From Dehalococcoidia bacterium (GTDB lineage Bacteria; Chloroflexota; Dehalococcoidia; Lucifugimonadales; Lucifugimonadaceae): a DNA stretch of 64,000 nt. The stretch lies in the NCBI GenBank assembly GCA_026421185.1, contig JAPKCH010000005.1, positions 1-64,000 on the forward strand, in the 5' to 3' direction. Positions 1 through 64,000 of the stretch are shown piece after piece; the first letter of the stretch is position 1; the number at the start of each line of letters is the position of its first letter. The notes under the pieces were generated by a model. That model worked only from the letters and a program-made list of their open reading frames with translations, was not told the DNA's origin and did not search any database. The position numbers and the translations under genes were made by a program.

Positions 1-36
1 GCGACCATCGATCTTGAAGGTTGTTCCATCGGCCAT
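1..36 (-). CDS. NuoG-like subunit, N-terminus only (partial)
   Basis: Only the first 12 codons are inside the window, reading MADGTTFKIDGR, the start of a plant-type [2Fe-2S] ferredoxin domain as found at the N-terminus of NuoG and of NAD-dependent formate dehydrogenase or bidirectional hydrogenase diaphorase subunits. The ATG is preceded by GGAGA at a good distance. The gene follows nuoE and nuoF on the same strand, 45 bases after the nuoF stop, which is the usual E-F-G order. Whether it is complex I NuoG or a formate dehydrogenase alpha subunit cannot be decided from 12 residues. Confidence 0.6.
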   Translation of the reverse strand, partial: MADGTTFKIDGR

Positions 37-81
37 GCAGAAATCTCCGAACGTTGGGTTTAGCTGAAACCCCGAAATTGG

Positions 82-1803
82 TTATGGGCGTGTACGGGTA
101 GGAAGAATCATCGTGCCATCGCCGAAAACACCACCTGGTGCAATTTCTCCAGCTAAGCAAGATTTGATCTCATCTCCGAAGTATTTCAGAGCTGAGGCGA
201 TAGGGTTGAATCCAAGCTGGCCGTGTCCACAAAGTGATCCAGCTTTCATACTGGTTCCGACCCTTTCGAGCAGAGCAAGGTCAGCTGTCTTCGCTTTGTT
301 CTGGCACATACGGTCCAGAATTTCCAGCATATGAGTGTTACCAAGTCTACAAGGGAAACATTTTCCGCATGATTCGAATTGGTTGAATGCAATTAGTGTG
401 CGAAGAAGGTCAACTACGTTCACTGTTTCGTTACCGACGATAATTCCCCCAGACCCGATTGATGCACCAGCCGCCGACATCGCATCGAAGTCGATCATCG
501 TGTCAAATGCTTCTTCACCTAGTAGGCCGTTAAGTGGTCCACCGGCTTGAAGAACTTTAATTCGTTCGCCTACTGATACACCACCACCGATATTTTCAAG
601 AACTTCTCGTATGGTCATCCCCATTGGAACTTCATACATGCCTGGGTAAGTGATGTGCCCTGAGAGGCAGACGATTGCCGTGCCGGAAGTAGTTTCTGTT
701 CCAATGCTCTTGAACCAGTCAGAGCCATTGCGAACGATTTCGGGAACGTAAGCAAGAGTCTTTACGTTATTGATATTGGTTGGCTTCTGCCACAGTCCTG
801 CGGCTGCCGGGAATGGAGGTTTGAACCGAGGTGTAGAACGCTTACCTTCGATCGCTTCCATCAGTGCGGTTTCTTCTCCCGCTACGTAGGAATCACCAGT
901 AAGAGAAACTTCCATTTCGAATGAAAAGTTTGAACCAAGAATGTTCTTACCGAGCAAACCTGATTCATATGCGGCAGCGATTGCCTTACGAGCCGATTCG
1001 ATAGGTAGCTCATGTCCGGTACGAATAAAAATATAGCCGTGCGTTGAACGCGTGGCGTAACCGTTGATAATTAGACCTTCAACCAATGTGTGAGGGTCGT
1101 TTTCGATAATACCCTTGTCATTGAACGCCCCAGGGTCGCCTTCTTCACAGTTACAGAGAACGTATTTCACAGGAGCTTTTGATGGAGCTAAGAAGCTCCA
1201 CTTCACACCTGCTGGAAATGCAGCGCCACCACGTCCTCGAAGACCTGCTGCTTTCACTTCATTGACGATTTCTTCAGGAGTCAACTCTGTAAGGGCACGG
1301 TTTAGAGCGGTGTAACCACCGTTTGCTACGTATTGAAGAAGATCGTGCGGGTCTGTATCGCCGAAGTTACGTGTTGCAATTCGCTGCTGAAGAGCCACCA
1401 TTGGCAGGCTTCCAAGCTCAGGAAGACTTCCTACTCCAGTTCCATCACCACCAGAGTAAGCAAACGCTCGTTCGGTTAACGGTTCGCCGTTCTTCACATG
1501 CTGCTCGACGATAGTCTTCGCTTCTTCTGGATCCACGTTTCCGTAGAACACTCGAGCACCATTCGGCATCAAAATGTCAACTTGAGGTTCGAGGTACATC
1601 AAACCCATTGCACTAACCATCGAGACATTAGCGTCCACGCCGGTAGACTCAACTGAATTCTTGAATGCCTCAAGAACTGGGCCCGCTCCTGCTGCTTGTC
1701 CAGAAGTACCACCACCAACTCGAATCCAAGCGCTTTCACCTGAAGTCAACTCTTCCCAACGTTTTTTTGCGCGGGCTTGGAGTTCTTCGAACTGAGTAGG
1801 CAT
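82..1803 (-). CDS. nuoF: NADH:quinone oxidoreductase NuoF-type subunit (NADH/FMN-binding)
   Basis: A 573-residue NuoF-family protein that would oxidise NADH through FMN and pass electrons to Fe-S clusters. Residues about 1-120 form an extra N-terminal domain resembling the thioredoxin-fold ferredoxin domain, without its cysteines, as in long NuoF/HndC/formate dehydrogenase beta forms. The FMN/NADH site shows as GRGGAAFPAG. The C-terminal [4Fe-4S] ligands are C479, C482, C485 and C525 (CGKCFPC, then LCGHG). It starts at ATG 1803, 44 bases after nuoE, and is followed by a NuoG-like start, so the three are probably one operon. The N-terminal extension leaves open a soluble diaphorase (formate dehydrogenase or hydrogenase) instead of complex I; no membrane subunit is visible here. 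Confidence 0.9.
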   Translation of the reverse strand: MPTQFEELQARAKKRWEELTSGESAWIRVGGGTSGQAAGAGPVLEAFKNSVESTGVDANVSMVSAMGLMYLEPQVDILMPNGARVFYGNVDPEEAKTIVEQHVKNGEPLTERAFAYSGGDGTGVGSLPELGSLPMVALQQRIATRNFGDTDPHDLLQYVANGGYTALNRALTELTPEEIVNEVKAAGLRGRGGAAFPAGVKWSFLAPSKAPVKYVLCNCEEGDPGAFNDKGIIENDPHTLVEGLIINGYATRSTHGYIFIRTGHELPIESARKAIAAAYESGLLGKNILGSNFSFEMEVSLTGDSYVAGEETALMEAIEGKRSTPRFKPPFPAAAGLWQKPTNINNVKTLAYVPEIVRNGSDWFKSIGTETTSGTAIVCLSGHITYPGMYEVPMGMTIREVLENIGGGVSVGERIKVLQAGGPLNGLLGEEAFDTMIDFDAMSAAGASIGSGGIIVGNETVNVVDLLRTLIAFNQFESCGKCFPCRLGNTHMLEILDRMCQNKAKTADLALLERVGTSMKAGSLCGHGQLGFNPIASALKYFGDEIKSCLAGEIAPGGVFGDGTMILPTRTRP

Positions 1804-1847
1804 CGGTTAATTGGTCCTCTGGTGTTCCTGATCGACTAGCAAAAGTG

Positions 1848-2369
1848 CTAGTTGCTCTGGCCTCGAAGTTCACGAGCGATTTTCGCTGCTGACTCCGGTG
1901 TCTGTTTGCCGATTAAATGATGGTTGATTGCGATAACAGGACCTTGAGCACAAGCACCGAGACAGGTGTTGTACTTCAAAGTGACTTTACGATCAGGGCT
2001 TTCGCCTTCCTCTTTAATTTCGAGGGCGGTATGCACTGAATCGAGAATCTGTTGCGCTCCGACCAAATGACACGAAGGGCCCCAACATACGTCCAGTGTC
2101 TTATCACCAGGAGCTGTGAACCTGAAGTTCGTGTAAAAAGATGCAACGCTCCACACTTCATTAATTGTCGAACTGCAGAAAGTGGCCGTCTCTTTAATTG
2201 CCTCATCTGGAAGGTAATGAATAGAGTCTTGCACCGCTATTAAAGATGAAAGTACGGTGACAGTTGGCTGTGCCTGTGCATTCAGGACTTGCCGGATCTG
2301 TTCACGTAATTTCAAGCTCTGCTCTGTGTCAGCAGTAGTCAACTTAACCTCAACCAAAATATCGGGCAT
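1848..2369 (-). CDS. nuoE: NADH:quinone oxidoreductase NuoE-type [2Fe-2S] subunit
   Basis: A 173-residue thioredoxin-like ferredoxin of the NuoE/24-kDa family. The four cluster ligands are seen as C95-x4-C100 and C136-x3-C140 (CWGPSC, CLGAC). The helical N-terminal half is normal for NuoE. It accepts electrons from the FMN subunit encoded directly downstream. The ATG start is at 2369 and the stop is TAG. Upstream, 77 bases away, lies an RraA-like gene on the same strand, which is probably functionally unrelated. Confidence 0.9.
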   Translation of the reverse strand: MPDILVEVKLTTADTEQSLKLREQIRQVLNAQAQPTVTVLSSLIAVQDSIHYLPDEAIKETATFCSSTINEVWSVASFYTNFRFTAPGDKTLDVCWGPSCHLVGAQQILDSVHTALEIKEEGESPDRKVTLKYNTCLGACAQGPVIAINHHLIGKQTPESAAKIARELRGQSN

Positions 2370-2446
2370 TCAACTTCGAGAATCAGTTCACAATCCTAGC
2401 AGAGCCCAATAGGGCATTCAACGAAAAAGATGTGAATATTGACGAC

Positions 2447-3097
2447 TCAGAAAAGTCGGTACTTTTTGTAAGCCTCTTGCGGGTCCATCCCGTTCAGAAT
2501 CATTGTCCGTAGTTCGCTTTCTGTCGACATGATTTCTTCAGTTTTATCTAGGACTTGCTCGATTATTGACTGGGGAATAACTAATACTCCGTCAATGTCC
2601 GCCAAAATCCAGTCACCAGTGGTTATCTTAACCTCTCCAATGACGATCGGTTCGCCCATCGATTCAACGGACCATTTACCGACAACGTCTTTCGGTGTGA
2701 AGTAACGGAAGAAAACAGGCCAGCCCAGTTTCTTAATGAAATCGGAATCTCGATTACCGCCATCGACAACGTAACCAAGAACGCCGCGGTGGTTCAATGT
2801 TTCAGCCGAAAGTTCACCCATGTGAGCGATGGTCGAATCGTTCGGCTGGCAAACAAGCACAGACCCACCTGGTGCTTTGCTAAGCAATCCAGTCCAACTC
2901 ATCAGCGATTCATCGTTAGAAATCGTTTCGTCAATCCGACCACTACAAGTCCAAATTGGACCTGCCAAGGTCAGGTTCTCGTCCAGTGGTCGTATGTCGT
3001 GCGGCAACGTACAGTTTGGATATCCCATCTCACGCATTACATCGTAAACGGCACCTGTGTAACAGTCAGACAAACGGTCAATTATGTTCTTCGACAA
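2447..3097 (-). CDS. RraA-like / HMG-CHA aldolase family protein
   Basis: A 216-residue protein of the RraA fold, the family that includes 4-hydroxy-4-methyl-2-oxoglutarate aldolase and oxaloacetate decarboxylases and was once mis-annotated as menaquinone methyltransferase. The metal and substrate signature appears as GEL followed about 20 residues later by DGGNRD. It probably cleaves or decarboxylates a 2-keto acid with a divalent metal. The start is TTG at 3097 and the stop is TGA, one of few TGA stops here. It is divergent (83-base gap) from the enolase-superfamily gene at 3181, so the two may share a control region and act in sequence: dehydration of an acid sugar, then retro-aldol cleavage. 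That link is inference. Confidence 0.8.
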   Translation of the reverse strand: MSKNIIDRLSDCYTGAVYDVMREMGYPNCTLPHDIRPLDENLTLAGPIWTCSGRIDETISNDESLMSWTGLLSKAPGGSVLVCQPNDSTIAHMGELSAETLNHRGVLGYVVDGGNRDSDFIKKLGWPVFFRYFTPKDVVGKWSVESMGEPIVIGEVKITTGDWILADIDGVLVIPQSIIEQVLDKTEEIMSTESELRTMILNGMDPQEAYKKYRLF

Positions 3098-3180
3098 ACT
3101 AGTTCTTTCTCAAAATTCGAATATACACAATAGAGTACGATGGTTTGCTTATATTAGTAACTATGTAACGGAGTCAGAGC

Positions 3181-4464
3181 GTGAAAATCACCTCAATTGA
3201 AACAATCCGAATCGAAGAATTTCCGGCAATCGTCTGGGTTCAAGTAAAAACAGATTCGGGTCATATCGGACTGGGTGAAACGTTCTTCGGCCCTCGAGCT
3301 GTTACAGGGTGCGTCCATGAGATGTTCGCACCAATGCTTATAGGCAAGGACCCTCTCGCTATCGAACGACATTGGCGAGACATGTTCGATATGGCGAATG
3401 CATTCGGATACGCAGGAGCCGAAGCACGCGCAATATCAGCCATAGATATCGCTTTATGGGATATCGCCGGGCAAGTCGCTGGGCAGCCTATATACAACAT
3501 GCTTGGGGGCGCATGCCGAGACAAAATTCGAACGTACAACACGACTGGCCAATACGGCGACAATAAAGATATGGAGATGGCGATCGTGGACGCTGGCACG
3601 CTTGCAAAGAGCCTGCTCGACGACGGCATCACAGCGATGAAGTGGGCGTTCACCGATCAGTTCGCTGATATCAACCGCGGTACCCACATTTCAAATGAAG
3701 ACATGAAGCTGCTGTTAAAGCCGGTCGAGGACATCAGAGCCGCTGTTGGTGATCAGATCGAAGTAGCCAATGATGGGCACGGACGCTGGAACCTAAACTC
3801 GGCTATCAAGATCGGTAAGGCAATGGATCATCTCGACATGATGTGGCAGGAAGAACTCATTCAACCGACCAACGTCGAAAGCCACTTGCGACTCGCTGAC
3901 GAAATCGAAGCTCCTATTTGCGTTTCTGAGCGACTAATTAGCAAATATCAATTTAGGGAATACCTCAAGGCAGGAGCGGCCGAAGTCGTTATGCCCGACT
4001 TGATTTGGACGGGAGGTATTACAGAAACCAAAAAAATTTGCACAATGGCCGAGGCTGAACAGCGCCCTGTAGCTCCCCACGATATGACGGGTCCAGTAAA
4101 CGTATTTGCTTGCGCACATATCTCAATGAACGCACCGAATGTGTTCCTTATGGAAAGTTGCCGTGCGTTCTACGGTAAGGGCGGCTGGTACGAGAAGGTT
4201 CTCGAAACAAACATCAAAGTGGTCGATGGCTACATGCTCGCTCCAGAAGGTCCCGGTCTAGGTACTCGGCTTCGAAAGGATTTGTTTGACAGATCAGACA
4301 TCACTATCGAAGTCACCGACGAACCCGGACAACACTTCCATTGGGGTGGTCATGAGTCGCCAGTATTCGAGGTTGTTGGTAATCGGGGTGAACGCCGGGT
4401 ACAGTATCGAGAGTCATGGACGGGAAATGATCCAGATATGATCTCGGATGTACGCGATCGATAG
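3181..4464 (+). CDS. Enolase-superfamily (mandelate racemase/muconate lactonizing) enzyme
   Basis: A 427-residue member of the mandelate racemase-type enolase superfamily, likely an acid-sugar dehydratase. The N-terminal capping domain (about 1-120) ends with the usual IALWDIAG helix. Predicted metal ligands are D198, E224 and E250, with H200 in the DGHG motif and H300 in APHD as acid/base residues. K154 sits in MKWAF, so the KxK motif of racemases is not complete, as in galactonate or mannonate dehydratase-like groups. The GTG start has CGGAG seven bases upstream. The C-terminal tail of about 60 residues after the barrel is longer than in the other copies of this window. The substrate cannot be told from sequence. 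It is divergent from an RraA-like gene. Confidence 0.85.
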   Translation: MKITSIETIRIEEFPAIVWVQVKTDSGHIGLGETFFGPRAVTGCVHEMFAPMLIGKDPLAIERHWRDMFDMANAFGYAGAEARAISAIDIALWDIAGQVAGQPIYNMLGGACRDKIRTYNTTGQYGDNKDMEMAIVDAGTLAKSLLDDGITAMKWAFTDQFADINRGTHISNEDMKLLLKPVEDIRAAVGDQIEVANDGHGRWNLNSAIKIGKAMDHLDMMWQEELIQPTNVESHLRLADEIEAPICVSERLISKYQFREYLKAGAAEVVMPDLIWTGGITETKKICTMAEAEQRPVAPHDMTGPVNVFACAHISMNAPNVFLMESCRAFYGKGGWYEKVLETNIKVVDGYMLAPEGPGLGTRLRKDLFDRSDITIEVTDEPGQHFHWGGHESPVFEVVGNRGERRVQYRESWTGNDPDMISDVRDR

Positions 4465-4504
4465 TTAATGCCGATCAGTTCGCCCAATATCCGCACAGAT
4501 TCAC

Positions 4505-4878
4505 ATGAAGCGTTCGCAATTTAAAAAGAACCCCTGCTTTGTACTCGACGCTTGGCTTAATGGCGAAACACACAGGTATGACTCAGTTATAAGCAACCGC
4601 GACGAGCGAGCATTGTTGGAATTTTTACAGCTCATAACGGGTAGATTAAAGGGATCACACTAGAGATCGAAGAAGGCAATCGGATTATTCAGACATGGAG
4701 CATGACAGAGTTCGAGGGTAATGACCTGGATTCTCTTAAAGAGGTCATTCTTGAGCAAGTCGAAACCAGTACAAAGCCAACTCTTCGCCATTGGAAAATT
4801 TCCGACGATCAAGCATACGGCTATGAGTAGGGCTGGAAAAATTTCTAATTCACGCCAATAATCGACTATTTCAGTAAT
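4505..4878 (+). pseudogene. Decayed AHSA1/SRPBCC-domain gene
   Basis: The stretch reads as a broken activator-of-Hsp90-like (AHSA1, SRPBCC fold) protein. A first frame from ATG 4505 gives 52 residues with VLDAWLNGETH and ends ITGR before a stop at 4661. A second frame from about 4645 continues IKGITLEIEEGNRIIQTW and LRHWKISDDQAYGYE, the typical beta-strands of this family. An in-frame TAG at 4828 sits just before GWKNF, and a TAA at 4846 just before FTPI, where intact homologues read GYxxGWxxY. At least one frameshift and two stops therefore break it. The stops are TAG and TAA, so selenocysteine does not explain them. The first 20 to 40 residues match the family only loosely. Confidence 0.6.
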
Positions 4879-4899
4879 GGGGCGAACGTATAAAACGCT

Positions 4900-5691
4900 C
4901 TATGTGTTTGGCGATCCAGCTTTAGCTGCAACTTCCAGATCTATAGATCGATCACGAGGCTGAGTCGGCGACATAACGATCTCTTCTATTACTGTTCGCC
5001 CAGGCAAAGTCGCACACAGCAAAATGGCTGCAGCAACGTCTTCCGGCATCATCATTGTTGCACGGGCGTCGGCATCTGGGTTGTGAGGTCGCTTATTGAG
5101 AATAGGTGTATCAACCTCAGCCGGCAAAATCGTTGAAGCCCGAATTCCTTTAGCATTTAGCTCAGCATTGATGCCGCGCATCATGTTGTACGAAGCCGAC
5201 TTTGCAGCGCTGTAAGCCGCTCCACCCAGCAAGCCAGGGTGGATTGCTGCGTAAGAGGATGTGGTTACTACAGTTCCGCCACCGTTTTCAATCATCGAAC
5301 CGACAACCGACTGAGTGAGTCGGTAAACGCCTTCGACGTTCACTTTGAATACGCTCGCCCATTCTTCCGGACCCACGTACTGAATCGATCGAACATGCGA
5401 ACTATGACCTGCGTTGTTGACAAGGACGTCAACTTGTCCGAATTCAGCAAGTGTCCAGGCACCAAGTGCAGCCGCTGCGTCGCCGTCTTCCATATCCACG
5501 GATCTTGCTACGGCACTGCCGCCCTTTGACTCGATTAGTTCGACGACTTCTTTTAATGGTTCAATTCGACGACCTGTCAGGACAAGTTTGGCTCCTTCAT
5601 CAGCAAACATTAATGCCGCTTCCCTACCAATGCCCGTGCCAGCCCCAGTGATAATCGCTATTTGTCCGTCGAGTTTTCCCATATTCAGCAA
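4900..5691 (-). CDS. Short-chain dehydrogenase/reductase
   Basis: A 263-residue classical SDR that would oxidise or reduce an alcohol or ketone with NAD(P). The Rossmann glycine motif is TGAGTGIG (residues 15-22), NNAGH follows, and the active site shows a Ser followed by YSAAK. The start is probably TTG at 5691, with AGGA six bases upstream; an ATG three codons in is the alternative. It is the last gene of the leftward train that begins at 15324, only 33 bases after the FAD oxidoreductase, but a role in the glycan-type cluster is not shown. The substrate is unknown. Confidence 0.85.
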   Translation of the reverse strand: MLNMGKLDGQIAIITGAGTGIGREAALMFADEGAKLVLTGRRIEPLKEVVELIESKGGSAVARSVDMEDGDAAAALGAWTLAEFGQVDVLVNNAGHSSHVRSIQYVGPEEWASVFKVNVEGVYRLTQSVVGSMIENGGGTVVTTSSYAAIHPGLLGGAAYSAAKSASYNMMRGINAELNAKGIRASTILPAEVDTPILNKRPHNPDADARATMMMPEDVAAAILLCATLPGRTVIEEIVMSPTQPRDRSIDLEVAAKAGSPNT

Positions 5692-5724
5692 TTCCAGTCC
5701 TGATTCGTAGTCTGCAAAGGAAGT

Positions 5725-7062
5725 TTACTTCCAGTTCTGCCAATTATCTTTTTCATCATACAAAATCGTTGCCGCTAGTTCACGCCCCATTTTGAATGAA
5801 TAGTTTGTGCCGCGGTCTTCAGGGTATATCTGAGTTGTATTTGCTAAGTACAACTTCTTCAGGGGAGTCCGGTGATTCGCTATTACTTTGGAGTAATTAG
5901 TTCCAATTATTGGCTGTGCAGCGCTAAGTGCGTTGTAGTGAACTTTCGTGATCCATGAACGATCAAATTCAGTATTAAATTTCGAGAGATGCGGTAGATA
6001 GAGTTCCAACAGATCATCCTTCGACATTTTGTACAAAGGATCTGTACGATCTAGGTAATTGGTTAGGTAGAGGATATTTTTTCCTGAATACCATTCCTTG
6101 GGAAGCATGTTCGTGTGCTCTATCAGTCCCAAGAACGGAACATCAGGATCCGCAATGTTCATCCAGTAGAAATCAGTTAGCGGGCGATCAAGTTCGAGAA
6201 CAACCACAACCGCTGCAAGATAGTGAACATCTGTCAGGCGTTTTTTGTAGTCGTCGGGTAGATCCACAAGATCAGGAAATGAGAATGAAGGTACGGTCGA
6301 CAAGATGGTGTCGAATTCTTCTCGAATATGCTGACCATCAGCCCCACGTGCGAGTAACGCTTTTGGTACGCCGTCGACTACTTCAATTTTTACTACCGGT
6401 GTAGAAATGTGAATCTCACCGTCACGTGATTCGATCACTTTCTTGAGCTTGCTGAATATGGTGTCGAAGCTTCCATCCGGGTACCCAAGCATCTCACGAC
6501 CACGTATACCCTGCCTGGACGCAAATCGTGTCTGGATTTTAGACCAAAACCAAGGCATGCCTATTTGATCGTAGAAGTCACCGAATTTGCCCTTTAAAAG
6601 CGGAGCCCACACTTTTTCGTACGCCTTGCCACCCAGTCGTTCGCGTAACCAGTAATCAGCTGTCTGGTCTTCAAGCCCTCGCCAGTCCTTGATTCGTCCT
6701 ACTTTTAGTGCGAACAAACCTAGTTTGATTCGATCTAAGAACGGAATCGCTCCGAATCGTAGTAAATCTAGCGCAGTGGTGGTCTTATAGACTTTCCCTG
6801 ATGTGTAGGTGCCGACGCGAGACGGATACCACTTCATCGCTTCTTCAACGCCGAGATCAGCCATTAGATCTAGAATCGCTTTGTCATTCGTGAACAGGTG
6901 GTGATACCCACGTTCTAATGGGCTTCCACCAACAGGGATCGTTGAGGCTTGCCCGCCAATAAACGGTGCTGATTCGTAGACCACAACTTTATGGCCTTTC
7001 GCAGATAGATCGAAAGCTGCTGCGAGTCCAGCCGCACCTGCTCCGATAATCCCGATTTTCAT
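5725..7062 (-). CDS. FAD-dependent oxidoreductase (amine oxidase / UDP-galactopyranose mutase-like)
   Basis: A 445-residue flavoprotein with an N-terminal dinucleotide-binding motif GAGAAGLAAA followed by an acidic end of strand 2 (VVVYESA) and a GGQA loop, the pattern of flavin amine oxidases, protoporphyrinogen oxidases and UDP-galactopyranose mutase relatives. A C-terminal FAD-contacting segment is seen around YPEDRGTNYS. Its ATG overlaps the stop of the flippase-like gene (ATGA, 7059-7062), so the two are translationally coupled. With two glycosyl-transfer-type membrane proteins upstream, a role in modifying a lipid-linked sugar is reasonable, but it is inference. Confidence 0.8.
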   Translation of the reverse strand: MKIGIIGAGAAGLAAAFDLSAKGHKVVVYESAPFIGGQASTIPVGGSPLERGYHHLFTNDKAILDLMADLGVEEAMKWYPSRVGTYTSGKVYKTTTALDLLRFGAIPFLDRIKLGLFALKVGRIKDWRGLEDQTADYWLRERLGGKAYEKVWAPLLKGKFGDFYDQIGMPWFWSKIQTRFASRQGIRGREMLGYPDGSFDTIFSKLKKVIESRDGEIHISTPVVKIEVVDGVPKALLARGADGQHIREEFDTILSTVPSFSFPDLVDLPDDYKKRLTDVHYLAAVVVVLELDRPLTDFYWMNIADPDVPFLGLIEHTNMLPKEWYSGKNILYLTNYLDRTDPLYKMSKDDLLELYLPHLSKFNTEFDRSWITKVHYNALSAAQPIIGTNYSKVIANHRTPLKKLYLANTTQIYPEDRGTNYSFKMGRELAATILYDEKDNWQNWK

Positions 7063-8144
7063 TTCGGTGAACTCTTTCCTGCGATCGGCTGATCTGACTC
7101 TTTAGCACCCTTCATCAGTCCAGACAGTGAATTACCGTCCATCACCAATATAACGACACCAACAATAGTCGGCGGTAGCCACAGTGTTACGTGAACGGTT
7201 AGTGCATAAGCTGCGGCAACTTCTTGCCCTACACCGAGTGCGACTAGCGCTGCCGCTCCAAAGAAATCGAATGGTCCCCAACTACCAGCTGTCGAAGGCA
7301 GAACTCCTGCAAGGTTTGCAGCTGAAGTAAATACCAGTATCGCTGCGATGAACTCAATATGGCTGTCGAAAACAGGACGAAGGTCAAAACCTATTGCAAT
7401 GAGGTAGTACATCACAGCCTCAGATGCCCATACAGGTATTGACCATGCAAAAACCTTAGCGAGGTCTAACGGCGAACTAACCACGGTAAGACCTTCTAGC
7501 AATCGTTCAGCGATGCTAAGTAGCCGTTTACGTAGGCCTGTTCCGAACATGAACATCATTCTGTCAATCCAGTTGAGAACGGTATCTGAGCTGGCAAGCA
7601 AAATGAGTAATATGACGGTCAAAACTCCAACGAACGGGAGTAGAGCCACGAGTGCCAAAACCGCAGCTCCACCAGGTATATCCGAGGATATGTCGCCAAC
7701 GGCACGTTCCATTCCAACTGTACCCAGAAGACCAGCGGCTGCTAAGAAGAACAGCAGGGCTAGGACGTCGGTCGCACGTTCCACGGCTACCGTGCCGAAG
7801 GCTGCAGGTGCGGAACACTTCTCACGCAAGCTCAAGTAATACGATCGAACAACTTCACCTATACGTACCGGGATCAGGTTGTTCGCCATGTAGCCGACGA
7901 CCACAACGGAGTAGATGCTTTTTTGCGGAGTGCCTATTAACGGGCGCAGCAGAAATTTCCACCGTTCAGATCTGAACCAGACAGCGATGAAGTAAAAAAC
8001 TAGGGATGGAGCAATGTAGGCGTAATTGGCGTCTACAAGTACTTCGCCAATGGTTTCGAAATCGACAAATAGCGTTACAAACACAGCAAGAAATGCTGCA
8101 CTACCTAACGCACCTATCCAGAAGGTCTTATTTCGAAAAAACAT
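7059..8144 (-). CDS. Flippase-like integral membrane protein (AglD / LPG synthase TM-domain family)
   Basis: A 361-residue protein with about eight hydrophobic segments and the family pattern RSERWKFLLRP and NNLIPVRIGEVVRSYYL in its first third, as in UPF0104/lysylphosphatidylglycerol synthase transmembrane regions and archaeal AglD. Such proteins are linked to handling of polyprenyl-phosphate sugars. It carries no soluble catalytic domain. Its TGA stop overlaps the ATG of the FAD oxidoreductase. It follows the Agl23-like gene by 42 bases, so the four genes 5725-12950 form a compact membrane glycosylation-type cluster. The exact activity is not known for this clade. Confidence 0.8.
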   Translation of the reverse strand: MFFRNKTFWIGALGSAAFLAVFVTLFVDFETIGEVLVDANYAYIAPSLVFYFIAVWFRSERWKFLLRPLIGTPQKSIYSVVVVGYMANNLIPVRIGEVVRSYYLSLREKCSAPAAFGTVAVERATDVLALLFFLAAAGLLGTVGMERAVGDISSDIPGGAAVLALVALLPFVGVLTVILLILLASSDTVLNWIDRMMFMFGTGLRKRLLSIAERLLEGLTVVSSPLDLAKVFAWSIPVWASEAVMYYLIAIGFDLRPVFDSHIEFIAAILVFTSAANLAGVLPSTAGSWGPFDFFGAAALVALGVGQEVAAAYALTVHVTLWLPPTIVGVVILVMDGNSLSGLMKGAKESDQPIAGKSSPK

Positions 8145-8186
8145 ATGCGATTCTAATACGTTTGAGCTCTCAGTAAGCAGCTCAGA

Positions 8187-10565
8187 CTATTCCGTGGGAG
8201 CAAATGGGACCTCGTCCGAAAAATAGACATAGGAGTCGATAGTCCCAATCGGGTTCGCTAGTTTACGATATAAGAAATAGTCTACTGATCCAGCCCATTT
8301 ATCACGGTCAATCAAAGTCCCCAAAAATGTTCCAGAGCTAACGTCGCGGTAACTCTCTGGAAACCACCATCGATGCACAAGTTTCCGTCCATCGGAAAAT
8401 CCATCAGGAAGCCTTGTAACAACACTGGCATTGTTGTTCTCATTGATGACAGCGATGATTCGGTCTTCCTCTATTTCAATTTCATCTGAAGTGAAGTCGC
8501 TATAAGTAACGTTGCTATAGCGCCTGAGATACCACTGCCATGGCCACGAGTAAGCATCACGGATGTCAATCGCTAATTTAATTTCGAACCGATCCCCGGT
8601 AAGCTCTGCTGTTCGTGCAATCTCTTCGACGAGATTATGAATATCTGGAGCAGTCTGGGTATAGACGAGCATTTCACGAGGAATGTCGCTGTTCTCAAAG
8701 CTCGCTACCCATCCTGCCCGGAACGTAAATCCGAACAGGATTACAACAGTAAGCAGTCCTGTGATTCCGAATGCCTGTGACCTACCGATTCGACTACCTA
8801 ATACTTGAAGTCCCAGTAGGAGAATTCCAACCGGAAACAGTATTCCGAACCAGGATAGGAACTGCACTACAAAACCTTCGCCCGGTTGGTTGAAAGCCAA
8901 TCTCCAAACAAAAACGTAAAAGATGGGTACGCCAATAATTGCGAGTCCTGCCTGACTTCTCCACGCCTTACGCCAATCGATCGACATGATCACATCGTTC
9001 AAGATATTTGCGGCAAGAATCAGTGCTGGCAGAACGACGTTCACCAACAACCACGGCATTTTTTCGCCCGCCTGTGTGTAGGCAATGAACGTGCCGATAG
9101 TCCAAAAGAACAAAAATTTATTAATCTTTGTAATTTTCAAAGTGAAAGGGATAGCTACTGCTGCGCCGTACACGATCAGTAGTGAGAGTTTGCCTACATA
9201 GGTCAGTACGTCTTGTTCTGTGCCTTTGATCATTCCACGTTCGAAACTCAGGCTACTGTTTGCCAATACGATAGTCGCTGCTGTGATTAAAGCGAGTAGC
9301 AGCCATGGTCGAATTCCAGATTTGAATACGTAAAAAATTGCCGCCGCACCAGCGACTCCGAAAGGAAGGAATTCGTATACCGAACTGATCATGAAGTAGT
9401 AGTACCAAGGTTGATTACCTCGGGCTACATCTTGCTGCGCTAACCAGTATCCGAGTGATTGCCATGCACCACTTCCGATACCTGCGGGATAGGATCCGAA
9501 ATTCGTGAATATTAGGATGAATATGAGCGCAAATACTCCAAATACTGCTAGGAATAAGTTGCGCTTCCAGTACCAACCGATTGCTATCGATGCTGCCAAG
9601 AACGATGCACTGATCCCAATCGCTATGTTCCAACCAGATCCACTCGGACTACCCGTCACAATTCCTGGAGTGCCGTCCTCGGCTGCCAGTGTGACACCAA
9701 GTACGTTTTGAAAAACAGCGATACCAGCCGCTAGTAAAGGCAGGCTAAGGGTTACGAGAAGAACAAAGAATGAAGCTTCTGGGGTGAACTCGTGAAGTGA
9801 TCGTCGGGCGTAAAGCCAGTTGCGCACTTCTTTCCACACTTGGGTGAAAAGATATCCACCAATCAAAGCGATAACTATGTATTGAGTTTCCTTTGTCGCA
9901 AACCCGACAGCAACCAATGCTGCAGCGATGTAAAGCCACCGGTTCTTTTGTTCGTCCATGTATCGCCACATGACTCCAACAAGGGCGAGAGTAAACGCTG
10001 CCATGAAGATATCATTTCGAGCGAAGCGACTGTAATAAAGCAGTGACGGCGAAAACGCCAGAAACAAGCCTGCAAGAAGTGCGCCAAACTGTCCGATTCG
10101 TGGCTTCAGAAGCAACGGAATCAGTACTATTATGGCTCCAAATAATGCCATCGGTAATCGCAATGAGAAATCGCTGTCCCCAAATAAGAAAAAGGAAGTA
10201 GCGATCGAGTGGAACAGGAACATTCCATGCATCAGTGGATTGTGCTCGTATCCGCCACCGTTGAAAAGTTGATAGGCGAAGTAACCGTGGAGGCTTTCGT
10301 CATGATGAACAGCTCGACCACCCAGATCATACAAACGCATCGCAAGAGCGACCAAAATTAAACCTGTATAGATAGAAAATTCGACGCGGAACGGAATTGA
10401 TATTCCCTTTGTCGAAGGGGGAGTTTTCTCGAGAGGTGCGTTCGCCACTGGTCGAGAATCAGTAGTTATGGTGGGGAGCCCTGTAACCCAACGTCCATTA
10501 ACCCAGCGCCCTGCGCCCGATTGATTGATCGAAATAGATTCTGTTGGATTATTATCGGTCGGCAA
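8187..10565 (-). CDS. TIGR03663 / Agl23-like glycosyltransferase-type membrane protein
   Basis: A 792-residue protein with roughly a dozen membrane segments after a short disordered N-terminus. The first outer loop has the acidic HHDESLHGYFA motif, the place where GT39/ArnT-type transferases have their catalytic Asp/Glu, followed by YEHNPLMHG. This matches the TIGR03663 family (flippase activity-associated protein Agl23), found in Chloroflexi and archaea. The last about 180 residues form a soluble domain outside the membrane. The start is TTG at 10565, three bases after the stop of the DUF2298 gene. It probably moves a sugar from a polyprenyl carrier at the outer face of the membrane; donor and acceptor are unknown. 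Confidence 0.8.
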   Translation of the reverse strand: MPTDNNPTESISINQSGAGRWVNGRWVTGLPTITTDSRPVANAPLEKTPPSTKGISIPFRVEFSIYTGLILVALAMRLYDLGGRAVHHDESLHGYFAYQLFNGGGYEHNPLMHGMFLFHSIATSFFLFGDSDFSLRLPMALFGAIIVLIPLLLKPRIGQFGALLAGLFLAFSPSLLYYSRFARNDIFMAAFTLALVGVMWRYMDEQKNRWLYIAAALVAVGFATKETQYIVIALIGGYLFTQVWKEVRNWLYARRSLHEFTPEASFFVLLVTLSLPLLAAGIAVFQNVLGVTLAAEDGTPGIVTGSPSGSGWNIAIGISASFLAASIAIGWYWKRNLFLAVFGVFALIFILIFTNFGSYPAGIGSGAWQSLGYWLAQQDVARGNQPWYYYFMISSVYEFLPFGVAGAAAIFYVFKSGIRPWLLLALITAATIVLANSSLSFERGMIKGTEQDVLTYVGKLSLLIVYGAAVAIPFTLKITKINKFLFFWTIGTFIAYTQAGEKMPWLLVNVVLPALILAANILNDVIMSIDWRKAWRSQAGLAIIGVPIFYVFVWRLAFNQPGEGFVVQFLSWFGILFPVGILLLGLQVLGSRIGRSQAFGITGLLTVVILFGFTFRAGWVASFENSDIPREMLVYTQTAPDIHNLVEEIARTAELTGDRFEIKLAIDIRDAYSWPWQWYLRRYSNVTYSDFTSDEIEIEEDRIIAVINENNNASVVTRLPDGFSDGRKLVHRWWFPESYRDVSSGTFLGTLIDRDKWAGSVDYFLYRKLANPIGTIDSYVYFSDEVPFAPTE

Positions 10566-10568
10566 AGT

Positions 10569-12950
10569 TTACTGATTTGTACTAAACACGATGTAATCAC
10601 CATGCTCGATTATGCGGTGTCCAAGCGTATCGAACATTGTCATGTCGATGTTGCCGTAGGTCGACGTTTCCCGTGGACCTACGACCAGCATCGTAAGCTG
10701 GTATTTGTCTATCAATTGCTTTAATTCGTTCACATCTGAGGTCGTATATATCGTGCGGACGTCATCCTCGCGGTCGGCAAACAATTCATTGCTGCCATGC
10801 CATTGAGTCTCATGGAACGCCCAGCCAAGCAGTGTTGGTACTCCCGACGCTCCTGATATACGAGCATATTCCGTATAGCTGCCGCCGATTGCTTCAACCA
10901 GAACATCATTAGGTGTAGCAATGGCGGTAATGTCACTAATCACATTCAACTCATCAGTGTTACTTGATTCCATAAAACTCAAACTGTTCAGGTCAGGTCC
11001 CAATCCCGATGAAACCGTTTTGGTAACCGCTGCCGCTACCGGGAAATACAACGAGCTACCTACTACTACCGTAAGAACTACTATCGCTATCCGACTAAAA
11101 AGTTTTGGTCTACCGCTAAGTAGCGAGTGATGTTTTGCCCAAACATGAACTCCGTAACCTCCTACAACTGAGAGAACAATCCAAGACTGGTAATAGAACT
11201 TGAACACGGTGTTCATTCGATTACCAAATAGATCGTTTACAAAAAATAACTCAGCGGAAAAGAGGAGATATATAGCTAATGCTCCCAGCAGTAAAACATA
11301 GTGAGCGCCATCGTCGGCAGCGCGTCTTGCTCGGGTCAACACCACTGCGATGAGGATCACTGATATCACTCCAAGCGCGCCTGTGACCGGTAATCGCGTC
11401 ACTAGGTCAGAAGCTTGGGCTATTTTGTTGAAGGCCAAGTGCGTGATCGCCCAAATCAGCCACGGTCCAACGGTCAAAACAAGTCCAGTAATCCATGCTG
11501 GACGCCAGAACAATTGTGAGTCCTTGGCACTAGCTATGACTGATCCGCGCAGTTTTCGATTGATCAGTTGCACATATGACTTAGATAACAAAATCGCAGT
11601 TGGAGCGGCAACTGTAATTAGGAGCAGCCAAACCGTTAAAAAGTGGACAGGACGAGACCCGTATTTCACGGGTGCCAAAGGCGGCCACTGAACTTGGCTT
11701 TCTGCCGTTCCGAAATAGAACGGTGAGAAAATGAGTACACCGATCAACCACAGCGTTGTGAGAGGTAGTACTGCCCGAACGAATGACATTGGGCTTGATT
11801 GACGCGTTGATACCCAACCGGCAACTACAAGTCCGGTAGACAACAAAAGTAGTAGTCCTACATCCCAGAAGTTTATAAAACCAGTTGCACCAATCACCAC
11901 TGCTACGATCAATGCAGCTGGAATGTTATTTTTCAATGCTCTGAATGAAATCGAACGGTAGGCGATAAACAGGGCTGTGAGAACAGTAAGCCCCGTGAGA
12001 ACGAACGGTATCGACATAAGGTGAGGGTGGAAATCACCTAAAAGAAAACTGAAGAATGGGAACTCCTGGATCGTGAAATCTAGTTCATCTCCGGTTTCGC
12101 TAAAAGAATTCGTGATTCTTGAGCTCTTCCACCACCACCAGAAATCGTCAGGTCTCCACGTAACGATTTTTTCTACGCGGTCATAGTGATTACCGCTATA
12201 CCAATTCAGTAGCCAGGTTGGACCTATCCGAGTGATGTCAAGCAATGTCCACAGACCAGATAAATTCGACACGAGTAGAAGTAGTACAGCCGACGTACCA
12301 CCCGCAATTAACGAATCTTTTGTGCGTGCACCGTCGCGACGTGTCAATGTAATTACGAGTGATGCCGCTACAGAAGCAGCTAGCCCGGCAACAAGTGCGA
12401 TTCCGATGTTGAATGCTACTGCTGGTGACGTTCCAGCCATTGCGTTCACACCGCCGTATATCCAGTACCCAAAGTAGTAGTAGGCAATTGGTTCGCCAGC
12501 AAGCCATAGATCCTGAGGTGGCGCGTATTCGGCGTTCGTCACGGCCGTCAACATCATCAAGTCCATCGGCTTCTCGGTACCCGAAGCAGCCGGGTCGAAA
12601 GCTCTCATCGATAGGAACATCAAAAAGAATACGATAAAAATTAACTCTATCGTTAGAATGAGCCGCCAACGTCTAGCAACAACTCTTCTTAATTCATACC
12701 TATTTGTTACCAGTGTTCGGACACTGAATATGCTCAAAACACCCAAGAATGCCCACCATGCAATGGGTGAATTTGGAACCAAATGCGTATAAGAAGCTAA
12801 CCAAACAACTGTTGCTAAGAACAACATTCCGATTGGCTTCGATGTAGCCCATCCGCGATCTGCCAGCACAGGAAATGCTCGTGACACAATCGGGAACGCG
12901 ACAAGCCCAATGAGCTCAACAGTTAGGAGTGTTACGAGTGCTTGCACCAT
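10569..12950 (-). CDS. DUF2298 (Chlor_Arch_YYY) membrane protein
   Basis: A 793-residue multi-pass membrane protein. Family marks include the DLWLAGEPIAYYYFGYW segment, whose consecutive tyrosines give the family its YYY name, and the EFPFFSFLLGDFHPHL segment with its conserved D and HPH. The family (TIGR03662/DUF2298) is known almost only from Chloroflexi and archaea and normally lies beside TIGR03663 proteins, as here. It resembles GT-C glycosyltransferases in layout, but no activity has been shown. It ends in a soluble domain of about 150 residues. It starts with ATG at 12950, 37 bases after ftsY. Confidence 0.85.
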   Translation of the reverse strand: MVQALVTLLTVELIGLVAFPIVSRAFPVLADRGWATSKPIGMLFLATVVWLASYTHLVPNSPIAWWAFLGVLSIFSVRTLVTNRYELRRVVARRWRLILTIELIFIVFFLMFLSMRAFDPAASGTEKPMDLMMLTAVTNAEYAPPQDLWLAGEPIAYYYFGYWIYGGVNAMAGTSPAVAFNIGIALVAGLAASVAASLVITLTRRDGARTKDSLIAGGTSAVLLLLVSNLSGLWTLLDITRIGPTWLLNWYSGNHYDRVEKIVTWRPDDFWWWWKSSRITNSFSETGDELDFTIQEFPFFSFLLGDFHPHLMSIPFVLTGLTVLTALFIAYRSISFRALKNNIPAALIVAVVIGATGFINFWDVGLLLLLSTGLVVAGWVSTRQSSPMSFVRAVLPLTTLWLIGVLIFSPFYFGTAESQVQWPPLAPVKYGSRPVHFLTVWLLLITVAAPTAILLSKSYVQLINRKLRGSVIASAKDSQLFWRPAWITGLVLTVGPWLIWAITHLAFNKIAQASDLVTRLPVTGALGVISVILIAVVLTRARRAADDGAHYVLLLGALAIYLLFSAELFFVNDLFGNRMNTVFKFYYQSWIVLSVVGGYGVHVWAKHHSLLSGRPKLFSRIAIVVLTVVVGSSLYFPVAAAVTKTVSSGLGPDLNSLSFMESSNTDELNVISDITAIATPNDVLVEAIGGSYTEYARISGASGVPTLLGWAFHETQWHGSNELFADREDDVRTIYTTSDVNELKQLIDKYQLTMLVVGPRETSTYGNIDMTMFDTLGHRIIEHGDYIVFSTNQ

Positions 12951-12987
12951 TTATTAAATAAAGTCGCTGATATTGACAGATTCCAAG

Positions 12988-13920
12988 TTAACTGGCTGGT
13001 TCGGGCAACAAAGTCTCGGTAAATGCTTCCGCATCGAACGCTGACATATCGGATGATTTTTCTCCGGTACCGATAAACCAAATTGGCAAGCCCAGTTCAC
13101 CTGCAATGGCAAGAGCAACCCCGCCTTTGGCGGTTCCATCGAGCTTTGTGAGAAACACACCGTTGCAGTTGACCGACTCTGTAAATGACTTAGCTTGGAT
13201 CAGTCCGTTTTGACCGGTTGTACCGTCGATAACCAATAGGATACGTTCGGTGAAACCTGATCCGTTTTTCTCGACGATTCCACGGACTTTCTTGAGTTCT
13301 TCCATCAAATTGTGGGTCGTGTGCAAACGACCGGCAGTATCTATAATAAGGAGATCTACGTTTCGAGATCGCGCTGCGTTCAAGGCATCGAAAGCTACAG
13401 CACCGGGATCACTGCCGGCACTTTGCGAAATAACAGGCACGCCAAGTCGTTCGCCCCAGATATTGATCTGTTCGATAGCACCGGCACGGAATGTGTCAGC
13501 AGCAGCGAGCATTACTTTCTGTCCTTCAGATTTAGCAACATCAACAATTTTGGCAATCGAGGTTGTTTTTCCGGCTCCGTTGACACCAACTACAAGTAGA
13601 ACGACCGGTTCGTCGTCAGGAATAGGATCGACGTTAGATGAGTCGGTCAGCATCTCGGTGATGAGAGTACGCATTCGAACCCGTACCTGATCGGGTTCTT
13701 TGAGAGATTCTTCGCTGACAATATTTTTGAGTTGATCGATTAGACTCATCGTTGTATTCACACCGACATCTGAGATGACTAGCGCTTCTTCGAGTTCATC
13801 CCAGAAGTCATCGTCGATGTTCGAACGACGGAATATTTCTCCGAGCCGACCGCGCCATGCTGATCCGGTTTTTTCGGAGCTTTCAGTAGTCTTTTCTTTT
13901 TTCTTGAATACGCCGAACAG
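12988..13920 (-). CDS. ftsY: Signal recognition particle receptor FtsY
   Basis: SRP-receptor GTPase that docks ribosome-SRP complexes at the membrane. The NG domain shows GVNGAGKT (112-119), [22 protein letters not shown] and the closing GTGEK. The first in-frame ATG/GTG/TTG is a GTG at 13761, which would cut off 53 residues of well-formed N domain. The reading frame is open upstream and begins [10 protein letters not shown], a normal FtsY N-terminus, if translation starts at CTG 13918-13920; AGAGG lies eight bases before it. An in-frame TAA is a few codons further up, so no standard start is available. Length is then 310 residues, usual for FtsY. The SRP RNA gene is at 26994. The start call is inference; the family call is secure. 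Confidence 0.9.
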
Positions 13921-13941
13921 TGTCAGTACCTCTTTTTTTAA

Positions 13942-13959
13942 TTACAGGCGAACCTGTAA
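13942..13959 (-). promoter_or_regulatory. Perfect hairpin in the rnc-ftsY gap
   Basis: On the coding strand TTACAGG, loop TTCG, CCTGTAA form a 7-bp perfect stem seven bases after the rnc stop and 21 bases before the presumed CTG start of ftsY. No T-run follows (the next bases are TTAAAAAAA), so it is not a standard terminator for this strand. It could set mRNA stability or ftsY translation. The stem is too short to be a usual RNase III site. Confidence 0.4.
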
Positions 13960-13965
13960 GTCGAT

Positions 13966-14682
13966 TTACGAACTAGATTTCAGAATTACCAATGCGCGAC
14001 TCGCTGCCTCACGCTCAGCATCAATTTTCCTCGATCCTTCTCCTAAAGCAACAGACCGGGTGTCGATTACAACCTCCATCGTAAAGATTAGATCGCTAAG
14101 TACTCCTGATTCAGATACAAGGCGATAACGGGGAGGCTTGCTGCCATTCGCCTGTAGATACTCTTGCAACAATGATTTCGGATCCTTTTTAGTCTCCGAC
14201 CGGAGCGCTTCATCCACATGTTCACCGAGCCAGCGATTAACAAATTTAGATGCAGATTCATAGTCGCTGTCAACGAATACAGCACCGACTAGCGCTTCGA
14301 ATGTATCCGCTAGATTAGATGAACGATCATCACCACCAGCAGCCGACTCGCCTTTTCCCATAACTAACCACTCGCCTAAACCAATGGTCCGTGCAGCTTT
14401 AGCAAGTGTTTCACGTCGAACGACCTGTGAGCGCCGAACAGTGAGGTCACCTTCGGCTAATTCCGGGGCACTTGAGTACATTCGATCGGCAACTACCATG
14501 CCGACGATCGAATCTCCCAGGAATTCCAATCTTTCGTTGGAAACCGGAGGGATATCAGGGTGTTCATTAACGTATGACTGGTGGGTTAACGCCAGTACAA
14601 GAACAGCCCTATCGTTGAAATTGACACTCAACGCGTTTTCGACTTCTGCGATCTGATATTCATCTAGTGGAGTAATCGGCAA
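13966..14682 (-). CDS. rnc: Ribonuclease III
   Basis: A 238-residue double-strand-specific endoribonuclease for rRNA and mRNA processing. The signature NERLEFLGDS (49-58) carries the catalytic E53 and D57; the second acidic pair is in ADTFEALVGAVF. A C-terminal double-stranded RNA-binding domain starts near residue 165 (PKSLLQEYLQANG) and ends with the RALVILKSS helix. The start is TTG at 14682, six bases after the DsbA-like gene, and ftsY follows. The rnc-ftsY neighbourhood is common in bacteria. Confidence 0.95.
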   Translation of the reverse strand: MPITPLDEYQIAEVENALSVNFNDRAVLVLALTHQSYVNEHPDIPPVSNERLEFLGDSIVGMVVADRMYSSAPELAEGDLTVRRSQVVRRETLAKAARTIGLGEWLVMGKGESAAGGDDRSSNLADTFEALVGAVFVDSDYESASKFVNRWLGEHVDEALRSETKKDPKSLLQEYLQANGSKPPRYRLVSESGVLSDLIFTMEVVIDTRSVALGEGSRKIDAEREAASRALVILKSSS

Positions 14683-14688
14683 GTTATT

Positions 14689-15324
14689 TTAGTCTCGTGC
14701 GTCTCGCGGCCACGGCGGCTGTGGTCGCTTCAATTCTCCAAAGTACTTGCGATCACTCGCAATTCCCATGAAGTCTTTAAAAGCGCTCACCGACTCGTCT
14801 TCAGGCGGGGTGAACATTTTCAGGAATGCCGCTGTGCCGTCATTGAATACGAAAGTAGGAGTTCCGAACACACCGTGTGTGAGTGCTTCTTCATGATCTA
14901 CGCCAATTGTTGTAAGTGACTCTGGGGAGTCGAGGACTGATATAAAACTTTCGATATCAAGATTAGCCGCTTTAGCTATTTCTACCACTGCCTCACGGCT
15001 GCGTACGTCTTCTCGTTCAACGTGCTTGGCGTGGAGAATTTTTTCCATATAGTCGTTGTGAGCAGTGGTTCCTATGTAACGTGCTGCAATACCACCACGA
15101 AGAGGCCAGAGCCCCCGACTGACATATGAGGAATCCTGTTCCCAAGCTTTCCAGTCTTCTCCTTCTTTAGAATTAACTTGTTCAAGCGCGAAACTTCGCC
15201 AATTTATCTCTAGCTCATCCCCGAGTTCGTGCTTAACTCTGCTCAGCCAAATGCCGGCCTGTCGTACCCATGGTCAGGTGTAGTCGATGAAGACATCGAT
15301 CTTGATAGGAGTATTTACTTCCAT
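14689..15324 (-). CDS. DsbA-family thiol oxidoreductase with in-frame TGA at the redox Cys (candidate selenoprotein)
   Basis: Read through one TGA, the frame from ATG 15324 gives a 211-residue DsbA/FrnE-like protein. Residues 9-16 read IDVFIDYT, then the TGA (codon 17, bases 15274-15276), then PWVRQAGIWL. This is exactly where the family has the first Cys of its CPxC redox motif, so the codon most likely inserts selenocysteine, giving UPWV. The second Cys of the motif is Val. The cis-proline loop GTPT is present near residue 140, and a coherent alpha-helical insert lies between. Conserved sequence continues on both sides, so it does not look decayed. If TGA were a stop, only 16 residues would be made; reinitiation at ATG 15048 would give 119 residues without the active site. 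It leads the operon with rnc and ftsY. Confidence 0.75.
15244..15261 (-). promoter_or_regulatory. Possible bacterial SECIS hairpin after the TGA
   Basis: Starting 12 bases after the TGA, CAGGCCG / TGGCTG can fold into six pairs (one G-U) with one bulged G and a GCATT loop. Bacterial SECIS elements lie just downstream of the UGA, with an apical loop about 20 bases away that has G among its first bases; this hairpin fits in place and loop. It is short, and I cannot score it by energy. Confidence 0.4.
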
Positions 15325-15447
15325 AGTTTATTAATTTTCTTTCGCTTATTACCTATGAATTCGCACAAAGTTTAGCAATCACACATCAAAACGTTCGGGC
15401 AAAGATTCCGTTTTTACCCTTACTATTCATTTATCTGTACTAACTTA

Positions 15448-16725
15448 ATGCCAATGCCGAACCTATCCCAACTCTTAACGACGAAGTCTTCACTCGAGTA
15501 CAAACGCGTGTTCGAACTATGCAGGGATATAGCTCTGGAGCTAGATGATGTGATCGGTGTGTACGTTGTCGGAGGCGTAGTACGTGATCTCATTCTTAAT
15601 CGTGAACCCGGCGATATTGACCTTTCAGTGGTCGGTGACGCAAAAGCATTTTCGAAAATTTTGGCGAAACGAATTGATGCATCGGCACCCGTCGAGTCTC
15701 AATTTCTAACTTTCAAAATCACCCCCACCAACATCGCATCGATTTCTGCGATCGATATTGTGAACGCTCGTTCTGAGACTTACGCCGGCCCGGCTGCCCT
15801 TCCGGAAATAACTCCTGGAACTATTGACGATGACCTGAAACGTCGCGATTTGACGATCAATTCGATGGCGATTTCTTTGAATCATTCCGACTGGGGGACT
15901 CTAGTTGACCCCATGAACGGATTTGCCGACACAATGCGTAAGCGCATTAAGGTTCATCACGACGAGAGTTACGTTGTCGATCCAACTCGTATTTTCCGAA
16001 CAGTTCGCTACGCAGTTCGTCTGGGGTATTCGATTGACTCTAGAACTATCGAGCTAATATCTCATTCGTTAGACAACATTGATCGACTCAGCGGTGCTCG
16101 GATACGACACGAGTTCGAGCTAATACTTACCGAGCCAAGACGAGTTGAAATTTTTAGGCAAGCTGAAAAATTCGGCTTGCTTGCAGCCATAAGCCCGGGA
16201 CTACGCCTCAGTGCAAAAGCACTTCAAGTACTAGAGAGCCAAAGCGAAGATGGCAGTATTTCGACAAACATGGCTGATTTGTTAGCAATCACTACGTTTG
16301 GTCTAAATGAAGATGAAGCTAGGCAGATCATTCAACGATTCGACGGACCCGGCAATTGGGGCGAATCTATTACAGGCAACGTAGAACTATCGAAGCTTGT
16401 TTTAGTTTTGGACAAGTCAGATGTAAAGCCAAGTGAAATCAACGAAATTCTTCGACCGATTCCTCTCGCATCAATCCGAGCGTACATCGCAGGAGGGCCA
16501 CCGCTTCCACGACGAGATCGAATGGTCGACTACATCAATAGGATTAGATTTATTGAGCCTGAATTATCCGGGGCCGATCTTATTGACGACGGTATTCCCG
16601 AAGGTCCAGTAATTGGCCAACTGATCAAAATCGTAAGACGCGCTAAATTAGACGGTCAGGTCAGTACAAAACAGGAAGAACTTGAACTTGCGAAGAGCCG
16701 ATTACCGGGCTTCCTAATAGACTAG
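15448..16725 (+). CDS. cca: CCA tRNA nucleotidyltransferase / poly(A) polymerase family
   Basis: A 425-residue class II nucleotidyltransferase. The head domain shows VGGVVRD (41-47) and the metal-binding DID (56-58), then the RRDLTINSMA motif that reads the tRNA end and VDPTRIFRTVRYAVRLG. The C-terminal half is helical. It adds or repairs CCA at tRNA 3' ends. The stop TAG overlaps the stop of the ogg-type gene on the other strand within a shared CTAG (16722-16725). Class II enzymes can be CCA-, CC- or A-adding; which one cannot be told here. Confidence 0.9.
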   Translation: MPMPNLSQLLTTKSSLEYKRVFELCRDIALELDDVIGVYVVGGVVRDLILNREPGDIDLSVVGDAKAFSKILAKRIDASAPVESQFLTFKITPTNIASISAIDIVNARSETYAGPAALPEITPGTIDDDLKRRDLTINSMAISLNHSDWGTLVDPMNGFADTMRKRIKVHHDESYVVDPTRIFRTVRYAVRLGYSIDSRTIELISHSLDNIDRLSGARIRHEFELILTEPRRVEIFRQAEKFGLLAAISPGLRLSAKALQVLESQSEDGSISTNMADLLAITTFGLNEDEARQIIQRFDGPGNWGESITGNVELSKLVLVLDKSDVKPSEINEILRPIPLASIRAYIAGGPPLPRRDRMVDYINRIRFIEPELSGADLIDDGIPEGPVIGQLIKIVRRAKLDGQVSTKQEELELAKSRLPGFLID

Positions 16726-17657
16726 AGTTCATCTTCAGGAAGGGCACGCTCGACGTGAGCGCCGCCCCACTCTGAAGCTCTTCTTGCCAACCGCTCACGG
16801 TGGAACATGTATTGATTGGCAAGAGACGAGTGTTCACCGAAGTAGTCACGAGCCCAGTCTGCAGCGTAACTCAGCGACGCTTTTTCAGGCAGATCGTACC
16901 ATTTGTGCAATGCTCGCAAAATGTGCCGGTCGACTATGAATGATTCTGATTTGTCGAGCGAAAACGCCAGTACGCAATCGGCGACCTTCTCGCCGACTCC
17001 GTGTAAATCTATTAGGGCTTCACGAGCATCTTGATACGATGCCTCACGCAGGTCAACTAGTTTCAATTGTCCTGAAGCAATCGCTTCGGCAGCAGGAATC
17101 AAGTATTTGGCTCGGAACCCGAAACCAAGATCGCGCAGAAATTGTTCACCGGCTTCCGCAACTACTTCCGGTTCAGGAAAAGTTACGTCGCGATCTTCAG
17201 GACCTACTGAGTACCCTAATCGCTCCGCTGCAGAACCTACGTTCAATTTGATTCGGGGGATATTCGATGTACTTGATGTGATAAATCCGAAAAGGCATTC
17301 CCAAGGATCTTGACGAAGAACCCTCAATCCTGAGTACCCCCGCAAAGCAGGGCCTAGACATGGATCGTTGGCAAACTTTGTTCTAAATCCATCGATATCT
17401 TGGTCTTGCCCCAGATACTCGAGCATCGTGTGTTCGAGACCAATAACACCCTTATCATCAAGGGGAGTCACTAGTACTCCACCATCAGCTCCGCTGACGT
17501 TGAGTAGCCGACGCCCCACGACTCCTCTGTAGCCACCCGTCTCTTCAGGCCACCATCGAAATGCCTGACCGCCGTCGAGCGTCGCTTCCACGTCGACATA
17601 GCCGACGGATAGAAATACAGAATTCGCTGTCATTATGTTGTTTTCAGACGTTGTCAC
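16722..17657 (-). CDS. ogg: 8-oxoguanine DNA glycosylase/AP lyase (OGG1-type)
   Basis: A 311-residue base-excision enzyme of the helix-hairpin-helix family with the N-terminal beta domain of eukaryote-type OGG1. The hairpin LHGVGEKVADCVLAF holds the catalytic K224 of bifunctional glycosylases, and D243 in IVDRH is the general catalytic Asp. DPWECLFGFITSSTSNI is the usual lead into the HhH domain. It removes oxidised guanine and nicks the strand. The GTG start overlaps the TGA stop of dinG (GTGA), so the two repair genes are coupled. The OGG1 type is less common in bacteria than MutM; an AlkA-like assignment is less likely because K224 is present. Confidence 0.88.
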   Translation of the reverse strand: MTTSENNIMTANSVFLSVGYVDVEATLDGGQAFRWWPEETGGYRGVVGRRLLNVSGADGGVLVTPLDDKGVIGLEHTMLEYLGQDQDIDGFRTKFANDPCLGPALRGYSGLRVLRQDPWECLFGFITSSTSNIPRIKLNVGSAAERLGYSVGPEDRDVTFPEPEVVAEAGEQFLRDLGFGFRAKYLIPAAEAIASGQLKLVDLREASYQDAREALIDLHGVGEKVADCVLAFSLDKSESFIVDRHILRALHKWYDLPEKASLSYAADWARDYFGEHSSLANQYMFHRERLARRASEWGGAHVERALPEDEL

Positions 17658-20464
17658 TCGAATGTCCCATCGCGCCAGCTTTCCAGTAGTGGAAACAGAC
17701 GTTCACTGCTAACCCGGCGAACTGTGCATCTGGGCAGCGCTCGTTGGAATTTAACACCGTAATTTTTAGTCACAATTCGATTGTCTAGAATTACAAATAC
17801 GCCTCGATCAGTTCGGGATCGAATCAGGCGTCCGAACCCTTGTCTAAACCTCTGAACTGCTTCAGGAATGCTGTACTCGCCAAATCCATCTTCGAACTGC
17901 TCGCTACGAGCCGCCACAATTGGATCCGATGGCACAGGGAACGGCAGACGAGCCATTACCAACGCATCGAGCGAAGCGCCCTGAAGGTCTACACCTTCCC
18001 AGAGGCTACTTGTTCCCAATGCTATTGTTGGGCCATCTTCAGCAAGCATTCGCATGATTCTAGCCGGAGAACCGTCAGCGCCTTGAGCGATCACTCGAAT
18101 ACCCTCTTGCCCGAGAACCGAAGATATCGCTTTACGAGCATTGTCGAGTGCTGATATCGACGTGAAAAGGACCAATACTCGTCCCGCACTGGACCGAGCA
18201 ATATTTATCAATACATCGGCGGTGGCATTAGCGAACCCAGGATCACCAGGTGCAGGCATATCTTCAGGAACAGCGATCAGCGTGTTCTTTTTGTAATCGT
18301 ACGGTGAACCAAGCACGAGATCTTTTCCTGTGCTTAGACCAATTGAGTTTCGATACCTTTCGAAGTTCTTTTCATATGCAATAGTTGCGCCTGTGAGAAT
18401 GACCGATCGGTCATTCTCGAACAGTGCCTGATTTAGTTTGACCGAGACATTTAACGGAGCACCGTTGATGTTTGTCCCTCTGCTTCCAGTCTGGGCCCTG
18501 AGCCAGTAGACACTGTCATCTAGCGGCTCGGGAATTGCTTCACGAAGAGAAGTCGCAGCGTATTCAACAGAATCTTTCACTGCGTAAGCATCAAGAAGTA
18601 AACCCTCAGCCGAACTGTCTTTTGTCGCCGAAGCCTGCTCACAAAGTTCAACAAGATGTGCCGAAACCTCAAGAAGGCGCGTGTTGGCATTCTCCCACGC
18701 AATTTCCATGTCGCTCCAAATCGGTTGAGAGCGCACACTAGCAGTAAGTCTGATCTCAGACTGATGTTGCGACCCTCTAGCAGCCGTTGCGGCTATCTGT
18801 GCCGCCATATCAAACATGACTGAAGCATTCTGTATGGCTGAATCAACGGCTTCTGTCGCCTGTGCGGCAATATTCGTTGAAGCATCGAGGGCGTTCACAA
18901 CCCCTTTGGAAATTGTCGAAGCGAGCTTGGTGAGAATGCCACGATTTCCTGTCAGCTGTCGAAGCTCATTTTCAAGTTGGAACTGGTTTACAGAAAACCC
19001 TAAATGGCTAGTTGCAGCTGATTCGAGGTGGTGTGCTTCATCGATCACCAAAACGTCGTGTTCTGGCAATAACCCGCCACCCATAGCGATATCCGACATC
19101 AACAATGCGTGATTGATGATCACGACATTGGACGAGTTCGCCTGATTCCGCGCTTTACGTAAGAAACACGGACCTTCGTTCGAAGGGCACATCGCCGCAC
19201 CTTGTGCGGAAAATCTGTTGAAAAGCGGCGTAAGACGTCCTAGCGCTAGTTCGCTACGATCACCTGTTTTAGTTTCACGGAGCCACACAAGTATCTTTGA
19301 TAGAAGTTTTGATTCAACATCGTTGGGATCTGTCGATAAAACTGCGTTTTGCCATCGTTTGAAACAAACGTAATTCGCCCTGCCCTTGAGTTGAGATGCT
19401 CGCATACGATCTGCTTTTTCACCAGATGCAAGCAAAGCTGTCGAAGTGATTTCGACATCTTTACCGATCAACTGCTCTTGGAGGTTGATCGTATTCGTCG
19501 AGATAACTATTTTCTTTCCAGAACGAATAGCTTGTAGAACGGACGGGATTAGATAAGCGAGTGACTTACCAACACCAGTACCGGCTTCGACAATCAGATG
19601 TTCTTGATTTTCGATTGCTTCAGCAACAGCTTTAGCCATTTCGACTTGCTCAGGACGGGATTCAAATCCCGTTAAGGTTTTCTCAAGCGAGCCACCTTCG
19701 CCAAATATGGCTTCTACAGCGTCTTCAACCTTCTGAGAATCTATCGCGTCTTGATCGTATTTATGTGGTTCGACTGACGGGATTTTTGAAGACGAACGCA
19801 GTCGAGTCGAGAGTTCCTTAGGATCAATTCCGGTAAGACTGTCGCTCGTCGGCAGTAGTGGTGAATCATCGGAATCTAGTATGCGTCGCGCAAGCGCACC
19901 GAGTGGAGTGCTCGCTTTTTCTCCGAGCGTCTTGATCTGTTCGATTACAGACCGATCGAACCCTTCAATAATTCCCAGTAGGTGAAGGAATAGGTCTCGG
20001 GTAGCTAGTGCGTCTGAAAGCGCTCGATGTGGATTGTCGTGCAGGAAGCCGAATCTTTGCGAGAGACGCCCGAGGCTATATTCGGGTCCGGAAGGAAGCG
20101 CAATTTCAGCCATCGACATCGTGTCGTACAGGCCATCAGGCTTGACGCCGTGCGAGCGAAGAAATGATGCATCGAATCCAACGTTGTGACCTATGATAGG
20201 TACACCAGCAATGAATTCAGCTACTTCAACTTTTACATCATCCCAATCAGCGGCGGAATCAACATCGTCTTGAGAAATCCCGGTCAGACCAATGATGAAG
20301 CTCGACAACTTTCGTTGAGGATTGACCAACATGCTTAGCGTATCGACTTGCTCGCCGCCGATGAATTTGACGGCTCCTACCTCAATTATGTGATCAGACT
20401 TGGCGTTGATACCTGTCGTTTCGAGGTCTAGCGCTATTAGTATGTCTTGGTGAATTCCGGTCAA
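17654..20464 (-). CDS. dinG: DnaQ-type exonuclease / DinG-family helicase fusion
   Basis: A 936-residue protein. Residues 1-165 are a DEDDh 3'-5' exonuclease (D13, E15 in LDLETTG; D98 in NVGFD; HRALSDALAT near 146-155). A linker follows to about 265. The rest is a superfamily 2 helicase with Walker A AGTGVGKS (294-301), VIDEAHHLE, and cysteines of an XPD-like Fe-S cluster in NYVCFKRW and AAMCPSNEGPCF. The C-terminal QRFRQGFGRLIRS is helicase motif VI. The fusion is the form known from Gram-positives. It probably unwinds R-loops, D-loops or damaged DNA. TTG start at 20464. Confidence 0.9.
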   Translation of the reverse strand: MTGIHQDILIALDLETTGINAKSDHIIEVGAVKFIGGEQVDTLSMLVNPQRKLSSFIIGLTGISQDDVDSAADWDDVKVEVAEFIAGVPIIGHNVGFDASFLRSHGVKPDGLYDTMSMAEIALPSGPEYSLGRLSQRFGFLHDNPHRALSDALATRDLFLHLLGIIEGFDRSVIEQIKTLGEKASTPLGALARRILDSDDSPLLPTSDSLTGIDPKELSTRLRSSSKIPSVEPHKYDQDAIDSQKVEDAVEAIFGEGGSLEKTLTGFESRPEQVEMAKAVAEAIENQEHLIVEAGTGVGKSLAYLIPSVLQAIRSGKKIVISTNTINLQEQLIGKDVEITSTALLASGEKADRMRASQLKGRANYVCFKRWQNAVLSTDPNDVESKLLSKILVWLRETKTGDRSELALGRLTPLFNRFSAQGAAMCPSNEGPCFLRKARNQANSSNVVIINHALLMSDIAMGGGLLPEHDVLVIDEAHHLESAATSHLGFSVNQFQLENELRQLTGNRGILTKLASTISKGVVNALDASTNIAAQATEAVDSAIQNASVMFDMAAQIAATAARGSQHQSEIRLTASVRSQPIWSDMEIAWENANTRLLEVSAHLVELCEQASATKDSSAEGLLLDAYAVKDSVEYAATSLREAIPEPLDDSVYWLRAQTGSRGTNINGAPLNVSVKLNQALFENDRSVILTGATIAYEKNFERYRNSIGLSTGKDLVLGSPYDYKKNTLIAVPEDMPAPGDPGFANATADVLINIARSSAGRVLVLFTSISALDNARKAISSVLGQEGIRVIAQGADGSPARIMRMLAEDGPTIALGTSSLWEGVDLQGASLDALVMARLPFPVPSDPIVAARSEQFEDGFGEYSIPEAVQRFRQGFGRLIRSRTDRGVFVILDNRIVTKNYGVKFQRALPRCTVRRVSSERLFPLLESWRDGTFE

Positions 20465-20588
20465 TTATCTGCGTTTCTCTATCTGTAAATAGGTGGAGTT
20501 GTTCGTTTAAAATAACGACTTTGACTCTATCGGAATCCCAAGAAATTCAAACCGTCACTAAGTAGCTAATTGATCGAGTTCAGGTCGA

Positions 20589-21662
20589 TTAATAACCCGC
20601 TGATTTCAAGACTCTGTCGACATTCTCAAACCCGGATTCAATTTCCTTAGCGTCTATCCCCCGTATTACGTTAGTCATAGCTGCATTGACGGGAGTATCA
20701 ATTCCGACTTTTGAACCTTCCTGACACACAAACCCGTTCATCTGGTAAATCTCAGTCGGTCGACCTTTCACGACATCTTGTGCCATTGAAGGTCGCCAAT
20801 TAGCACCTGAAGATTTCTCCAAAAGTTCAGCGTCGAGCAGTTCGTAAACATCTCCTCGTGAAGCTTCGGACCATTGCTTAGCGGATTTGCCTCCGAAGTT
20901 TTCGACATCGTGACCCAGTGCAAGTCCGACTGCAGCGACTTCTTGAGCTAGTCGAATTTGAAGCTCACGTCCCCGTGCGTGCTTGTTCAAATCTGCCATT
21001 CCCATCCCACTAGAAGCAGCGACAGGGTTTCCCATTGAGTTCTGACCAAGTTTCGCCCATCGTTCGCCCCACAAGTTGGTGGTCACTTTCCCGCCATCTA
21101 CGGGGTCGAGAATGTCGATAAGCTCATGAAGACGTGGGCTATCACTTCCATCGTGATTACCTGCCCTAAAAACGATGTGCCCGTGATCTCTGCGTCTTGT
21201 CTCACCGGGACGTTCAACTTTGCCAGCTTGCCACATAGCTACGGAAATACTCGACATCACTAAACCGACAGCGCGGTCGGCGCCTACAGCTTCGGCCACC
21301 GCAGGATCCGTCCAAGTATTTTGGGAAGAAACAATGAAACCATCTGGTTTCACGAACTTATTGATGAAAGTTGCAGCCCAAGGGGTGTCATATGCCTTAA
21401 CCGCTACAAAACCGATATCAAACTTTTCTTCACGGGCCAGTAGTTCATTTTCGTGGAGGTGAAACATAGTTGGGTATACAACAAATGATTCATGCGGACC
21501 GTCTACGTGTAATCCGTTCTTTCGAATCTTCTCAACCTGTTCATCCCACATGTCGACAAAAGTAACGTCATGCCCTGTGTGGGATAACCATCCGCCGAGA
21601 TAAGAACCGACAGCACCAGCACCGATAAATATGATTCGTTTTTTTTCTGATTTACTTGGCAT
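20589..21662 (-). CDS. 2-dehydropantoate 2-reductase family protein (PanE/ApbA)
   Basis: A 357-residue Rossmann reductase. FIGAGAVGSYLGGWL is the NADP-binding motif, FVAVKAYDT and SQNTWTDPAV are family motifs, and a helical C-terminal domain carries the lysine/asparagine/serine substrate region. I start it at ATG 21662; an upstream in-frame TTG at 21701 is less convincing. Another PanE-like gene is at 32750, and at most one is expected for pantothenate synthesis, so this copy may reduce another 2-keto acid. Members of this family in catabolic contexts are often mis-annotated as PanE. Confidence 0.8.
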   Translation of the reverse strand: MPSKSEKKRIIFIGAGAVGSYLGGWLSHTGHDVTFVDMWDEQVEKIRKNGLHVDGPHESFVVYPTMFHLHENELLAREEKFDIGFVAVKAYDTPWAATFINKFVKPDGFIVSSQNTWTDPAVAEAVGADRAVGLVMSSISVAMWQAGKVERPGETRRRDHGHIVFRAGNHDGSDSPRLHELIDILDPVDGGKVTTNLWGERWAKLGQNSMGNPVAASSGMGMADLNKHARGRELQIRLAQEVAAVGLALGHDVENFGGKSAKQWSEASRGDVYELLDAELLEKSSGANWRPSMAQDVVKGRPTEIYQMNGFVCQEGSKVGIDTPVNAAMTNVIRGIDAKEIESGFENVDRVLKSAGY

Positions 21663-21731
21663 TAAGTCATACCTATCCAAAACTAAGGGGAGGATCGACA
21701 AACTTGCTGGTTTAGTCGTAGCAGACGGCTT

Positions 21732-21899
21732 CTAAACAACCTTGCGTCGTTCGTTGCTGTTCATAAACTCTTCTTTCATCTCTGATGGTGGATAAGTGTA
21801 TCGTTTGCTCGACATTAGCCATCCTTCGGATCTAGTGACACTAGTTCGAATCGTCACATCTTTTCGTTCCTTAACTGTTTCAATTTGAGTAATCTTCAC
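21732..21899 (-). CDS. Small hypothetical ORF (55 aa)
   Basis: An open frame from GTG 21899 gives 55 residues beginning MKITQIETVKERKDV and ending NERRKVV. The first eight residues look like the opening strand of enolase-superfamily proteins (compare MKITSIET at 3181), but the rest does not continue that fold. It may be a remnant or a real small basic protein. I do not recognise it. The rest of the 21663-22071 gap holds no other clear gene. Confidence 0.25.
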   Translation of the reverse strand: MKITQIETVKERKDVTIRTSVTRSEGWLMSSKRYTYPPSEMKEEFMNSNERRKVV

Positions 21900-22071
21900 G
21901 TGGGATTAGCACTTTGCCTACAGCAGCTTTATATTTGGACGGAATGGTCGCAGAGTATACGACGTATCAGGTTACAATTCGCCGTCACATTACAATGTTC
22001 GAGTCATCTGTAGATATTTGTCTAAATACAGCGGTCAATATAAAGCCGTCAACATAATCAAGAGGTAATAA

Positions 22072-23037
22072 TTGAAAGCAGCCAGAGTAGTAGCGAGACG
22101 TAAGATTGAATTTCTTGACGTTCCAGAACCGGGTCCTCTTGAACAAGACGAAGTACAAGTAAAACTTGAATCGTTGTCGATTTGCGGTAGTGACATTTAC
22201 CTTGAATATGACGCAGCGCTACCTGAAGCAGAATACCCATTCGTTCCCGGTGCACCAATGCACGAGTGTGCGGGTGTGGTTGTGGATAGTCGAGATCCTG
22301 ATTACAAAGAGGGACAACGAGTAATTGTCATTCCACGTGATGTTGCAGGTATGCAAGAACAAGTTGTTCAGACCGCTGATCGTCTGATCAAGCTTCCTGA
22401 CTGGGGAGATTTGTCTGAGTGGGTAATGTGCCAGCACTCAGGAACTGCGCTTTACTCTGCTCGCAAGTGGGGTAATCCAATGGGCAAAAAAATCGCGGTG
22501 ATCGGTCAGGGTGGCATCGGTCTGACGTTCACAATGATCGCCGAGCGCCAAGGCGCGCAGCAAATTGTGGGCATCGATCTTGAAGAATATCGTTGCCGAA
22601 AGTCAGCGGAACTTGGAGCCACACACACGATCAATGCATCGAATGAAAACACTTTAGAAGCATCGAAAGAAATAACCGAAGGAAATTTGTTTGATGTTGT
22701 TGTCGATGCCAGTGGTGATCCTGACGGATTAGGAATCGCTATCGACCTCGTAAAAGACGAAGGACAAATCATTTCATTTAGTTTGATTGATCCAGCAACG
22801 GCTTCATTTGACCACCGAAAATGGATGGTCAAAAATATCCAAATGAACGCCACTGTAATTGCGGCGACAAACGAACCTATCACGGAAATTCGGGATATCG
22901 TTGCACTTAAAGAACGCGGCTGGATTGACCCTGGCGTGCTTAAGACACACGACACAAAATTTGAGGATGCTCAGGACGCGTTTGAAATGTATCGACTTCG
23001 TCAAGATGGAGTTATCAAGGTAGCTATGTCCATCTAG
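22072..23037 (+). CDS. Zn-dependent alcohol dehydrogenase (MDR family)
   Basis: A 321-residue medium-chain dehydrogenase. Catalytic zinc ligands C38 (ICGSD), H64 and E65 (MHECAG) are present; the four-cysteine structural zinc lobe is missing, making it shorter than sorbitol- or threonine-type enzymes. The NAD motif is IGQGGIGLT. TTG start at 22072 with AGAGGT five bases upstream. The substrate is unknown. It is followed by a peroxiredoxin gene 67 bases on. Confidence 0.85.
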   Translation: MKAARVVARRKIEFLDVPEPGPLEQDEVQVKLESLSICGSDIYLEYDAALPEAEYPFVPGAPMHECAGVVVDSRDPDYKEGQRVIVIPRDVAGMQEQVVQTADRLIKLPDWGDLSEWVMCQHSGTALYSARKWGNPMGKKIAVIGQGGIGLTFTMIAERQGAQQIVGIDLEEYRCRKSAELGATHTINASNENTLEASKEITEGNLFDVVVDASGDPDGLGIAIDLVKDEGQIISFSLIDPATASFDHRKWMVKNIQMNATVIAATNEPITEIRDIVALKERGWIDPGVLKTHDTKFEDAQDAFEMYRLRQDGVIKVAMSI

Positions 23038-23104
23038 CCTTACCAATGGCATAATCGTTGACGTTATACAGTTTTTAGTAATTACGCTTATATAGGAGTT
23101 TTAT

Positions 23105-23578
23105 ATGTCTGGTGAAATAGGATCGGTAGCACCGTCGTTCAATCTATTGGACACCGATGGCAATGAGTTCAACTCGAGCACACTGTCTGGTAAGAAGACT
23201 GTGATTGCTTTCTTCCCTGCGTCTTTCAGTGGCGTTTGTGCTGAAGAACTTTGCAATTTCCGAGATTCTCTTGCTGATTTTTCAGCTGTTGACGCAGAAG
23301 TTGTAGGAATTTGCATCGATGGTCGATTTGCAAACGGTGCATTCCGAGACGCTAACAATCTTCCTTTCCCAATTCTCAGCGACTACAAACAGTCGGCAAT
23401 AGCTGATTACGATGTAGTTTGGCCTGATTTCGCAGGCATGGACGGATACACAACAGCACGACGTTCAGTATTTGTTATTGGAACCGACGGAAATATCTCT
23501 TGGAAATGGCTTTCAGATGTCCCATCCGATCTTCCATCAATCCCTGATGTGAAATCGGCTGTAGAGTCCGCAAGCTAA
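23105..23578 (+). CDS. Peroxiredoxin (AhpC/TSA family, AhpE/BCP-like)
   Basis: A 157-residue thiol peroxidase that reduces hydrogen or organic peroxides. The active site reads FFPASFSGVCAEELC, with peroxidatic C45 and a possible resolving C50; the usual Thr of TxxC is Ser42. WKW near the C-terminus replaces the common arginine-strand sequence. ATG start with AGGAG upstream. A terminator hairpin follows at 23615. Confidence 0.9.
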   Translation: MSGEIGSVAPSFNLLDTDGNEFNSSTLSGKKTVIAFFPASFSGVCAEELCNFRDSLADFSAVDAEVVGICIDGRFANGAFRDANNLPFPILSDYKQSAIADYDVVWPDFAGMDGYTTARRSVFVIGTDGNISWKWLSDVPSDLPSIPDVKSAVESAS

Positions 23579-23614
23579 CCGCATTCGTCAAAAAAATAAA
23601 CACGAAAACTAAGT

Positions 23615-23647
23615 AAGCCTAGGAGTGATCCTGGGCTTTCTTGCTTT
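23615..23647 (+). terminator. Rho-independent terminator after the peroxiredoxin gene
   Basis: AGCCTAGGA, loop GTGA, TCCTGGGCT form a 9-bp stem with one G-T pair (23616-23637), followed by TTCTTGCTTT. It lies 38 bases after the peroxiredoxin stop. Confidence 0.8.
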
Positions 23648-23753
23648 AACCGTCAAAAGCATCAATTGGACGATTAACCAATTGCAATTTTCAAGCGGAA
23701 CTTATTGATGCCGTTCGTGCGGGACGCAGCTACACTACAAGCCAATAAGAGTC

Positions 23754-24581
23754 CTACTCCTCGTTTTTAGGATTCTTTGGACGCACTGAGCCGGCGCTGA
23801 CCCCTCCATCCATGAGTAGTTCGGCTCCGGTCATGTAAGAGGCGTCTTCGGAAGCTAGGAACAATATACCGCCCGCAATGTCGTCAGGCTTGCCCCAACG
23901 TCCGAGCGGAACGCGGTCAGTCCGGTATTTGCTCTGTTCAGCATCAGAGTACAAGTAATCAGTGAACGGCGTGTGTACCCAGCCAGGCATGATCGTGTTC
24001 ACTCGGATCCCCATACCAGATAACTGCAAAGCCGCCGACATTGAGAAGTTCAACATTCCACCGCGGGAGAAAGAATAGGCGGACCCGTAAGAGCCTGAGC
24101 CTTGCTTAGCGGCCATAGAAGCAAGGTTTATGATTGAACCGCCACCTGATTTTTCCATTGGCACCGCTACGGCGCGAGTTCCGAGGAATATACCGACAGT
24201 GCTGATTTCCATGGTCTTTTTCCAGACCATAAGTTCGATATCAAGTATCGATTTCGGGTCAAGAATTCCGGCGATGTTTACGAGAACGTCTAGGCGACCG
24301 AAGTTTTCCATTGTTGCATCAACAACGGTTTTCCATTGATCTTCTTCAGTAACGTCGAGGTGCATGTATATGGCATCGTGACCAGCATCTCGGAGTTGTT
24401 GAGCAGAGCGCTCACCCACCTCATCCTGAACGTCGGTGATAACGACACCCTTGCCGCCCTCTTCGAGGAATCGCCATACTGTCGCTCCACCAAATCCCAT
24501 CAAATCATCTCTGTTGGCGGCGGCAGAGCCTGTTAAGAGAGCAACTTTGCCTTCAAACCGATTTGCGAATCGTGTGGACAT
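23754..24581 (-). CDS. SDR-family protein with atypical glycine loop and Lys-to-Arg active site
   Basis: A 275-residue SDR-fold protein. The glycine loop is stretched: LLTGSAAANRDDLMGFGGAT replaces TGxxxGIG. NIAG and the C-terminal PGWVHTP, YMTGAELLMDGG motifs are normal. The catalytic Tyr is present (Y169), but the lysine four residues on is arginine (R173 in YSFSR), so activity may be altered. The partial SDR at 63772 has the same kind of stretched loop, which suggests a lineage-specific subfamily. It probably uses NAD(H). The substrate is unknown. It stands alone on its strand, 121 bases from the next gene. Confidence 0.8.
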   Translation of the reverse strand: MSTRFANRFEGKVALLTGSAAANRDDLMGFGGATVWRFLEEGGKGVVITDVQDEVGERSAQQLRDAGHDAIYMHLDVTEEDQWKTVVDATMENFGRLDVLVNIAGILDPKSILDIELMVWKKTMEISTVGIFLGTRAVAVPMEKSGGGSIINLASMAAKQGSGSYGSAYSFSRGGMLNFSMSAALQLSGMGIRVNTIMPGWVHTPFTDYLYSDAEQSKYRTDRVPLGRWGKPDDIAGGILFLASEDASYMTGAELLMDGGVSAGSVRPKNPKNEE

Positions 24582-24702
24582 TTCGTGTATTGACCTTTTA
24601 CCTAGAATAATTCAACTGAATTGAAGATTCACATGGAACACTGCTATCGAATAAGTCCGGCAAGTTTAGACCCAAGTGAGTGAGTTTCGCTGTAGGAAGC
24701 GA

Positions 24703-25140
24703 CTAAAAGTTAGAACGATGGATGGCAACGACGAGGTTTGGTAAGAGGAACCCAAATATTGCGATGAATCCCAAAATTTCTCCCAACAGATGTGATTTAC
24801 GATCGCGGAAAAAAATGAACGCTGGAATCGAGATGAAAACTGTCACGAAGAAAACGATGAATAGATATATCGGGCTTGGAACAATAGAAAGTTGACTGCT
24901 GTCACCCGATAACAGGGACTGTGAGGCGAATGCCATAACGATCGCAAAAACGTTCCAGCCTAGGAATGACACGAGAGCACTCATAGTGATCAACGTCGAT
25001 ACGTTGGATTCCACAGCTCTTTCTTTCAGAACCCTAGGTGGGTTAAATACCAATAGCAATGCTAGGTGAGTGACAAACACCATTCCCATCAACGCACCAC
25101 CGATCATGCCGGCGATCACTGTTCGTAGTGGTTCTTCCAA
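24703..25140 (-). CDS. Hypothetical membrane protein, about four TM segments
   Basis: A 145-residue hydrophobic protein with segments near residues 8-32, 50-72, 88-110 and 120-138 and short polar loops. I recognise no family. It begins with TTG directly after the ispE stop (TAATTG), so it is surely cotranscribed with ispE and rsmA, but nothing in it suggests isoprenoid chemistry. Confidence 0.65.
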   Translation of the reverse strand: MEEPLRTVIAGMIGGALMGMVFVTHLALLLVFNPPRVLKERAVESNVSTLITMSALVSFLGWNVFAIVMAFASQSLLSGDSSQLSIVPSPIYLFIVFFVTVFISIPAFIFFRDRKSHLLGEILGFIAIFGFLLPNLVVAIHRSNF

Positions 25141-26043
25141 TTACGACTCAGTCTCAACGTCGAGAGATATTGCTGGTGACGGATCGACGAGAAAAGCACG
25201 TTTACCGTGAACTCTCGTGAGAAGTAGATGCCAAGCCGTTCCGAGTTCTTTCGATGGTGGCACGGTGAACATTGATGGCCCCGCCCCGCAGAGCATGACA
25301 TCGCGTGCACCTAACGACATCAGTTGGTCACGTTGTTCACCCCATCCTGGAAACATCTGTTCGGCGATAGTCCCGAACTGATTGAAGAAGAACTCCGGAG
25401 GACAATCACTACCTGACCTAACGCGGGCTGCGAGCTTGTGAGTAAGGCTTCCTCGAGTGAACATCGATACGTTTACATGAGCAAAAACCGAAGCCGTTTT
25501 TTCGGTTGTATTTTGGTGACTAACTTCAGGCGTAAGTATTAGGAATTTAGGAATATTAGCGGCAGTAATTGGCGAAACGTCCTCGCCTCGACCTTGAACT
25601 AACGAAGTACCACCACGCACCAAGAACGGTACGTCAGATCCTACATCTGCAGCAAAATGTGTCAGTTCATCCAGTGAAAGTCCAATTTTCCAGAGTTTGT
25701 TCAGCCCGCGTAGCGTTGCTGCTGCATCGGTTGAACCTCCTCCCATCCCTGCAGATACTGGGATGTTCTTTTTGATAGAAATAAAAGCCCCATCCGAAAT
25801 TCCAGTTTTCTTTTTTAGAACAGAGGCTGCCTTAGTAGCGAGATTATTCTCAGGAGTGATCTCAGCGTCGTCACATGACACTACAATTTCGTCGGATGAT
25901 GAAATTGAAACCGTGTCAAATAGGTCGACTGTCTGCATCACTGAAGCCAAGTTGTGGTATCCGTCACGTCGTTTACCAATGATCTCCAGTGTGAGATTAA
26001 CTTTGGCAAAAGCTTTTTCTTCTATCCGTATATCGTTGGTCAT
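25141..26043 (-). CDS. ispE: 4-diphosphocytidyl-2-C-methyl-D-erythritol kinase
   Basis: A 300-residue GHMP kinase of the MEP isoprenoid pathway, phosphorylating CDP-methylerythritol. AKVNLTLEIIGKR with K14 and the DGYH segment are family hallmarks; the ATP loop is PVSAGMGGGSTDAA (about 95-108). A GAGPSMF motif lies near the C-terminus. ATG start at 26043, four bases after rsmA. The ksgA-ispE pairing is common in many bacteria. Confidence 0.95.
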   Translation of the reverse strand: MTNDIRIEEKAFAKVNLTLEIIGKRRDGYHNLASVMQTVDLFDTVSISSSDEIVVSCDDAEITPENNLATKAASVLKKKTGISDGAFISIKKNIPVSAGMGGGSTDAAATLRGLNKLWKIGLSLDELTHFAADVGSDVPFLVRGGTSLVQGRGEDVSPITAANIPKFLILTPEVSHQNTTEKTASVFAHVNVSMFTRGSLTHKLAARVRSGSDCPPEFFFNQFGTIAEQMFPGWGEQRDQLMSLGARDVMLCGAGPSMFTVPPSKELGTAWHLLLTRVHGKRAFLVDPSPAISLDVETES

Positions 26044-26047
26044 ATCG

Positions 26048-26908
26048 TTACTTGGGAGCTTGTTTATTCTGGACGTTTTGACGTTTACGCCTGACGGAAC
26101 CTTGAACCTGTTTCGGACGTCCCACTTTCACCCAGACATCGTACAAAATCTGCCAATCATCCAGCGATAAAGTCGCAGGTCTTCGTGAAGTTTCAAATCC
26201 TGTTTTTTCAACAATCGCTCTAGCGTCATCCAACGTAATGAAAAGACCATCTGATAGTGAATTGTGCAGTTGTTTACGAGGACTCTTGAACCCGCATTTA
26301 GCTAACTTAAAGAAATCATCGGCAGATTCAAAGTTGATTCGTGTTTCTTGGGTCGGTTTAAGTTTGATGACCGTTGAATAAACTTTAGGCGGAGGATTGA
26401 AGCAACTAGGCGCAGCATCAACTATAGGTTCAACTGTTGAATAGATCTGTATAGCCAGAGACAGCAAGCTCATATCGCCAGGATTGGCAGCCATATCGTT
26501 GGCAACTTCACGCTGGACCATAATTACCATGGAAGTTGGCTTACGAGTCGACTCTAAAAAGTTTCGAGTGATCGGATTCGCTGCGTAATACGGAAGATTA
26601 GCAACTACTTTGTAGTCGCTTTCTGCCAACCAAGGATCAAGGTCCGATTCGAAATCGCGAGCATCGATATTCAGCACGCGTACGTTTGGGTTAGATTCGT
26701 ATTTGGATGCAAAACGGTCGGCCAGATCCTCGTCAAATTCAAGCAAAAGCACTCGACCTGCTCGTTTGACAAGATCATCTGTGAGTGCGCCTCGTCCAGG
26801 TCCGACCTCAACGACAGTATCGTCGGAGCTCAAATCTGCAGCATCGATTATCGAGGCGATTACGTCGGTGTCAACGAGAAAATGTTGACCGAGCCGTTGT
26901 GGGGACAT
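26048..26908 (-). CDS. rsmA: 16S rRNA (adenine1518/1519-N6,N6)-dimethyltransferase
   Basis: A 286-residue KsgA enzyme that dimethylates two adenines of 16S rRNA helix 45. LGQHFLVD opens the protein; the SAM site is VEVGPGRGALT (33-43); NLPYY (104-108) is the catalytic motif. The last about 15 residues are basic. It begins with ATG at 26908 and is followed by ispE. The SRP RNA gene lies just upstream on the same strand. Confidence 0.95.
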   Translation of the reverse strand: MSPQRLGQHFLVDTDVIASIIDAADLSSDDTVVEVGPGRGALTDDLVKRAGRVLLLEFDEDLADRFASKYESNPNVRVLNIDARDFESDLDPWLAESDYKVVANLPYYAANPITRNFLESTRKPTSMVIMVQREVANDMAANPGDMSLLSLAIQIYSTVEPIVDAAPSCFNPPPKVYSTVIKLKPTQETRINFESADDFFKLAKCGFKSPRKQLHNSLSDGLFITLDDARAIVEKTGFETSRRPATLSLDDWQILYDVWVKVGRPKQVQGSVRRKRQNVQNKQAPK

Positions 26909-26993
26909 GGGCTAATCCAACCCGGGTTTATTACCCGTCTGCACCTAAGTTATGCATCGTTGTGCGTAAAAAAAATGTGCAGAAATAAAAATA

Positions 26994-27266
26994 TGATCGT
27001 GCATCTCCGTGTCGCCAGTTGTCTGAGACGTAAATGCCAATACCGACTCAAGCCCGGCATTCCCACGGCACCCGAGGTTTATCGCTTACCGCTGCTACCT
27101 TCCGGTCCTGACGGAGTTCACGAGGTCTCGCCGCGCAGGACCAAGCTATCAATATCTAAATATTGACTTCAGAGGCCACAAGCGAACAGTCTCGACAGAG
27201 CATTCAGTCTCGCTAAAGCGGATTACGAGTACAGGGCACCGCTAACGCCCCACCTAGCACGATCAA
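26994..27266 (-). ncRNA. ffs: Large-type bacterial SRP RNA (Alu domain present)
   Basis: About 273 bases closely resembling the 271-base Bacillus scRNA. The 5' part has GTGCTAGGTGGGG and GCGGTGCCCTGTAC (Alu domain); the middle has GGTCCTGCGC; domain IV is GTCAGGACCGGAAGGTAGCAG, given here as GTCAGGACCGG plus AAGGTAGCAG. The 5' TGATCGTGC pairs with the 3' GCACGATCA, which sets the ends. A T-rich stretch follows the 3' end. The RNA binds Ffh and works with FtsY (13920). Ends may be off by a few bases. It accounts for most of the 26909-27345 gap; 27267-27345 is the divergent control region with galU. Confidence 0.93.
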
Positions 27267-27345
27267 GTTAATCCTACTACCCACCCGTCAAATAGTCGCC
27301 AGAATCCGGTACTAATACTGCGGTGATTCCCGTTAGAATCTGATT

Positions 27346-28224
27346 ATGTCTAATCTTCCGAGCGATAAACCAGTGATTACCAAAGCCGTAATTCCAGTTG
27401 GGGGATTAGGAACTCGCTTCCTTCCCGCCACGAGAACCATTCCAAAGCCGCTACTTCCGGTGCTGAACGTTCCGGTGATCGAATACGCAGTCCGAGAGGC
27501 TGCGGCCGCAGGAATTACCGATATTGCGATAGTAATGTCGCCTGGCATGGAATCGGTTGCCGACTATTTCGGGAATCAAACTATTCTCGAACGTGAACTA
27601 AAGGCAAGAGGACGTGACGAGTTACTGGAAGCTCAACTTGAAATAGCTTCTCTCGCAAACATTATGACCGTATATCAGCACGAACCTAAAGGCCCCGGTC
27701 ACGCGATTCTTCAAGCCCGAGATTTTTGTGAAGGTGAACCGTTCGTAACGTTGTTCCCAGATGATGTAATCATTAATGATCCTTCGGCAACAGAACAATT
27801 GATGCAGGTGTATAGGGAACACGGCGGGTCCGTTATAGCAGTCAGTCCAACCGCAAACGAGATCATTCACACGAAAGGTGTGGTTGGTGTATGCACACGC
27901 GGTTCGGATGTTCACGAGGTCGACTCCCTTGTTGAAAAGCCGACGTTAGAAGATGCCCCAAGTAATCTTGGAATCGTCGCTCGTTACATTCTCGACAACG
28001 AAGTGTTCGAATATCTTTCGAAAAAACATACTGGAGCTAACGGTGAAATTCAGATCACCGACGCGATAGCCTCATTACTTGGGAACAGTCCTATTCATGC
28101 TAGGGAAATCAGCGGATTCCATGCAGACACGGGTAATCCCGGCGGAATGCTTCAAGCAGCTATTCACGTGGCAAAACAGGATCCTGCTATGGCTGAAATT
28201 GTACGTACCGCCATAGCTGACTAG
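27346..28224 (+). CDS. galU: UTP-glucose-1-phosphate uridylyltransferase
   Basis: A 292-residue nucleotidyltransferase making UDP-glucose. The N-terminal signature GGLGTRFLPAT (19-29) with K34 in IPKPLLP binds the nucleotide; FPDDVI is the metal-binding Asp pair; VEKP and GEIQITDAI are GalU family motifs. ATG start at 27346. It could feed the membrane glycosylation-type cluster at 5.7-13 kb, but lies apart from it. Its TAG stop shares a CTAG with the stop of the convergent MFS gene. Confidence 0.92.
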   Translation: MSNLPSDKPVITKAVIPVGGLGTRFLPATRTIPKPLLPVLNVPVIEYAVREAAAAGITDIAIVMSPGMESVADYFGNQTILERELKARGRDELLEAQLEIASLANIMTVYQHEPKGPGHAILQARDFCEGEPFVTLFPDDVIINDPSATEQLMQVYREHGGSVIAVSPTANEIIHTKGVVGVCTRGSDVHEVDSLVEKPTLEDAPSNLGIVARYILDNEVFEYLSKKHTGANGEIQITDAIASLLGNSPIHAREISGFHADTGNPGGMLQAAIHVAKQDPAMAEIVRTAIAD

Positions 28225-29474
28225 ACTTTTCGAAGACCGGGTGAGACAACGAACGCAACGATGCCAGTGGCGATTACCGATAGGCCAGCTCCTGCAAGTG
28301 CCCATTGCACTCCTGCAAATTCCGCTACGGCCCCAAGTCCTAGATGGCCAATCCAGCCAAATCCAATAGCGAATACCCATGCCCCGACCGCTCGTCCGCG
28401 CATGTCATCAGGAACGTTCAATTGCAAAATCGTCCACTGCATTGCGTCAAAGGCCGCAGCTGATGCTCCAACGCCCATGATCAGTACAAGAGCTACAACG
28501 TACGATCCCGACAGTGCGAATGTCGCGACAAATAATCCGTATGCGAGTGCAATCCCTATTAGAAGTATCCCCTTACGCTGGAAGTTGCCCAGCGCCATTA
28601 GGAATGCGGAACCGATGACCGAGCCAATTCCAGCCATCATAGTCAAAGTCCCAAGACCTTTCACATCGACATTCAACGCTTCTTTGGCGACTGCTGGCAT
28701 GATCGATCCGTATGCGAATCCGAAAATCTCGACCATAACTGCGGTAATTAAGATCATCCGAACAATTGGTAGTTCGGTCATTAGTTTCAATCCGTCAATT
28801 ACGTCGCGTATTACTGAACCTGATCGTTCAACTGTTGCTGTACGTACTCCTTTATTCGCAACCAAAGCAAATACGCCACCGACCCCGAAAATTATTCCTG
28901 AAGCTACCAGTGTTGTCGGTGCACCAAACTGATCGATTCCAAATCCTGCAACAAGTGCTCCTACAGCCCCGACTGCTCGCATACCGGTCGATTGCACCGC
29001 TACGGCGTTCATACGGACATCTTTAGGTACAGAACCAGTCACCATTCCTTGAATGGTGGGAATCTCGAACGAATGCCCTACTCCTGAGAAAGCCAAAATC
29101 ACAAACACAAGCCAAAGAGGTTCAAGACCGTTCGCTGCGATTACTGCAAGAGCTGACAAAACTATCGCTTTGTATATGCCAGTGAATAACAGGATCTTCC
29201 CACGGGAAAACCGATCTGATATCGCTCCTCCGATTGGTGCAGCAATTAGCTGCGGAGCTTGCCTGACAGCGAATGTAGCTGCTGTGAGGAACACTGATTC
29301 AGTTTCGTTTAGAACGACCCAACCAGTAGCGAGTCGTTCACCCCAGTTGCCTAACGAGAAAACTACAGAAGCTAGCCAGACACGCCGAAATTGCGGGAAT
29401 GCAAATGCAGCGAATGGACCACGAGGTCGTGAAAAACTGGATTTAGAAGAGTGTTGCGATCTTGGTGACGACAT
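28221..29474 (-). CDS. MFS transporter (MFS_3 / EntS-like exporter)
   Basis: A 417-residue protein with about twelve hydrophobic segments. The loop between TM2 and TM3 reads GGAISDRFSRGKIL, the MFS signature, and the halves are joined by a polar loop near residue 200 (RTATVERSGS). The relation is to enterobactin-exporter-like MFS_3 proteins, so it is likely an efflux pump of unknown substrate. ATG at 29474. The stop overlaps that of galU by 4 bases. Confidence 0.8.
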   Translation of the reverse strand: MSSPRSQHSSKSSFSRPRGPFAAFAFPQFRRVWLASVVFSLGNWGERLATGWVVLNETESVFLTAATFAVRQAPQLIAAPIGGAISDRFSRGKILLFTGIYKAIVLSALAVIAANGLEPLWLVFVILAFSGVGHSFEIPTIQGMVTGSVPKDVRMNAVAVQSTGMRAVGAVGALVAGFGIDQFGAPTTLVASGIIFGVGGVFALVANKGVRTATVERSGSVIRDVIDGLKLMTELPIVRMILITAVMVEIFGFAYGSIMPAVAKEALNVDVKGLGTLTMMAGIGSVIGSAFLMALGNFQRKGILLIGIALAYGLFVATFALSGSYVVALVLIMGVGASAAAFDAMQWTILQLNVPDDMRGRAVGAWVFAIGFGWIGHLGLGAVAEFAGVQWALAGAGLSVIATGIVAFVVSPGLRKV

Positions 29475-29504
29475 GCGTCCGTCATTCTGAACGCGGCGGC
29501 TCCG

Positions 29505-31349
29505 TTAGTCGAGCGTCAACACAGCCATAAAAGCTTCTTGTGGGACCTCAATTGACCCGACCATCTTCATTCGGCGTTTCTTGCCCTTTTTCTGTTGCTC
29601 CAACAGTTTGCGTTTACGTGTCACGTCACCGCCGTAACATTTCGCCAGAACGTTCTTTCGTAGAGCTTTAACGTTTGTACGAGCGACGATCTTCCCGCCG
29701 ATTGCTGCCTGAATTGGAACGGCGAACATTTGGCGGGGAATGAGGTCTTTCAGCTTGGATGTTAGCGCTCGACCGTAGGAAGCAGCTTCATCACGATGAG
29801 TGATCATAGAAAGAGCATCGACAGGCTCGTGGTTTACCAGCACGTCGAGTTTGACCAGATCGGCTACTCGATTGTCGATCATCGAGTAGTCCATGGAAGC
29901 GTAACCCTGAGTTCCCGACTTTAGTTTGTCGTGGAAATCTACGAGAATCTCCGAAAGTGGAATATCGTATTCGAGCATTACCCGGGCGTCGCGAGCAGCA
30001 GAACTTCCGGGATCTGCTTCTTGAGTTGCGATCGACTCAAGATATTCCATCTTTTTGTACTCACCACGCTTGGTCGTCACCAATTCCATGATGGCTCCGA
30101 TATATCGAGCCGGAGTAACGATGGTGATGTTCACCCAAGGTTCTAGGATCGAATCGTAAGCATAGTTTTCGGGAAGTTTTGAAGGATTATCGACGGTCAT
30201 GCTGTTGCCGTTTTTTAGCAGCACTTCGTAACTCACACTAGGTGCTGTAGCGATTAATCCCAGGTTGTATTCTCGCTCTAATCGTTCTTGGACAATGTCC
30301 ATGTGGAGCAATCCGAGGAAGCCACATCGGAATCCGAACCCTAGAGCCGCAGACGATTCAGGTTCAAAAACAAGTGCAGCGTCGTTAAGCTGAAGTTTAT
30401 CGAGTGCGTCACGAAGTTCTGGGTAATCTTCGCCCTCTGTTGGGAATATCCCGGTGAAAACCATGGGATTCTGAGCGGCATAGCCGGGAAGTGGTTCTTC
30501 GGCAGGATTAGTCGCAAGCGTCATCGTGTCGCCGACACGTACAGCCTTCACGTCTTTTAGACCAGTAGCGACGTAACCTACTTCGCCGGTTTCCAGTCCC
30601 TCGGTTTTTTCAAGTACAGGACTGAAATACCCGGTCTCAAGAACTTCGGCTTCCACTTTGGAACCCATCAGTCGGACGCGGTCACTACTTTTCAGAGAAC
30701 CGTGCATGGCCCGTACGTAGGCGATTACACCTTTAAATTGGTCGTATTTGGAATCGAATATCAATGCACGGAAAGGATCGTCTACGGATCCGTCAGGTGG
30801 AGAGATGCGGGCAACTATCTGTTCAAGTAGTACAGCAACGCCATCACCAGTTTTCGCCGATATTTTCAGGACTTCGTCTTCGCTGAAACCGAAGGTTTGT
30901 TCGAGTTCGGTGAGAACTCGTTCAGGTTGAGCAGCAGGCATATCGAGTTTGTTGATGACCGGGATTATTTCGAGATCATGCTCTAGCGCCAGATATACAT
31001 TCGCAATCGTCTGTGCCTGAATGCCCTGCGTGGCGTCGACTAGAAGTACGGCACCTTCACATGCGGCAAGCGAACGAGAGACTTCATAAGCGAAGTCGAC
31101 GTGGCCCGGTGTATCGATGAGATTGAGCTGATAGTCGGTCTCATCTGCAGCGATGTACTGGAGTCGTACCGCTTGAGCTTTGATAGTAATACCGCGTTCC
31201 TGCTCCAACTCCATTGTGTCGAGGTGCTGGGCGGTCATCTTCCGTTCAGAAACGGCATCGGTCAGTTCAATCAAGCGATCGGCGAGTGTCGACTTGCCAT
31301 GATCAATGTGAGCGATGATGCAGAAATTTCTAACGTGGTCTTGCGGCAT
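29505..31349 (-). CDS. lepA: Elongation factor 4 (LepA)
   Basis: A 614-residue translational GTPase, normal length for EF4, which acts on stalled or misassembling ribosomes. G1 is AHIDHGKST (13-21), then DTPGHVDF and NKLD; the EF4-specific C-terminal domain ends with the basic [20 protein letters not shown] stretch. Start ATG at 31349. Confidence 0.97.
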
Positions 31350-31425
31350 GTATTCAATAGTAGTCGTTATCTACTGAAATACCTTGCGCAGAAACGACAG
31401 ACTTCAGACTAACTTAAGAATTGAA

Positions 31426-32127
31426 CTACTTTGGAACTGCCGAAACCAATACTTCAACATGCACTTCGTCCTTCACAACAAAGAAATTACTGGTTGGTGC
31501 CGCCATTCCGAAATCATCCCACGAAAAGTCGCCTTTGACTAGGATAAGAAGACGATCTGGATCAAGCCGGGATTCGAGAGTAAATTCGATCTTTGCATCC
31601 GCTCCATTAACGTTTACGGTGCCGATCACAGTCGAAGTAAACGCTTCTCCATTGGTGAACGTTTCAGGTATATCTGGGAAACTGTTGATGCTGATTGTGG
31701 TTGTGGACTGTGTCGGGAACAGCCGGTCACGTACATAACGGTCTCGCCGTGAATCGTCGCTTTTCAGCGCATGCAGATCGATTACAAGTGATGCACTCTC
31801 CGCTGAAAGGTCTATCTCGCCCGTTATCGCATTCGTTCGAAGCACAGCATCGTTCGGCAACGGTAATTTCGAAAGTTTCTCATTCACAGTAAATGTAGCT
31901 TCTGAACTGTCGTTTACCACAAACGTACCGTCAATTGAATCCGAAACAGGAGCGTCATTAGTGGCAGACGAGGAGGAATTGAATTCGGATGCCGATGCGC
32001 TACTCGTTGGAGTACTTGTCGGATCTGCAACGGCTTCGGAATCGTTACCGCCTCCACATGCCGCGACAAATATCGATATCGAAGCAATATATAGAAAAAG
32101 AACTGAAAACTTAAATCGAAAATTCAT
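31426..32127 (-). CDS. YceI-domain lipoprotein
   Basis: A 233-residue exported protein. Residues 1-23 are a signal peptide ending in a lipobox (IFVAAC, Cys24), followed by a Ser/Thr/Ala/Asp-rich linker to about residue 60. The rest is a YceI lipocalin-like beta-barrel: DGTFVVNDSSEATFTVNE, then ITGEIDLSAESASLVIDLHAL, KSDDSRRDRYVRDRLF and the closing TSNFFVVKDEVHVEV. The fold binds isoprenoid or other apolar molecules. It is anchored at the outer face of the membrane. It lies next to a small membrane protein gene. Confidence 0.85.
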   Translation of the reverse strand: MNFRFKFSVLFLYIASISIFVAACGGGNDSEAVADPTSTPTSSASASEFNSSSSATNDAPVSDSIDGTFVVNDSSEATFTVNEKLSKLPLPNDAVLRTNAITGEIDLSAESASLVIDLHALKSDDSRRDRYVRDRLFPTQSTTTISINSFPDIPETFTNGEAFTSTVIGTVNVNGADAKIEFTLESRLDPDRLLILVKGDFSWDDFGMAAPTSNFFVVKDEVHVEVLVSAVPK

Positions 32128-32142
32128 TAGAACTCATATCAA

Positions 32143-32619
32143 TTACGGAGCCGGTGGAAGTGAGAGAGAGCCAGATTCCTGATCCCCCTGCCCTGCTAGG
32201 GCGAAGCTAAGTACGATCGCTACAAATACGAGAATCCCAGAAAACCAGATTCCTAATCGGTCATTGGTTGCCGATATCGGGGTGCCGAGAATGGTCACCA
32301 ATGCGATGATCACAGCCAATGGAATTGTGAACGAAAGTGCATCATCAAATTGCGTTTGAGCTAGTGATGCAACCGCAATAATGACTACGAAAAGTACAGC
32401 TGACAGCACAAAATAACGTTTATGGAACTTCGAATCTGATGCTGAAAAATGCCAAAGGATTCCGTTGGCGGCACCAACAACTAAAGCTCCGAAACCCACT
32501 GATGCTGCATTCAGCACAATGTCGTCAGGTGATTCGAGCGGAAGTGACACCAGCACAGCGATTATCGCCGCTAATGCACCGGCGCCAAGTCCTGCAAAAA
32601 GATTTCTGTAGATCGTCAT
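32143..32619 (-). CDS. Hypothetical membrane protein, four to five TM segments
   Basis: A 158-residue hydrophobic protein starting MTIYRNLFAG (ATG 32619; an upstream TTG at 32640 is an alternative). The C-terminus is short and proline-rich (LSLPPAP). No family is recognised. It is 15 bases before the YceI lipoprotein start and probably cotranscribed with it. Confidence 0.6.
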   Translation of the reverse strand: MTIYRNLFAGLGAGALAAIIAVLVSLPLESPDDIVLNAASVGFGALVVGAANGILWHFSASDSKFHKRYFVLSAVLFVVIIAVASLAQTQFDDALSFTIPLAVIIALVTILGTPISATNDRLGIWFSGILVFVAIVLSFALAGQGDQESGSLSLPPAP

Positions 32620-32749
32620 ACTGATTGAGTGTATCGCCAAGTCTCCACATCAATCATCAAGAAAGTTTGAAGGTGAAAGAAGAATCACGGCGATAACCGT
32701 TCACTACAGAGCGTTCCTCACATAGAATCTACCCTTAATTTGATTAGTA

Positions 32750-33715
32750 ATGATTACGAAAGACCAAACATTGAGTGATGAAAACTTCAAAGTAGCGGTT
32801 GTGGGTGCTGGTGGGACTGGTGCGTACTACGGCGGGGCGCTAGCAAGAGCAGGGGCCGACGTGAAGATGATTGCAAGAGGTCCACATCTCGATGCCATCA
32901 ACACTAACGGCCTTCAATTGAATTCCGTACTTCTTGGGGATTTCAAGGTCAATTGCACAGCTACTGACGACATGTCGACGATCGATAGAGTAGACCTCGT
33001 GATCTTCGCTGTGAAAAGTTGGGGAACTGACGCTGCCATTGAAGCCATGGCGTCGGGAAGCATGGTCGGCGAAGGAACGTTGATCATCTCCACTCAAAAC
33101 GGTATCGACAGCGAACCACTGCTAATCAAAGCGTTCAGTGCTGAACACGTACTGGGTTCCACTGCGACGGTCTCCGCAATGATTACACATCCGGGCGTGG
33201 TTACTCAGGCTGGAGGCCCGGGTTCGCTGATTATTGGTGAAATGGACGGTGGTCCATCGGCTCAAGTCGACACTTTGGTCGAACGATGTGTAGGTGCTGG
33301 CTTAGCCGCAGAATCTAGTGAAAACATCGAACTAGCGTTGTGGTATAAATTCACGTTTATATGTGCGCTTAGTGGAATGACCGCTCTGACTCGAAAGCCG
33401 ATCGGCGACATCTTTGCTCAGGAAACTACAACTGAGATGTACCGACAAGTACTCCATGAGGTAGCGGCCGTTGCCCGAGCTAAAGACGTTTTGCTGTCTG
33501 AAGAGATGGTTGAGAACACCTTCAAAGCGACAAAGGGACGAGAGCCGTTCATCATCGGTTCCATGGGACACGATCTAATCGCCGGAAACCCAATCGAAAT
33601 CGGACTTCTCAACGCACGAGTCGTAGAAATGGGCAAAGAACACAACGTTCCAACCCCTGCGAACTTCGCCATAGAAGCAGCACTTCGTCCACATGAATGT
33701 GGATCTACAAGCTAG
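32750..33715 (+). CDS. 2-dehydropantoate 2-reductase family protein (PanE/ApbA)
   Basis: A 321-residue reductase with the NADP motif VVGAGGTGAYYGGAL, FAVKSWGTDA, and STQNGIDSEP, close to the usual PanE length of about 300. The lysine/asparagine-type catalytic residues are in LALWYKFTFICALSG. It is a better candidate for true pantothenate synthesis than the longer copy at 20589, but no panB or panC is near. A strong terminator follows. Confidence 0.85.
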   Translation: MITKDQTLSDENFKVAVVGAGGTGAYYGGALARAGADVKMIARGPHLDAINTNGLQLNSVLLGDFKVNCTATDDMSTIDRVDLVIFAVKSWGTDAAIEAMASGSMVGEGTLIISTQNGIDSEPLLIKAFSAEHVLGSTATVSAMITHPGVVTQAGGPGSLIIGEMDGGPSAQVDTLVERCVGAGLAAESSENIELALWYKFTFICALSGMTALTRKPIGDIFAQETTTEMYRQVLHEVAAVARAKDVLLSEEMVENTFKATKGREPFIIGSMGHDLIAGNPIEIGLLNARVVEMGKEHNVPTPANFAIEAALRPHECGSTS

Positions 33716-33735
33716 TAGACCTTTAGAAGGTTGAA

Positions 33736-33769
33736 ATAAAACGCCCGAGCAGATACTCGGGCGTTTTAT
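33736..33769. terminator. Bidirectional terminator between convergent genes
   Basis: A perfect 14-bp stem ATAAAACGCCCGAG / CTCGGGCGTTTTAT with a CAGATA loop, with A-runs on one side and T-runs on the other. It lies between the PanE-like gene (+) and the TPP enzyme gene (-) and can serve both. Confidence 0.92.
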
Positions 33770-33797
33770 TATTGACGCAGATCTGAATACACGGCTT

Positions 33798-35450
33798 CTA
33801 GAGCAATCCATCCTGTGGAGTTGTCCATGGTGCACGTGATGACCATTGTTTAGGTCGAGGCACTCTATTTACAGGAACATCGATGAAAACAGGCTTGTTC
33901 ATAGCTAGAGCCTTAGGAATAACGTTCTTAACGTCGTAAGGATCTTTGGCTCGAAGTCCAACGGCTCCATATGCTTCAGCGAGTTTTACAAAGTCGGGGT
34001 TCACGAAATCAGTTTCGTAAGTTCCGCCGAAATCATCATCCATGTCACGAGCTACATTGCCGTAGTGACCGTCGTTGTAGATAACGGTTACGAGATTGAT
34101 TCCGTACTTCACTGCCGTGGATATCTCCGACGAGTTGTACATGAATCCGCCATCACCTGATACGCAAATCACAGCTTTGTCGGGATTACCGACTTTCGCA
34201 CCCAATGCTGTAGGAAAAGCAAAACCGAGGTTTCCTGAGTAGCCTGAATCGATGTACGACTTAGGGTTCTCAGTGATCCAGCGAGGTCGCGAGTAGTAGC
34301 CAAGTTGAGTCATTCCGAAAATCATAACAGCGTCGTTAGGAACGCCCTCTTGGAGAGCCCTGATGTAATCTTCTTGCGGCTGGTTTAATTCTTCATCACT
34401 GTCGGTCAGTGTCTTTTGAATTCGAGCCACTTGAGCAGCAGGTGAGTCCCATTTTCCTCCACCAGCAGCGGTGACGGCCGCGCTCAGTTGAGGTAGCGTT
34501 GCTTTTGCATCACCGACAACACCAAGCGAGTTTTCGTGGACATGTCCGATCATTTCAGGATCAGCGTCAATGTGAATCAAGCGTGCTTCAGCAGCTGCTT
34601 GATTACGCATCGAGAATCGTGTTCCGATTCCAATAACTAGATCAGCGTCCTCAATGTAATTCTTGAGTTGACCTGTCGGGCCGAGCGATCCGCCTAGTGC
34701 GAGAGCGTGTCGTTCCGACAACGTTCCTTTACCACCGGCAGAAGTCAGTACTGCAATCTGATGGGCTTCTGCAAATGCGACGAGTTCAGCTTCAGCGTCG
34801 GAACGTGCTACTCCACCACCGGCATAGATAACCGGTTTACGAGCCGCTGCGATCTCTTTTGCTGCTTGCTCGATTATTGAGTTAGATGGAACTTTACGTT
34901 CTATCTTCGCTGGCTCAAGAAGCTCAACGTCTTCCCGCTCAACCATAGTTTCAGGCGGGAGTTCGAAATGAACGGGTGACGGTCGATCTGACTGTGCCTG
35001 TTTGAACGCCTCGTGGATACCTTCTGGAACTTCGTTAGGACGAAGAACCTGCTTCTGCCACTTGGTTACAGGATTGGTGATTTCCTTCTGGTCGTTTACT
35101 TCGTGAAGTCCACCAAAATTCTTGCCAATCGTTTCACGTGGAATCTGGCCAGCAATCAGTACAACCGGTGAAGATCGTGAGAACGCCGTCGAAAGTCCAC
35201 CACCGGCGTTATAAATACCGGGGCCGGGAACGACCAGAGCAACACCGGGCTTACCAGTAGTTCGAGCATAACCATCGGCCATGTAAGTAGTGGCAGTTTC
35301 GTTTCTGGTCACAACAAATTTGATGCTTGGTTCATCACGCAATGCTGCGACGATTCCGTACATCTGCACGCCAGGCAATCCGAATACGACTTCGACACCC
35401 TCACGTACCAATGATTTTATGAGAGCTTCTCCACCCGAGAGTTTTGCCAT
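33798..35450 (-). CDS. Thiamine-diphosphate-dependent enzyme (acetolactate synthase-like)
   Basis: A 550-residue three-domain TPP enzyme of the ALS/benzoylformate decarboxylase/oxalyl-CoA decarboxylase superfamily. The Glu that activates TPP is E51 (TRNETATTYMADGYAR). The middle domain has the VIYAGGGVARS Rossmann-like motif. The TPP/Mg site is GDGGF with the Asn in YNDGHYGN. It has a glutamine-free FGGLHEV segment. No ilvN lies beside it and the gene sits with catabolic dehydrogenases, so a 2-keto acid lyase or decarboxylase role is more likely than branched-chain amino acid synthesis. ATG at 35450 with GAGGT upstream. Confidence 0.85.
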   Translation of the reverse strand: MAKLSGGEALIKSLVREGVEVVFGLPGVQMYGIVAALRDEPSIKFVVTRNETATTYMADGYARTTGKPGVALVVPGPGIYNAGGGLSTAFSRSSPVVLIAGQIPRETIGKNFGGLHEVNDQKEITNPVTKWQKQVLRPNEVPEGIHEAFKQAQSDRPSPVHFELPPETMVEREDVELLEPAKIERKVPSNSIIEQAAKEIAAARKPVIYAGGGVARSDAEAELVAFAEAHQIAVLTSAGGKGTLSERHALALGGSLGPTGQLKNYIEDADLVIGIGTRFSMRNQAAAEARLIHIDADPEMIGHVHENSLGVVGDAKATLPQLSAAVTAAGGGKWDSPAAQVARIQKTLTDSDEELNQPQEDYIRALQEGVPNDAVMIFGMTQLGYYSRPRWITENPKSYIDSGYSGNLGFAFPTALGAKVGNPDKAVICVSGDGGFMYNSSEISTAVKYGINLVTVIYNDGHYGNVARDMDDDFGGTYETDFVNPDFVKLAEAYGAVGLRAKDPYDVKNVIPKALAMNKPVFIDVPVNRVPRPKQWSSRAPWTTPQDGLL

Positions 35451-35562
35451 GAGTTACCTCTGAAGCACCGTAGTGCCTTTTATGAACCAGCTGTTTATAT
35501 GAGCGAAATTACATTACCGAGGTATTGAGAAATACGCCAGAGCGGTGCGGGTTAGTTACTAA

Positions 35563-36564
35563 TTAGTCGTGCGGGGCAATCATGTACTTCACTCCGCCGC
35601 CTTTCGCCGAAATCTCTAGAGCCTTAGCGGTTTCCTCAAGTGGGAATCGATCGCTTACGACGCCTTTAAGATTCAACTTAGGAAGTGTTTCGAGTGCTTC
35701 ACCAAACGCATCACCGGCACCGAACGCTCCGCTCATGGTGATCTCTTTGTAGTGAAGTTCGTAGAGATCGACAGGTAGTGCCGAGCCCTGAGGTGAAACG
35801 CCGACCAAGACCAGATTTCCGCGCGGGCGAATCAACTTCGAAACGTTGGCCACAAGTGCTGGAACACCAACTGCTTCAGCGCCGATCTTTACGCCGTAGC
35901 CACCGGTGACTTCATTCACCAATTCGGCGAGATCGTCTTTTGTCGGATCGTTGAGAATATCGGCACCAAATTGTGTGCCCATTGCGAGTCGCTCAGCGTT
36001 TGGCTCAGAAAGAATAATTCTTCCAGCCCCACGAAGTTTTAGAACTCCGACGGTGAGTAGGCCAAGCAGTCCACCACCGACTACTAGAGCATCGCAGTCT
36101 TCTTCGACTTCGATCATATTGAGTGTGGAAAGAACACATGCCAGTGGTTCAGCCATCGAAGCGGTTTCGTGATCAAGTCCATCTGGAACAATGTGAGCCT
36201 GACGATGATCTACAAGAACGTATTCAGCAAATCCACCCGAATAACGCTTGTTACGTTCGCAGTGCATTGCCGACCAAGTGAGACAGCCTTGACACTCGCC
36301 ACAGGCAGCATTCAGCGTGCAGCCGATGATCTTGCCAATCAGTGATTCATCAACGCCTTCACCGACTTCAATAACCGGCCCAACGAACTCGTGACCGAGA
36401 ATGTCGGGTGGATCGGCTGGAAATAATCCCTGCGTCTTATGAATATCAGTTCCACAGATTCCAGATGAAAGAACCTTCATCACCAATTCGCTCGGTCCCG
36501 CCTTCGGAGTCGGAACTTCGTCGATCGTAATTTCTGTGCCGCCGCGCCAGGTCGCTACTTTCAT
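35563..36564 (-). CDS. Zn-dependent alcohol/sugar dehydrogenase (sorbitol/threonine dehydrogenase-like)
   Basis: A 333-residue medium-chain dehydrogenase. Catalytic zinc: C37 (GICGTD), H58 and E59 (GHEF). Structural zinc: C88, C91, C94 and C102, all present. The NAD motif is VVGGGLLGLLTVG. It probably oxidises a polyol or hydroxy acid to a ketone. ATG with CGGAGG upstream. It stands beside a TPP enzyme on the same strand and divergent from the tandem enolase-superfamily pair, so it is likely part of the same catabolic unit. Confidence 0.87.
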   Translation of the reverse strand: MKVATWRGGTEITIDEVPTPKAGPSELVMKVLSSGICGTDIHKTQGLFPADPPDILGHEFVGPVIEVGEGVDESLIGKIIGCTLNAACGECQGCLTWSAMHCERNKRYSGGFAEYVLVDHRQAHIVPDGLDHETASMAEPLACVLSTLNMIEVEEDCDALVVGGGLLGLLTVGVLKLRGAGRIILSEPNAERLAMGTQFGADILNDPTKDDLAELVNEVTGGYGVKIGAEAVGVPALVANVSKLIRPRGNLVLVGVSPQGSALPVDLYELHYKEITMSGAFGAGDAFGEALETLPKLNLKGVVSDRFPLEETAKALEISAKGGGVKYMIAPHD

Positions 36565-36848
36565 TTCGCCTCCGATATGTCAAATTTGAGAGTTGCAAAT
36601 TTCTAAGTGAATTTCAATGAGACGAATCTTATTCCCACAAGACCTTCACCGAAAGCCAAACGAAGCTTTAAAGCCTAAAACTCCCTTACATTCGGAATAT
36701 TCGCTAGTTTTAGTGGAATCTGTACAAACTCGAGTAATTCCACGAGATTCACATGTTTTTCGGCACGCTAGCGGTGTGATGGGCTTAGAATTCCCGGCGT
36801 ATTTATACCTCGACGCTACCGTAGGCGTTTCGATCCCGGAGCCAGTAA

Positions 36849-38042
36849 TTGAAGATCACTGACCTTAAAGTTGCCATCATCGGCAACGCACCTGTTGTAC
36901 GAATTACCACCGACGAGGGAATTGATGGCGTTGGAGCTGGCGAAACGGCCAAGCCCTACCTGAAGCCTATGGTCGAGTTTTATCGCGACATGATCGTTGG
37001 TAAGGACCCAACCGACGTTGAGCGAGTAATGCTCGGCATTCGCCGAATGGGATCGTTCAAGCCCTGGGGCACCGCGGTAAGTGCTATCGAAATGGCGTTG
37101 TGGGACATCGCCGGTAAAGCAGCCGGAGTCCCAACTTACAAACTTCTGGGAGGCAAAATTCGGGACAAGGTTCAGGTTTATAACGGAAACGTTCGTTACG
37201 AGCGTGAAGGCAGTGAGCCAGAACACTTCGCCGCAGATATGCAGAAGATGAAGGATCACCCTTACAACTTCTCGATCATCAAGCAGGCGGTTTCGTTCCA
37301 CGGCGGTATGCACCGCACTATGGATAATTTCTACTATGGAACTCCGGTCACAAAAGGTCGTTACCCGAACCGGGGCACGATAACTCCAAAGGGATTTAAG
37401 TACCTCCTGAAGTGTGTCGAAGCTATGCTCGACGTACTTGGCGACGATGTTGGGCTTGCTCTTGACTGTGGACCAGGCATGACTGTTCCTGACGCTCTAA
37501 AGCTCGCTAAAGAACTTGAAGGCTCGAACATCATGTGGCTTGAGGACATGGTGACAGGTGACTATTCACCGTTCGTTCTAGCCGATCTATACAAGCAAAT
37601 CACGCCTTACACTTCGACACCTATCCACACCGGCGAGCAGATTTATCTACGGCAGAACTTTGTAGAACTAATCGAACGAAACGCAGTAAACGTGCTAGGT
37701 CCAGACGTCGCCGACGTCGGTGGTATCGCCGAAATGAAGTTCATCGCTGAATACGCCGACCTTCATGGAATATTGTTCGCACCACACGGCACTTTCGATG
37801 GGTTGATTGGTCTGGCCGTGCAAACGCACATGGCAGCTGTTTTGCCTGAGAATTACATTGCGTTCGAACTCCCGCAGGCCAAGCCTGAATGGTGGCTCGA
37901 CATCATGGAGGGCGGAGAACAATTCGCCGTGACCGATAGCCACATCGATGTGCCTAGCACTCCCGGTCTGGGACTCACGTTCATCCCAGAGGTGGCGGAA
38001 AAATATCTCAGGGAAGAAGACGCTGATTTTTTCGACGACTAG
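36849..38042 (+). CDS. Enolase-superfamily enzyme, tandem copy A
   Basis: A 397-residue mandelate racemase-like protein. The N-terminal cap ends with ALWDIAGKAAG. Predicted metal ligands are D206 (ALDCGPG), E232 (WLEDM) and E263 (TGEQIY); H313 in APHG is the likely acid/base, and K145 in IIKQ is the possible second-strand residue. DCGPG in place of the usual DAN or DxH is unusual. The TTG start has GGAG seven bases upstream. In the first 50 residues 41 match copy B at 38154. Acid-sugar dehydratase is the best guess. Confidence 0.85.
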   Translation: MKITDLKVAIIGNAPVVRITTDEGIDGVGAGETAKPYLKPMVEFYRDMIVGKDPTDVERVMLGIRRMGSFKPWGTAVSAIEMALWDIAGKAAGVPTYKLLGGKIRDKVQVYNGNVRYEREGSEPEHFAADMQKMKDHPYNFSIIKQAVSFHGGMHRTMDNFYYGTPVTKGRYPNRGTITPKGFKYLLKCVEAMLDVLGDDVGLALDCGPGMTVPDALKLAKELEGSNIMWLEDMVTGDYSPFVLADLYKQITPYTSTPIHTGEQIYLRQNFVELIERNAVNVLGPDVADVGGIAEMKFIAEYADLHGILFAPHGTFDGLIGLAVQTHMAAVLPENYIAFELPQAKPEWWLDIMEGGEQFAVTDSHIDVPSTPGLGLTFIPEVAEKYLREEDADFFDD

Positions 38043-38153
38043 GGACAGTCAGTCGACTCCAATTCACCATTAATTACCACGTAAACCAACTTTGACTCTG
38101 GCGCACAATTTCGCCTCTATCAATAAAACGCCACCGCGTGGCTCGGAGCTGAA

Positions 38154-39353
38154 ATGAAAATTACCGACCTGAAAGTCGCAATCATCGGAGGACACCCGGT
38201 GGTACGCGTCACCACTGATGAAGGTATCGATGGTATTGGTGCAGCCGAACTCGCCAAGCCATATCTGAAGCCCATGATCGAGTTCTACCGGGACATGGTC
38301 ATTGGCAAAGACCCAACGGACGTCGAGCGGGTAATGCTCGGTATACGCCGTATGGGATCGTTTAAGCCATGGGGCGCTGCTGTAAGCGCTATCGAATTTG
38401 CACTTTGGGACATAGCAGGTAAAGCGGCGAATCTTCCCATCTACAAACTGCTTGGCGGGAAGATTCGCGACAAGGTTCAAGTTTATAACGGCAACGTTCG
38501 GTTCAAGATGAACGGTAAAGAGCCTGAAAATTATGCCGAAGCGATGCAGAAGATGAAGGATAGTCCTGAAAACTTCTCGATCATCAAGCAAGGAATAGCG
38601 TTTCACGGTGACATGGCAACAGAAGTTCCTAACTTCTACTACGGAACGCCTTCAACCGGTCTTGGTGGTAGACACCCTAACCGTGGGCTGATGAGTCCTA
38701 AAGGCTTCAAGCACATGATGAGTTGCATCGAGGCGATGCTCGACGTACTGGGTGACGATGTTGGATTGGCACTCGATTGCGGACCTGGATTCACCGTTGT
38801 AGATGCCCTGAAACTTGCCAAAGAAGTTGAAGGTACGAACGTGATGTGGCTCGAGGACATGCTTACGGGCGACTACACGCCATACGTACTCGCCGATCTA
38901 TACACACAGGTCACGCCGTACACCTCGACAGCGATTCACACAGGCGAACAGATTTACTTGCGCCAGAACTTTGTCGAATTGATCGAGCGAAACGCTGTAA
39001 ACGTTCTGGGTCCTGACCCAGCCGACGTTGGTGGCTTACAAGAGATGAAGTTCATTGCTGAATACGCTGATCTTCACGGCATCCTGTTCGCACCGCACGG
39101 AACTGTAGATGGACTGATTGGTCTTGCTGCTCACGTGCAGCTTGCCGCGGTGTTGCCAGAAAACTACATCGCCTTCGAGCTGCCAACCGGTAAGCCCGAT
39201 TGGTGGTACGACATTCTCGATGGATCAGACAAGTTCGGTGTTACCGACAGTCACATCGATGTGAATGAAGCAGCAGGACTTGGAATCACCTTCATTCCAG
39301 AAGAGGCGAAAAAGTACCTCCGAGACGAAGACGCCGGATTCTTCGACGACTAG
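38154..39353 (+). CDS. Enolase-superfamily enzyme, tandem copy B
   Basis: A 399-residue paralogue of copy A, 111 bases downstream. Metal ligands shift by two to D208, E234 and E265 with H315, because of a two-residue insertion in the loop TPSTGLGGRHPNRG. ATG with GGAG five bases upstream. Both copies keep all visible active-site residues, so the duplication is probably retained for different substrates or dosage. A terminator follows at 39383. Confidence 0.85.
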   Translation: MKITDLKVAIIGGHPVVRVTTDEGIDGIGAAELAKPYLKPMIEFYRDMVIGKDPTDVERVMLGIRRMGSFKPWGAAVSAIEFALWDIAGKAANLPIYKLLGGKIRDKVQVYNGNVRFKMNGKEPENYAEAMQKMKDSPENFSIIKQGIAFHGDMATEVPNFYYGTPSTGLGGRHPNRGLMSPKGFKHMMSCIEAMLDVLGDDVGLALDCGPGFTVVDALKLAKEVEGTNVMWLEDMLTGDYTPYVLADLYTQVTPYTSTAIHTGEQIYLRQNFVELIERNAVNVLGPDPADVGGLQEMKFIAEYADLHGILFAPHGTVDGLIGLAAHVQLAAVLPENYIAFELPTGKPDWWYDILDGSDKFGVTDSHIDVNEAAGLGITFIPEEAKKYLRDEDAGFFDD

Positions 39354-39382
39354 TCGTTAGTCCGTCTGAAGACACAATCGCA

Positions 39383-39420
39383 AAAAATGCCCCGTTGGAA
39401 CATTATCAACGGGGCGTTTT
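39383..39420. terminator. Terminator between convergent genes
   Basis: GCCCCGTTG and CAACGGGGC (39389-39397, 39407-39415) form a 9-bp perfect stem with flanking A-run and T-run. It ends the tandem enolase-superfamily genes and can also end the hydroxyacid dehydrogenase gene on the other strand. Confidence 0.9.
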
Positions 39421-39440
39421 CATTTCAATGCTCGAAGCAA

Positions 39441-40430
39441 CTAGCTCTTGATTCGAGCGTTACCGGCGATTTCAGATTGGTTTACGCAGTACGGTGGCCA
39501 GTCGCCAGCCACACCGGCTAACACATTCTCGACCGACATCATTGCCATCTTCATACGAGTGTCGCCTGTAGCGCTCGCTACGTGCGGCATGATGAGGCAA
39601 TTGTCGAGCGTAAGTAGCGGGTGGTCAGACGGAATCGGCTCAGGCACCGTAACGTCCAAAGCTGCACCAGCGATCTCGCCAGATTTCAACGCTTCGTATA
39701 GTGCGTCTTGATCGACAACCGGACCACGAGTCGTGTTGATCAAAATCGCTGATTTTTTCATCAGCTTGAATTGATCGGTGCTCATCATGTTCGTCGTTTC
39801 AGGCGTGAGAGGATTATGCAGTGAAACGTAGTCAGATCGTTCGAGGATTTCTTCAAGCGAGTCGACGTACGTTGCGCCAAATTCTTCGTCACGCTGATTT
39901 CGATTGAAATAGAGCACATTCATGTTGAACCCGGCGGCACGTTTCGCCATCTCAGATCCAATGTTGCCCATTCCAACAATCCCAAGTGTCTTGTGATGAA
40001 TGTCGGTTGCGAGATATCCAAGAGGGTCGAAATCTCCCCACTCGCCACGCTTGACCATTGCTGGTAGATCGTGGGTACGTCGAGCCATCGAAGCCAACAA
40101 AGCAAACGCCTCGTCGGCGGTACTCTCGGAAAGAATTCCCGGGGTGTTGCAAACGGCAATGCCTCGTTCGTTCGCAGCAGCAATCTCGATGTTGTCGTAG
40201 CCAACGCCAAACTCTGCAATAACCTTCAAGTTTGGTGCTGCGTCCATTACCTCAGCGTTCACTTGATTAGTGATGTGAGCGTAAAGACCATCGATATCTG
40301 CAACTGCAGCGATTAGGTCCGCCTGAGATGGCGCATCCGTATCTTCCCAAATCACAACTTCTGCGCCGCTTGCACGAAGAACAGCTGCGGCTTCAGGAAA
40401 TGTACGTCGGGTTACAAGGATTTTAGGCAT
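39441..40430 (-). CDS. D-2-hydroxyacid dehydrogenase (phosphoglycerate dehydrogenase-like)
   Basis: A 329-residue D-isomer-specific 2-hydroxyacid dehydrogenase reducing a 2-keto acid with NAD(P)H or the reverse. The NAD motif is GIVGMGNIGSEMA; the catalytic Arg is in NTTRGPVVD, the Glu in DVTVPEP and the His in MPHVASAT. It has no C-terminal ACT domain, so it is likely a glyoxylate, hydroxypyruvate or sugar-acid-type enzyme, not SerA. ATG at 40430. It is downstream of tRNA-Leu on the same strand. Confidence 0.88.
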   Translation of the reverse strand: MPKILVTRRTFPEAAAVLRASGAEVVIWEDTDAPSQADLIAAVADIDGLYAHITNQVNAEVMDAAPNLKVIAEFGVGYDNIEIAAANERGIAVCNTPGILSESTADEAFALLASMARRTHDLPAMVKRGEWGDFDPLGYLATDIHHKTLGIVGMGNIGSEMAKRAAGFNMNVLYFNRNQRDEEFGATYVDSLEEILERSDYVSLHNPLTPETTNMMSTDQFKLMKKSAILINTTRGPVVDQDALYEALKSGEIAGAALDVTVPEPIPSDHPLLTLDNCLIMPHVASATGDTRMKMAMMSVENVLAGVAGDWPPYCVNQSEIAGNARIKS

Positions 40431-40516
40431 TGTTTCTCTTTAGCTTGAACGATTAGCAGGACGTTGCTGCGACTAGAGAGTCGCGCCGTCGACCGGTGAT
40501 TGTACGAAAAATAAAA

Positions 40517-40602
40517 TGGTGGGGAAGGTGGGAGTCGAACCCACACGCCTGTTAAGGCACATGCTCCTAAGGCATGCGCGTCTGCCATTTCGCCACTCCC
40601 CC
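40517..40602 (-). tRNA. tRNA-Leu (anticodon UAG)
   Basis: An 86-base tRNA. The acceptor GGGGGAG pairs with CTTCCCC, A is the discriminator base, and CCA is encoded. The anticodon arm is CATGC / loop CTTAGGA / GCATG with anticodon TAG. A long variable arm (TGCCTTAACAGGCG) fits a class II leucine tRNA. GTTCGACTC is the T loop. Confidence 0.96.
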
Positions 40603-40661
40603 ATAAAGGTCGGTCGCTAACTGCGAACAGCTATATTGTAGGCAGCGAAACCCTGCGAGGG

Positions 40662-41591
40662 CTAGCCCCGCTGCTCCCAACCTGACGACAGTTTGTCCCA
40701 ACGAGCATGTAAATCGGCAATTGTCACGTCTGAAACGCCCATTGGTTGAGCGACCATTTCAAGGTTTGATTTCATGTGCTTAGGTCGCTGTGTACCGACG
40801 ATAGTCACATCAACTTCAGGATGAGCGAACGTGAATCCTAGAGCCAGACGAATACGATCGTTAGGATTATCCGCAAGCGCCCCCTCTTCTCCCATCACGC
40901 CAGCACGTCGGAAATATTCCGCTGCGTATTCCGGCATGTGATGGTACGGAACAGGGTCGGCATCAGCACCCCAAACAGCATTGCCAATAGGACGTTTGAT
41001 GATGAGTCCCATGTCTTGGGCTTCGACATCGGCAAACAAGTTTGTTCGAGCAGATTGATCAACGAGATTGAAACTCGTCTGGAGAGTGTCGAATAGTCCG
41101 CTGGTTACAGCCCATTTAGCGTTCTCATTGTCACCGCTGTAACCAACGTGGCGCGTCTTGCCGGCGGCTTTGGCGTCTTGAAGCGCACGAATCACATCAC
41201 CGGATTCAAGCACTTCTACTGTGCAAGAGTGAAGTTGAACGAGATCTACATGGTCGGTGTTCATTAGTTTGAGTGAACGTTCGATCGAAGAAGTGATCAG
41301 CTCGTAAGTCCAGTCTTCTCCATCGCCACGAGGTAAGTAATGACCCGCTTTAGTAGCAAGGACAAACTCGTCTCGTCGTTCGGAAGCGACCATGCCTAGC
41401 AATTCTTCACTAATTCCGTAACAGGCAGCGGTATCGAGAAAATTAACTCCATTGTCCAGCGCTTGGTTGATCACATTTCGGGCTTGATCAACATCTGCGA
41501 TTTCCAAGTTGAATCCGACTTCAGACAGACCTATACCTAGTCGTGCAACTTCGAGTTCGGTTTTTCCGAGTCGTTTCATTTCCATTGCCAT
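40662..41591 (-). CDS. Aldo/keto reductase
   Basis: An NAD(P)H oxidoreductase of the AKR TIM-barrel family, about 309 residues from ATG 41591 (MAMEMKRLGKTELEV). An in-frame GTG at 41636 would add 15 residues and is less likely. Active-site residues: DTAACYG (Asp and Tyr), the Lys in LATKAGH, and the His in VQLHSC. It resembles galactose dehydrogenase/pyridoxal-reductase-like AKRs, so a sugar substrate is possible. Standing beside a sulfatase and acid-sugar enzymes supports that only weakly. Confidence 0.83.
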   Translation of the reverse strand: MAMEMKRLGKTELEVARLGIGLSEVGFNLEIADVDQARNVINQALDNGVNFLDTAACYGISEELLGMVASERRDEFVLATKAGHYLPRGDGEDWTYELITSSIERSLKLMNTDHVDLVQLHSCTVEVLESGDVIRALQDAKAAGKTRHVGYSGDNENAKWAVTSGLFDTLQTSFNLVDQSARTNLFADVEAQDMGLIIKRPIGNAVWGADADPVPYHHMPEYAAEYFRRAGVMGEEGALADNPNDRIRLALGFTFAHPEVDVTIVGTQRPKHMKSNLEMVAQPMGVSDVTIADLHARWDKLSSGWEQRG

Positions 41592-41723
41592 GTGACCACC
41601 ATCTTCCGAATCTAATACCGTAAATATGTCGATCACAGTACATTCTTTGGAAAAAAACCGACACGTCTATCCGATCTAAGTCGTCGGGATGTTGTTACAT
41701 TTCAAGTCATTGGTTAAACCCTG

Positions 41724-43166
41724 TTGTTTGCTGAAACGAACGAGGTTGTTTTGTCTGGTCCAAATATCGTGCTGATGGTCGCTGATGACATGGGGTACGG
41801 CGATTTCGGGTTGTACTCAGAAGGTCGAGTTCACACTCCAGCGTTAGACGAACTGGCATCACAAGGTATTCGGTTTACTCAGCACTACGCTGGCTCAGCA
41901 GTGTGTTCACCATCGAGAGCCGCATTACTAACTGGTCGGTACCCGATTCGAACCGGTGCGGTGACTCCTCAGGAAGTACTCGGTAACGACCGCATCGCTC
42001 TAGATGAATCCACGATCGCAGATTCGTTTAAAGCAGCTGGTTACGCCACAGGAATGGTTGGCAAATGGCACAACGGTGCTCTCGACCCTCGGTTCCATCC
42101 GAATGCACGTGGCTTTGATGAATTCGCTGGTTTCAGTGGTGGATGGGCCGATTACTACCAGTGGAATCTAGATCGGAACGGCACCTTTGAAAAGTCCGAC
42201 GGTCGATACCTAACCGACGTTCTTGCCGACGAAGCCGCTTATTTCATTGATAGACACCAAAGTGAACCATTCTTCCTGATGATCACTTGGAACGCTCCGC
42301 ACTCACCACTTCAAGCTCCTGAAGACGTTACTCAGCGTTACATCGATGCTGGTTTTGAGCGCGGTATTTCATTGATTTACGCCATGATCGAAGTTATGGA
42401 TCGCGGGATAGCCAAAGTTCGAGAGTCTCTTAAAACTGCTGGTATCGAAGACGACACCCTGCTTATGTTCACCAGTGACAATGGTCCAGCGTTTAGTCAT
42501 CGCTTCGATCAGGTTCCAGCAGGTGTGTCTGTTGACGGTTCTCGCTACAACAACGGGTTTGCCGGCTCAAAAGGATCGGTTTACGAAGGCGGAATTCGTG
42601 TTCCGATGATCGCACGATGGGCAAACGGGCTTCCTCAGAACATTGAGATCGAAGATCAAATCTGCTTTACCGACTGGCTTCCAACTTTACTCTCGCTGAC
42701 AGGATCAACTCACGTTGGTGAAAAACCAATCGACGGGCATAACGTTGGAGCTGTACTGAAAGGTGATTCCCCTAAAGAGCAGCCCCAACGTTTCTGGCAA
42801 TGGAACGGCGATACTCCAATAGGTGTCACAAATGCTGCGATACGACATGGCGACTGGAAATTGGTGCGCCCTGCCATCGATATTGGTTACGCGTCGGACG
42901 CCGATAAGCAGCTAGCCGATGATTACATCGAGCAGGACATCGAATACAAGTATCATCCCGAGAATTTCTCGGAGAAACTCAATTGGCCAGAGCCAAAGAA
43001 GACTGTTCCAGAACCACCTGCACCCGAGCTATACGATTTATCAGTAGACCCCGGAGAATCGAATAACGTGGCTTCGGCAAATCGAGCGATTGCAAGTCGG
43101 ATGCTCGTCGAACTAGAGACGTGGTTTGAGGAAGTTGAATCTGAACGTCAGGCGATTGTTGAGTAA
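41724..43166 (+). CDS. Sulfatase (type I, formylglycine-dependent)
   Basis: A 480-residue arylsulfatase-family hydrolase cutting sulfate esters. C61 in CSPSRAALLTGR is the residue converted to formylglycine; D21/D22 (VADDMG) and SDNG bind calcium; VGKWHNG is the active-site Lys/His segment. There is no obvious signal peptide: the start region (TTG 41724) is polar, so it may be cytoplasmic, or the start may be mis-set. No formylglycine-generating enzyme lies in the window. The convergent enolase-superfamily gene ends four bases later. Confidence 0.88.
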   Translation: MFAETNEVVLSGPNIVLMVADDMGYGDFGLYSEGRVHTPALDELASQGIRFTQHYAGSAVCSPSRAALLTGRYPIRTGAVTPQEVLGNDRIALDESTIADSFKAAGYATGMVGKWHNGALDPRFHPNARGFDEFAGFSGGWADYYQWNLDRNGTFEKSDGRYLTDVLADEAAYFIDRHQSEPFFLMITWNAPHSPLQAPEDVTQRYIDAGFERGISLIYAMIEVMDRGIAKVRESLKTAGIEDDTLLMFTSDNGPAFSHRFDQVPAGVSVDGSRYNNGFAGSKGSVYEGGIRVPMIARWANGLPQNIEIEDQICFTDWLPTLLSLTGSTHVGEKPIDGHNVGAVLKGDSPKEQPQRFWQWNGDTPIGVTNAAIRHGDWKLVRPAIDIGYASDADKQLADDYIEQDIEYKYHPENFSEKLNWPEPKKTVPEPPAPELYDLSVDPGESNNVASANRAIASRMLVELETWFEEVESERQAIVE

Positions 43167-43169
43167 CTA

Positions 43170-44357
43170 CTAAAAGTCGAGATACGGCTCTGAATCGACT
43201 TGGACGAAGTCAGTCGGCGGGTACTTGGCCAACTGCTCAAGATCGATGTCTGCGCCCCATCCGGGCCCGGACGGAACTGTAGCGTGACCGTCAGTAATGT
43301 CAATCGGACTAGTAAGTATCTCTTGATATCTTTCTAAGAAAGATACAAAGATTTCCTGCATAAATGAGTTCGGAATGCTCATTTGTAGATGCAAGCTTGC
43401 GAGTGTTGATAGAGGTCCATTCGAGTTATGTGGTGCAACTGGAACGTAATAAGCCTCGGCCATACTCGCAATTTTGAGAATTTCGGTAAATCCACCACAG
43501 TGACAGATATCAGGCTGGATCATTCGCACGGTATTCGTCTCTAGCAGAGGTCGGAACTCCCAACGGTTGTACAACTGTTCTCCAGTGGACACAGGGACAT
43601 TCACTGATCGAGCGAACTCAGCCATAGCATCGACATTGTCGTACAAGATAGGTTCTTCCATCCATGCAATATTGAACTGCTCCAACTGTTGAGCTGCTCG
43701 TCCCGCACTCCACGGGTTGAGTCGCGCACGCACATCGACACCAATTTCCATTTCAGGCCCGACCGCGTCTCGAACTGCTCTTACCAGCTCGATTCCATGA
43801 CTGATCTGGCCTGGGGTAGTGGTTTGTGGTCCACCAAAAGGATAGAACTTCAGTGCAGTCCACCCTTCGTTTTTCAATTTCAGTGCGGCTTCAGCGTGCA
43901 TTTGAGGCGAAGCCTGTCTAGCAACCGATTCAGCAGGGACGTCTGGAACGGGTTCAGTTAGATCTTCAAACCATCCATTGGCATAAACACGAACCTTGTC
44001 GCGATGCATGCCACCAGCAAGTTCCCAAACAGGAATTCCTAGCGATTTCGCTTTCAGATCCCACAATGCCAAATCAATCGCAGCGATAGCTGACATCGAA
44101 ACTGGACCGCCTGTCCAAGTAACGCGCCGGTATAAAGAAGTCCAAATCCAATCGATTCTTCGTGGATCTTTTCCTTCAAGGAATTTTCCAAAATCAAGAA
44201 TCTCTGCTTCTAAAGCTGCGTCCTTATATTGAAGCGATCCTTCACCCCAACCAGAGATACCTTCATCGGTATCGATTCTAACGAATAGCCAGTTTGTACC
44301 GGCAGTTTTATGTACCGGCGTTGCCATTCGAAACACTTTTACATCAGTAATTTTCAA
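43170..44357 (-). CDS. Enolase-superfamily enzyme (galactonate dehydratase-like)
   Basis: A 395-residue mandelate racemase-type protein. K170 in ALKFYPFG, D208 in VDVRARL, E234 in WMEEP, E260 in STGEQLY and H310 in APHN follow the D-galactonate dehydratase-like pattern (KFDPFG, DVHGR in the type enzymes), but the DxH histidine is Arg here. It probably dehydrates an aldonate or related acid sugar. TTG start at 44357. A lactonase gene is 48 bases upstream on the same strand, a sensible partner, since lactonases supply aldonates. Confidence 0.87.
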   Translation of the reverse strand: MKITDVKVFRMATPVHKTAGTNWLFVRIDTDEGISGWGEGSLQYKDAALEAEILDFGKFLEGKDPRRIDWIWTSLYRRVTWTGGPVSMSAIAAIDLALWDLKAKSLGIPVWELAGGMHRDKVRVYANGWFEDLTEPVPDVPAESVARQASPQMHAEAALKLKNEGWTALKFYPFGGPQTTTPGQISHGIELVRAVRDAVGPEMEIGVDVRARLNPWSAGRAAQQLEQFNIAWMEEPILYDNVDAMAEFARSVNVPVSTGEQLYNRWEFRPLLETNTVRMIQPDICHCGGFTEILKIASMAEAYYVPVAPHNSNGPLSTLASLHLQMSIPNSFMQEIFVSFLERYQEILTSPIDITDGHATVPSGPGWGADIDLEQLAKYPPTDFVQVDSEPYLDF

Positions 44358-44404
44358 ATCAAACTTCTTTGTGACATATCAAGTGTGTTGGTGATTCGAA
44401 CTGT

Positions 44405-45472
44405 CTAGTCGCCTACCGGCAGGAACTGCAGACAAACAGGCGCTGGAACCTTGATGATCGATCCAGTTGGAGTCAATGTCCCGTCGTCTTCGCGTTTGAA
44501 TGAAACTATCGAGTCTGAGTCCTGATTTTCGGTGACTAGGAATTTGCCATCTGGAGTGATAGCAAAGTTTCGTGGTGTCTTACCCTGTGATGATTCGTGA
44601 CCAACGAATGTCATTTTTCCTGTCGATTGGTCGATCGAGTAGATAACTATCGAGTCGTGACCACGGTTCGAGGCGTATACAAACGCACCATCCGGTGAAG
44701 TGTGAATATCGGCGGTGGTGTTCTCGCCATCCCAGTCTGCGGGTAAAGTTGGGACGGTTTCAATTGGGGTCAGGCTGCCATCAGCACCTTTGTCGTAAAG
44801 CGTTATCGTGCAGCCCAGCTCGTTCAGAACGTAAACCTGCTGATTTGCCGGATGGAATGTGAAGTGACGCGGTCCCTCTCCAGCCACTTCATCAACGGTA
44901 GAAGAAAGCGAGATCGTGGCGCTCTCAACATCCATAGCGTAGGTGAGCACTTGGTCTTTTCCGAGGTCACAGATGTAGGCGTACTTATTAGACTTGTCGA
45001 TATTTACAGAGTGAGCGTGCGCTTTCTCCTGTCGACGTTCGTTGATCGAGGAACCTTCGTGCTGGACGAACGACGTGCGCTGCCCTACCGCCCCATCTGC
45101 TGCGATTGGATGAGCCGATACGCTTCCACCGGAGTAATTAGTAACTATGACCATCGAATCAGTTGAATCGACCATCAAGTGACAAGGGCCGGGACCACCG
45201 GTCGACTGCTGGTTGATCTGTGTTAGTTCACCAGTCGAACGATTCACATTGAATGCAGTGATTCCACCAGAACCGTCAAAGGCGCTGGTTTCAGACACGG
45301 CGTAGAGGTGATCGCCTGAAGGATCAAGAGCCACAAATGATGGGTTTTCCAGTCCCGTAGCTACTGAAATCTGCGTTAGTTCCCCGGTTTCACCGTTTAA
45401 ACGCAGGGTGTAAACGCCTTCAGATCCGAGTCGTGTGTATGTACCAATAAAGGCAAATTGGTCGTTAGACAA
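44405..45472 (-). CDS. Lactonase family protein (beta-propeller, 6-phosphogluconolactonase-like)
   Basis: A 355-residue seven-bladed propeller of the YbhE/Pgl type. It has repeated blade motifs such as NPSFVALDPSGDHLYAVSE, PRHFTFHPANQQVYVLNE and ITPDGKFLVTENQDS. Members hydrolyse sugar lactones; without Zwf or Gnd nearby and with two acid-sugar dehydratase-like genes beside it, the substrate is more likely an unphosphorylated aldonolactone. TTG start at 45472. It lies between two enolase-superfamily genes on the same strand (26 and 47 base gaps), clearly an operon. Confidence 0.87.
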   Translation of the reverse strand: MSNDQFAFIGTYTRLGSEGVYTLRLNGETGELTQISVATGLENPSFVALDPSGDHLYAVSETSAFDGSGGITAFNVNRSTGELTQINQQSTGGPGPCHLMVDSTDSMVIVTNYSGGSVSAHPIAADGAVGQRTSFVQHEGSSINERRQEKAHAHSVNIDKSNKYAYICDLGKDQVLTYAMDVESATISLSSTVDEVAGEGPRHFTFHPANQQVYVLNELGCTITLYDKGADGSLTPIETVPTLPADWDGENTTADIHTSPDGAFVYASNRGHDSIVIYSIDQSTGKMTFVGHESSQGKTPRNFAITPDGKFLVTENQDSDSIVSFKREDDGTLTPTGSIIKVPAPVCLQFLPVGD

Positions 45473-45498
45473 TGAGTTAGTTCCTAAAAGAAAAGTGA

Positions 45499-46632
45499 TT
45501 AGTCTTTGATGATTAGATCGGGATCGATTTCGAGCCCGATTCCTGGTTCTGTTGGAAGTGGCATGTATCCGTCGGAGTCGACTTCAGGAGCATTAGTAAA
45601 CATCGAGAACTTGTTCTTGTAGTGACCAATCGGTGGGTCGTGAAGCAATTCCATGAACGGGGCATGACGCCAAGAAGCTACTAGGTGCTGATGAGCAATC
45701 ACACCAATGTTTCCGCCGCCGTGGTGAGGCACGAGTTCCTTGTTGTGGAGTTCAGCGAGTACGCCAACCTTGCGTAGATTGGTCATACCGTTCATAACCA
45801 TGCTTTCGGGCTGGAGCATTTGGTATGTGTCCATCTCACACATTTGAACAAATTCATTCAGACCCGGATTGTTCTCGCCGCCTGCGATTCGCATTTCAAC
45901 TTTAGCGCTGAGCTCGGAAAGTCCTTCGAAGTTGTATCGAGCAAGCGGTTCTTCTAACCAGAATACATCGAGGTCTTGTAGCTCGATCGCTGTGTCGTAG
46001 GCTCGTTGGAAGTTCCACATGACTCCCGGCTGCCACGTTCCACTGCTCTGCGCTTGATTTGCGTCGACCATTATTGTGAAATCATTGCCAACAGCATCAC
46101 GTACTGCTTCTACGATCTTTATGTCGTCTGAAATTGTCTCGTTGTGAAGGCGCAGTTTCATCGCCTGCCAGCCTTCGTCCTTCAGTGATCTAGCCTGTTC
46201 AGCTCGCTCTTCAGGAGTAGAAAGAACAACCATGCTGGCGTACGGGATGATTTTTTCTTTTTCGCCGCCCCAAAGCTTATAGAGAGGGAGGTTGGCGGCT
46301 TTACCTATGATGTCCCACAACGCCATGTCGACGCCGGCGATACCCTGGTAGTGCATGTTCTGAACGTAATAGTTCAAAGCTGCTGCGTGATCTTCTACAG
46401 CGAATGCGCTACGTCCTAGTAGATATTCCTTCACGCCATCGAGAAGCAACGGGCTCATTCCAGGTCCGATTCCTGTGATACCTGCGTCGGTGTGCACCTC
46501 GGTGTACGAACCGCCTCCGACATCAAAAGACATTTGGCTACCAGGACTCCACGCAGGTTCGATCTTTCCTACATGTTTAACCGTCCGAAGATTGACGATT
46601 TTCACATCGGTTACTTTGATGTTGCCGCTCAA
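45499..46632 (-). CDS. Enolase-superfamily (mandelate racemase/muconate lactonizing) enzyme
   Basis: A 377-residue enzyme. K159-x-R161 (MKLRLH) takes the place of KxK; D190 and N192 (VDANQAQ), E227 (WLEEP) and E253 (GGENN) bind metal; the acid/base His is in VPHHGGG. I place the start at TTG 46632 because GAGGAG lies just upstream; a longer frame to 46671 has no such site. First gene of the three-gene leftward unit with the lactonase and the second dehydratase. It is divergent from the GMC oxidoreductase gene, 185 bases away. Confidence 0.86.
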   Translation of the reverse strand: MSGNIKVTDVKIVNLRTVKHVGKIEPAWSPGSQMSFDVGGGSYTEVHTDAGITGIGPGMSPLLLDGVKEYLLGRSAFAVEDHAAALNYYVQNMHYQGIAGVDMALWDIIGKAANLPLYKLWGGEKEKIIPYASMVVLSTPEERAEQARSLKDEGWQAMKLRLHNETISDDIKIVEAVRDAVGNDFTIMVDANQAQSSGTWQPGVMWNFQRAYDTAIELQDLDVFWLEEPLARYNFEGLSELSAKVEMRIAGGENNPGLNEFVQMCEMDTYQMLQPESMVMNGMTNLRKVGVLAELHNKELVPHHGGGNIGVIAHQHLVASWRHAPFMELLHDPPIGHYKNKFSMFTNAPEVDSDGYMPLPTEPGIGLEIDPDLIIKD

Positions 46633-46817
46633 TTGATTCTCCTCTTGATTAGTCCGAAGCCGGCAAATCATACAACTCTCGTTCGGTGTTTAGGCAGTGT
46701 TTTAGGCGTTTTACAAGGCATGATCGACGCGTACACTGCCACACGCACAAGAATCTTGTAGCAGGTCTATGATTTCGTAATTCTGAATCATTCGATGTGT
46801 ACAACCAGAGGGGACTC

Positions 46818-48443
46818 ATGATGAGTAAGAACACCACAACCGATAAATCTGTAGATGTACTGGTGATCGGCGCCGGAGCTTCTGGTGGAGCGGCAACTGC
46901 TTGGCTTGCTGAATCAGGATTCAACGTGAAGTGCTTAGAGCAGGGTTATTGGCAGGACCCATCGAAATACGCATCAGCTTCGAAAGATTACGAATTCGAG
47001 ATGCTGACCAATTGGGCACCCGACCCCAATAAGCGTCAACGCGACGAGGACTACCCGATCAACGACACGAATTCGCCTGTCACTCCCGTGATGTTCAACG
47101 GGGTCGGGGGTAGCACGATTCTGTGGACAGCCCACACTCCACGGTTTCACCCTTCTGACTTTCGTGTAAAAACTCTCGACGGCGTAGCGGATGATTGGCC
47201 GATTTCCTATGAGGAACTCGAAGAGTTCTATGACTTAAACGATGAGGTCATGGGTTGTTCGGGTATTAACGGTGACCCCGCAAATCCGCCAAGAAGCCCA
47301 CGTCAGATGCCTCCGATTCCTTTGGGCAAAGACGGGCGCAAGTTGATCAGCGGATTTGAGAAACTTGGATGGCACTGGTGGCCTTCCGACAGTTATGTGA
47401 ATACCCAACCTTATGGCGAAGGTCGAGATGCGTGTAATTTCTGCGGTCACAATCATATGGGCTGCTACCAGCGTGCGAAATCAAGCACAGATCTCACATA
47501 CTGGCCTCGAGCGCTTCGAGGCGGTGCAACCATTGAAACTGGCGCCAGGGTTCGGCGAATTACCACCGACGAATCGGGTCGAGCCACCGGAGCGGACTAC
47601 ATAGATTCCAAAGGTGTTGACCAACATCAAAACGCTCGTGCAGTGATCATGGCAGCTAACGGCATAGGAACGCCTCGATTATTACTGAACTCGACTTCAG
47701 ACGAACATCCCAACGGACTCGCCAACACAAGCGGTCTAGTCGGTAAAAATTTGATGTTCCACCCTTTTGCGATGATCTCAGGTACGTTCCCAGAAAAGAT
47801 GGACACATGGCAGGGTCCGCTTGGGAACATCGCTATGAGTCAAGAATTTTACGAAACCGACAAAAGCCGAGGATTCGTCCGCGGATACACATACCAATTC
47901 CAAAGAAGCCTCGGACCAGCATGGATCGCAAATGGCGGTTTTAGAAACGCTGTTCCTTGGGGAGAAGGACATCACGAAGAACTCGAAAAACGTCTTGGCA
48001 GTTTGATGGCTATTGCGGTGATTGGCGAAGATCTTCCTGAAGAGCACAACACTGTAGATCTTGACCCCGAACTCACAGATTCCGACGGTATTCCAGCGCC
48101 AAGACTTAATTACACATTGAGTAAGAACTCTAGAGATCAACTTGATCACGCTATTGTGAACGCAAAAAAGGTATTAGAAGCTGCAGGTGCTTCCGACATT
48201 TTTGTTGATCCAATGATGCGTCAATCAGGCTGGCATCTTATGGGCACCGCACGAATGGGCGATGACCCCAGAAGTTCAGTGGTCGATAAATGGGGACAAT
48301 CCCATGATGTCGATAACCTGTTCATTGTTGATGGCAGTATATTTGTCACAGGGGCGGCAGTAAATCCAACGCCTACGATCCAAGCTTTGGCACTCAGAAC
48401 CGCTGACTACATCGTTGCAAATCGACAGGATTTTAAGGGCTAA
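46818..48443 (+). CDS. GMC-family oxidoreductase (gluconate 2-dehydrogenase flavoprotein-like)
   Basis: A 541-residue FAD enzyme of the glucose-methanol-choline family. GAGASGGAATAW is the FAD motif; the FNGVGGSTILWTA loop is family-typical; H473 (WHLMGTARMG) and N516 (NPTPTIQ) are the catalytic pair. CNFCGHNHMGC holds three cysteines, as in the dehydrogenase branch. ATG 46818 is chosen because GAGGGG is four bases upstream. A small partner subunit is encoded right after it. It probably oxidises a sugar or sugar acid at the expense of a quinone or cytochrome. Confidence 0.87.
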   Translation: MMSKNTTTDKSVDVLVIGAGASGGAATAWLAESGFNVKCLEQGYWQDPSKYASASKDYEFEMLTNWAPDPNKRQRDEDYPINDTNSPVTPVMFNGVGGSTILWTAHTPRFHPSDFRVKTLDGVADDWPISYEELEEFYDLNDEVMGCSGINGDPANPPRSPRQMPPIPLGKDGRKLISGFEKLGWHWWPSDSYVNTQPYGEGRDACNFCGHNHMGCYQRAKSSTDLTYWPRALRGGATIETGARVRRITTDESGRATGADYIDSKGVDQHQNARAVIMAANGIGTPRLLLNSTSDEHPNGLANTSGLVGKNLMFHPFAMISGTFPEKMDTWQGPLGNIAMSQEFYETDKSRGFVRGYTYQFQRSLGPAWIANGGFRNAVPWGEGHHEELEKRLGSLMAIAVIGEDLPEEHNTVDLDPELTDSDGIPAPRLNYTLSKNSRDQLDHAIVNAKKVLEAAGASDIFVDPMMRQSGWHLMGTARMGDDPRSSVVDKWGQSHDVDNLFIVDGSIFVTGAAVNPTPTIQALALRTADYIVANRQDFKG

Positions 48444-48447
48444 TCTA

Positions 48448-48897
48448 ATGATTACAAATTCTGCAAAGACTCAAATTGACGAGCCACTTCTAACAAGCAT
48501 GCTTGACCGTCTGATTCCACCCGTAGGTGATCTACCGGGCGCAGGACAAATGGGACTAATTGACGAAATCGTGCGATTGTCAGGGCAACAAACTCGATTT
48601 CAAGAGATATTCGAAACTGCGGTAAAAACGTTCTACAACAAAAATCAAGATTTCATTTCACAATCTGAATCTCAGCAAGATGAAGCGATCAGACAATTTG
48701 AATCGACAAACCAAGATATGTTCGATTCAGTTCTCACAATCAGTTACATCGTCTATTACAAGGATGAACGAGTTCACAAGCGGCTGGGCTGGAGTGGTAA
48801 AACACCTCAGCCTGATGGAAATAAAATGGAACCGTGGAATGAATCAGTACTCGATAAAATACGAACGAGAAAGCCGTTTTGGCGACAAGTCGATTAG
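48448..48897 (+). CDS. Gluconate 2-dehydrogenase subunit 3-like protein
   Basis: A 149-residue all-helical protein of the family that accompanies GMC flavoprotein dehydrogenases. Typical marks: LTSMLDRLIPPVGDLPGAGQ near the N-terminus and the late YYKDERVHKRLGW plus the PFWRQV tail. ATG 48448 is four bases after the GMC stop. In gluconate 2-dehydrogenases this subunit is needed for assembly or export. I see no twin-arginine signal at this start. Confidence 0.75.
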   Translation: MITNSAKTQIDEPLLTSMLDRLIPPVGDLPGAGQMGLIDEIVRLSGQQTRFQEIFETAVKTFYNKNQDFISQSESQQDEAIRQFESTNQDMFDSVLTISYIVYYKDERVHKRLGWSGKTPQPDGNKMEPWNESVLDKIRTRKPFWRQVD

Positions 48898-48999
48898 TTG
48901 CGTCTTTCCCTAGTCTTAACGATCAGTGCAAACTACGCCAGCGTTGAGTAATATCTCTGTCGTGTACTAGATGTGACATTTATTAGCAAGGCAATATTT

Positions 49000-49314
49000 G
49001 TGGAACCGGTAATTCGGAACGAACAAGAAAACTCCAATCCTCTTCTAGGCCCTGGAGATGGAGTATCGTCTTACGTAATGCTCTACGTAAAGCATGCTCC
49101 CGGTGAATCTAGCCCAGACCACACACATGAGTGGGAGCACCAGGCTTTCATTACTGAAGGCTCTGGAATTCTCGTGTGCGGCGGCAAGGAATATCCCGTC
49201 AAGACAGGCGATGCGGTTCTCGTTCCGAGCGGAGTACGTCACCAGTTCATCAATACAGGTGAAGTTCCATTACACAGAGTTACCGTGAATCCGGTTGAAT
49301 CGGTCGAGCAATAA
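49000..49314 (+). CDS. Small cupin-domain protein
   Basis: A 104-residue single cupin barrel. Metal ligands H41, H43 and H47 (DHTHEWEH) and H81 (GVRHQF) are visible; the third is His where Glu is usual. GTG 49000 is preferred; an in-frame GTG at 48973 adds nine residues. Such cupins often are isomerases or regulators in sugar-acid pathways. It could belong to the GMC pair upstream (102 bases), but no function can be assigned. Confidence 0.75.
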   Translation: MEPVIRNEQENSNPLLGPGDGVSSYVMLYVKHAPGESSPDHTHEWEHQAFITEGSGILVCGGKEYPVKTGDAVLVPSGVRHQFINTGEVPLHRVTVNPVESVEQ

Positions 49315-49332
49315 ATCCTGAGATCTGTCGAT

Positions 49333-50898
49333 CTAGGCATGAACTTCTGAAAATGTTAACTCGCCGTGTTCTACTTTGTAGACATGGGTAGCTATCTCTT
49401 CGACGATTGCTGGATCATGGCTCGCACAAATAATGGTGCCGTCATAATCAGCAAGAGCACTTATCAACTCTTCTCGTGTAGCAGCATCGAGGTGGTTAGT
49501 AGGTTCATCGAGAAGTAAGACATTGTTCGGTTGAACAAGGAATTTAGCGAGAGCGACGCGGCTTTTTTCGCCACCTGACAACATCCGGATCATTTTATAC
49601 ACGTCATCGGATGAGAACAAAAACCGTCCCAAAATTCCACGAAGTGCGCCATCAGGCTGGTCTTGGGCCGATTCACGCACAGATTCCAATACCGTTGAAT
49701 TAGGGTTAAGTGATTCGTCTTGATGCTGAGCGTAATATCCACGATTTGCGCGGTCTGCCCATTTTATGTCACCTTCAGTCGGCGTAACTTCACCCGCAAG
49801 AATACGAAGTAGCGTGCTCTTGCCTCCACCATTGTGACCAATAAGAGCGATCTTCTGGCCCCGTTCAACATTTATCGATACGTCCAGAAGAGCAGGAGAA
49901 TCCTCCCAGTCGTGCGATATGGCTTTCGCTTCAAGAACAAGCCGTTCAACTCTGCCGGACGATTTGATTTGAAACTTGGTCGACTTGGAACCGGTCATAC
50001 GATCGACCCTATCCAATTTGTCTAGCGCTTTGATACGACTCTGTACCTGTTTCGCTTTAGTCGCTTTAGAACGGAACCGATCTATAAATTGTTCTTGTCG
50101 AGCGATTTCTCGTTCTTGACGATTTGCCTGAACATCAAGTTGTTGCGCCCTAGTGATCTTGCCTCGTTGATATTCGGAAAAACTTCCAGGGTACGACTGC
50201 ACTCGACCATGCTCAACGTCAAGAATTCGAGTCGCTACCTTTTCGAGGAATGCTTGATCATGCGTGACCATTAACACCGCACCTGGATAGCCGGCCAGCT
50301 CGTCTGCTAACCAATCCTTTGACACTTGATCTAGGTGGTTTGTAGGTTCATCAAGAAGAAGATGGGATTCACGACGAATCAGAATTTTCGCAAGTGATAT
50401 CCGCATTCTCCAACCACCAGAAAAATCGCCACAAGGTTTATCGACATCTCTTGTCGAAAATCCTAACCCACTCGTAACTCTGGCAATCGTTGAGTCGACA
50501 CCGTTTCCACCGAGTACTCGGAACCGATCATGTGCCATATCTAATTCGGCAACTAATTCCTCGGCATCTCCCTCTTCGATGGAAAGAGATATCTCAATCT
50601 CAGAAATCCGATGTCTTAACGTGTTTACCTCAGGCAGTGCGGTCCACATCTCCTCACCGAGTGAACGGTCGAGTGAGACATCAGATTCCTGATGCAGATA
50701 TGCAAGTTCGCCCTCTGAGACGTTTACTTGTCCCCCACTGGAAGGTTCATCCCCGGCGATAATTTTGAGGAGAGTTGTTTTCCCTGCGCCATTTGCGCCA
50801 ACTATTCCAACCTTCTCGTGTGATGAGACAGTAAATGAAACGGTCGAGAGCAAGTCTCTACCACCGAAGTTTTTGGTCAGATTATCTACGACGATCAT
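49333..50898 (-). CDS. ABC-F family ATPase
   Basis: A 521-residue soluble protein with two ABC domains and no membrane part. Walker A motifs are GANGAGKTTLL and GHNGGGKSTLL, signatures FSGGWRMR and LSGGEKSR, with LLLDEPTNHLD twice. The linker between the domains (about residues 235-315) is basic and coiled (RAQQLDVQANRQEREIARQEQ), as in ABC-F proteins that bind the ribosome E site. It may relieve stalled translation or give antibiotic protection. ATG at 50898. Confidence 0.93.
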   Translation of the reverse strand: MIVVDNLTKNFGGRDLLSTVSFTVSSHEKVGIVGANGAGKTTLLKIIAGDEPSSGGQVNVSEGELAYLHQESDVSLDRSLGEEMWTALPEVNTLRHRISEIEISLSIEEGDAEELVAELDMAHDRFRVLGGNGVDSTIARVTSGLGFSTRDVDKPCGDFSGGWRMRISLAKILIRRESHLLLDEPTNHLDQVSKDWLADELAGYPGAVLMVTHDQAFLEKVATRILDVEHGRVQSYPGSFSEYQRGKITRAQQLDVQANRQEREIARQEQFIDRFRSKATKAKQVQSRIKALDKLDRVDRMTGSKSTKFQIKSSGRVERLVLEAKAISHDWEDSPALLDVSINVERGQKIALIGHNGGGKSTLLRILAGEVTPTEGDIKWADRANRGYYAQHQDESLNPNSTVLESVRESAQDQPDGALRGILGRFLFSSDDVYKMIRMLSGGEKSRVALAKFLVQPNNVLLLDEPTNHLDAATREELISALADYDGTIICASHDPAIVEEIATHVYKVEHGELTFSEVHA

Positions 50899-51014
50899 GT
50901 ATGCGGCGGGATCCGAAAGAGAAAGATGGTTGGAGCAACTGAAATAAGTGTCTCAAATCAAACCGCATGTTTGTTAACGTTCTTAATCGAACAATTCGAC
51001 GTATTAACAAGAAA

Positions 51015-51038
51015 GACCGGGTTGCCCCGGCCTTTTTT
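51015..51038. terminator. Terminator after the RraA-like gene
   Basis: GACCGGG and CCCGGCC (51015-51021, 51026-51032) form a stem with one mismatch. On the leftward strand it is followed by TCTTTCTTGTT and ends the RraA-like gene; on the other strand TTTTTT follows it. Confidence 0.75.
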
Positions 51039-51063
51039 GTGACATTCAATTATCTAAACTGAG

Positions 51064-51780
51064 CTAGTAGCTCGACTTTGCTCCGCGGCGTCCAGATTCA
51101 GCCCATGCTTCAGCCAGCGTTTCAACAGTGACATTGCCTGACTGTGCAACGCTAATTACAGCGTCTTCCTGATTAGCCAGTGCTTCAGCGGCAGCCGGAA
51201 GGCGTTCAGCAGCATCGATTGGAATCATGATAGCCCCGTGCAGGTCAGCGGCAATCAAATCGCCTGGCTGAACGTATACTCCGCCAACATCAACAGGCAC
51301 GTTGTATGCGACGCCGTGAACATATCCATGTGATACGAGCACTTCTTTCGCCCAGAACGGGAAGCCCATCTCTTCAGCTTCTTTCAGATCACGTACTCCG
51401 CCATCGGTTACAACTCCTACACAATCGAGACCAAGAGCAATGTTGCCCTGAATCTCACCCCAGTAAGAGCCGATCGTTGCAGGGTAATCGAGATCATGGA
51501 ACACGATCATTCGAGGCGACGGAATATCTAAAATTGCCTCGTAGTAGTCAGATCGCTCGAGAGCTCGTAGGGATTTGTGCCGAGCCGAGATTACCCCAGT
51601 AACGGCATATCCAACGTATGTCTCAGATACAGGAGACTGCGACTTTATTTCCGGTCGCATAAAACCTTCAGTACGAGGCATGATGTCCATCAGTTCAAGC
51701 GCATTGGCGATGGTCGGTGTATCAATCTTCCTAAGCTGAGCGAGCAGCTCTTCAGACAGTGGGCCAGTCGTGGCACCCAT
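51064..51780 (-). CDS. RraA-like / HMG-CHA aldolase family protein
   Basis: A 238-residue RraA-fold protein. The signature is GEIQGNIALGLDCVGVVTDGGVRD, given here as GEIQG near residue 115 and DGGVRD about 20 residues on. It keeps the Asp and Arg of the aldolase site. It probably acts on a 2-keto acid with a divalent metal. It stands alone on its strand and ends in a terminator. A second family member is at 2447. Confidence 0.8.
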   Translation of the reverse strand: MGATTGPLSEELLAQLRKIDTPTIANALELMDIMPRTEGFMRPEIKSQSPVSETYVGYAVTGVISARHKSLRALERSDYYEAILDIPSPRMIVFHDLDYPATIGSYWGEIQGNIALGLDCVGVVTDGGVRDLKEAEEMGFPFWAKEVLVSHGYVHGVAYNVPVDVGGVYVQPGDLIAADLHGAIMIPIDAAERLPAAAEALANQEDAVISVAQSGNVTVETLAEAWAESGRRGAKSSY

Positions 51781-52541
51781 AGTCGGGCTCCCTTGGAGTA
51801 TTCACAGGTAAAAGAACAAGCGGTTTTGTTACGGCAAGCATAATACGCTCTATCCAGATCACCGGCACACCTAAGTAGTAGATTTCCGAACAACAAAACA
51901 TTCAGTTGAATCAACTGAATGTTTATATTTACGATATTTTTCTACTAAAGAACCGACGTTCCAGTCGAAACCACGACTAAGATTTGTACCCTCCTATATA
52001 TCTTTCGTGTTGAGATCTAAACGTTGAGCCCCCATAGTCTGCGGTATTTTTCGTTGACCTGATTTAGCTACATCACGTTCTCACCTACCTTGAGCCTGTT
52101 TAACCCATCCTAAGATTGAAGATACCGCTTTCGGGCCCGATCTGCGGAAATAGATTTTCAATTAAGCATTAGGGCGTTACTCCAGCTTGATGGGGATTGT
52201 TCGTTCTTCTCTTTTTTATAATCTTCTCTTGTTTACAAGGCTTGCCGTTAAGTAACGTCACTCGTTATGAATATCGCTAATCCGATACTCCGTATGCGTG
52301 GTGTTCTTGAGTTCGACTTGGTATGCCTTTACAAAGAATTCAACCATTAGTCAGTTCAACTACAACATTTCAAGACTCCTCACTGCTACTCATCACACCA
52401 GAGTTCGATACAAATTCCCTACAGAAACTTTTGTAGTCCTTCACGAATAGGACTAGAATCTGCACGCCTCGAACAATAAAGATTCGTGGTCAAAATCGAT
52501 CCTAGTCCAAACAACGTCGGCGTATATACGGAGATTATTGA
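51781..52541. other. Long non-coding interval (no gene seen)
   Basis: This interval lies between two divergent genes. It holds the palindrome described at 51896 and is otherwise AT-rich, with pyrimidine tracts near 52205-52235. The best frame, a 27-codon ORF starting at 52267, has no RBS and resembles nothing. No tRNA or conserved RNA fold was recognised. A GGAG stands eight bases before the TPP enzyme ATG at 52542. Confidence 0.5.
51896..51924. repeat. Perfect 13-bp inverted repeat upstream of the RraA-like gene
   Basis: AAACATTCAGTTG and CAACTGAATGTTT are separated by AAT. The rightward side is followed by TATATTTACGATATTTTTC, so it could be a terminator for a lost rightward gene. It also lies 116 bases before the RraA-like start and could be an operator or attenuator. 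Confidence 0.5.
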
Positions 52542-54182
52542 ATGAACGGAACAGAATTCATCGCCCAGATACTCAAGCAAGAGGGCGTTAGCGAAATGAC
52601 ATGTTTCCCGAGCAACGCACTCATCGAGGAAGCATCGAAGCAAGGTATTCGTCCCGTAATGTTCCGCCATGAACGCGGCGCCATCATGGCTGCCGATGGA
52701 TACAGCCGAATGAACAACGGTAATAAGTTTGGTGTTGTCGCAATGCAGCACGCAGCCGGTGCAGAAAACTCTATGGGTGGCCTATCCCAAGCATTTGGTG
52801 ACAATGTCCCAATTTTGGTACTCCCAGGCGGATACCCAATCGAACAACGACACGTACGTCCAAACTTTTCAGCAGTTGAGAACTGGAAGGGTGTAACAAA
52901 GTCTGTTGAGTCGATCGATACGCCTTCACAGATCAAAGATGTGATGCGACGTGCGTTCCAGGCTCTGAGGAACGGTGTTGGCGGCCCTGTAGTAGTAGAG
53001 ATGACTCTAGATGTTTGCGCAATGGAAGTTCCAGCAGACGCACTAAACTATCAGTCACCTTCAGTAAGTAAGTCGGTTCCTTCTAAGACAGACATTCAAG
53101 ACGCCGTGAAGGCACTATTAGCTGCAGATCGGCCAATGATCTGGGCTGGTGCTGGTGTTCTTATGGCACAGGCATCTCCAGAACTTGCCGAATTCGCTGC
53201 GCTAACAGATATTCCGGTGTTCACCACAATGGAAGGAAAGTCTGGGTACGACGAACGACTTCCTCTTTCTCTTGGAGCTGGTAGTGGTGCAACTACTGGG
53301 CCAGCATTCGAATGGATTAATGAAAGTGACGTAGTTATCGGAATTGGCACTAGCCTTTCACTGAACAGCTACACACGTAAGGTTCCAGTTGGCAAGAAAT
53401 CTATAATTCACAACACGATCAGTAACGAAGACATCAACAAGGGGACTCCTTCTGACATCGGGCTTGTTGGCGATGCAAAACTAACTCTTGCTGCACTAAT
53501 TGACGAAGTTAAGGCACAGATTGGTGAAGGCGGACGTGATACCGGCGTCGCAGCACAGATCGCAGCTGTTAAAGAGAAATGGATGGCTGAATGGTCGCCA
53601 ATCCTCAACTCTAATGAGGCTCCTCTTAATCCTTACCGTGTCATTAACGAGATAAACAAGAACGTCGATCACGAGAACAGCGTGGTAACGCACGATGCTG
53701 GTGGTCCTCGTGATTGCATGGTGCCGTTCTACACAGCCACAACGCCTAACAGCTACATTGGATGGGGTAAGACGACTCACCTCGGATTCGGCATTCCCCT
53801 GATGATTGGCGCAAAGCTTGCTGACCCAAGTAAGTTCTGCCTCAATTACATGGGTGACGGTGCATGGGGGATGTCAGGTACGGATACCGCTGCTGCTGCA
53901 CGAATGGGTCTGCCTATCACCACAGTTCTATTGAACAACGGTGGAATGGCTACATACCCAGGTGCATTCCCTACAGCTCGAGAGAACTACGACGTTTCTT
54001 TTATGGAAGGTGATTATGCGAAGATCACTGAAGGTATGGGAGGGGTAGGTATTCCGGTTTCTCAGCCAGAAGAACTCGGTCCAGCCATTCTCAAGGCTCG
54101 ACAGTTAAATGATGACGGCAAGACTGTATTGATTGACGTGAAATCGAACTACGAGTCACGCAAGTCGTTCTTTGGCAGGTAA
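52542..54182 (+). CDS. Thiamine-diphosphate-dependent enzyme (acetolactate synthase-like)
   Basis: A 546-residue TPP enzyme. E44 (FRHERGAIMAADGYS) is the cofactor-activating Glu; the TPP/Mg site is MGDGAWGMSG with LLNNGG. The middle domain has MIWAGAGVLMAQ. It differs much from the TPP enzyme at 33798, so the substrates probably differ. No small regulatory subunit is nearby. ATG with GGAG upstream; a terminator follows. Confidence 0.85.
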   Translation: MNGTEFIAQILKQEGVSEMTCFPSNALIEEASKQGIRPVMFRHERGAIMAADGYSRMNNGNKFGVVAMQHAAGAENSMGGLSQAFGDNVPILVLPGGYPIEQRHVRPNFSAVENWKGVTKSVESIDTPSQIKDVMRRAFQALRNGVGGPVVVEMTLDVCAMEVPADALNYQSPSVSKSVPSKTDIQDAVKALLAADRPMIWAGAGVLMAQASPELAEFAALTDIPVFTTMEGKSGYDERLPLSLGAGSGATTGPAFEWINESDVVIGIGTSLSLNSYTRKVPVGKKSIIHNTISNEDINKGTPSDIGLVGDAKLTLAALIDEVKAQIGEGGRDTGVAAQIAAVKEKWMAEWSPILNSNEAPLNPYRVINEINKNVDHENSVVTHDAGGPRDCMVPFYTATTPNSYIGWGKTTHLGFGIPLMIGAKLADPSKFCLNYMGDGAWGMSGTDTAAAARMGLPITTVLLNNGGMATYPGAFPTARENYDVSFMEGDYAKITEGMGGVGIPVSQPEELGPAILKARQLNDDGKTVLIDVKSNYESRKSFFGR

Positions 54183-54278
54183 CCCAGGTTAAATACTCAG
54201 ATCAAGCCCGCATACACTTTCGTATTTGACTAAACGTCGAATCAACCAGTCACCCTCATAAGGCCTGCTAACTAAGCA

Positions 54279-54315
54279 ACACCGCCTGAGTGCTTTCACT
54301 CCGGCGGTGTTTTTC
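54279..54315 (+). terminator. Rho-independent terminator after the TPP enzyme gene
   Basis: ACACCGCC and GGCGGTGT (54279-54286, 54303-54310) pair, with an inner GAGTG / CACTC stem and a CTTT loop, then TTTTTC. It lies in the 54183-54551 gap, which holds no gene. Confidence 0.9.
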
Positions 54316-54551
54316 TTAAAGCCCATATCCTGAGACTAAAAACAAGGAATTTTCGACGAGTGTTTTCTAGTTATAAGCCAATAATCAGACCATCACGCAG
54401 GGCGAGATTCTCGCCTGACGACGTCTGACAATCTGGTAGTCAAGAGCACTAGGTTCGTCATAGAACTAACTCCACAGTTCGGTGCGTCCCTGATTTTTCA
54501 GTGTGCGTTTCCGCCAAGTTTTAGAAAAAAAATTACCTGAATTACAAAAAA

Positions 54552-54935
54552 CAGGTTAGTTCCCACATCAACCCAACGTCCGATACGATTTGGCCCAAAT
54601 TATCGCGACGGGACAGCGGACTAGCCGTAAACCTCACTTATGGAATCATGAGGTCACGATATCGATCGGGATTCGATCAAGAAGAATTTCTAGACCCTGA
54701 TGTTCCCAATAAATTCACCATAAAACTCAACCCAGTGGGGATCGAAATTCAACCAGGTCAACGTTTGCGTCTCGATGTATCGAGTTCAGAATTTTCAAAC
54801 TTCGATCGAAATCATAATACTGGCAAAGATTTCTGGTCTGACACGGAACTCAAGATTGCAAAGCAGACCGTTTTCCACAATACAGAAATGCCGTCTCGGC
54901 TGCTTATGCCGTTGATTTCTAAGAAATATGATTAG
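54552..54935 (+). pseudogene. C-terminal remnant of a CocE/NonD-family hydrolase
   Basis: The frame 54552-54935 (first 96 bases lack a start; an ATG at 54648 gives 95 residues) matches the C-terminal beta domain of CocE/NonD hydrolases (X-Pro dipeptidyl-peptidase C-terminal domain). Matching parts: SDTIWPKLSRRDSGLAVNLT, then MRSRYRSGFD, IQPGQRLRLDVSSSEF and DRNHNTGKDF. An in-frame TAG at 54522 and no family sequence further up show that the catalytic alpha/beta domain is gone. It is a decayed gene, unless the short piece is still made. The neighbouring ABC exporter gene ends five bases beyond it on the other strand. Confidence 0.7.
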
Positions 54936-54940
54936 GGTTG

Positions 54941-56839
54941 CTAGGTACTACTCGCTGGTAAACCCGTCAAATAGTCAGCATTATCCGCAATGTCGTCGAA
55001 TGACGTGTAGTTTGTCTCCCAAAGTTGTGAGTACAACCCAGTCGATCTAACTAGTTCATCGTGGGTGCCTTTTTCAACAATCTCGCCGTCTCTAACCACG
55101 ATGATTTGATTTGAGTTCCTGATCGTGGACAAACGGTGTGCAATAACCAGTGCAGTTCTGCCTTCGAGCAATTTTTTCAAGGCATCTTGAATAATTCGTT
55201 CGGTGTAACTATCGATATTTGCCGTTGCTTCATCGAGCACCAATATTTTAGGATCAGCTACCAACGCCCTAGCGAAACTCAGGAGTTGCCTCTGGCCAAC
55301 TGACAAATTTGAACCACGCTGCTCCAAGGTCGTGTCATAGCCGTTTTTGAGTCGCATTACAAACTCGTGAGCACCAATGATTTTGCAAGCGCCGACTACC
55401 TCTTCACGTGTTGAGTGCAGCGTGTTGTAACGAATGTTTTCCAGAACGGTTTTTGAGAACAAAAAAGGTTCTTGTAAAACCATACCCATCACATCACCGA
55501 TAGATTCTTGAGTGACATCTCTAATATCTTGACCATCGATCGAGATAGCCCCTTCCTGAACATCGTAGAAGCGATGAGCAAGAGCTGTAATTGAGGTTTT
55601 GCCTGATCCAGTAGGACCAACAAGTGCGATTGTTTGCCCAGGCTCAGCGACGAAACTTATATTCCTGAGAATAGGTCTCTCAGGGTTATATCCGAACGTG
55701 ACATTTTTGAATTCGACACGCCCTCTTACATCGGTAATCGGTTTAGCATCTGGCTTGTCACTAATCTCTAGGGGAATATCCAACAGTTCGAAAATTCTAT
55801 GGCCTGATGCTACTGCACGTTGCAGTAGAGCGTAATGCATAGTCAAAGTACGAATTGGCTCGAAGAATCGCTGGACGTATAGCAAGAACGCAACCATCGT
55901 TCCAATTTCGATCGACTCGCTTATAACACGACCTCCACCAACTATAAGAACGATAGCCAGCGCTACTCCCGTCATCAATTCCACGGTAGGCATCAGCACT
56001 CCACCGAGTCGTGAAGCTTTTACAGCTGACCAGAAGTACGTCCGGACTTTGCCGTCCATAATTCCATGATTTTCTTTTTGCCTATTCAGTGCCTGAACTA
56101 CTCGTATACCGCTTACGTTCTGATCAAGGTATACACCTACAACAGATGAGTTTCTTCGCATTCTCAGAAAAGCGCGACGGGCAATTGGTTGCCAAATTAT
56201 TCGAATCAGAAAAAGTGCAGGAACGATGGCGAGAGTGACGATTGCAAGTTGGAAATCCAGCACCAGAAGAATCACGATGATCCCTACCAGTGTTAATACA
56301 TCGCCGATAATTTCAATCGACGATTCCAGCATTTCCTGCAAAGCCCCAACGTCACCGAACATACGAGACATTAAGGCACCAATCGGTGTTTTATCAGAAA
56401 ATGACAGAGCTAATCTTTGAAGTTGCAGGAACATATCTGCACGTATGTCGTACAAAACGGTCAACGCTACTCGGGTTATCAGCACGCTTTGTAAGAAGGC
56501 GGTAAACCAATAAATACCAGCTACTCCCACGAGAGAAATAGCAATTATTGAAAGAAGGCTCGAGTCTCCCTTTCGAATTGCACTGTCAATACCAAATTTA
56601 ACCAATAGAGGTATCGACAGGTTCGCTAATGTGAAACCGATTACGGCTAGCGTCGCGGTAAACATCGCTTTCTTGTACGGACGAGAGTAATAGAAGAAAC
56701 GTTTGAATACGGTGCTATCAAGCTGAGCAAACATCTCTTCATCTGACTCGTGCAGCTGGGAGTGTTTTTCTTCAGCATTAGCAGGGCGTTTTCTTTTTGG
56801 CTCCTGTGTAGGAGGCGAAGTGTTTGAGGTGCTAGTCAT
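54941..56839 (-). CDS. ABC exporter half-transporter (TMD-NBD), subunit with canonical catalytic Glu
   Basis: A 632-residue type I exporter subunit with six TM segments (residues about 60-340). Walker A is GPTGSGKT (408-415), the signature LSVGQ (512-516) has Val instead of Gly, catalytic E537 is present (LVLDEA) and the switch is H568. The ABC partner gene is two bases upstream. Together they look like a heterodimeric multidrug-type exporter (BmrCD/TM287-288 class). ATG start at 56839. Confidence 0.9.
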   Translation of the reverse strand: MTSTSNTSPPTQEPKRKRPANAEEKHSQLHESDEEMFAQLDSTVFKRFFYYSRPYKKAMFTATLAVIGFTLANLSIPLLVKFGIDSAIRKGDSSLLSIIAISLVGVAGIYWFTAFLQSVLITRVALTVLYDIRADMFLQLQRLALSFSDKTPIGALMSRMFGDVGALQEMLESSIEIIGDVLTLVGIIVILLVLDFQLAIVTLAIVPALFLIRIIWQPIARRAFLRMRRNSSVVGVYLDQNVSGIRVVQALNRQKENHGIMDGKVRTYFWSAVKASRLGGVLMPTVELMTGVALAIVLIVGGGRVISESIEIGTMVAFLLYVQRFFEPIRTLTMHYALLQRAVASGHRIFELLDIPLEISDKPDAKPITDVRGRVEFKNVTFGYNPERPILRNISFVAEPGQTIALVGPTGSGKTSITALAHRFYDVQEGAISIDGQDIRDVTQESIGDVMGMVLQEPFLFSKTVLENIRYNTLHSTREEVVGACKIIGAHEFVMRLKNGYDTTLEQRGSNLSVGQRQLLSFARALVADPKILVLDEATANIDSYTERIIQDALKKLLEGRTALVIAHRLSTIRNSNQIIVVRDGEIVEKGTHDELVRSTGLYSQLWETNYTSFDDIADNADYLTGLPASST

Positions 56840-56841
56840 AG

Positions 56842-58641
56842 TTACTCAGCAACTTCTACCCCACGACCGCTTTGAAGGTCCCATAACTGCTTGTAGTGTC
56901 CACCCAAAGCGAGCAACTCGTTATGGGAACCACGTTCTATCGTTTTACCGCTATCTAACACTAGAATTTCGTCCGTATGCTGAAGCGAGCCAAGACGATG
57001 AGCAATAATAATCGTGGTTTGTCCTTTCGTAAGTTCTTTAAGAGCTTGTCGAATTCTGGCATCGGTACCTGCGTCTACTGACGAAGTTGAATCATCCAAC
57101 ACCAATATAGGAGAATCCGTCAAAAGGGTCCTTGCTATGGCAACCCGTTGGCGTTGACCGCCGGATAATCCGACTCCACGTTCTCCAAGTTCAGTTTCAT
57201 ACCCTTCAGGCAAGCTTTCGATGAAATCGTGTATTTGTGCGATTTGTGCTGCTGCCATAACTTTTTCGTCTGAGGCAGTGACATCGCCATAACGGATGTT
57301 GTCTCGAATAGACCCGTCAAATAAGAATGGATCTTGTTCTACAAGTCCTATCGCTTGACGGATAGACAAAATGGTTGCCGATCGTAGGTCGGTGCCATCG
57401 ATAGTAATATTCCCAAATGTAGGGTCGTAAAAACGAGGGATTAAATTGGTAATCGAACTCTTGCCGCTTCCGGGAGCACCAACAATTCCGATGGTGTGGT
57501 CTTTTCGAGCCTCAAAGCTGATTCCCGATAAAATGGGAGCGTCACCATAGCTGAAAGAAACATCATCGAACCGAAGCACTCCTTCGGTCACGTTTAGCGG
57601 TTCAGCCACGGATTGGTCGACTATTTCAGACCGGATATCGAGAACCTCGAATATCCTACCTCCAGCCGAAGAAGCACGAGCAGTCGAGTTGATGATCATA
57701 ATGATCATTCTGACTGGGAAACGTAAAAGAGCCAGATAGAAAAAGAATTGAGTCAGTTCACCTTCTGATAACTCACCACTAATAACCTTTTCGCCGCCTA
57801 CCCAGAGCACAATTGCCCAAGCTACAAGAAAAGCGAATGAAATTGCGCCTCCTCCGCGTGCATGCGTCTTCGCTGCGCTCATTCGTAGATCAACTACTTC
57901 ACGCGCGGTAACATCGAACTTAGTTTGTTCGTACTTCTGGGCTGAAAATGCTCTGACAACTCTGATACCGGCAAGGTTTTCTTGCATGGTCGTCGTCAAA
58001 TCGCCCAGTGCGTCTTGAATTTTCATCCATGTAGTACGTAATTGGAGACGTAGGCGTGCGCTTCGATAGACCATAAAGGGCACAAAGCTCAAACTAAGTA
58101 ACGCAAGTTGCCCATCGATTTGGGCCATAAATATCCCGGCTGCCACCAGTACAACCACCACACGAACAATCTGTACGAGTCCTGATTGAACGAACATCCG
58201 GACACCTTCGATATCCGATAAGCCACGAGACATTAGCTGCCCTGTGTGTACTCGGTCATGAAAGCTGAAACTTAGGACTTGTAGTTTGTCGAAATACAAC
58301 ATTCTTAGTTGGTTCGATACGCGTTGGCTAAGTGTTTCACCGAGGAACATTTGGGCGAAACCAGTCGTTCCACGTAATACTGAAACCAAGATCACGAGTA
58401 GTGCTGTGTTCAGGAGCAACGATTCGACATCGCCTCTATTCGTAGAGTCTCCTTTGATCAGAAGTAGTGCTTCGTCCACACCTTGACCGAGCAATCGCGG
58501 GATAAACAGCGATACCACTGCAGTGGTTGCAGCGAAAATCGTGGCGGCTGCAAGATGCCAACGATAAATGAATGTGAGCTTTGTTATTCGCCAGAGAACA
58601 TCAGAGCCAGTAGGCCCTGATTCGGTGATACGGGCTCGCAC
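56842..58641 (-). CDS. ABC exporter half-transporter (TMD-NBD), subunit with degenerate catalytic residue
   Basis: A 599-residue exporter subunit. Walker A is GAPGSGKS (388-395) and the signature LSGGQ (492-496) is canonical, but the residue after Walker B is Asp (D517 in LVLDDST) in place of Glu; H548 is present. In heterodimeric exporters the Asp-bearing subunit pairs with a partner having an imperfect LSGGQ, exactly as found in the next gene, so one of the two ATP sites is non-catalytic. GTG start at 58641; no ATG lies upstream in frame. The substrate is unknown. Confidence 0.9.
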   Translation of the reverse strand: MRARITESGPTGSDVLWRITKLTFIYRWHLAAATIFAATTAVVSLFIPRLLGQGVDEALLLIKGDSTNRGDVESLLLNTALLVILVSVLRGTTGFAQMFLGETLSQRVSNQLRMLYFDKLQVLSFSFHDRVHTGQLMSRGLSDIEGVRMFVQSGLVQIVRVVVVLVAAGIFMAQIDGQLALLSLSFVPFMVYRSARLRLQLRTTWMKIQDALGDLTTTMQENLAGIRVVRAFSAQKYEQTKFDVTAREVVDLRMSAAKTHARGGGAISFAFLVAWAIVLWVGGEKVISGELSEGELTQFFFYLALLRFPVRMIIMIINSTARASSAGGRIFEVLDIRSEIVDQSVAEPLNVTEGVLRFDDVSFSYGDAPILSGISFEARKDHTIGIVGAPGSGKSSITNLIPRFYDPTFGNITIDGTDLRSATILSIRQAIGLVEQDPFLFDGSIRDNIRYGDVTASDEKVMAAAQIAQIHDFIESLPEGYETELGERGVGLSGGQRQRVAIARTLLTDSPILVLDDSTSSVDAGTDARIRQALKELTKGQTTIIIAHRLGSLQHTDEILVLDSGKTIERGSHNELLALGGHYKQLWDLQSGRGVEVAE

Positions 58642-59149
58642 ACTACGTTGCTGCCGCTCAGATTGACCGGAGGGTTTTGTCGAAGAGGGATTCGTTAGGG
58701 ACTTCCTAGCGTTCTCTCACATCGTTTTAAGACGGTGTCAGATTAACGCGATCTAAAATGGAAACAGGTAGGAGCGGGGGAGAGTATACGCCCAAAATTT
58801 GATACTTGACTATGGGTTTCAGAATGAACTAATTGTGCCGATGACATGTGCTCAGGCGGCTGAATTGAGTATACAAACGAGGCTGGGGATTTCAAATCCG
58901 ACTCGTGTATCTTTACCCAGGGTCAGATACTAGAGCGTACTTTCACTACATAGACGCCAGAACGAAGCATCCTATAAGCGTAGCGTCATATGTTGAACGA
59001 TGAGGTATTCTGACGCAAATACCACCTAAGATTCACGCACACTTTTTCGGTCCTTAACGATAGCCAAAGGGGAAGAACTGGGAGATAGCTGCTGCACCTG
59101 TTGATCATCTTGAACCTCGAAAGCTCGTGGAAGTAATTCGCAGATAAAA
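58642..59149. other. Interval without recognised genes
   Basis: About 500 bases between the ABC exporter start and the sarcosine-oxidase-like stop. Both strands have only short frames without family resemblance. I see no tRNA, strong terminator or repeat. It must hold the exporter promoter, which I cannot place with confidence. Confidence 0.4.
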
Positions 59150-60289
59150 CTAGGACTGGAAACGGTCGATATTAAGTAACTCGATATTGTGTCGAGTTTT
59201 TCCATTGATAGAGAGATCGCCAAGTATTTCACCCACTACGCTTGCGAACTTGAATCCGTGCCCGGAGAACCCAGCGGCTACCGCAACTTGTGGGTAGCCT
59301 GGGACGGTATCGATAATGAAGTGTTCATCTGGGGTGTTCGTGAATAAACAAGTCTTCAACGTCATGATCGTACCGTTCGCTTTTGGGAAATAACGCGCTG
59401 ATGCGGCCCTCAACACATCTTCATCTTCTTGCGTAACGTTTCTTTCGACGTGATCAGGATCAGCAACTTCTTCTAAGTGGTGATAGCGACCAATCTTAAA
59501 CCCGGGTATTCCGAATACTGGAAATCCGTAGTATCTGCCTTCCTCAAAAAAAGCACTAAATACAGGGAAGACTTCAGGCGTGAACAAAGACGGCTCTTCA
59601 GGTTGTAACCATGCGAGAACCTGCCGTTCAGGAACGGCCAGTTCTTCGAGTGAAGGCAACATACCTGCAGTCCATGCTCCAGCAGTGATCACAAGTCGGT
59701 CAGCGGTATATTCGGATCTGTCTGTAAACACACGAACACCATCGGCCTCCGGTTCCCAGTTCAATACCGTTTCTCTAGCTTGGATCGTGGCGCCTTCGGT
59801 AACAGCAGCATTCACATAAGCAACAATTGCTCGCTCTGAGAGAACAAATCCGCCATCTTGTTGATACAAGCCCATGTGGCCCGGTGGCATTTCATATCCC
59901 GGAAAACGTTCGTTTATCTGCCGATAATTCAAAATTTCATGAGGAATGTCATGTTCTAAGCAAGACTGCAGTGAGCCTTCGAATAGTTCATGACCTGAAG
60001 GAGCAGTGTCGATCGATCCGGTTTTGTATAGGAGTTGTTCTTTGGCGATCGTTTCGATTTCTGACCACATCTCGTACGCCCGACGAAGCAAAGGTACATA
60101 TGAAGAATCTTCGTAATAAGCCAATCGAATGATTCGATTCACTCCGTGAGATGAGCCTTCGGAATGCGGTACATCAAACTTTTCAATTCCGAGTACTTTT
60201 TGCCCGCGTTTAGCCAAGTTATAAACAGCTGAACTTCCCATACCACCTACACCGACAACTATGGAATCAAAATGTTTTACCACCAACAA
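59150..60289 (-). CDS. Monomeric sarcosine oxidase / N-methyltryptophan oxidase family flavoenzyme
   Basis: A 379-residue D-amino-acid-oxidase-fold enzyme that oxidises N-methyl amino acids, releasing formaldehyde and hydrogen peroxide. The FAD motif is VVGVGGMGSSA; SSHGVNRIIR is the MSOX flavin-contact segment; C314 in CLFTNTPDEHFIID matches the covalent-FAD Cys and K347 in FKFASVV the catalytic Lys. The start is one of TTG 60289, TTG 60286 or GTG 60283, all next to an AGGAG. It could use glycine-betaine-derived sarcosine; no betaine pathway gene is beside it. Confidence 0.88.
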   Translation of the reverse strand: MLVVKHFDSIVVGVGGMGSSAVYNLAKRGQKVLGIEKFDVPHSEGSSHGVNRIIRLAYYEDSSYVPLLRRAYEMWSEIETIAKEQLLYKTGSIDTAPSGHELFEGSLQSCLEHDIPHEILNYRQINERFPGYEMPPGHMGLYQQDGGFVLSERAIVAYVNAAVTEGATIQARETVLNWEPEADGVRVFTDRSEYTADRLVITAGAWTAGMLPSLEELAVPERQVLAWLQPEEPSLFTPEVFPVFSAFFEEGRYYGFPVFGIPGFKIGRYHHLEEVADPDHVERNVTQEDEDVLRAASARYFPKANGTIMTLKTCLFTNTPDEHFIIDTVPGYPQVAVAAGFSGHGFKFASVVGEILGDLSINGKTRHNIELLNIDRFQS

Positions 60290-60460
60290 ATCTCCTGAAG
60301 AGTAAATAGTTCCGAACTATATGTAGATTATTGCCTATCCGAACTTAGCAGAGTAACGGCTAAATCTGTGCGTGTACCAACACAGGGCAATAGTAGAGTT
60401 CCGAATTGTTGTCTCCATAGAATATCGAATGTGTTCTGCATTCTAGGATTTTCGAAATAC

Positions 60461-62194
60461 ATGACCCAATCTGCAGTTGAAAATAATCCCACAGAAACTA
60501 AGAAGCCAAATATCGTGCTGATAATGGCGGATGATCTTGGATGGTCCGACTTAGGTTGTTACGGATCGGAAATCAGAACACCGAATCTGGACAAACTGGC
60601 GGATAAAGGCGTTCGATTCACGCAAATGTATAACTCTGCCCGATGCTGTCCGTCACGGGCGGCTTTGTTGACAGGATTAAATCCGCAGCAGGCCGGTATT
60701 GGGCACATGATCAACAATCTTGGAGTACCGGCTTACCAAGGTTATTTGAACGACAATTGTGTAACTATCGCCGAGGTTCTAAAGACGTCCGGGTACAGAA
60801 CTTTGATGGCTGGCAAATGGCATGTGGGAGGTGAACAAGGAAACCTGCCAGACGGGTGGCATCCTGACATGCTTGGATATCCATCACCGAAAGGTCGAGG
60901 ATTCGACCGGTTCTATGGGATTCTCTCCGGTGGAGGCAGTTACTACAATCCCAACATGTTGATGGACGATTTGACTCGAATCAGTATTGATACCACTGAT
61001 TACCATTTCACCGATGAGATAGCGTCTAAGGCAACTCAGTTTGTCGACGATGCAGTACACCGTGACGAACCGTTCTTTTTGTACATGGCCTTCACTGCTC
61101 CACATTGGCCTCTTCATGCGTGGCCAGAAGATATCGAAAAGTATCGTGGAAAGTACATGAAAGGGTGGGATGAGACTCGAATGAACCGCCACGAGACCCA
61201 ACGAGGACTGGGTGTGGTGGATGCCAATTGGAAACTCTCTCCGCGCGATTCAGGTGTACTGCCATGGGACGATGCCCCTGACCAAGAGTGGAGAGACTTG
61301 CAGATGGCTGTGTACTCCGCACAGGTAGAGCAGGTCGACCGTGGTATTGGTCAACTAATGGAAAAACTAGAAGAGACCGGAGAAGTCGACAACACGATAG
61401 TTGTTTTCCTTGCGGATAACGGCGGCTGTGCAGAATTCTTAGCTGAGGACTCACCAGTTCCGGATCCATCTCGATACAACTACCCTACTGTCGATGGTCG
61501 AGTAGTTCGAACAGGGAACTCTCCATCGATCGATCCAGGACCCGCTGACACGTTTGCAAGTGTTGATATCGCGTGGGCGAACGTGAACAACACTCCATTT
61601 CGATTGTTCAAGCACTACACGCACGAAGGTGGGATTTCGACGCCATTCATAATCAGTTGGCCAGATGGCGTCACTGACAAAGGCTCGATTTTCAATAACC
61701 CTGCCCACATTATTGATATCAATGCAACTCTGTTGGATATCGCAGGTGCGCAGTATCCAACTACGTTCAAAGGAAATGACATCAAACCTCAAGAAGGTGA
61801 ATCATTTGCGGACGTATTAAAGGGCAATAACTGGGAGAGAGACAAACCCATTGCTTGGGAACATGAAGGCAATCGTGCTGTAAGGATGGGCGACTGGAAA
61901 TTGGTCAGCGAGATAGGTGATCCTTCGGATCCTGATTCAAAAGCGGATTGGGAGCTGTACAACATTCGAGACGATCGTACGGAACTCAATGACTTAGTCG
62001 ACAGTGAACGTGGGCGTTCACAGGCGATGATTCGGTTCTATAACGAATGGGCAGAACGTTGTGAGGTTGAGAATTGGGAGAATCCGGGATTCTTACTTCG
62101 TCCTAAACTCCCAACAATCACTCGGCACAATCATGGCGGTGGGCCAGTGATCGCTGCCCGATTGGGACCACGAAGAGAATTGCCTACTCCATAA
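60461..62194 (+). CDS. Sulfatase (type I, arylsulfatase A-like)
   Basis: A 577-residue sulfatase from ATG 60461. A longer frame from GTG 60368 is less likely, as its first 31 residues look unlike a signal peptide or a sulfatase. C62 in CCPSRAALLTG is the formylglycine site; IMADDLGWSDLGCYG, GKWHVGG and ADNGGC are calcium and sulfate-site motifs. It is larger than the sulfatase at 41724 and close to alkylsulfatase/arylsulfatase-A forms. No signal peptide is seen. Divergent from the sarcosine-oxidase-like gene. Confidence 0.88.
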   Translation: MTQSAVENNPTETKKPNIVLIMADDLGWSDLGCYGSEIRTPNLDKLADKGVRFTQMYNSARCCPSRAALLTGLNPQQAGIGHMINNLGVPAYQGYLNDNCVTIAEVLKTSGYRTLMAGKWHVGGEQGNLPDGWHPDMLGYPSPKGRGFDRFYGILSGGGSYYNPNMLMDDLTRISIDTTDYHFTDEIASKATQFVDDAVHRDEPFFLYMAFTAPHWPLHAWPEDIEKYRGKYMKGWDETRMNRHETQRGLGVVDANWKLSPRDSGVLPWDDAPDQEWRDLQMAVYSAQVEQVDRGIGQLMEKLEETGEVDNTIVVFLADNGGCAEFLAEDSPVPDPSRYNYPTVDGRVVRTGNSPSIDPGPADTFASVDIAWANVNNTPFRLFKHYTHEGGISTPFIISWPDGVTDKGSIFNNPAHIIDINATLLDIAGAQYPTTFKGNDIKPQEGESFADVLKGNNWERDKPIAWEHEGNRAVRMGDWKLVSEIGDPSDPDSKADWELYNIRDDRTELNDLVDSERGRSQAMIRFYNEWAERCEVENWENPGFLLRPKLPTITRHNHGGGPVIAARLGPRRELPTP

Positions 62195-62371
62195 CTACAT
62201 CTTCCGAATTCTCGTATTCATGGAGGTATCACTGGATAGCGTCAACAAACATGATTCCAATCCATTTACGAAAGATAAGTCGAAGCTTCTTTTATTCGAG
62301 ATACACCCACAGTAACCCGAAACTAAACTTACGACTAATCGAGAACTTGGTCTTCAAACGGATTGCAATCA

Positions 62372-63763
62372 ATGCACTATAAAACGATTTTTGAACTCGC
62401 ACCTCTTATCGAATCAGGACAACTTTCGCCGGTTGAACTCACTCGGTCGCAACTTGTCCGGATCGATAATATCGACGGTCACCTCAAGGCGTACGCAACA
62501 GTCACCGCTGATCTAGCCATAGAACAAGCGAAGATTGCAGAACAAGAAATAGCTGATGGTAATTACCGTGGAAAACTTCACGGAATACCAATCGCTGTCA
62601 AAGATCTGTGCAATACCGCAGGGATCAAAACGATGGGAGGGTCTGCGGTTTTCGCTGATAATGTGCCTGATCACGACGCCACAGTAGTCACGAAACTCCG
62701 AGAAGCTGGAGCCGTATCTCTGGGCAAGCTTAATATGACCGAAGGGGCTATGAGTGGCTACAACCCTAAATTACAGATCCCTGAAAACCCATGGCGGAAA
62801 TCGCATTGGGCTGGTTCGTCATCTAGCGGATCGGGCTCGGCTACAGCTGCAGGACTGGCCTATGGAACTCTTGGTAGTGACACCGGTGGCTCGATTCGAC
62901 ACCCGGCAGCTGTATGCGGAACAGTAGGTCTCAAACCGACTTGGGGTCGGGTATCTCGATTTGGCGTGATGGACTTAGCTCAATCTCTTGATCATGTCGG
63001 ACCTCTTACGCGCTCGTCCACTGATGCAGGAATAGTCCTTCAAGCGATATCTGGCTTAGACCCTAGTGATCCGACAACCCTGACACATGAAGTTCCCGAC
63101 ATGCTTTCAGCGATTGCCAAAGGCGTGAAAGGTTTGAAAATCGGATGGGACGAAGACTATTCGACTGTTGGCATGGAACCTTCGTTCGCTAAAGCCGTCG
63201 CAGATGGCGTGAAAGTAATGGAATCCCTCGGGGCAGAAATTGTTCCGGTGAAGATGCCAGAGATTATGCGAGAAGCGATGGCAGCATGGCCGATCATTTG
63301 CTCAAGCGAAGCAGCGGCGGCTCATGCTGACACTTACCCCTCACGAGCAAATGAATACGGTCCTTTCTTGCGGGAATGGCTTGAAAACGGGAATGCTCAC
63401 ACTGCAACTGATTACGCTAATGCGCACAGTTTGCGTTTGGCAATGAACGGGGGACTAAGGATCACGATGCGAGATATCGACGTTCTTACGGGACCATCCA
63501 CAGCCAAAGCATCATACCCAGTTACGTCTGACAGTTTGTATGGTCCGATTCCATCGGACCGAGATCCGTGGGACAGTCGATTCACGGTACCCTTCGATTT
63601 CTCCGGCCTACCGACAATTTCCTTGCCTTGTGGTCTCGACAACAATGGCATGCCAGTTTCACTGCAATTCTCCGGCCACCATCTTTCAGAACCAATGCTA
63701 GTCGGTGCAGGGCATGCTTTTGAACAAGCTACTGACTTCCACAATCTACATCCTCCCGTTTAG
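62372..63763 (+). CDS. Amidase signature family enzyme
   Basis: A 463-residue amidase. Catalytic K77 (IAVKDLC), the Ser-rich GSSSSGSGSA loop with the cis-Ser (150-152) and S174 in DTGGSIR form the Ser-cisSer-Lys triad. Family members hydrolyse amides, including GatA, but no gatB or gatC is adjacent and the length and sequence fit general amidases. ATG 62372 (an upstream TTG at 62363 adds three residues). The SDR start at 63772 is only eight bases downstream. Confidence 0.88.
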   Translation: MHYKTIFELAPLIESGQLSPVELTRSQLVRIDNIDGHLKAYATVTADLAIEQAKIAEQEIADGNYRGKLHGIPIAVKDLCNTAGIKTMGGSAVFADNVPDHDATVVTKLREAGAVSLGKLNMTEGAMSGYNPKLQIPENPWRKSHWAGSSSSGSGSATAAGLAYGTLGSDTGGSIRHPAAVCGTVGLKPTWGRVSRFGVMDLAQSLDHVGPLTRSSTDAGIVLQAISGLDPSDPTTLTHEVPDMLSAIAKGVKGLKIGWDEDYSTVGMEPSFAKAVADGVKVMESLGAEIVPVKMPEIMREAMAAWPIICSSEAAAAHADTYPSRANEYGPFLREWLENGNAHTATDYANAHSLRLAMNGGLRITMRDIDVLTGPSTAKASYPVTSDSLYGPIPSDRDPWDSRFTVPFDFSGLPTISLPCGLDNNGMPVSLQFSGHHLSEPMLVGAGHAFEQATDFHNLHPPV

Positions 63764-63771
63764 GACTAACC

Positions 63772-64000
63772 ATGAGCAATCGATTTGAAGGCAAAGTAGC
63801 TCTAGTCGTTGGCGGGGCAAACGCCGATGAGAGTCAACTACTCGGGTTTGCTGGATTAGCAGGTCTCGAAATCGCTAGGCAAGGCGGAAAATTAGTTGTC
63901 GGAGATATCGACGACGAAGCTGGAAACCGCTCAGTAAACAAAATGAAAGATGAGGGACTTACAGCCGATTACGTCCACATGGATGTAACTTCCGATTCGG
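63772..64000 (+). CDS. SDR-family protein, partial at right edge
   Basis: The first 76 residues of an SDR-fold protein, beginning MSNRFEGKVALVVGG. Its glycine loop GGANADESQLLGFAGLAG is stretched in the same way as in the SDR at 23754, and the acidic end of strand 2 (VVGDIDDEAG) points to NAD. It is coupled to the amidase gene upstream. The C-terminus and active site are outside the window. Confidence 0.8.
   Translation, partial: MSNRFEGKVALVVGGANADESQLLGFAGLAGLEIARQGGKLVVGDIDDEAGNRSVNKMKDEGLTADYVHMDVTSDS

Follow-up and report, generated by a model that had tools for sequence, protein, structure and literature searches.

A predicted selenoprotein of the DsbA fold in SAR202 bacteria and related Chloroflexota

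A 64,000-nucleotide stretch of a Dehalococcoidia genome (contig JAPKCH010000005.1, positions 1 to 64,000; referred to here as the window) contains a reverse-strand frame with DsbA-like sequence on both sides of one TGA. The TGA stands where the fold has its catalytic residue, which raises the question of whether it ends a broken gene, results from an error, or is translated, and in the latter case as which amino acid. The original prediction proposed a candidate selenoprotein, and the proposal is borne out by TGA at the same codon in relatives, by Cys orthologues and by the selenocysteine (Sec) machinery of the genome. Based on these sequence comparisons, we put the probability that the product of this gene, here called dsbA-Sec, is a selenoprotein at about 0.97.

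The in-frame TGA and its distribution among orthologues

The two features on which the analysis is centred are the following.

14689..15324, reverse strand: dsbA-Sec gene, defined by its read-through translation, a Pfam DSBA match across the TGA, a TGA codon shared with orthologues and an AlphaFold2 model
15274..15276, reverse strand: in-frame TGA, codon 17, with selenocysteine as the predicted residue; Cys orthologues have their catalytic Cys in this column

The frame runs from 15324 to 14689 and comprises 211 codons, with exactly one in-frame TGA (15276-15274, codon 17); its translation is MEVNTPIKIDVFIDYT-U-PWVRQ...ARD*. The active site around the TGA is DYT-U-PWV, at the catalytic position of the DsbA/thioredoxin fold. 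The Pfam domain DSBA (PF01323) matches residues 9-163 of the read-through protein (E 6.4e-16, 59.1 bits) and so spans codon 17, in agreement with the initial description of an open frame that is DsbA-like on both sides. Under the standard code the only ORF at the locus is 14689-15048, which is the 119-residue fragment that annotation had been expected to report. The earlier count of three genes with TGA as a real stop was also reproduced (3 of 46 main ORFs), and a convincing internal TGA is not seen in any other gene of the window. Both flanks of the codon are under purifying selection (median dN/dS 0.11 upstream and 0.06 downstream, from few pairs with unsaturated dS), and residues before and after it are conserved among orthologues. 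Concerning the start of the gene, a CGAAAG motif lies 15-20 nt upstream of the start codon (window about 15338-15346, reverse strand) and recurs in many orthologues of the same genus; no strong Shine-Dalgarno sequence is found nearer the ATG.

The gene is found in 52 of the 76 genomes of the window's own GTDB family. Base-by-base reading of fifty family orthologues showed TGA at this codon in 40 and TGC or TGT in the other 10, and the flanks DYT/DFT-x-PWV are retained in both groups. The column is therefore Cys in homologues at the same syntenic locus, as the original prediction anticipated; relatives with TGC or TGT, which it had listed as evidence against selenocysteine, are a minority with Cys in exactly this column, and most relatives have TGA. 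Across the order the gene occurs in 174 of 250 genomes, with exactly one TGA in nearly all listed matches. About 40 further order genes were read, most of which have the active-site TGA, while those of genera g36 and g89 have TGT; in total, base-by-base checking gave about 80 related genes with TGA at the same codon. Other Chloroflexota contain both TGA and Cys forms, and in several small-genome genera the orthologues have TGC or TGT. Three residues past Sec/Cys, every one of the 65 Sec rows has Val, as do 30 of the 33 Cys rows. In two SAR202-order genomes (L155 in G138 and L170 in G137) the UPWV gene is duplicated in tandem, and each copy has the TGA.

One TGA copy comes from the isolate Ca. 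Lucifugimonas marina JH1073, whose closed genome (CP046147.1) was sequenced by PacBio (PMC10444878). The window genome is of the same genus and is therefore a member of the marine SAR202 clade. Because many independent genomes, including this closed one, share the TGA, a sequencing error is excluded, and with it the suggestion that TGC or TGT at 15274-15276 had been misread.

The flanking genes are also conserved, and the nearest two are given below.

13966..14682, reverse strand: rnc (RNase III; Pfam RNase III and dsrm), 6 nt downstream of dsbA-Sec
15448..16725, forward strand: gene of the polyA polymerase/CCA-adding enzyme type (Pfam PolyA_pol), divergent neighbour and conserved synteny marker

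In Sec and Cys genomes the order is helicase, OGG, CCA-type enzyme, dsbA, rnc, ftsY and two membrane proteins; since it is identical in both, the Sec and Cys forms are orthologous. The dsbA-rnc order is the same in 11 relatives, Sec and Cys alike. The two genes are probably co-transcribed; rnc is part of the conserved neighbourhood and not of dsbA-Sec function, and this strictly conserved set (helicase, OGG, CCA enzyme, RNase III, FtsY) gives no functional clue. Searches with the dsbA-Sec protein gave no match in phage collections and one distant match in plasmid collections, on a Deinococcus plasmid. In a tree built with the Sec column removed, the starred branches force at least five changes between the Sec and Cys states, and parsimony needs nine.

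Selenocysteine machinery and RNA structure after the TGA

Profile searches found selB, selA and selD in the window's genome, all above cut-off, and SelB has its winged-helix domains. The selD frame, which adjoins a contig end, carries an in-frame TGA of its own (LATCAG-U-AGKL). The tRNA-Sec gene (selC) is present as its first 54 bases (5' half), ending at the edge of contig C35, and was located by synteny with a closed relative: the window's contig stops right behind nuoF (82-1803), nuoG and a thioredoxin gene lie on contig C35 ahead of the partial tRNA-Sec, and in the closed isolate genome (G041) tRNA-Sec comes behind nuoG and the thioredoxin gene, so that the fragment lies where relatives would place it. 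Four relatives have a complete tRNA-Sec with UCA anticodon, and in three it lies 16-18 kb downstream of dsbA-Sec (L094:1497-1594; L092, L093). A genome without selABCD had been named as grounds for rejecting the selenoprotein; selA, selB and selD are all there, and selC is represented by the contig-end fragment. The first match to Rfam RF01852, initially taken as tRNA-Sec, was rejected when ARAGORN showed it to be tRNA-Ser(GCU). The tRNA-Ser(GCU) of these genomes scores 50-53 bits against a curated tRNA-Sec threshold of 47, so annotation by cut-off alone yields a false selC.

SelB is present in every TGA-form genome of the family. Among TGA-form genomes of the order, G152 (83% complete, 610 contigs) has no SelB match and G202 (73% complete) has only an elongation-factor match below cut-off. 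A rule equating the Cys form with loss of SelB does not hold: SelB is lost in genus g5 (Cys form), but g10 is mixed, and g36 and most of g89 (Cys form) keep it, together in four of five genomes. A switch to Cys thus needs no loss of the machinery. Genera g10, g36 and g89 (L078-L087, L165-L169) have small genomes in which SelB is mostly kept and the dsbA-Sec orthologue has Cys.

Bacterial SECIS elements vary widely (PMC13188914). Under the bSECIS model, the apical loop has 3-9 nt, starts 16-37 nt after the UGA and carries G as its first or second base, and the energy is -7.5 or lower (PMC13188914). The corresponding features of the window gene are as follows.

15229..15273, reverse strand: bacterial SECIS-like region directly after the TGA, assessed by fold stability against a synonymous-codon null and by the bSECIS model
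15261-15244, reverse strand: candidate hairpin CAGGCC-GGCAUUU-GGCUG, whose apical loop GGCAUUU starts 18 nt after the UGA; the exact hairpin is uncertain

Because the Cys genomes are low in G+C, which confounds a direct comparison of hairpins between Sec and Cys genes, the two groups were assessed by the synonymous-codon null and by the published bSECIS criteria. The bSECIS-type element expected after the TGA is found at family level: 90% of 83 Sec genes satisfy the model, compared with 50% for control positions taken from these genes and 42% for the 33 Cys orthologues. The criterion is permissive, and the hairpin of the window gene is not unique under it. The 48 nt after the TGA of Sec genes are more stable than the synonymous-codon null (mean z -0.85; other windows -0.11; Wilcoxon p 8e-8, which is optimistic as the sequences are related); in Cys orthologues the extra stability in the same test is not significant (p 0.14). 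The hairpin of the window gene is not unusual against shuffles (z=0.66, 75-nt fold). No single SECIS structure common to all 40 family sequences was found (-2.1 kcal/mol), and clade-wise hairpins exist. Overall, RNA structure after the TGA favours Sec decoding, as supporting and not decisive evidence.

These results bear directly on the two readings in which the codon is not selenocysteine. A pseudogene or truncated protein, with TGA as a stop or an error, agrees with the short ORF that standard calling yields from 15048; it is at odds with the recurrence of the same TGA across many independent genomes and genera, the closed PacBio isolate among them, and with strong purifying selection and conserved residues on both sides, and its probability is close to nil. 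Hardly more credible is a UGA read as Cys or another residue by an opal-suppressor tRNA. Such a code would also fit the interchange of TGA with TGC/TGT at the column and the rarity of TGA as a stop, but the genome has Sec machinery and a selD with TGA at its own Sec position, the TGA falls on a single redox position and not on ordinary Cys codons, RNA structure is enriched after it in TGA forms only, and the loci scanned for tRNAs contain no opal-suppressor tRNA. Selenocysteine at codon 17 is thus the reading carried forward, in which UGA would be decoded by SelB and tRNA-Sec, the genes of this machinery being present, and an RNA hairpin just downstream may assist.

Protein fold, active site and proposed chemistry

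The AlphaFold2 model has a DsbA fold (pLDDT 93.8, pTM 0.90). Its best solved structural match is DR_2335 (Z 23.7, rmsd 2.2 over 194 residues), which is also the best profile match to solved structures (hmmsearch E 1.1e-30). Further structural neighbours are Rv2466c (Z 18.2), kappa GST (Z 17.3) and HCCA isomerase (Z 15.4), and FrnE also follows; the profile matches Rv2466c across its full length (E 1.7e-12). Helix 1 has Sec17 at its N-terminal end, within a DxxUPxV site, and the FGTPT loop (153-157), the usual cis-Pro loop of the thioredoxin fold, is conserved. No signal sequence is present, strand 1 beginning at residue 7 of the model, and on this basis the protein should be cytosolic. No NCBIfam model reaches cut-off for it, so wherever it is annotated it is probably shown as a truncated fragment.

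The window protein contains no Cys anywhere; of 65 Sec forms, 51 likewise lack Cys at every position apart from that of Sec. It is very probable, as judged from sequence, that Sec is the sole active-site chalcogen. The partner position is indeed Val and the site holds a single Sec, as first described; this is not a loss specific to the gene, however, since the site is common to the whole family. The assignment to DsbA/FrnE homologues likewise needs a correction: the DsbA fold with its catalytic column is confirmed, but the site is not the CPWC of FrnE, and the nearest solved relative is DR_2335.

Given the Val partner and the absence of Cys, the protein would be a monoselenol enzyme needing an external thiol. 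Most likely, the target that the selenolate of Sec17 would attack in the cytosol is a substrate disulfide, a mixed disulfide or a peroxide, and the resulting Se-S or Se-OH intermediate would be resolved by an external thiol, either thioredoxin or a small thiol. For such monoselenol reductase chemistry, which fold and active site suggest, we see about even chances. A less favoured possibility is a selenoprotein acting like kappa-class GST, HCCA isomerase or the mycothiol-dependent Rv2466c, with the selenolate directed at a small electrophile or with a small-thiol cofactor, and not as a disulfide or peroxide reductase. The structural neighbours named above, the full-length Rv2466c profile match and the lack of a resolving Cys are in its favour; the nearest relative, though, is the single-Cys DR_2335, for which no function is reported (PMC8945050), and a catalytic Sec/Cys retained in D-x-x-[UC]-P suits thiol chemistry. 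Returning to the reductase, we would only tentatively extend it to a Cys-free, cytosolic, DsbA-fold monoselenol enzyme that is near-universal in SAR202 and related Chloroflexota, has chemistry undescribed for the fold (single Sec, external resolving partner) and has repeatedly turned to Cys in streamlined lineages.

A second DsbA-type protein with an in-frame TGA is encoded on contig C8 of the same genome (L002:1438-2148, reverse strand). It is membrane-anchored, has the site DFQ-U-PVC (Sec and a resolving Cys) and scores 121.9 bits against the Rcas_1661 (seleno)lipoprotein model, below the cut-off of 190. A VKOR gene (PF07884; L002:917-1438, reverse strand) directly adjoins it, and together the two probably represent a selenium version of the disulfide-forming DsbA-VKOR pair.

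Comparison with known systems

This kind of selenoprotein is already catalogued, as compared by motif and domain. 'DsbA 3' of the Global Ocean Sampling (Zhang & Gladyshev 2008) is a pfam01323 family with the motif UxxV, comprising 5 Sec and 72 Cys sequences (PMC2398784). It shares Pfam family, motif and ocean origin with dsbA-Sec, the likeness being one of motif and domain only; it was published from reads, with no organism in the text and no mention of Chloroflexi or SAR202 (PMC2398784). A 2026 review lists a 'DsbA-like protein form 2' (PF01323, DxxUP, example MDP6049977.1; PMC13188914, citing Peng et al. 2016, PMC5029168). Its DxxUP matches DYTUP exactly and the Pfam family is the same, again a likeness of motif and domain; it is labelled as crotonase/enoyl-CoA hydratase-associated, and neither SAR202 nor Chloroflexota is brought up as context in the main texts (PMC13188914, PMC5029168). 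Both UxxV and DxxUP fit exactly. Four things were not found in the literature searched and are new here: that the gene belongs to SAR202 and other Chloroflexota, that it is nearly fixed in SAR202, that Sec has repeatedly given way to Cys, and that the architecture is Cys-free and DR_2335-like. No paper in that literature mentions both SAR202 and selenoproteins. SAR202 bacteria are ubiquitous and abundant in the ocean, and the gene is Sec-encoded in nearly all of the 174 order genomes carrying it. Sec and Cys orthologues in one fixed locus form a natural series for testing why lineages keep or drop selenocysteine, and the cultured Ca. Lucifugimonas marina makes the prediction directly testable.

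Among characterised relatives, two identities were considered and ruled out. Classical periplasmic DsbA has CxxC and an export signal, whereas the dsbA-Sec protein has UPWV, no Cys and no signal before strand 1. FrnE has a CPWC/CPFC active site and, in many members, an additional C-terminal CxxxxC pair (PMC8945050). It is a cytosolic DsbA-family oxidoreductase, as the dsbA-Sec protein is predicted to be, but UPWV is not a CPWC-type site and the CxxxxC pair is absent from the dsbA-Sec protein. The Mycobacterium tuberculosis protein Rv2466c (PDB 4zil, 5xur) belongs to the same DsbA-fold subgroup, is matched by the profile over its full length and has no Sec. Rv2466c is an actinobacterial Cys enzyme and depends on mycothiol. 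The closest solved relative, DR_2335 of Deinococcus radiodurans, is predicted to be cytoplasmic and has the DsbA fold with one conserved Cys; its function is unreported (PMC8945050). DR_2335 (PDB 7dk9; C24S mutant 7dka) differs in having Cys instead of Sec and Ala instead of Val at the partner position, with about 21% identity, but it shares with the dsbA-Sec protein one catalytic chalcogen at the same position (FDFLCPYA) and the same fold over the full length.
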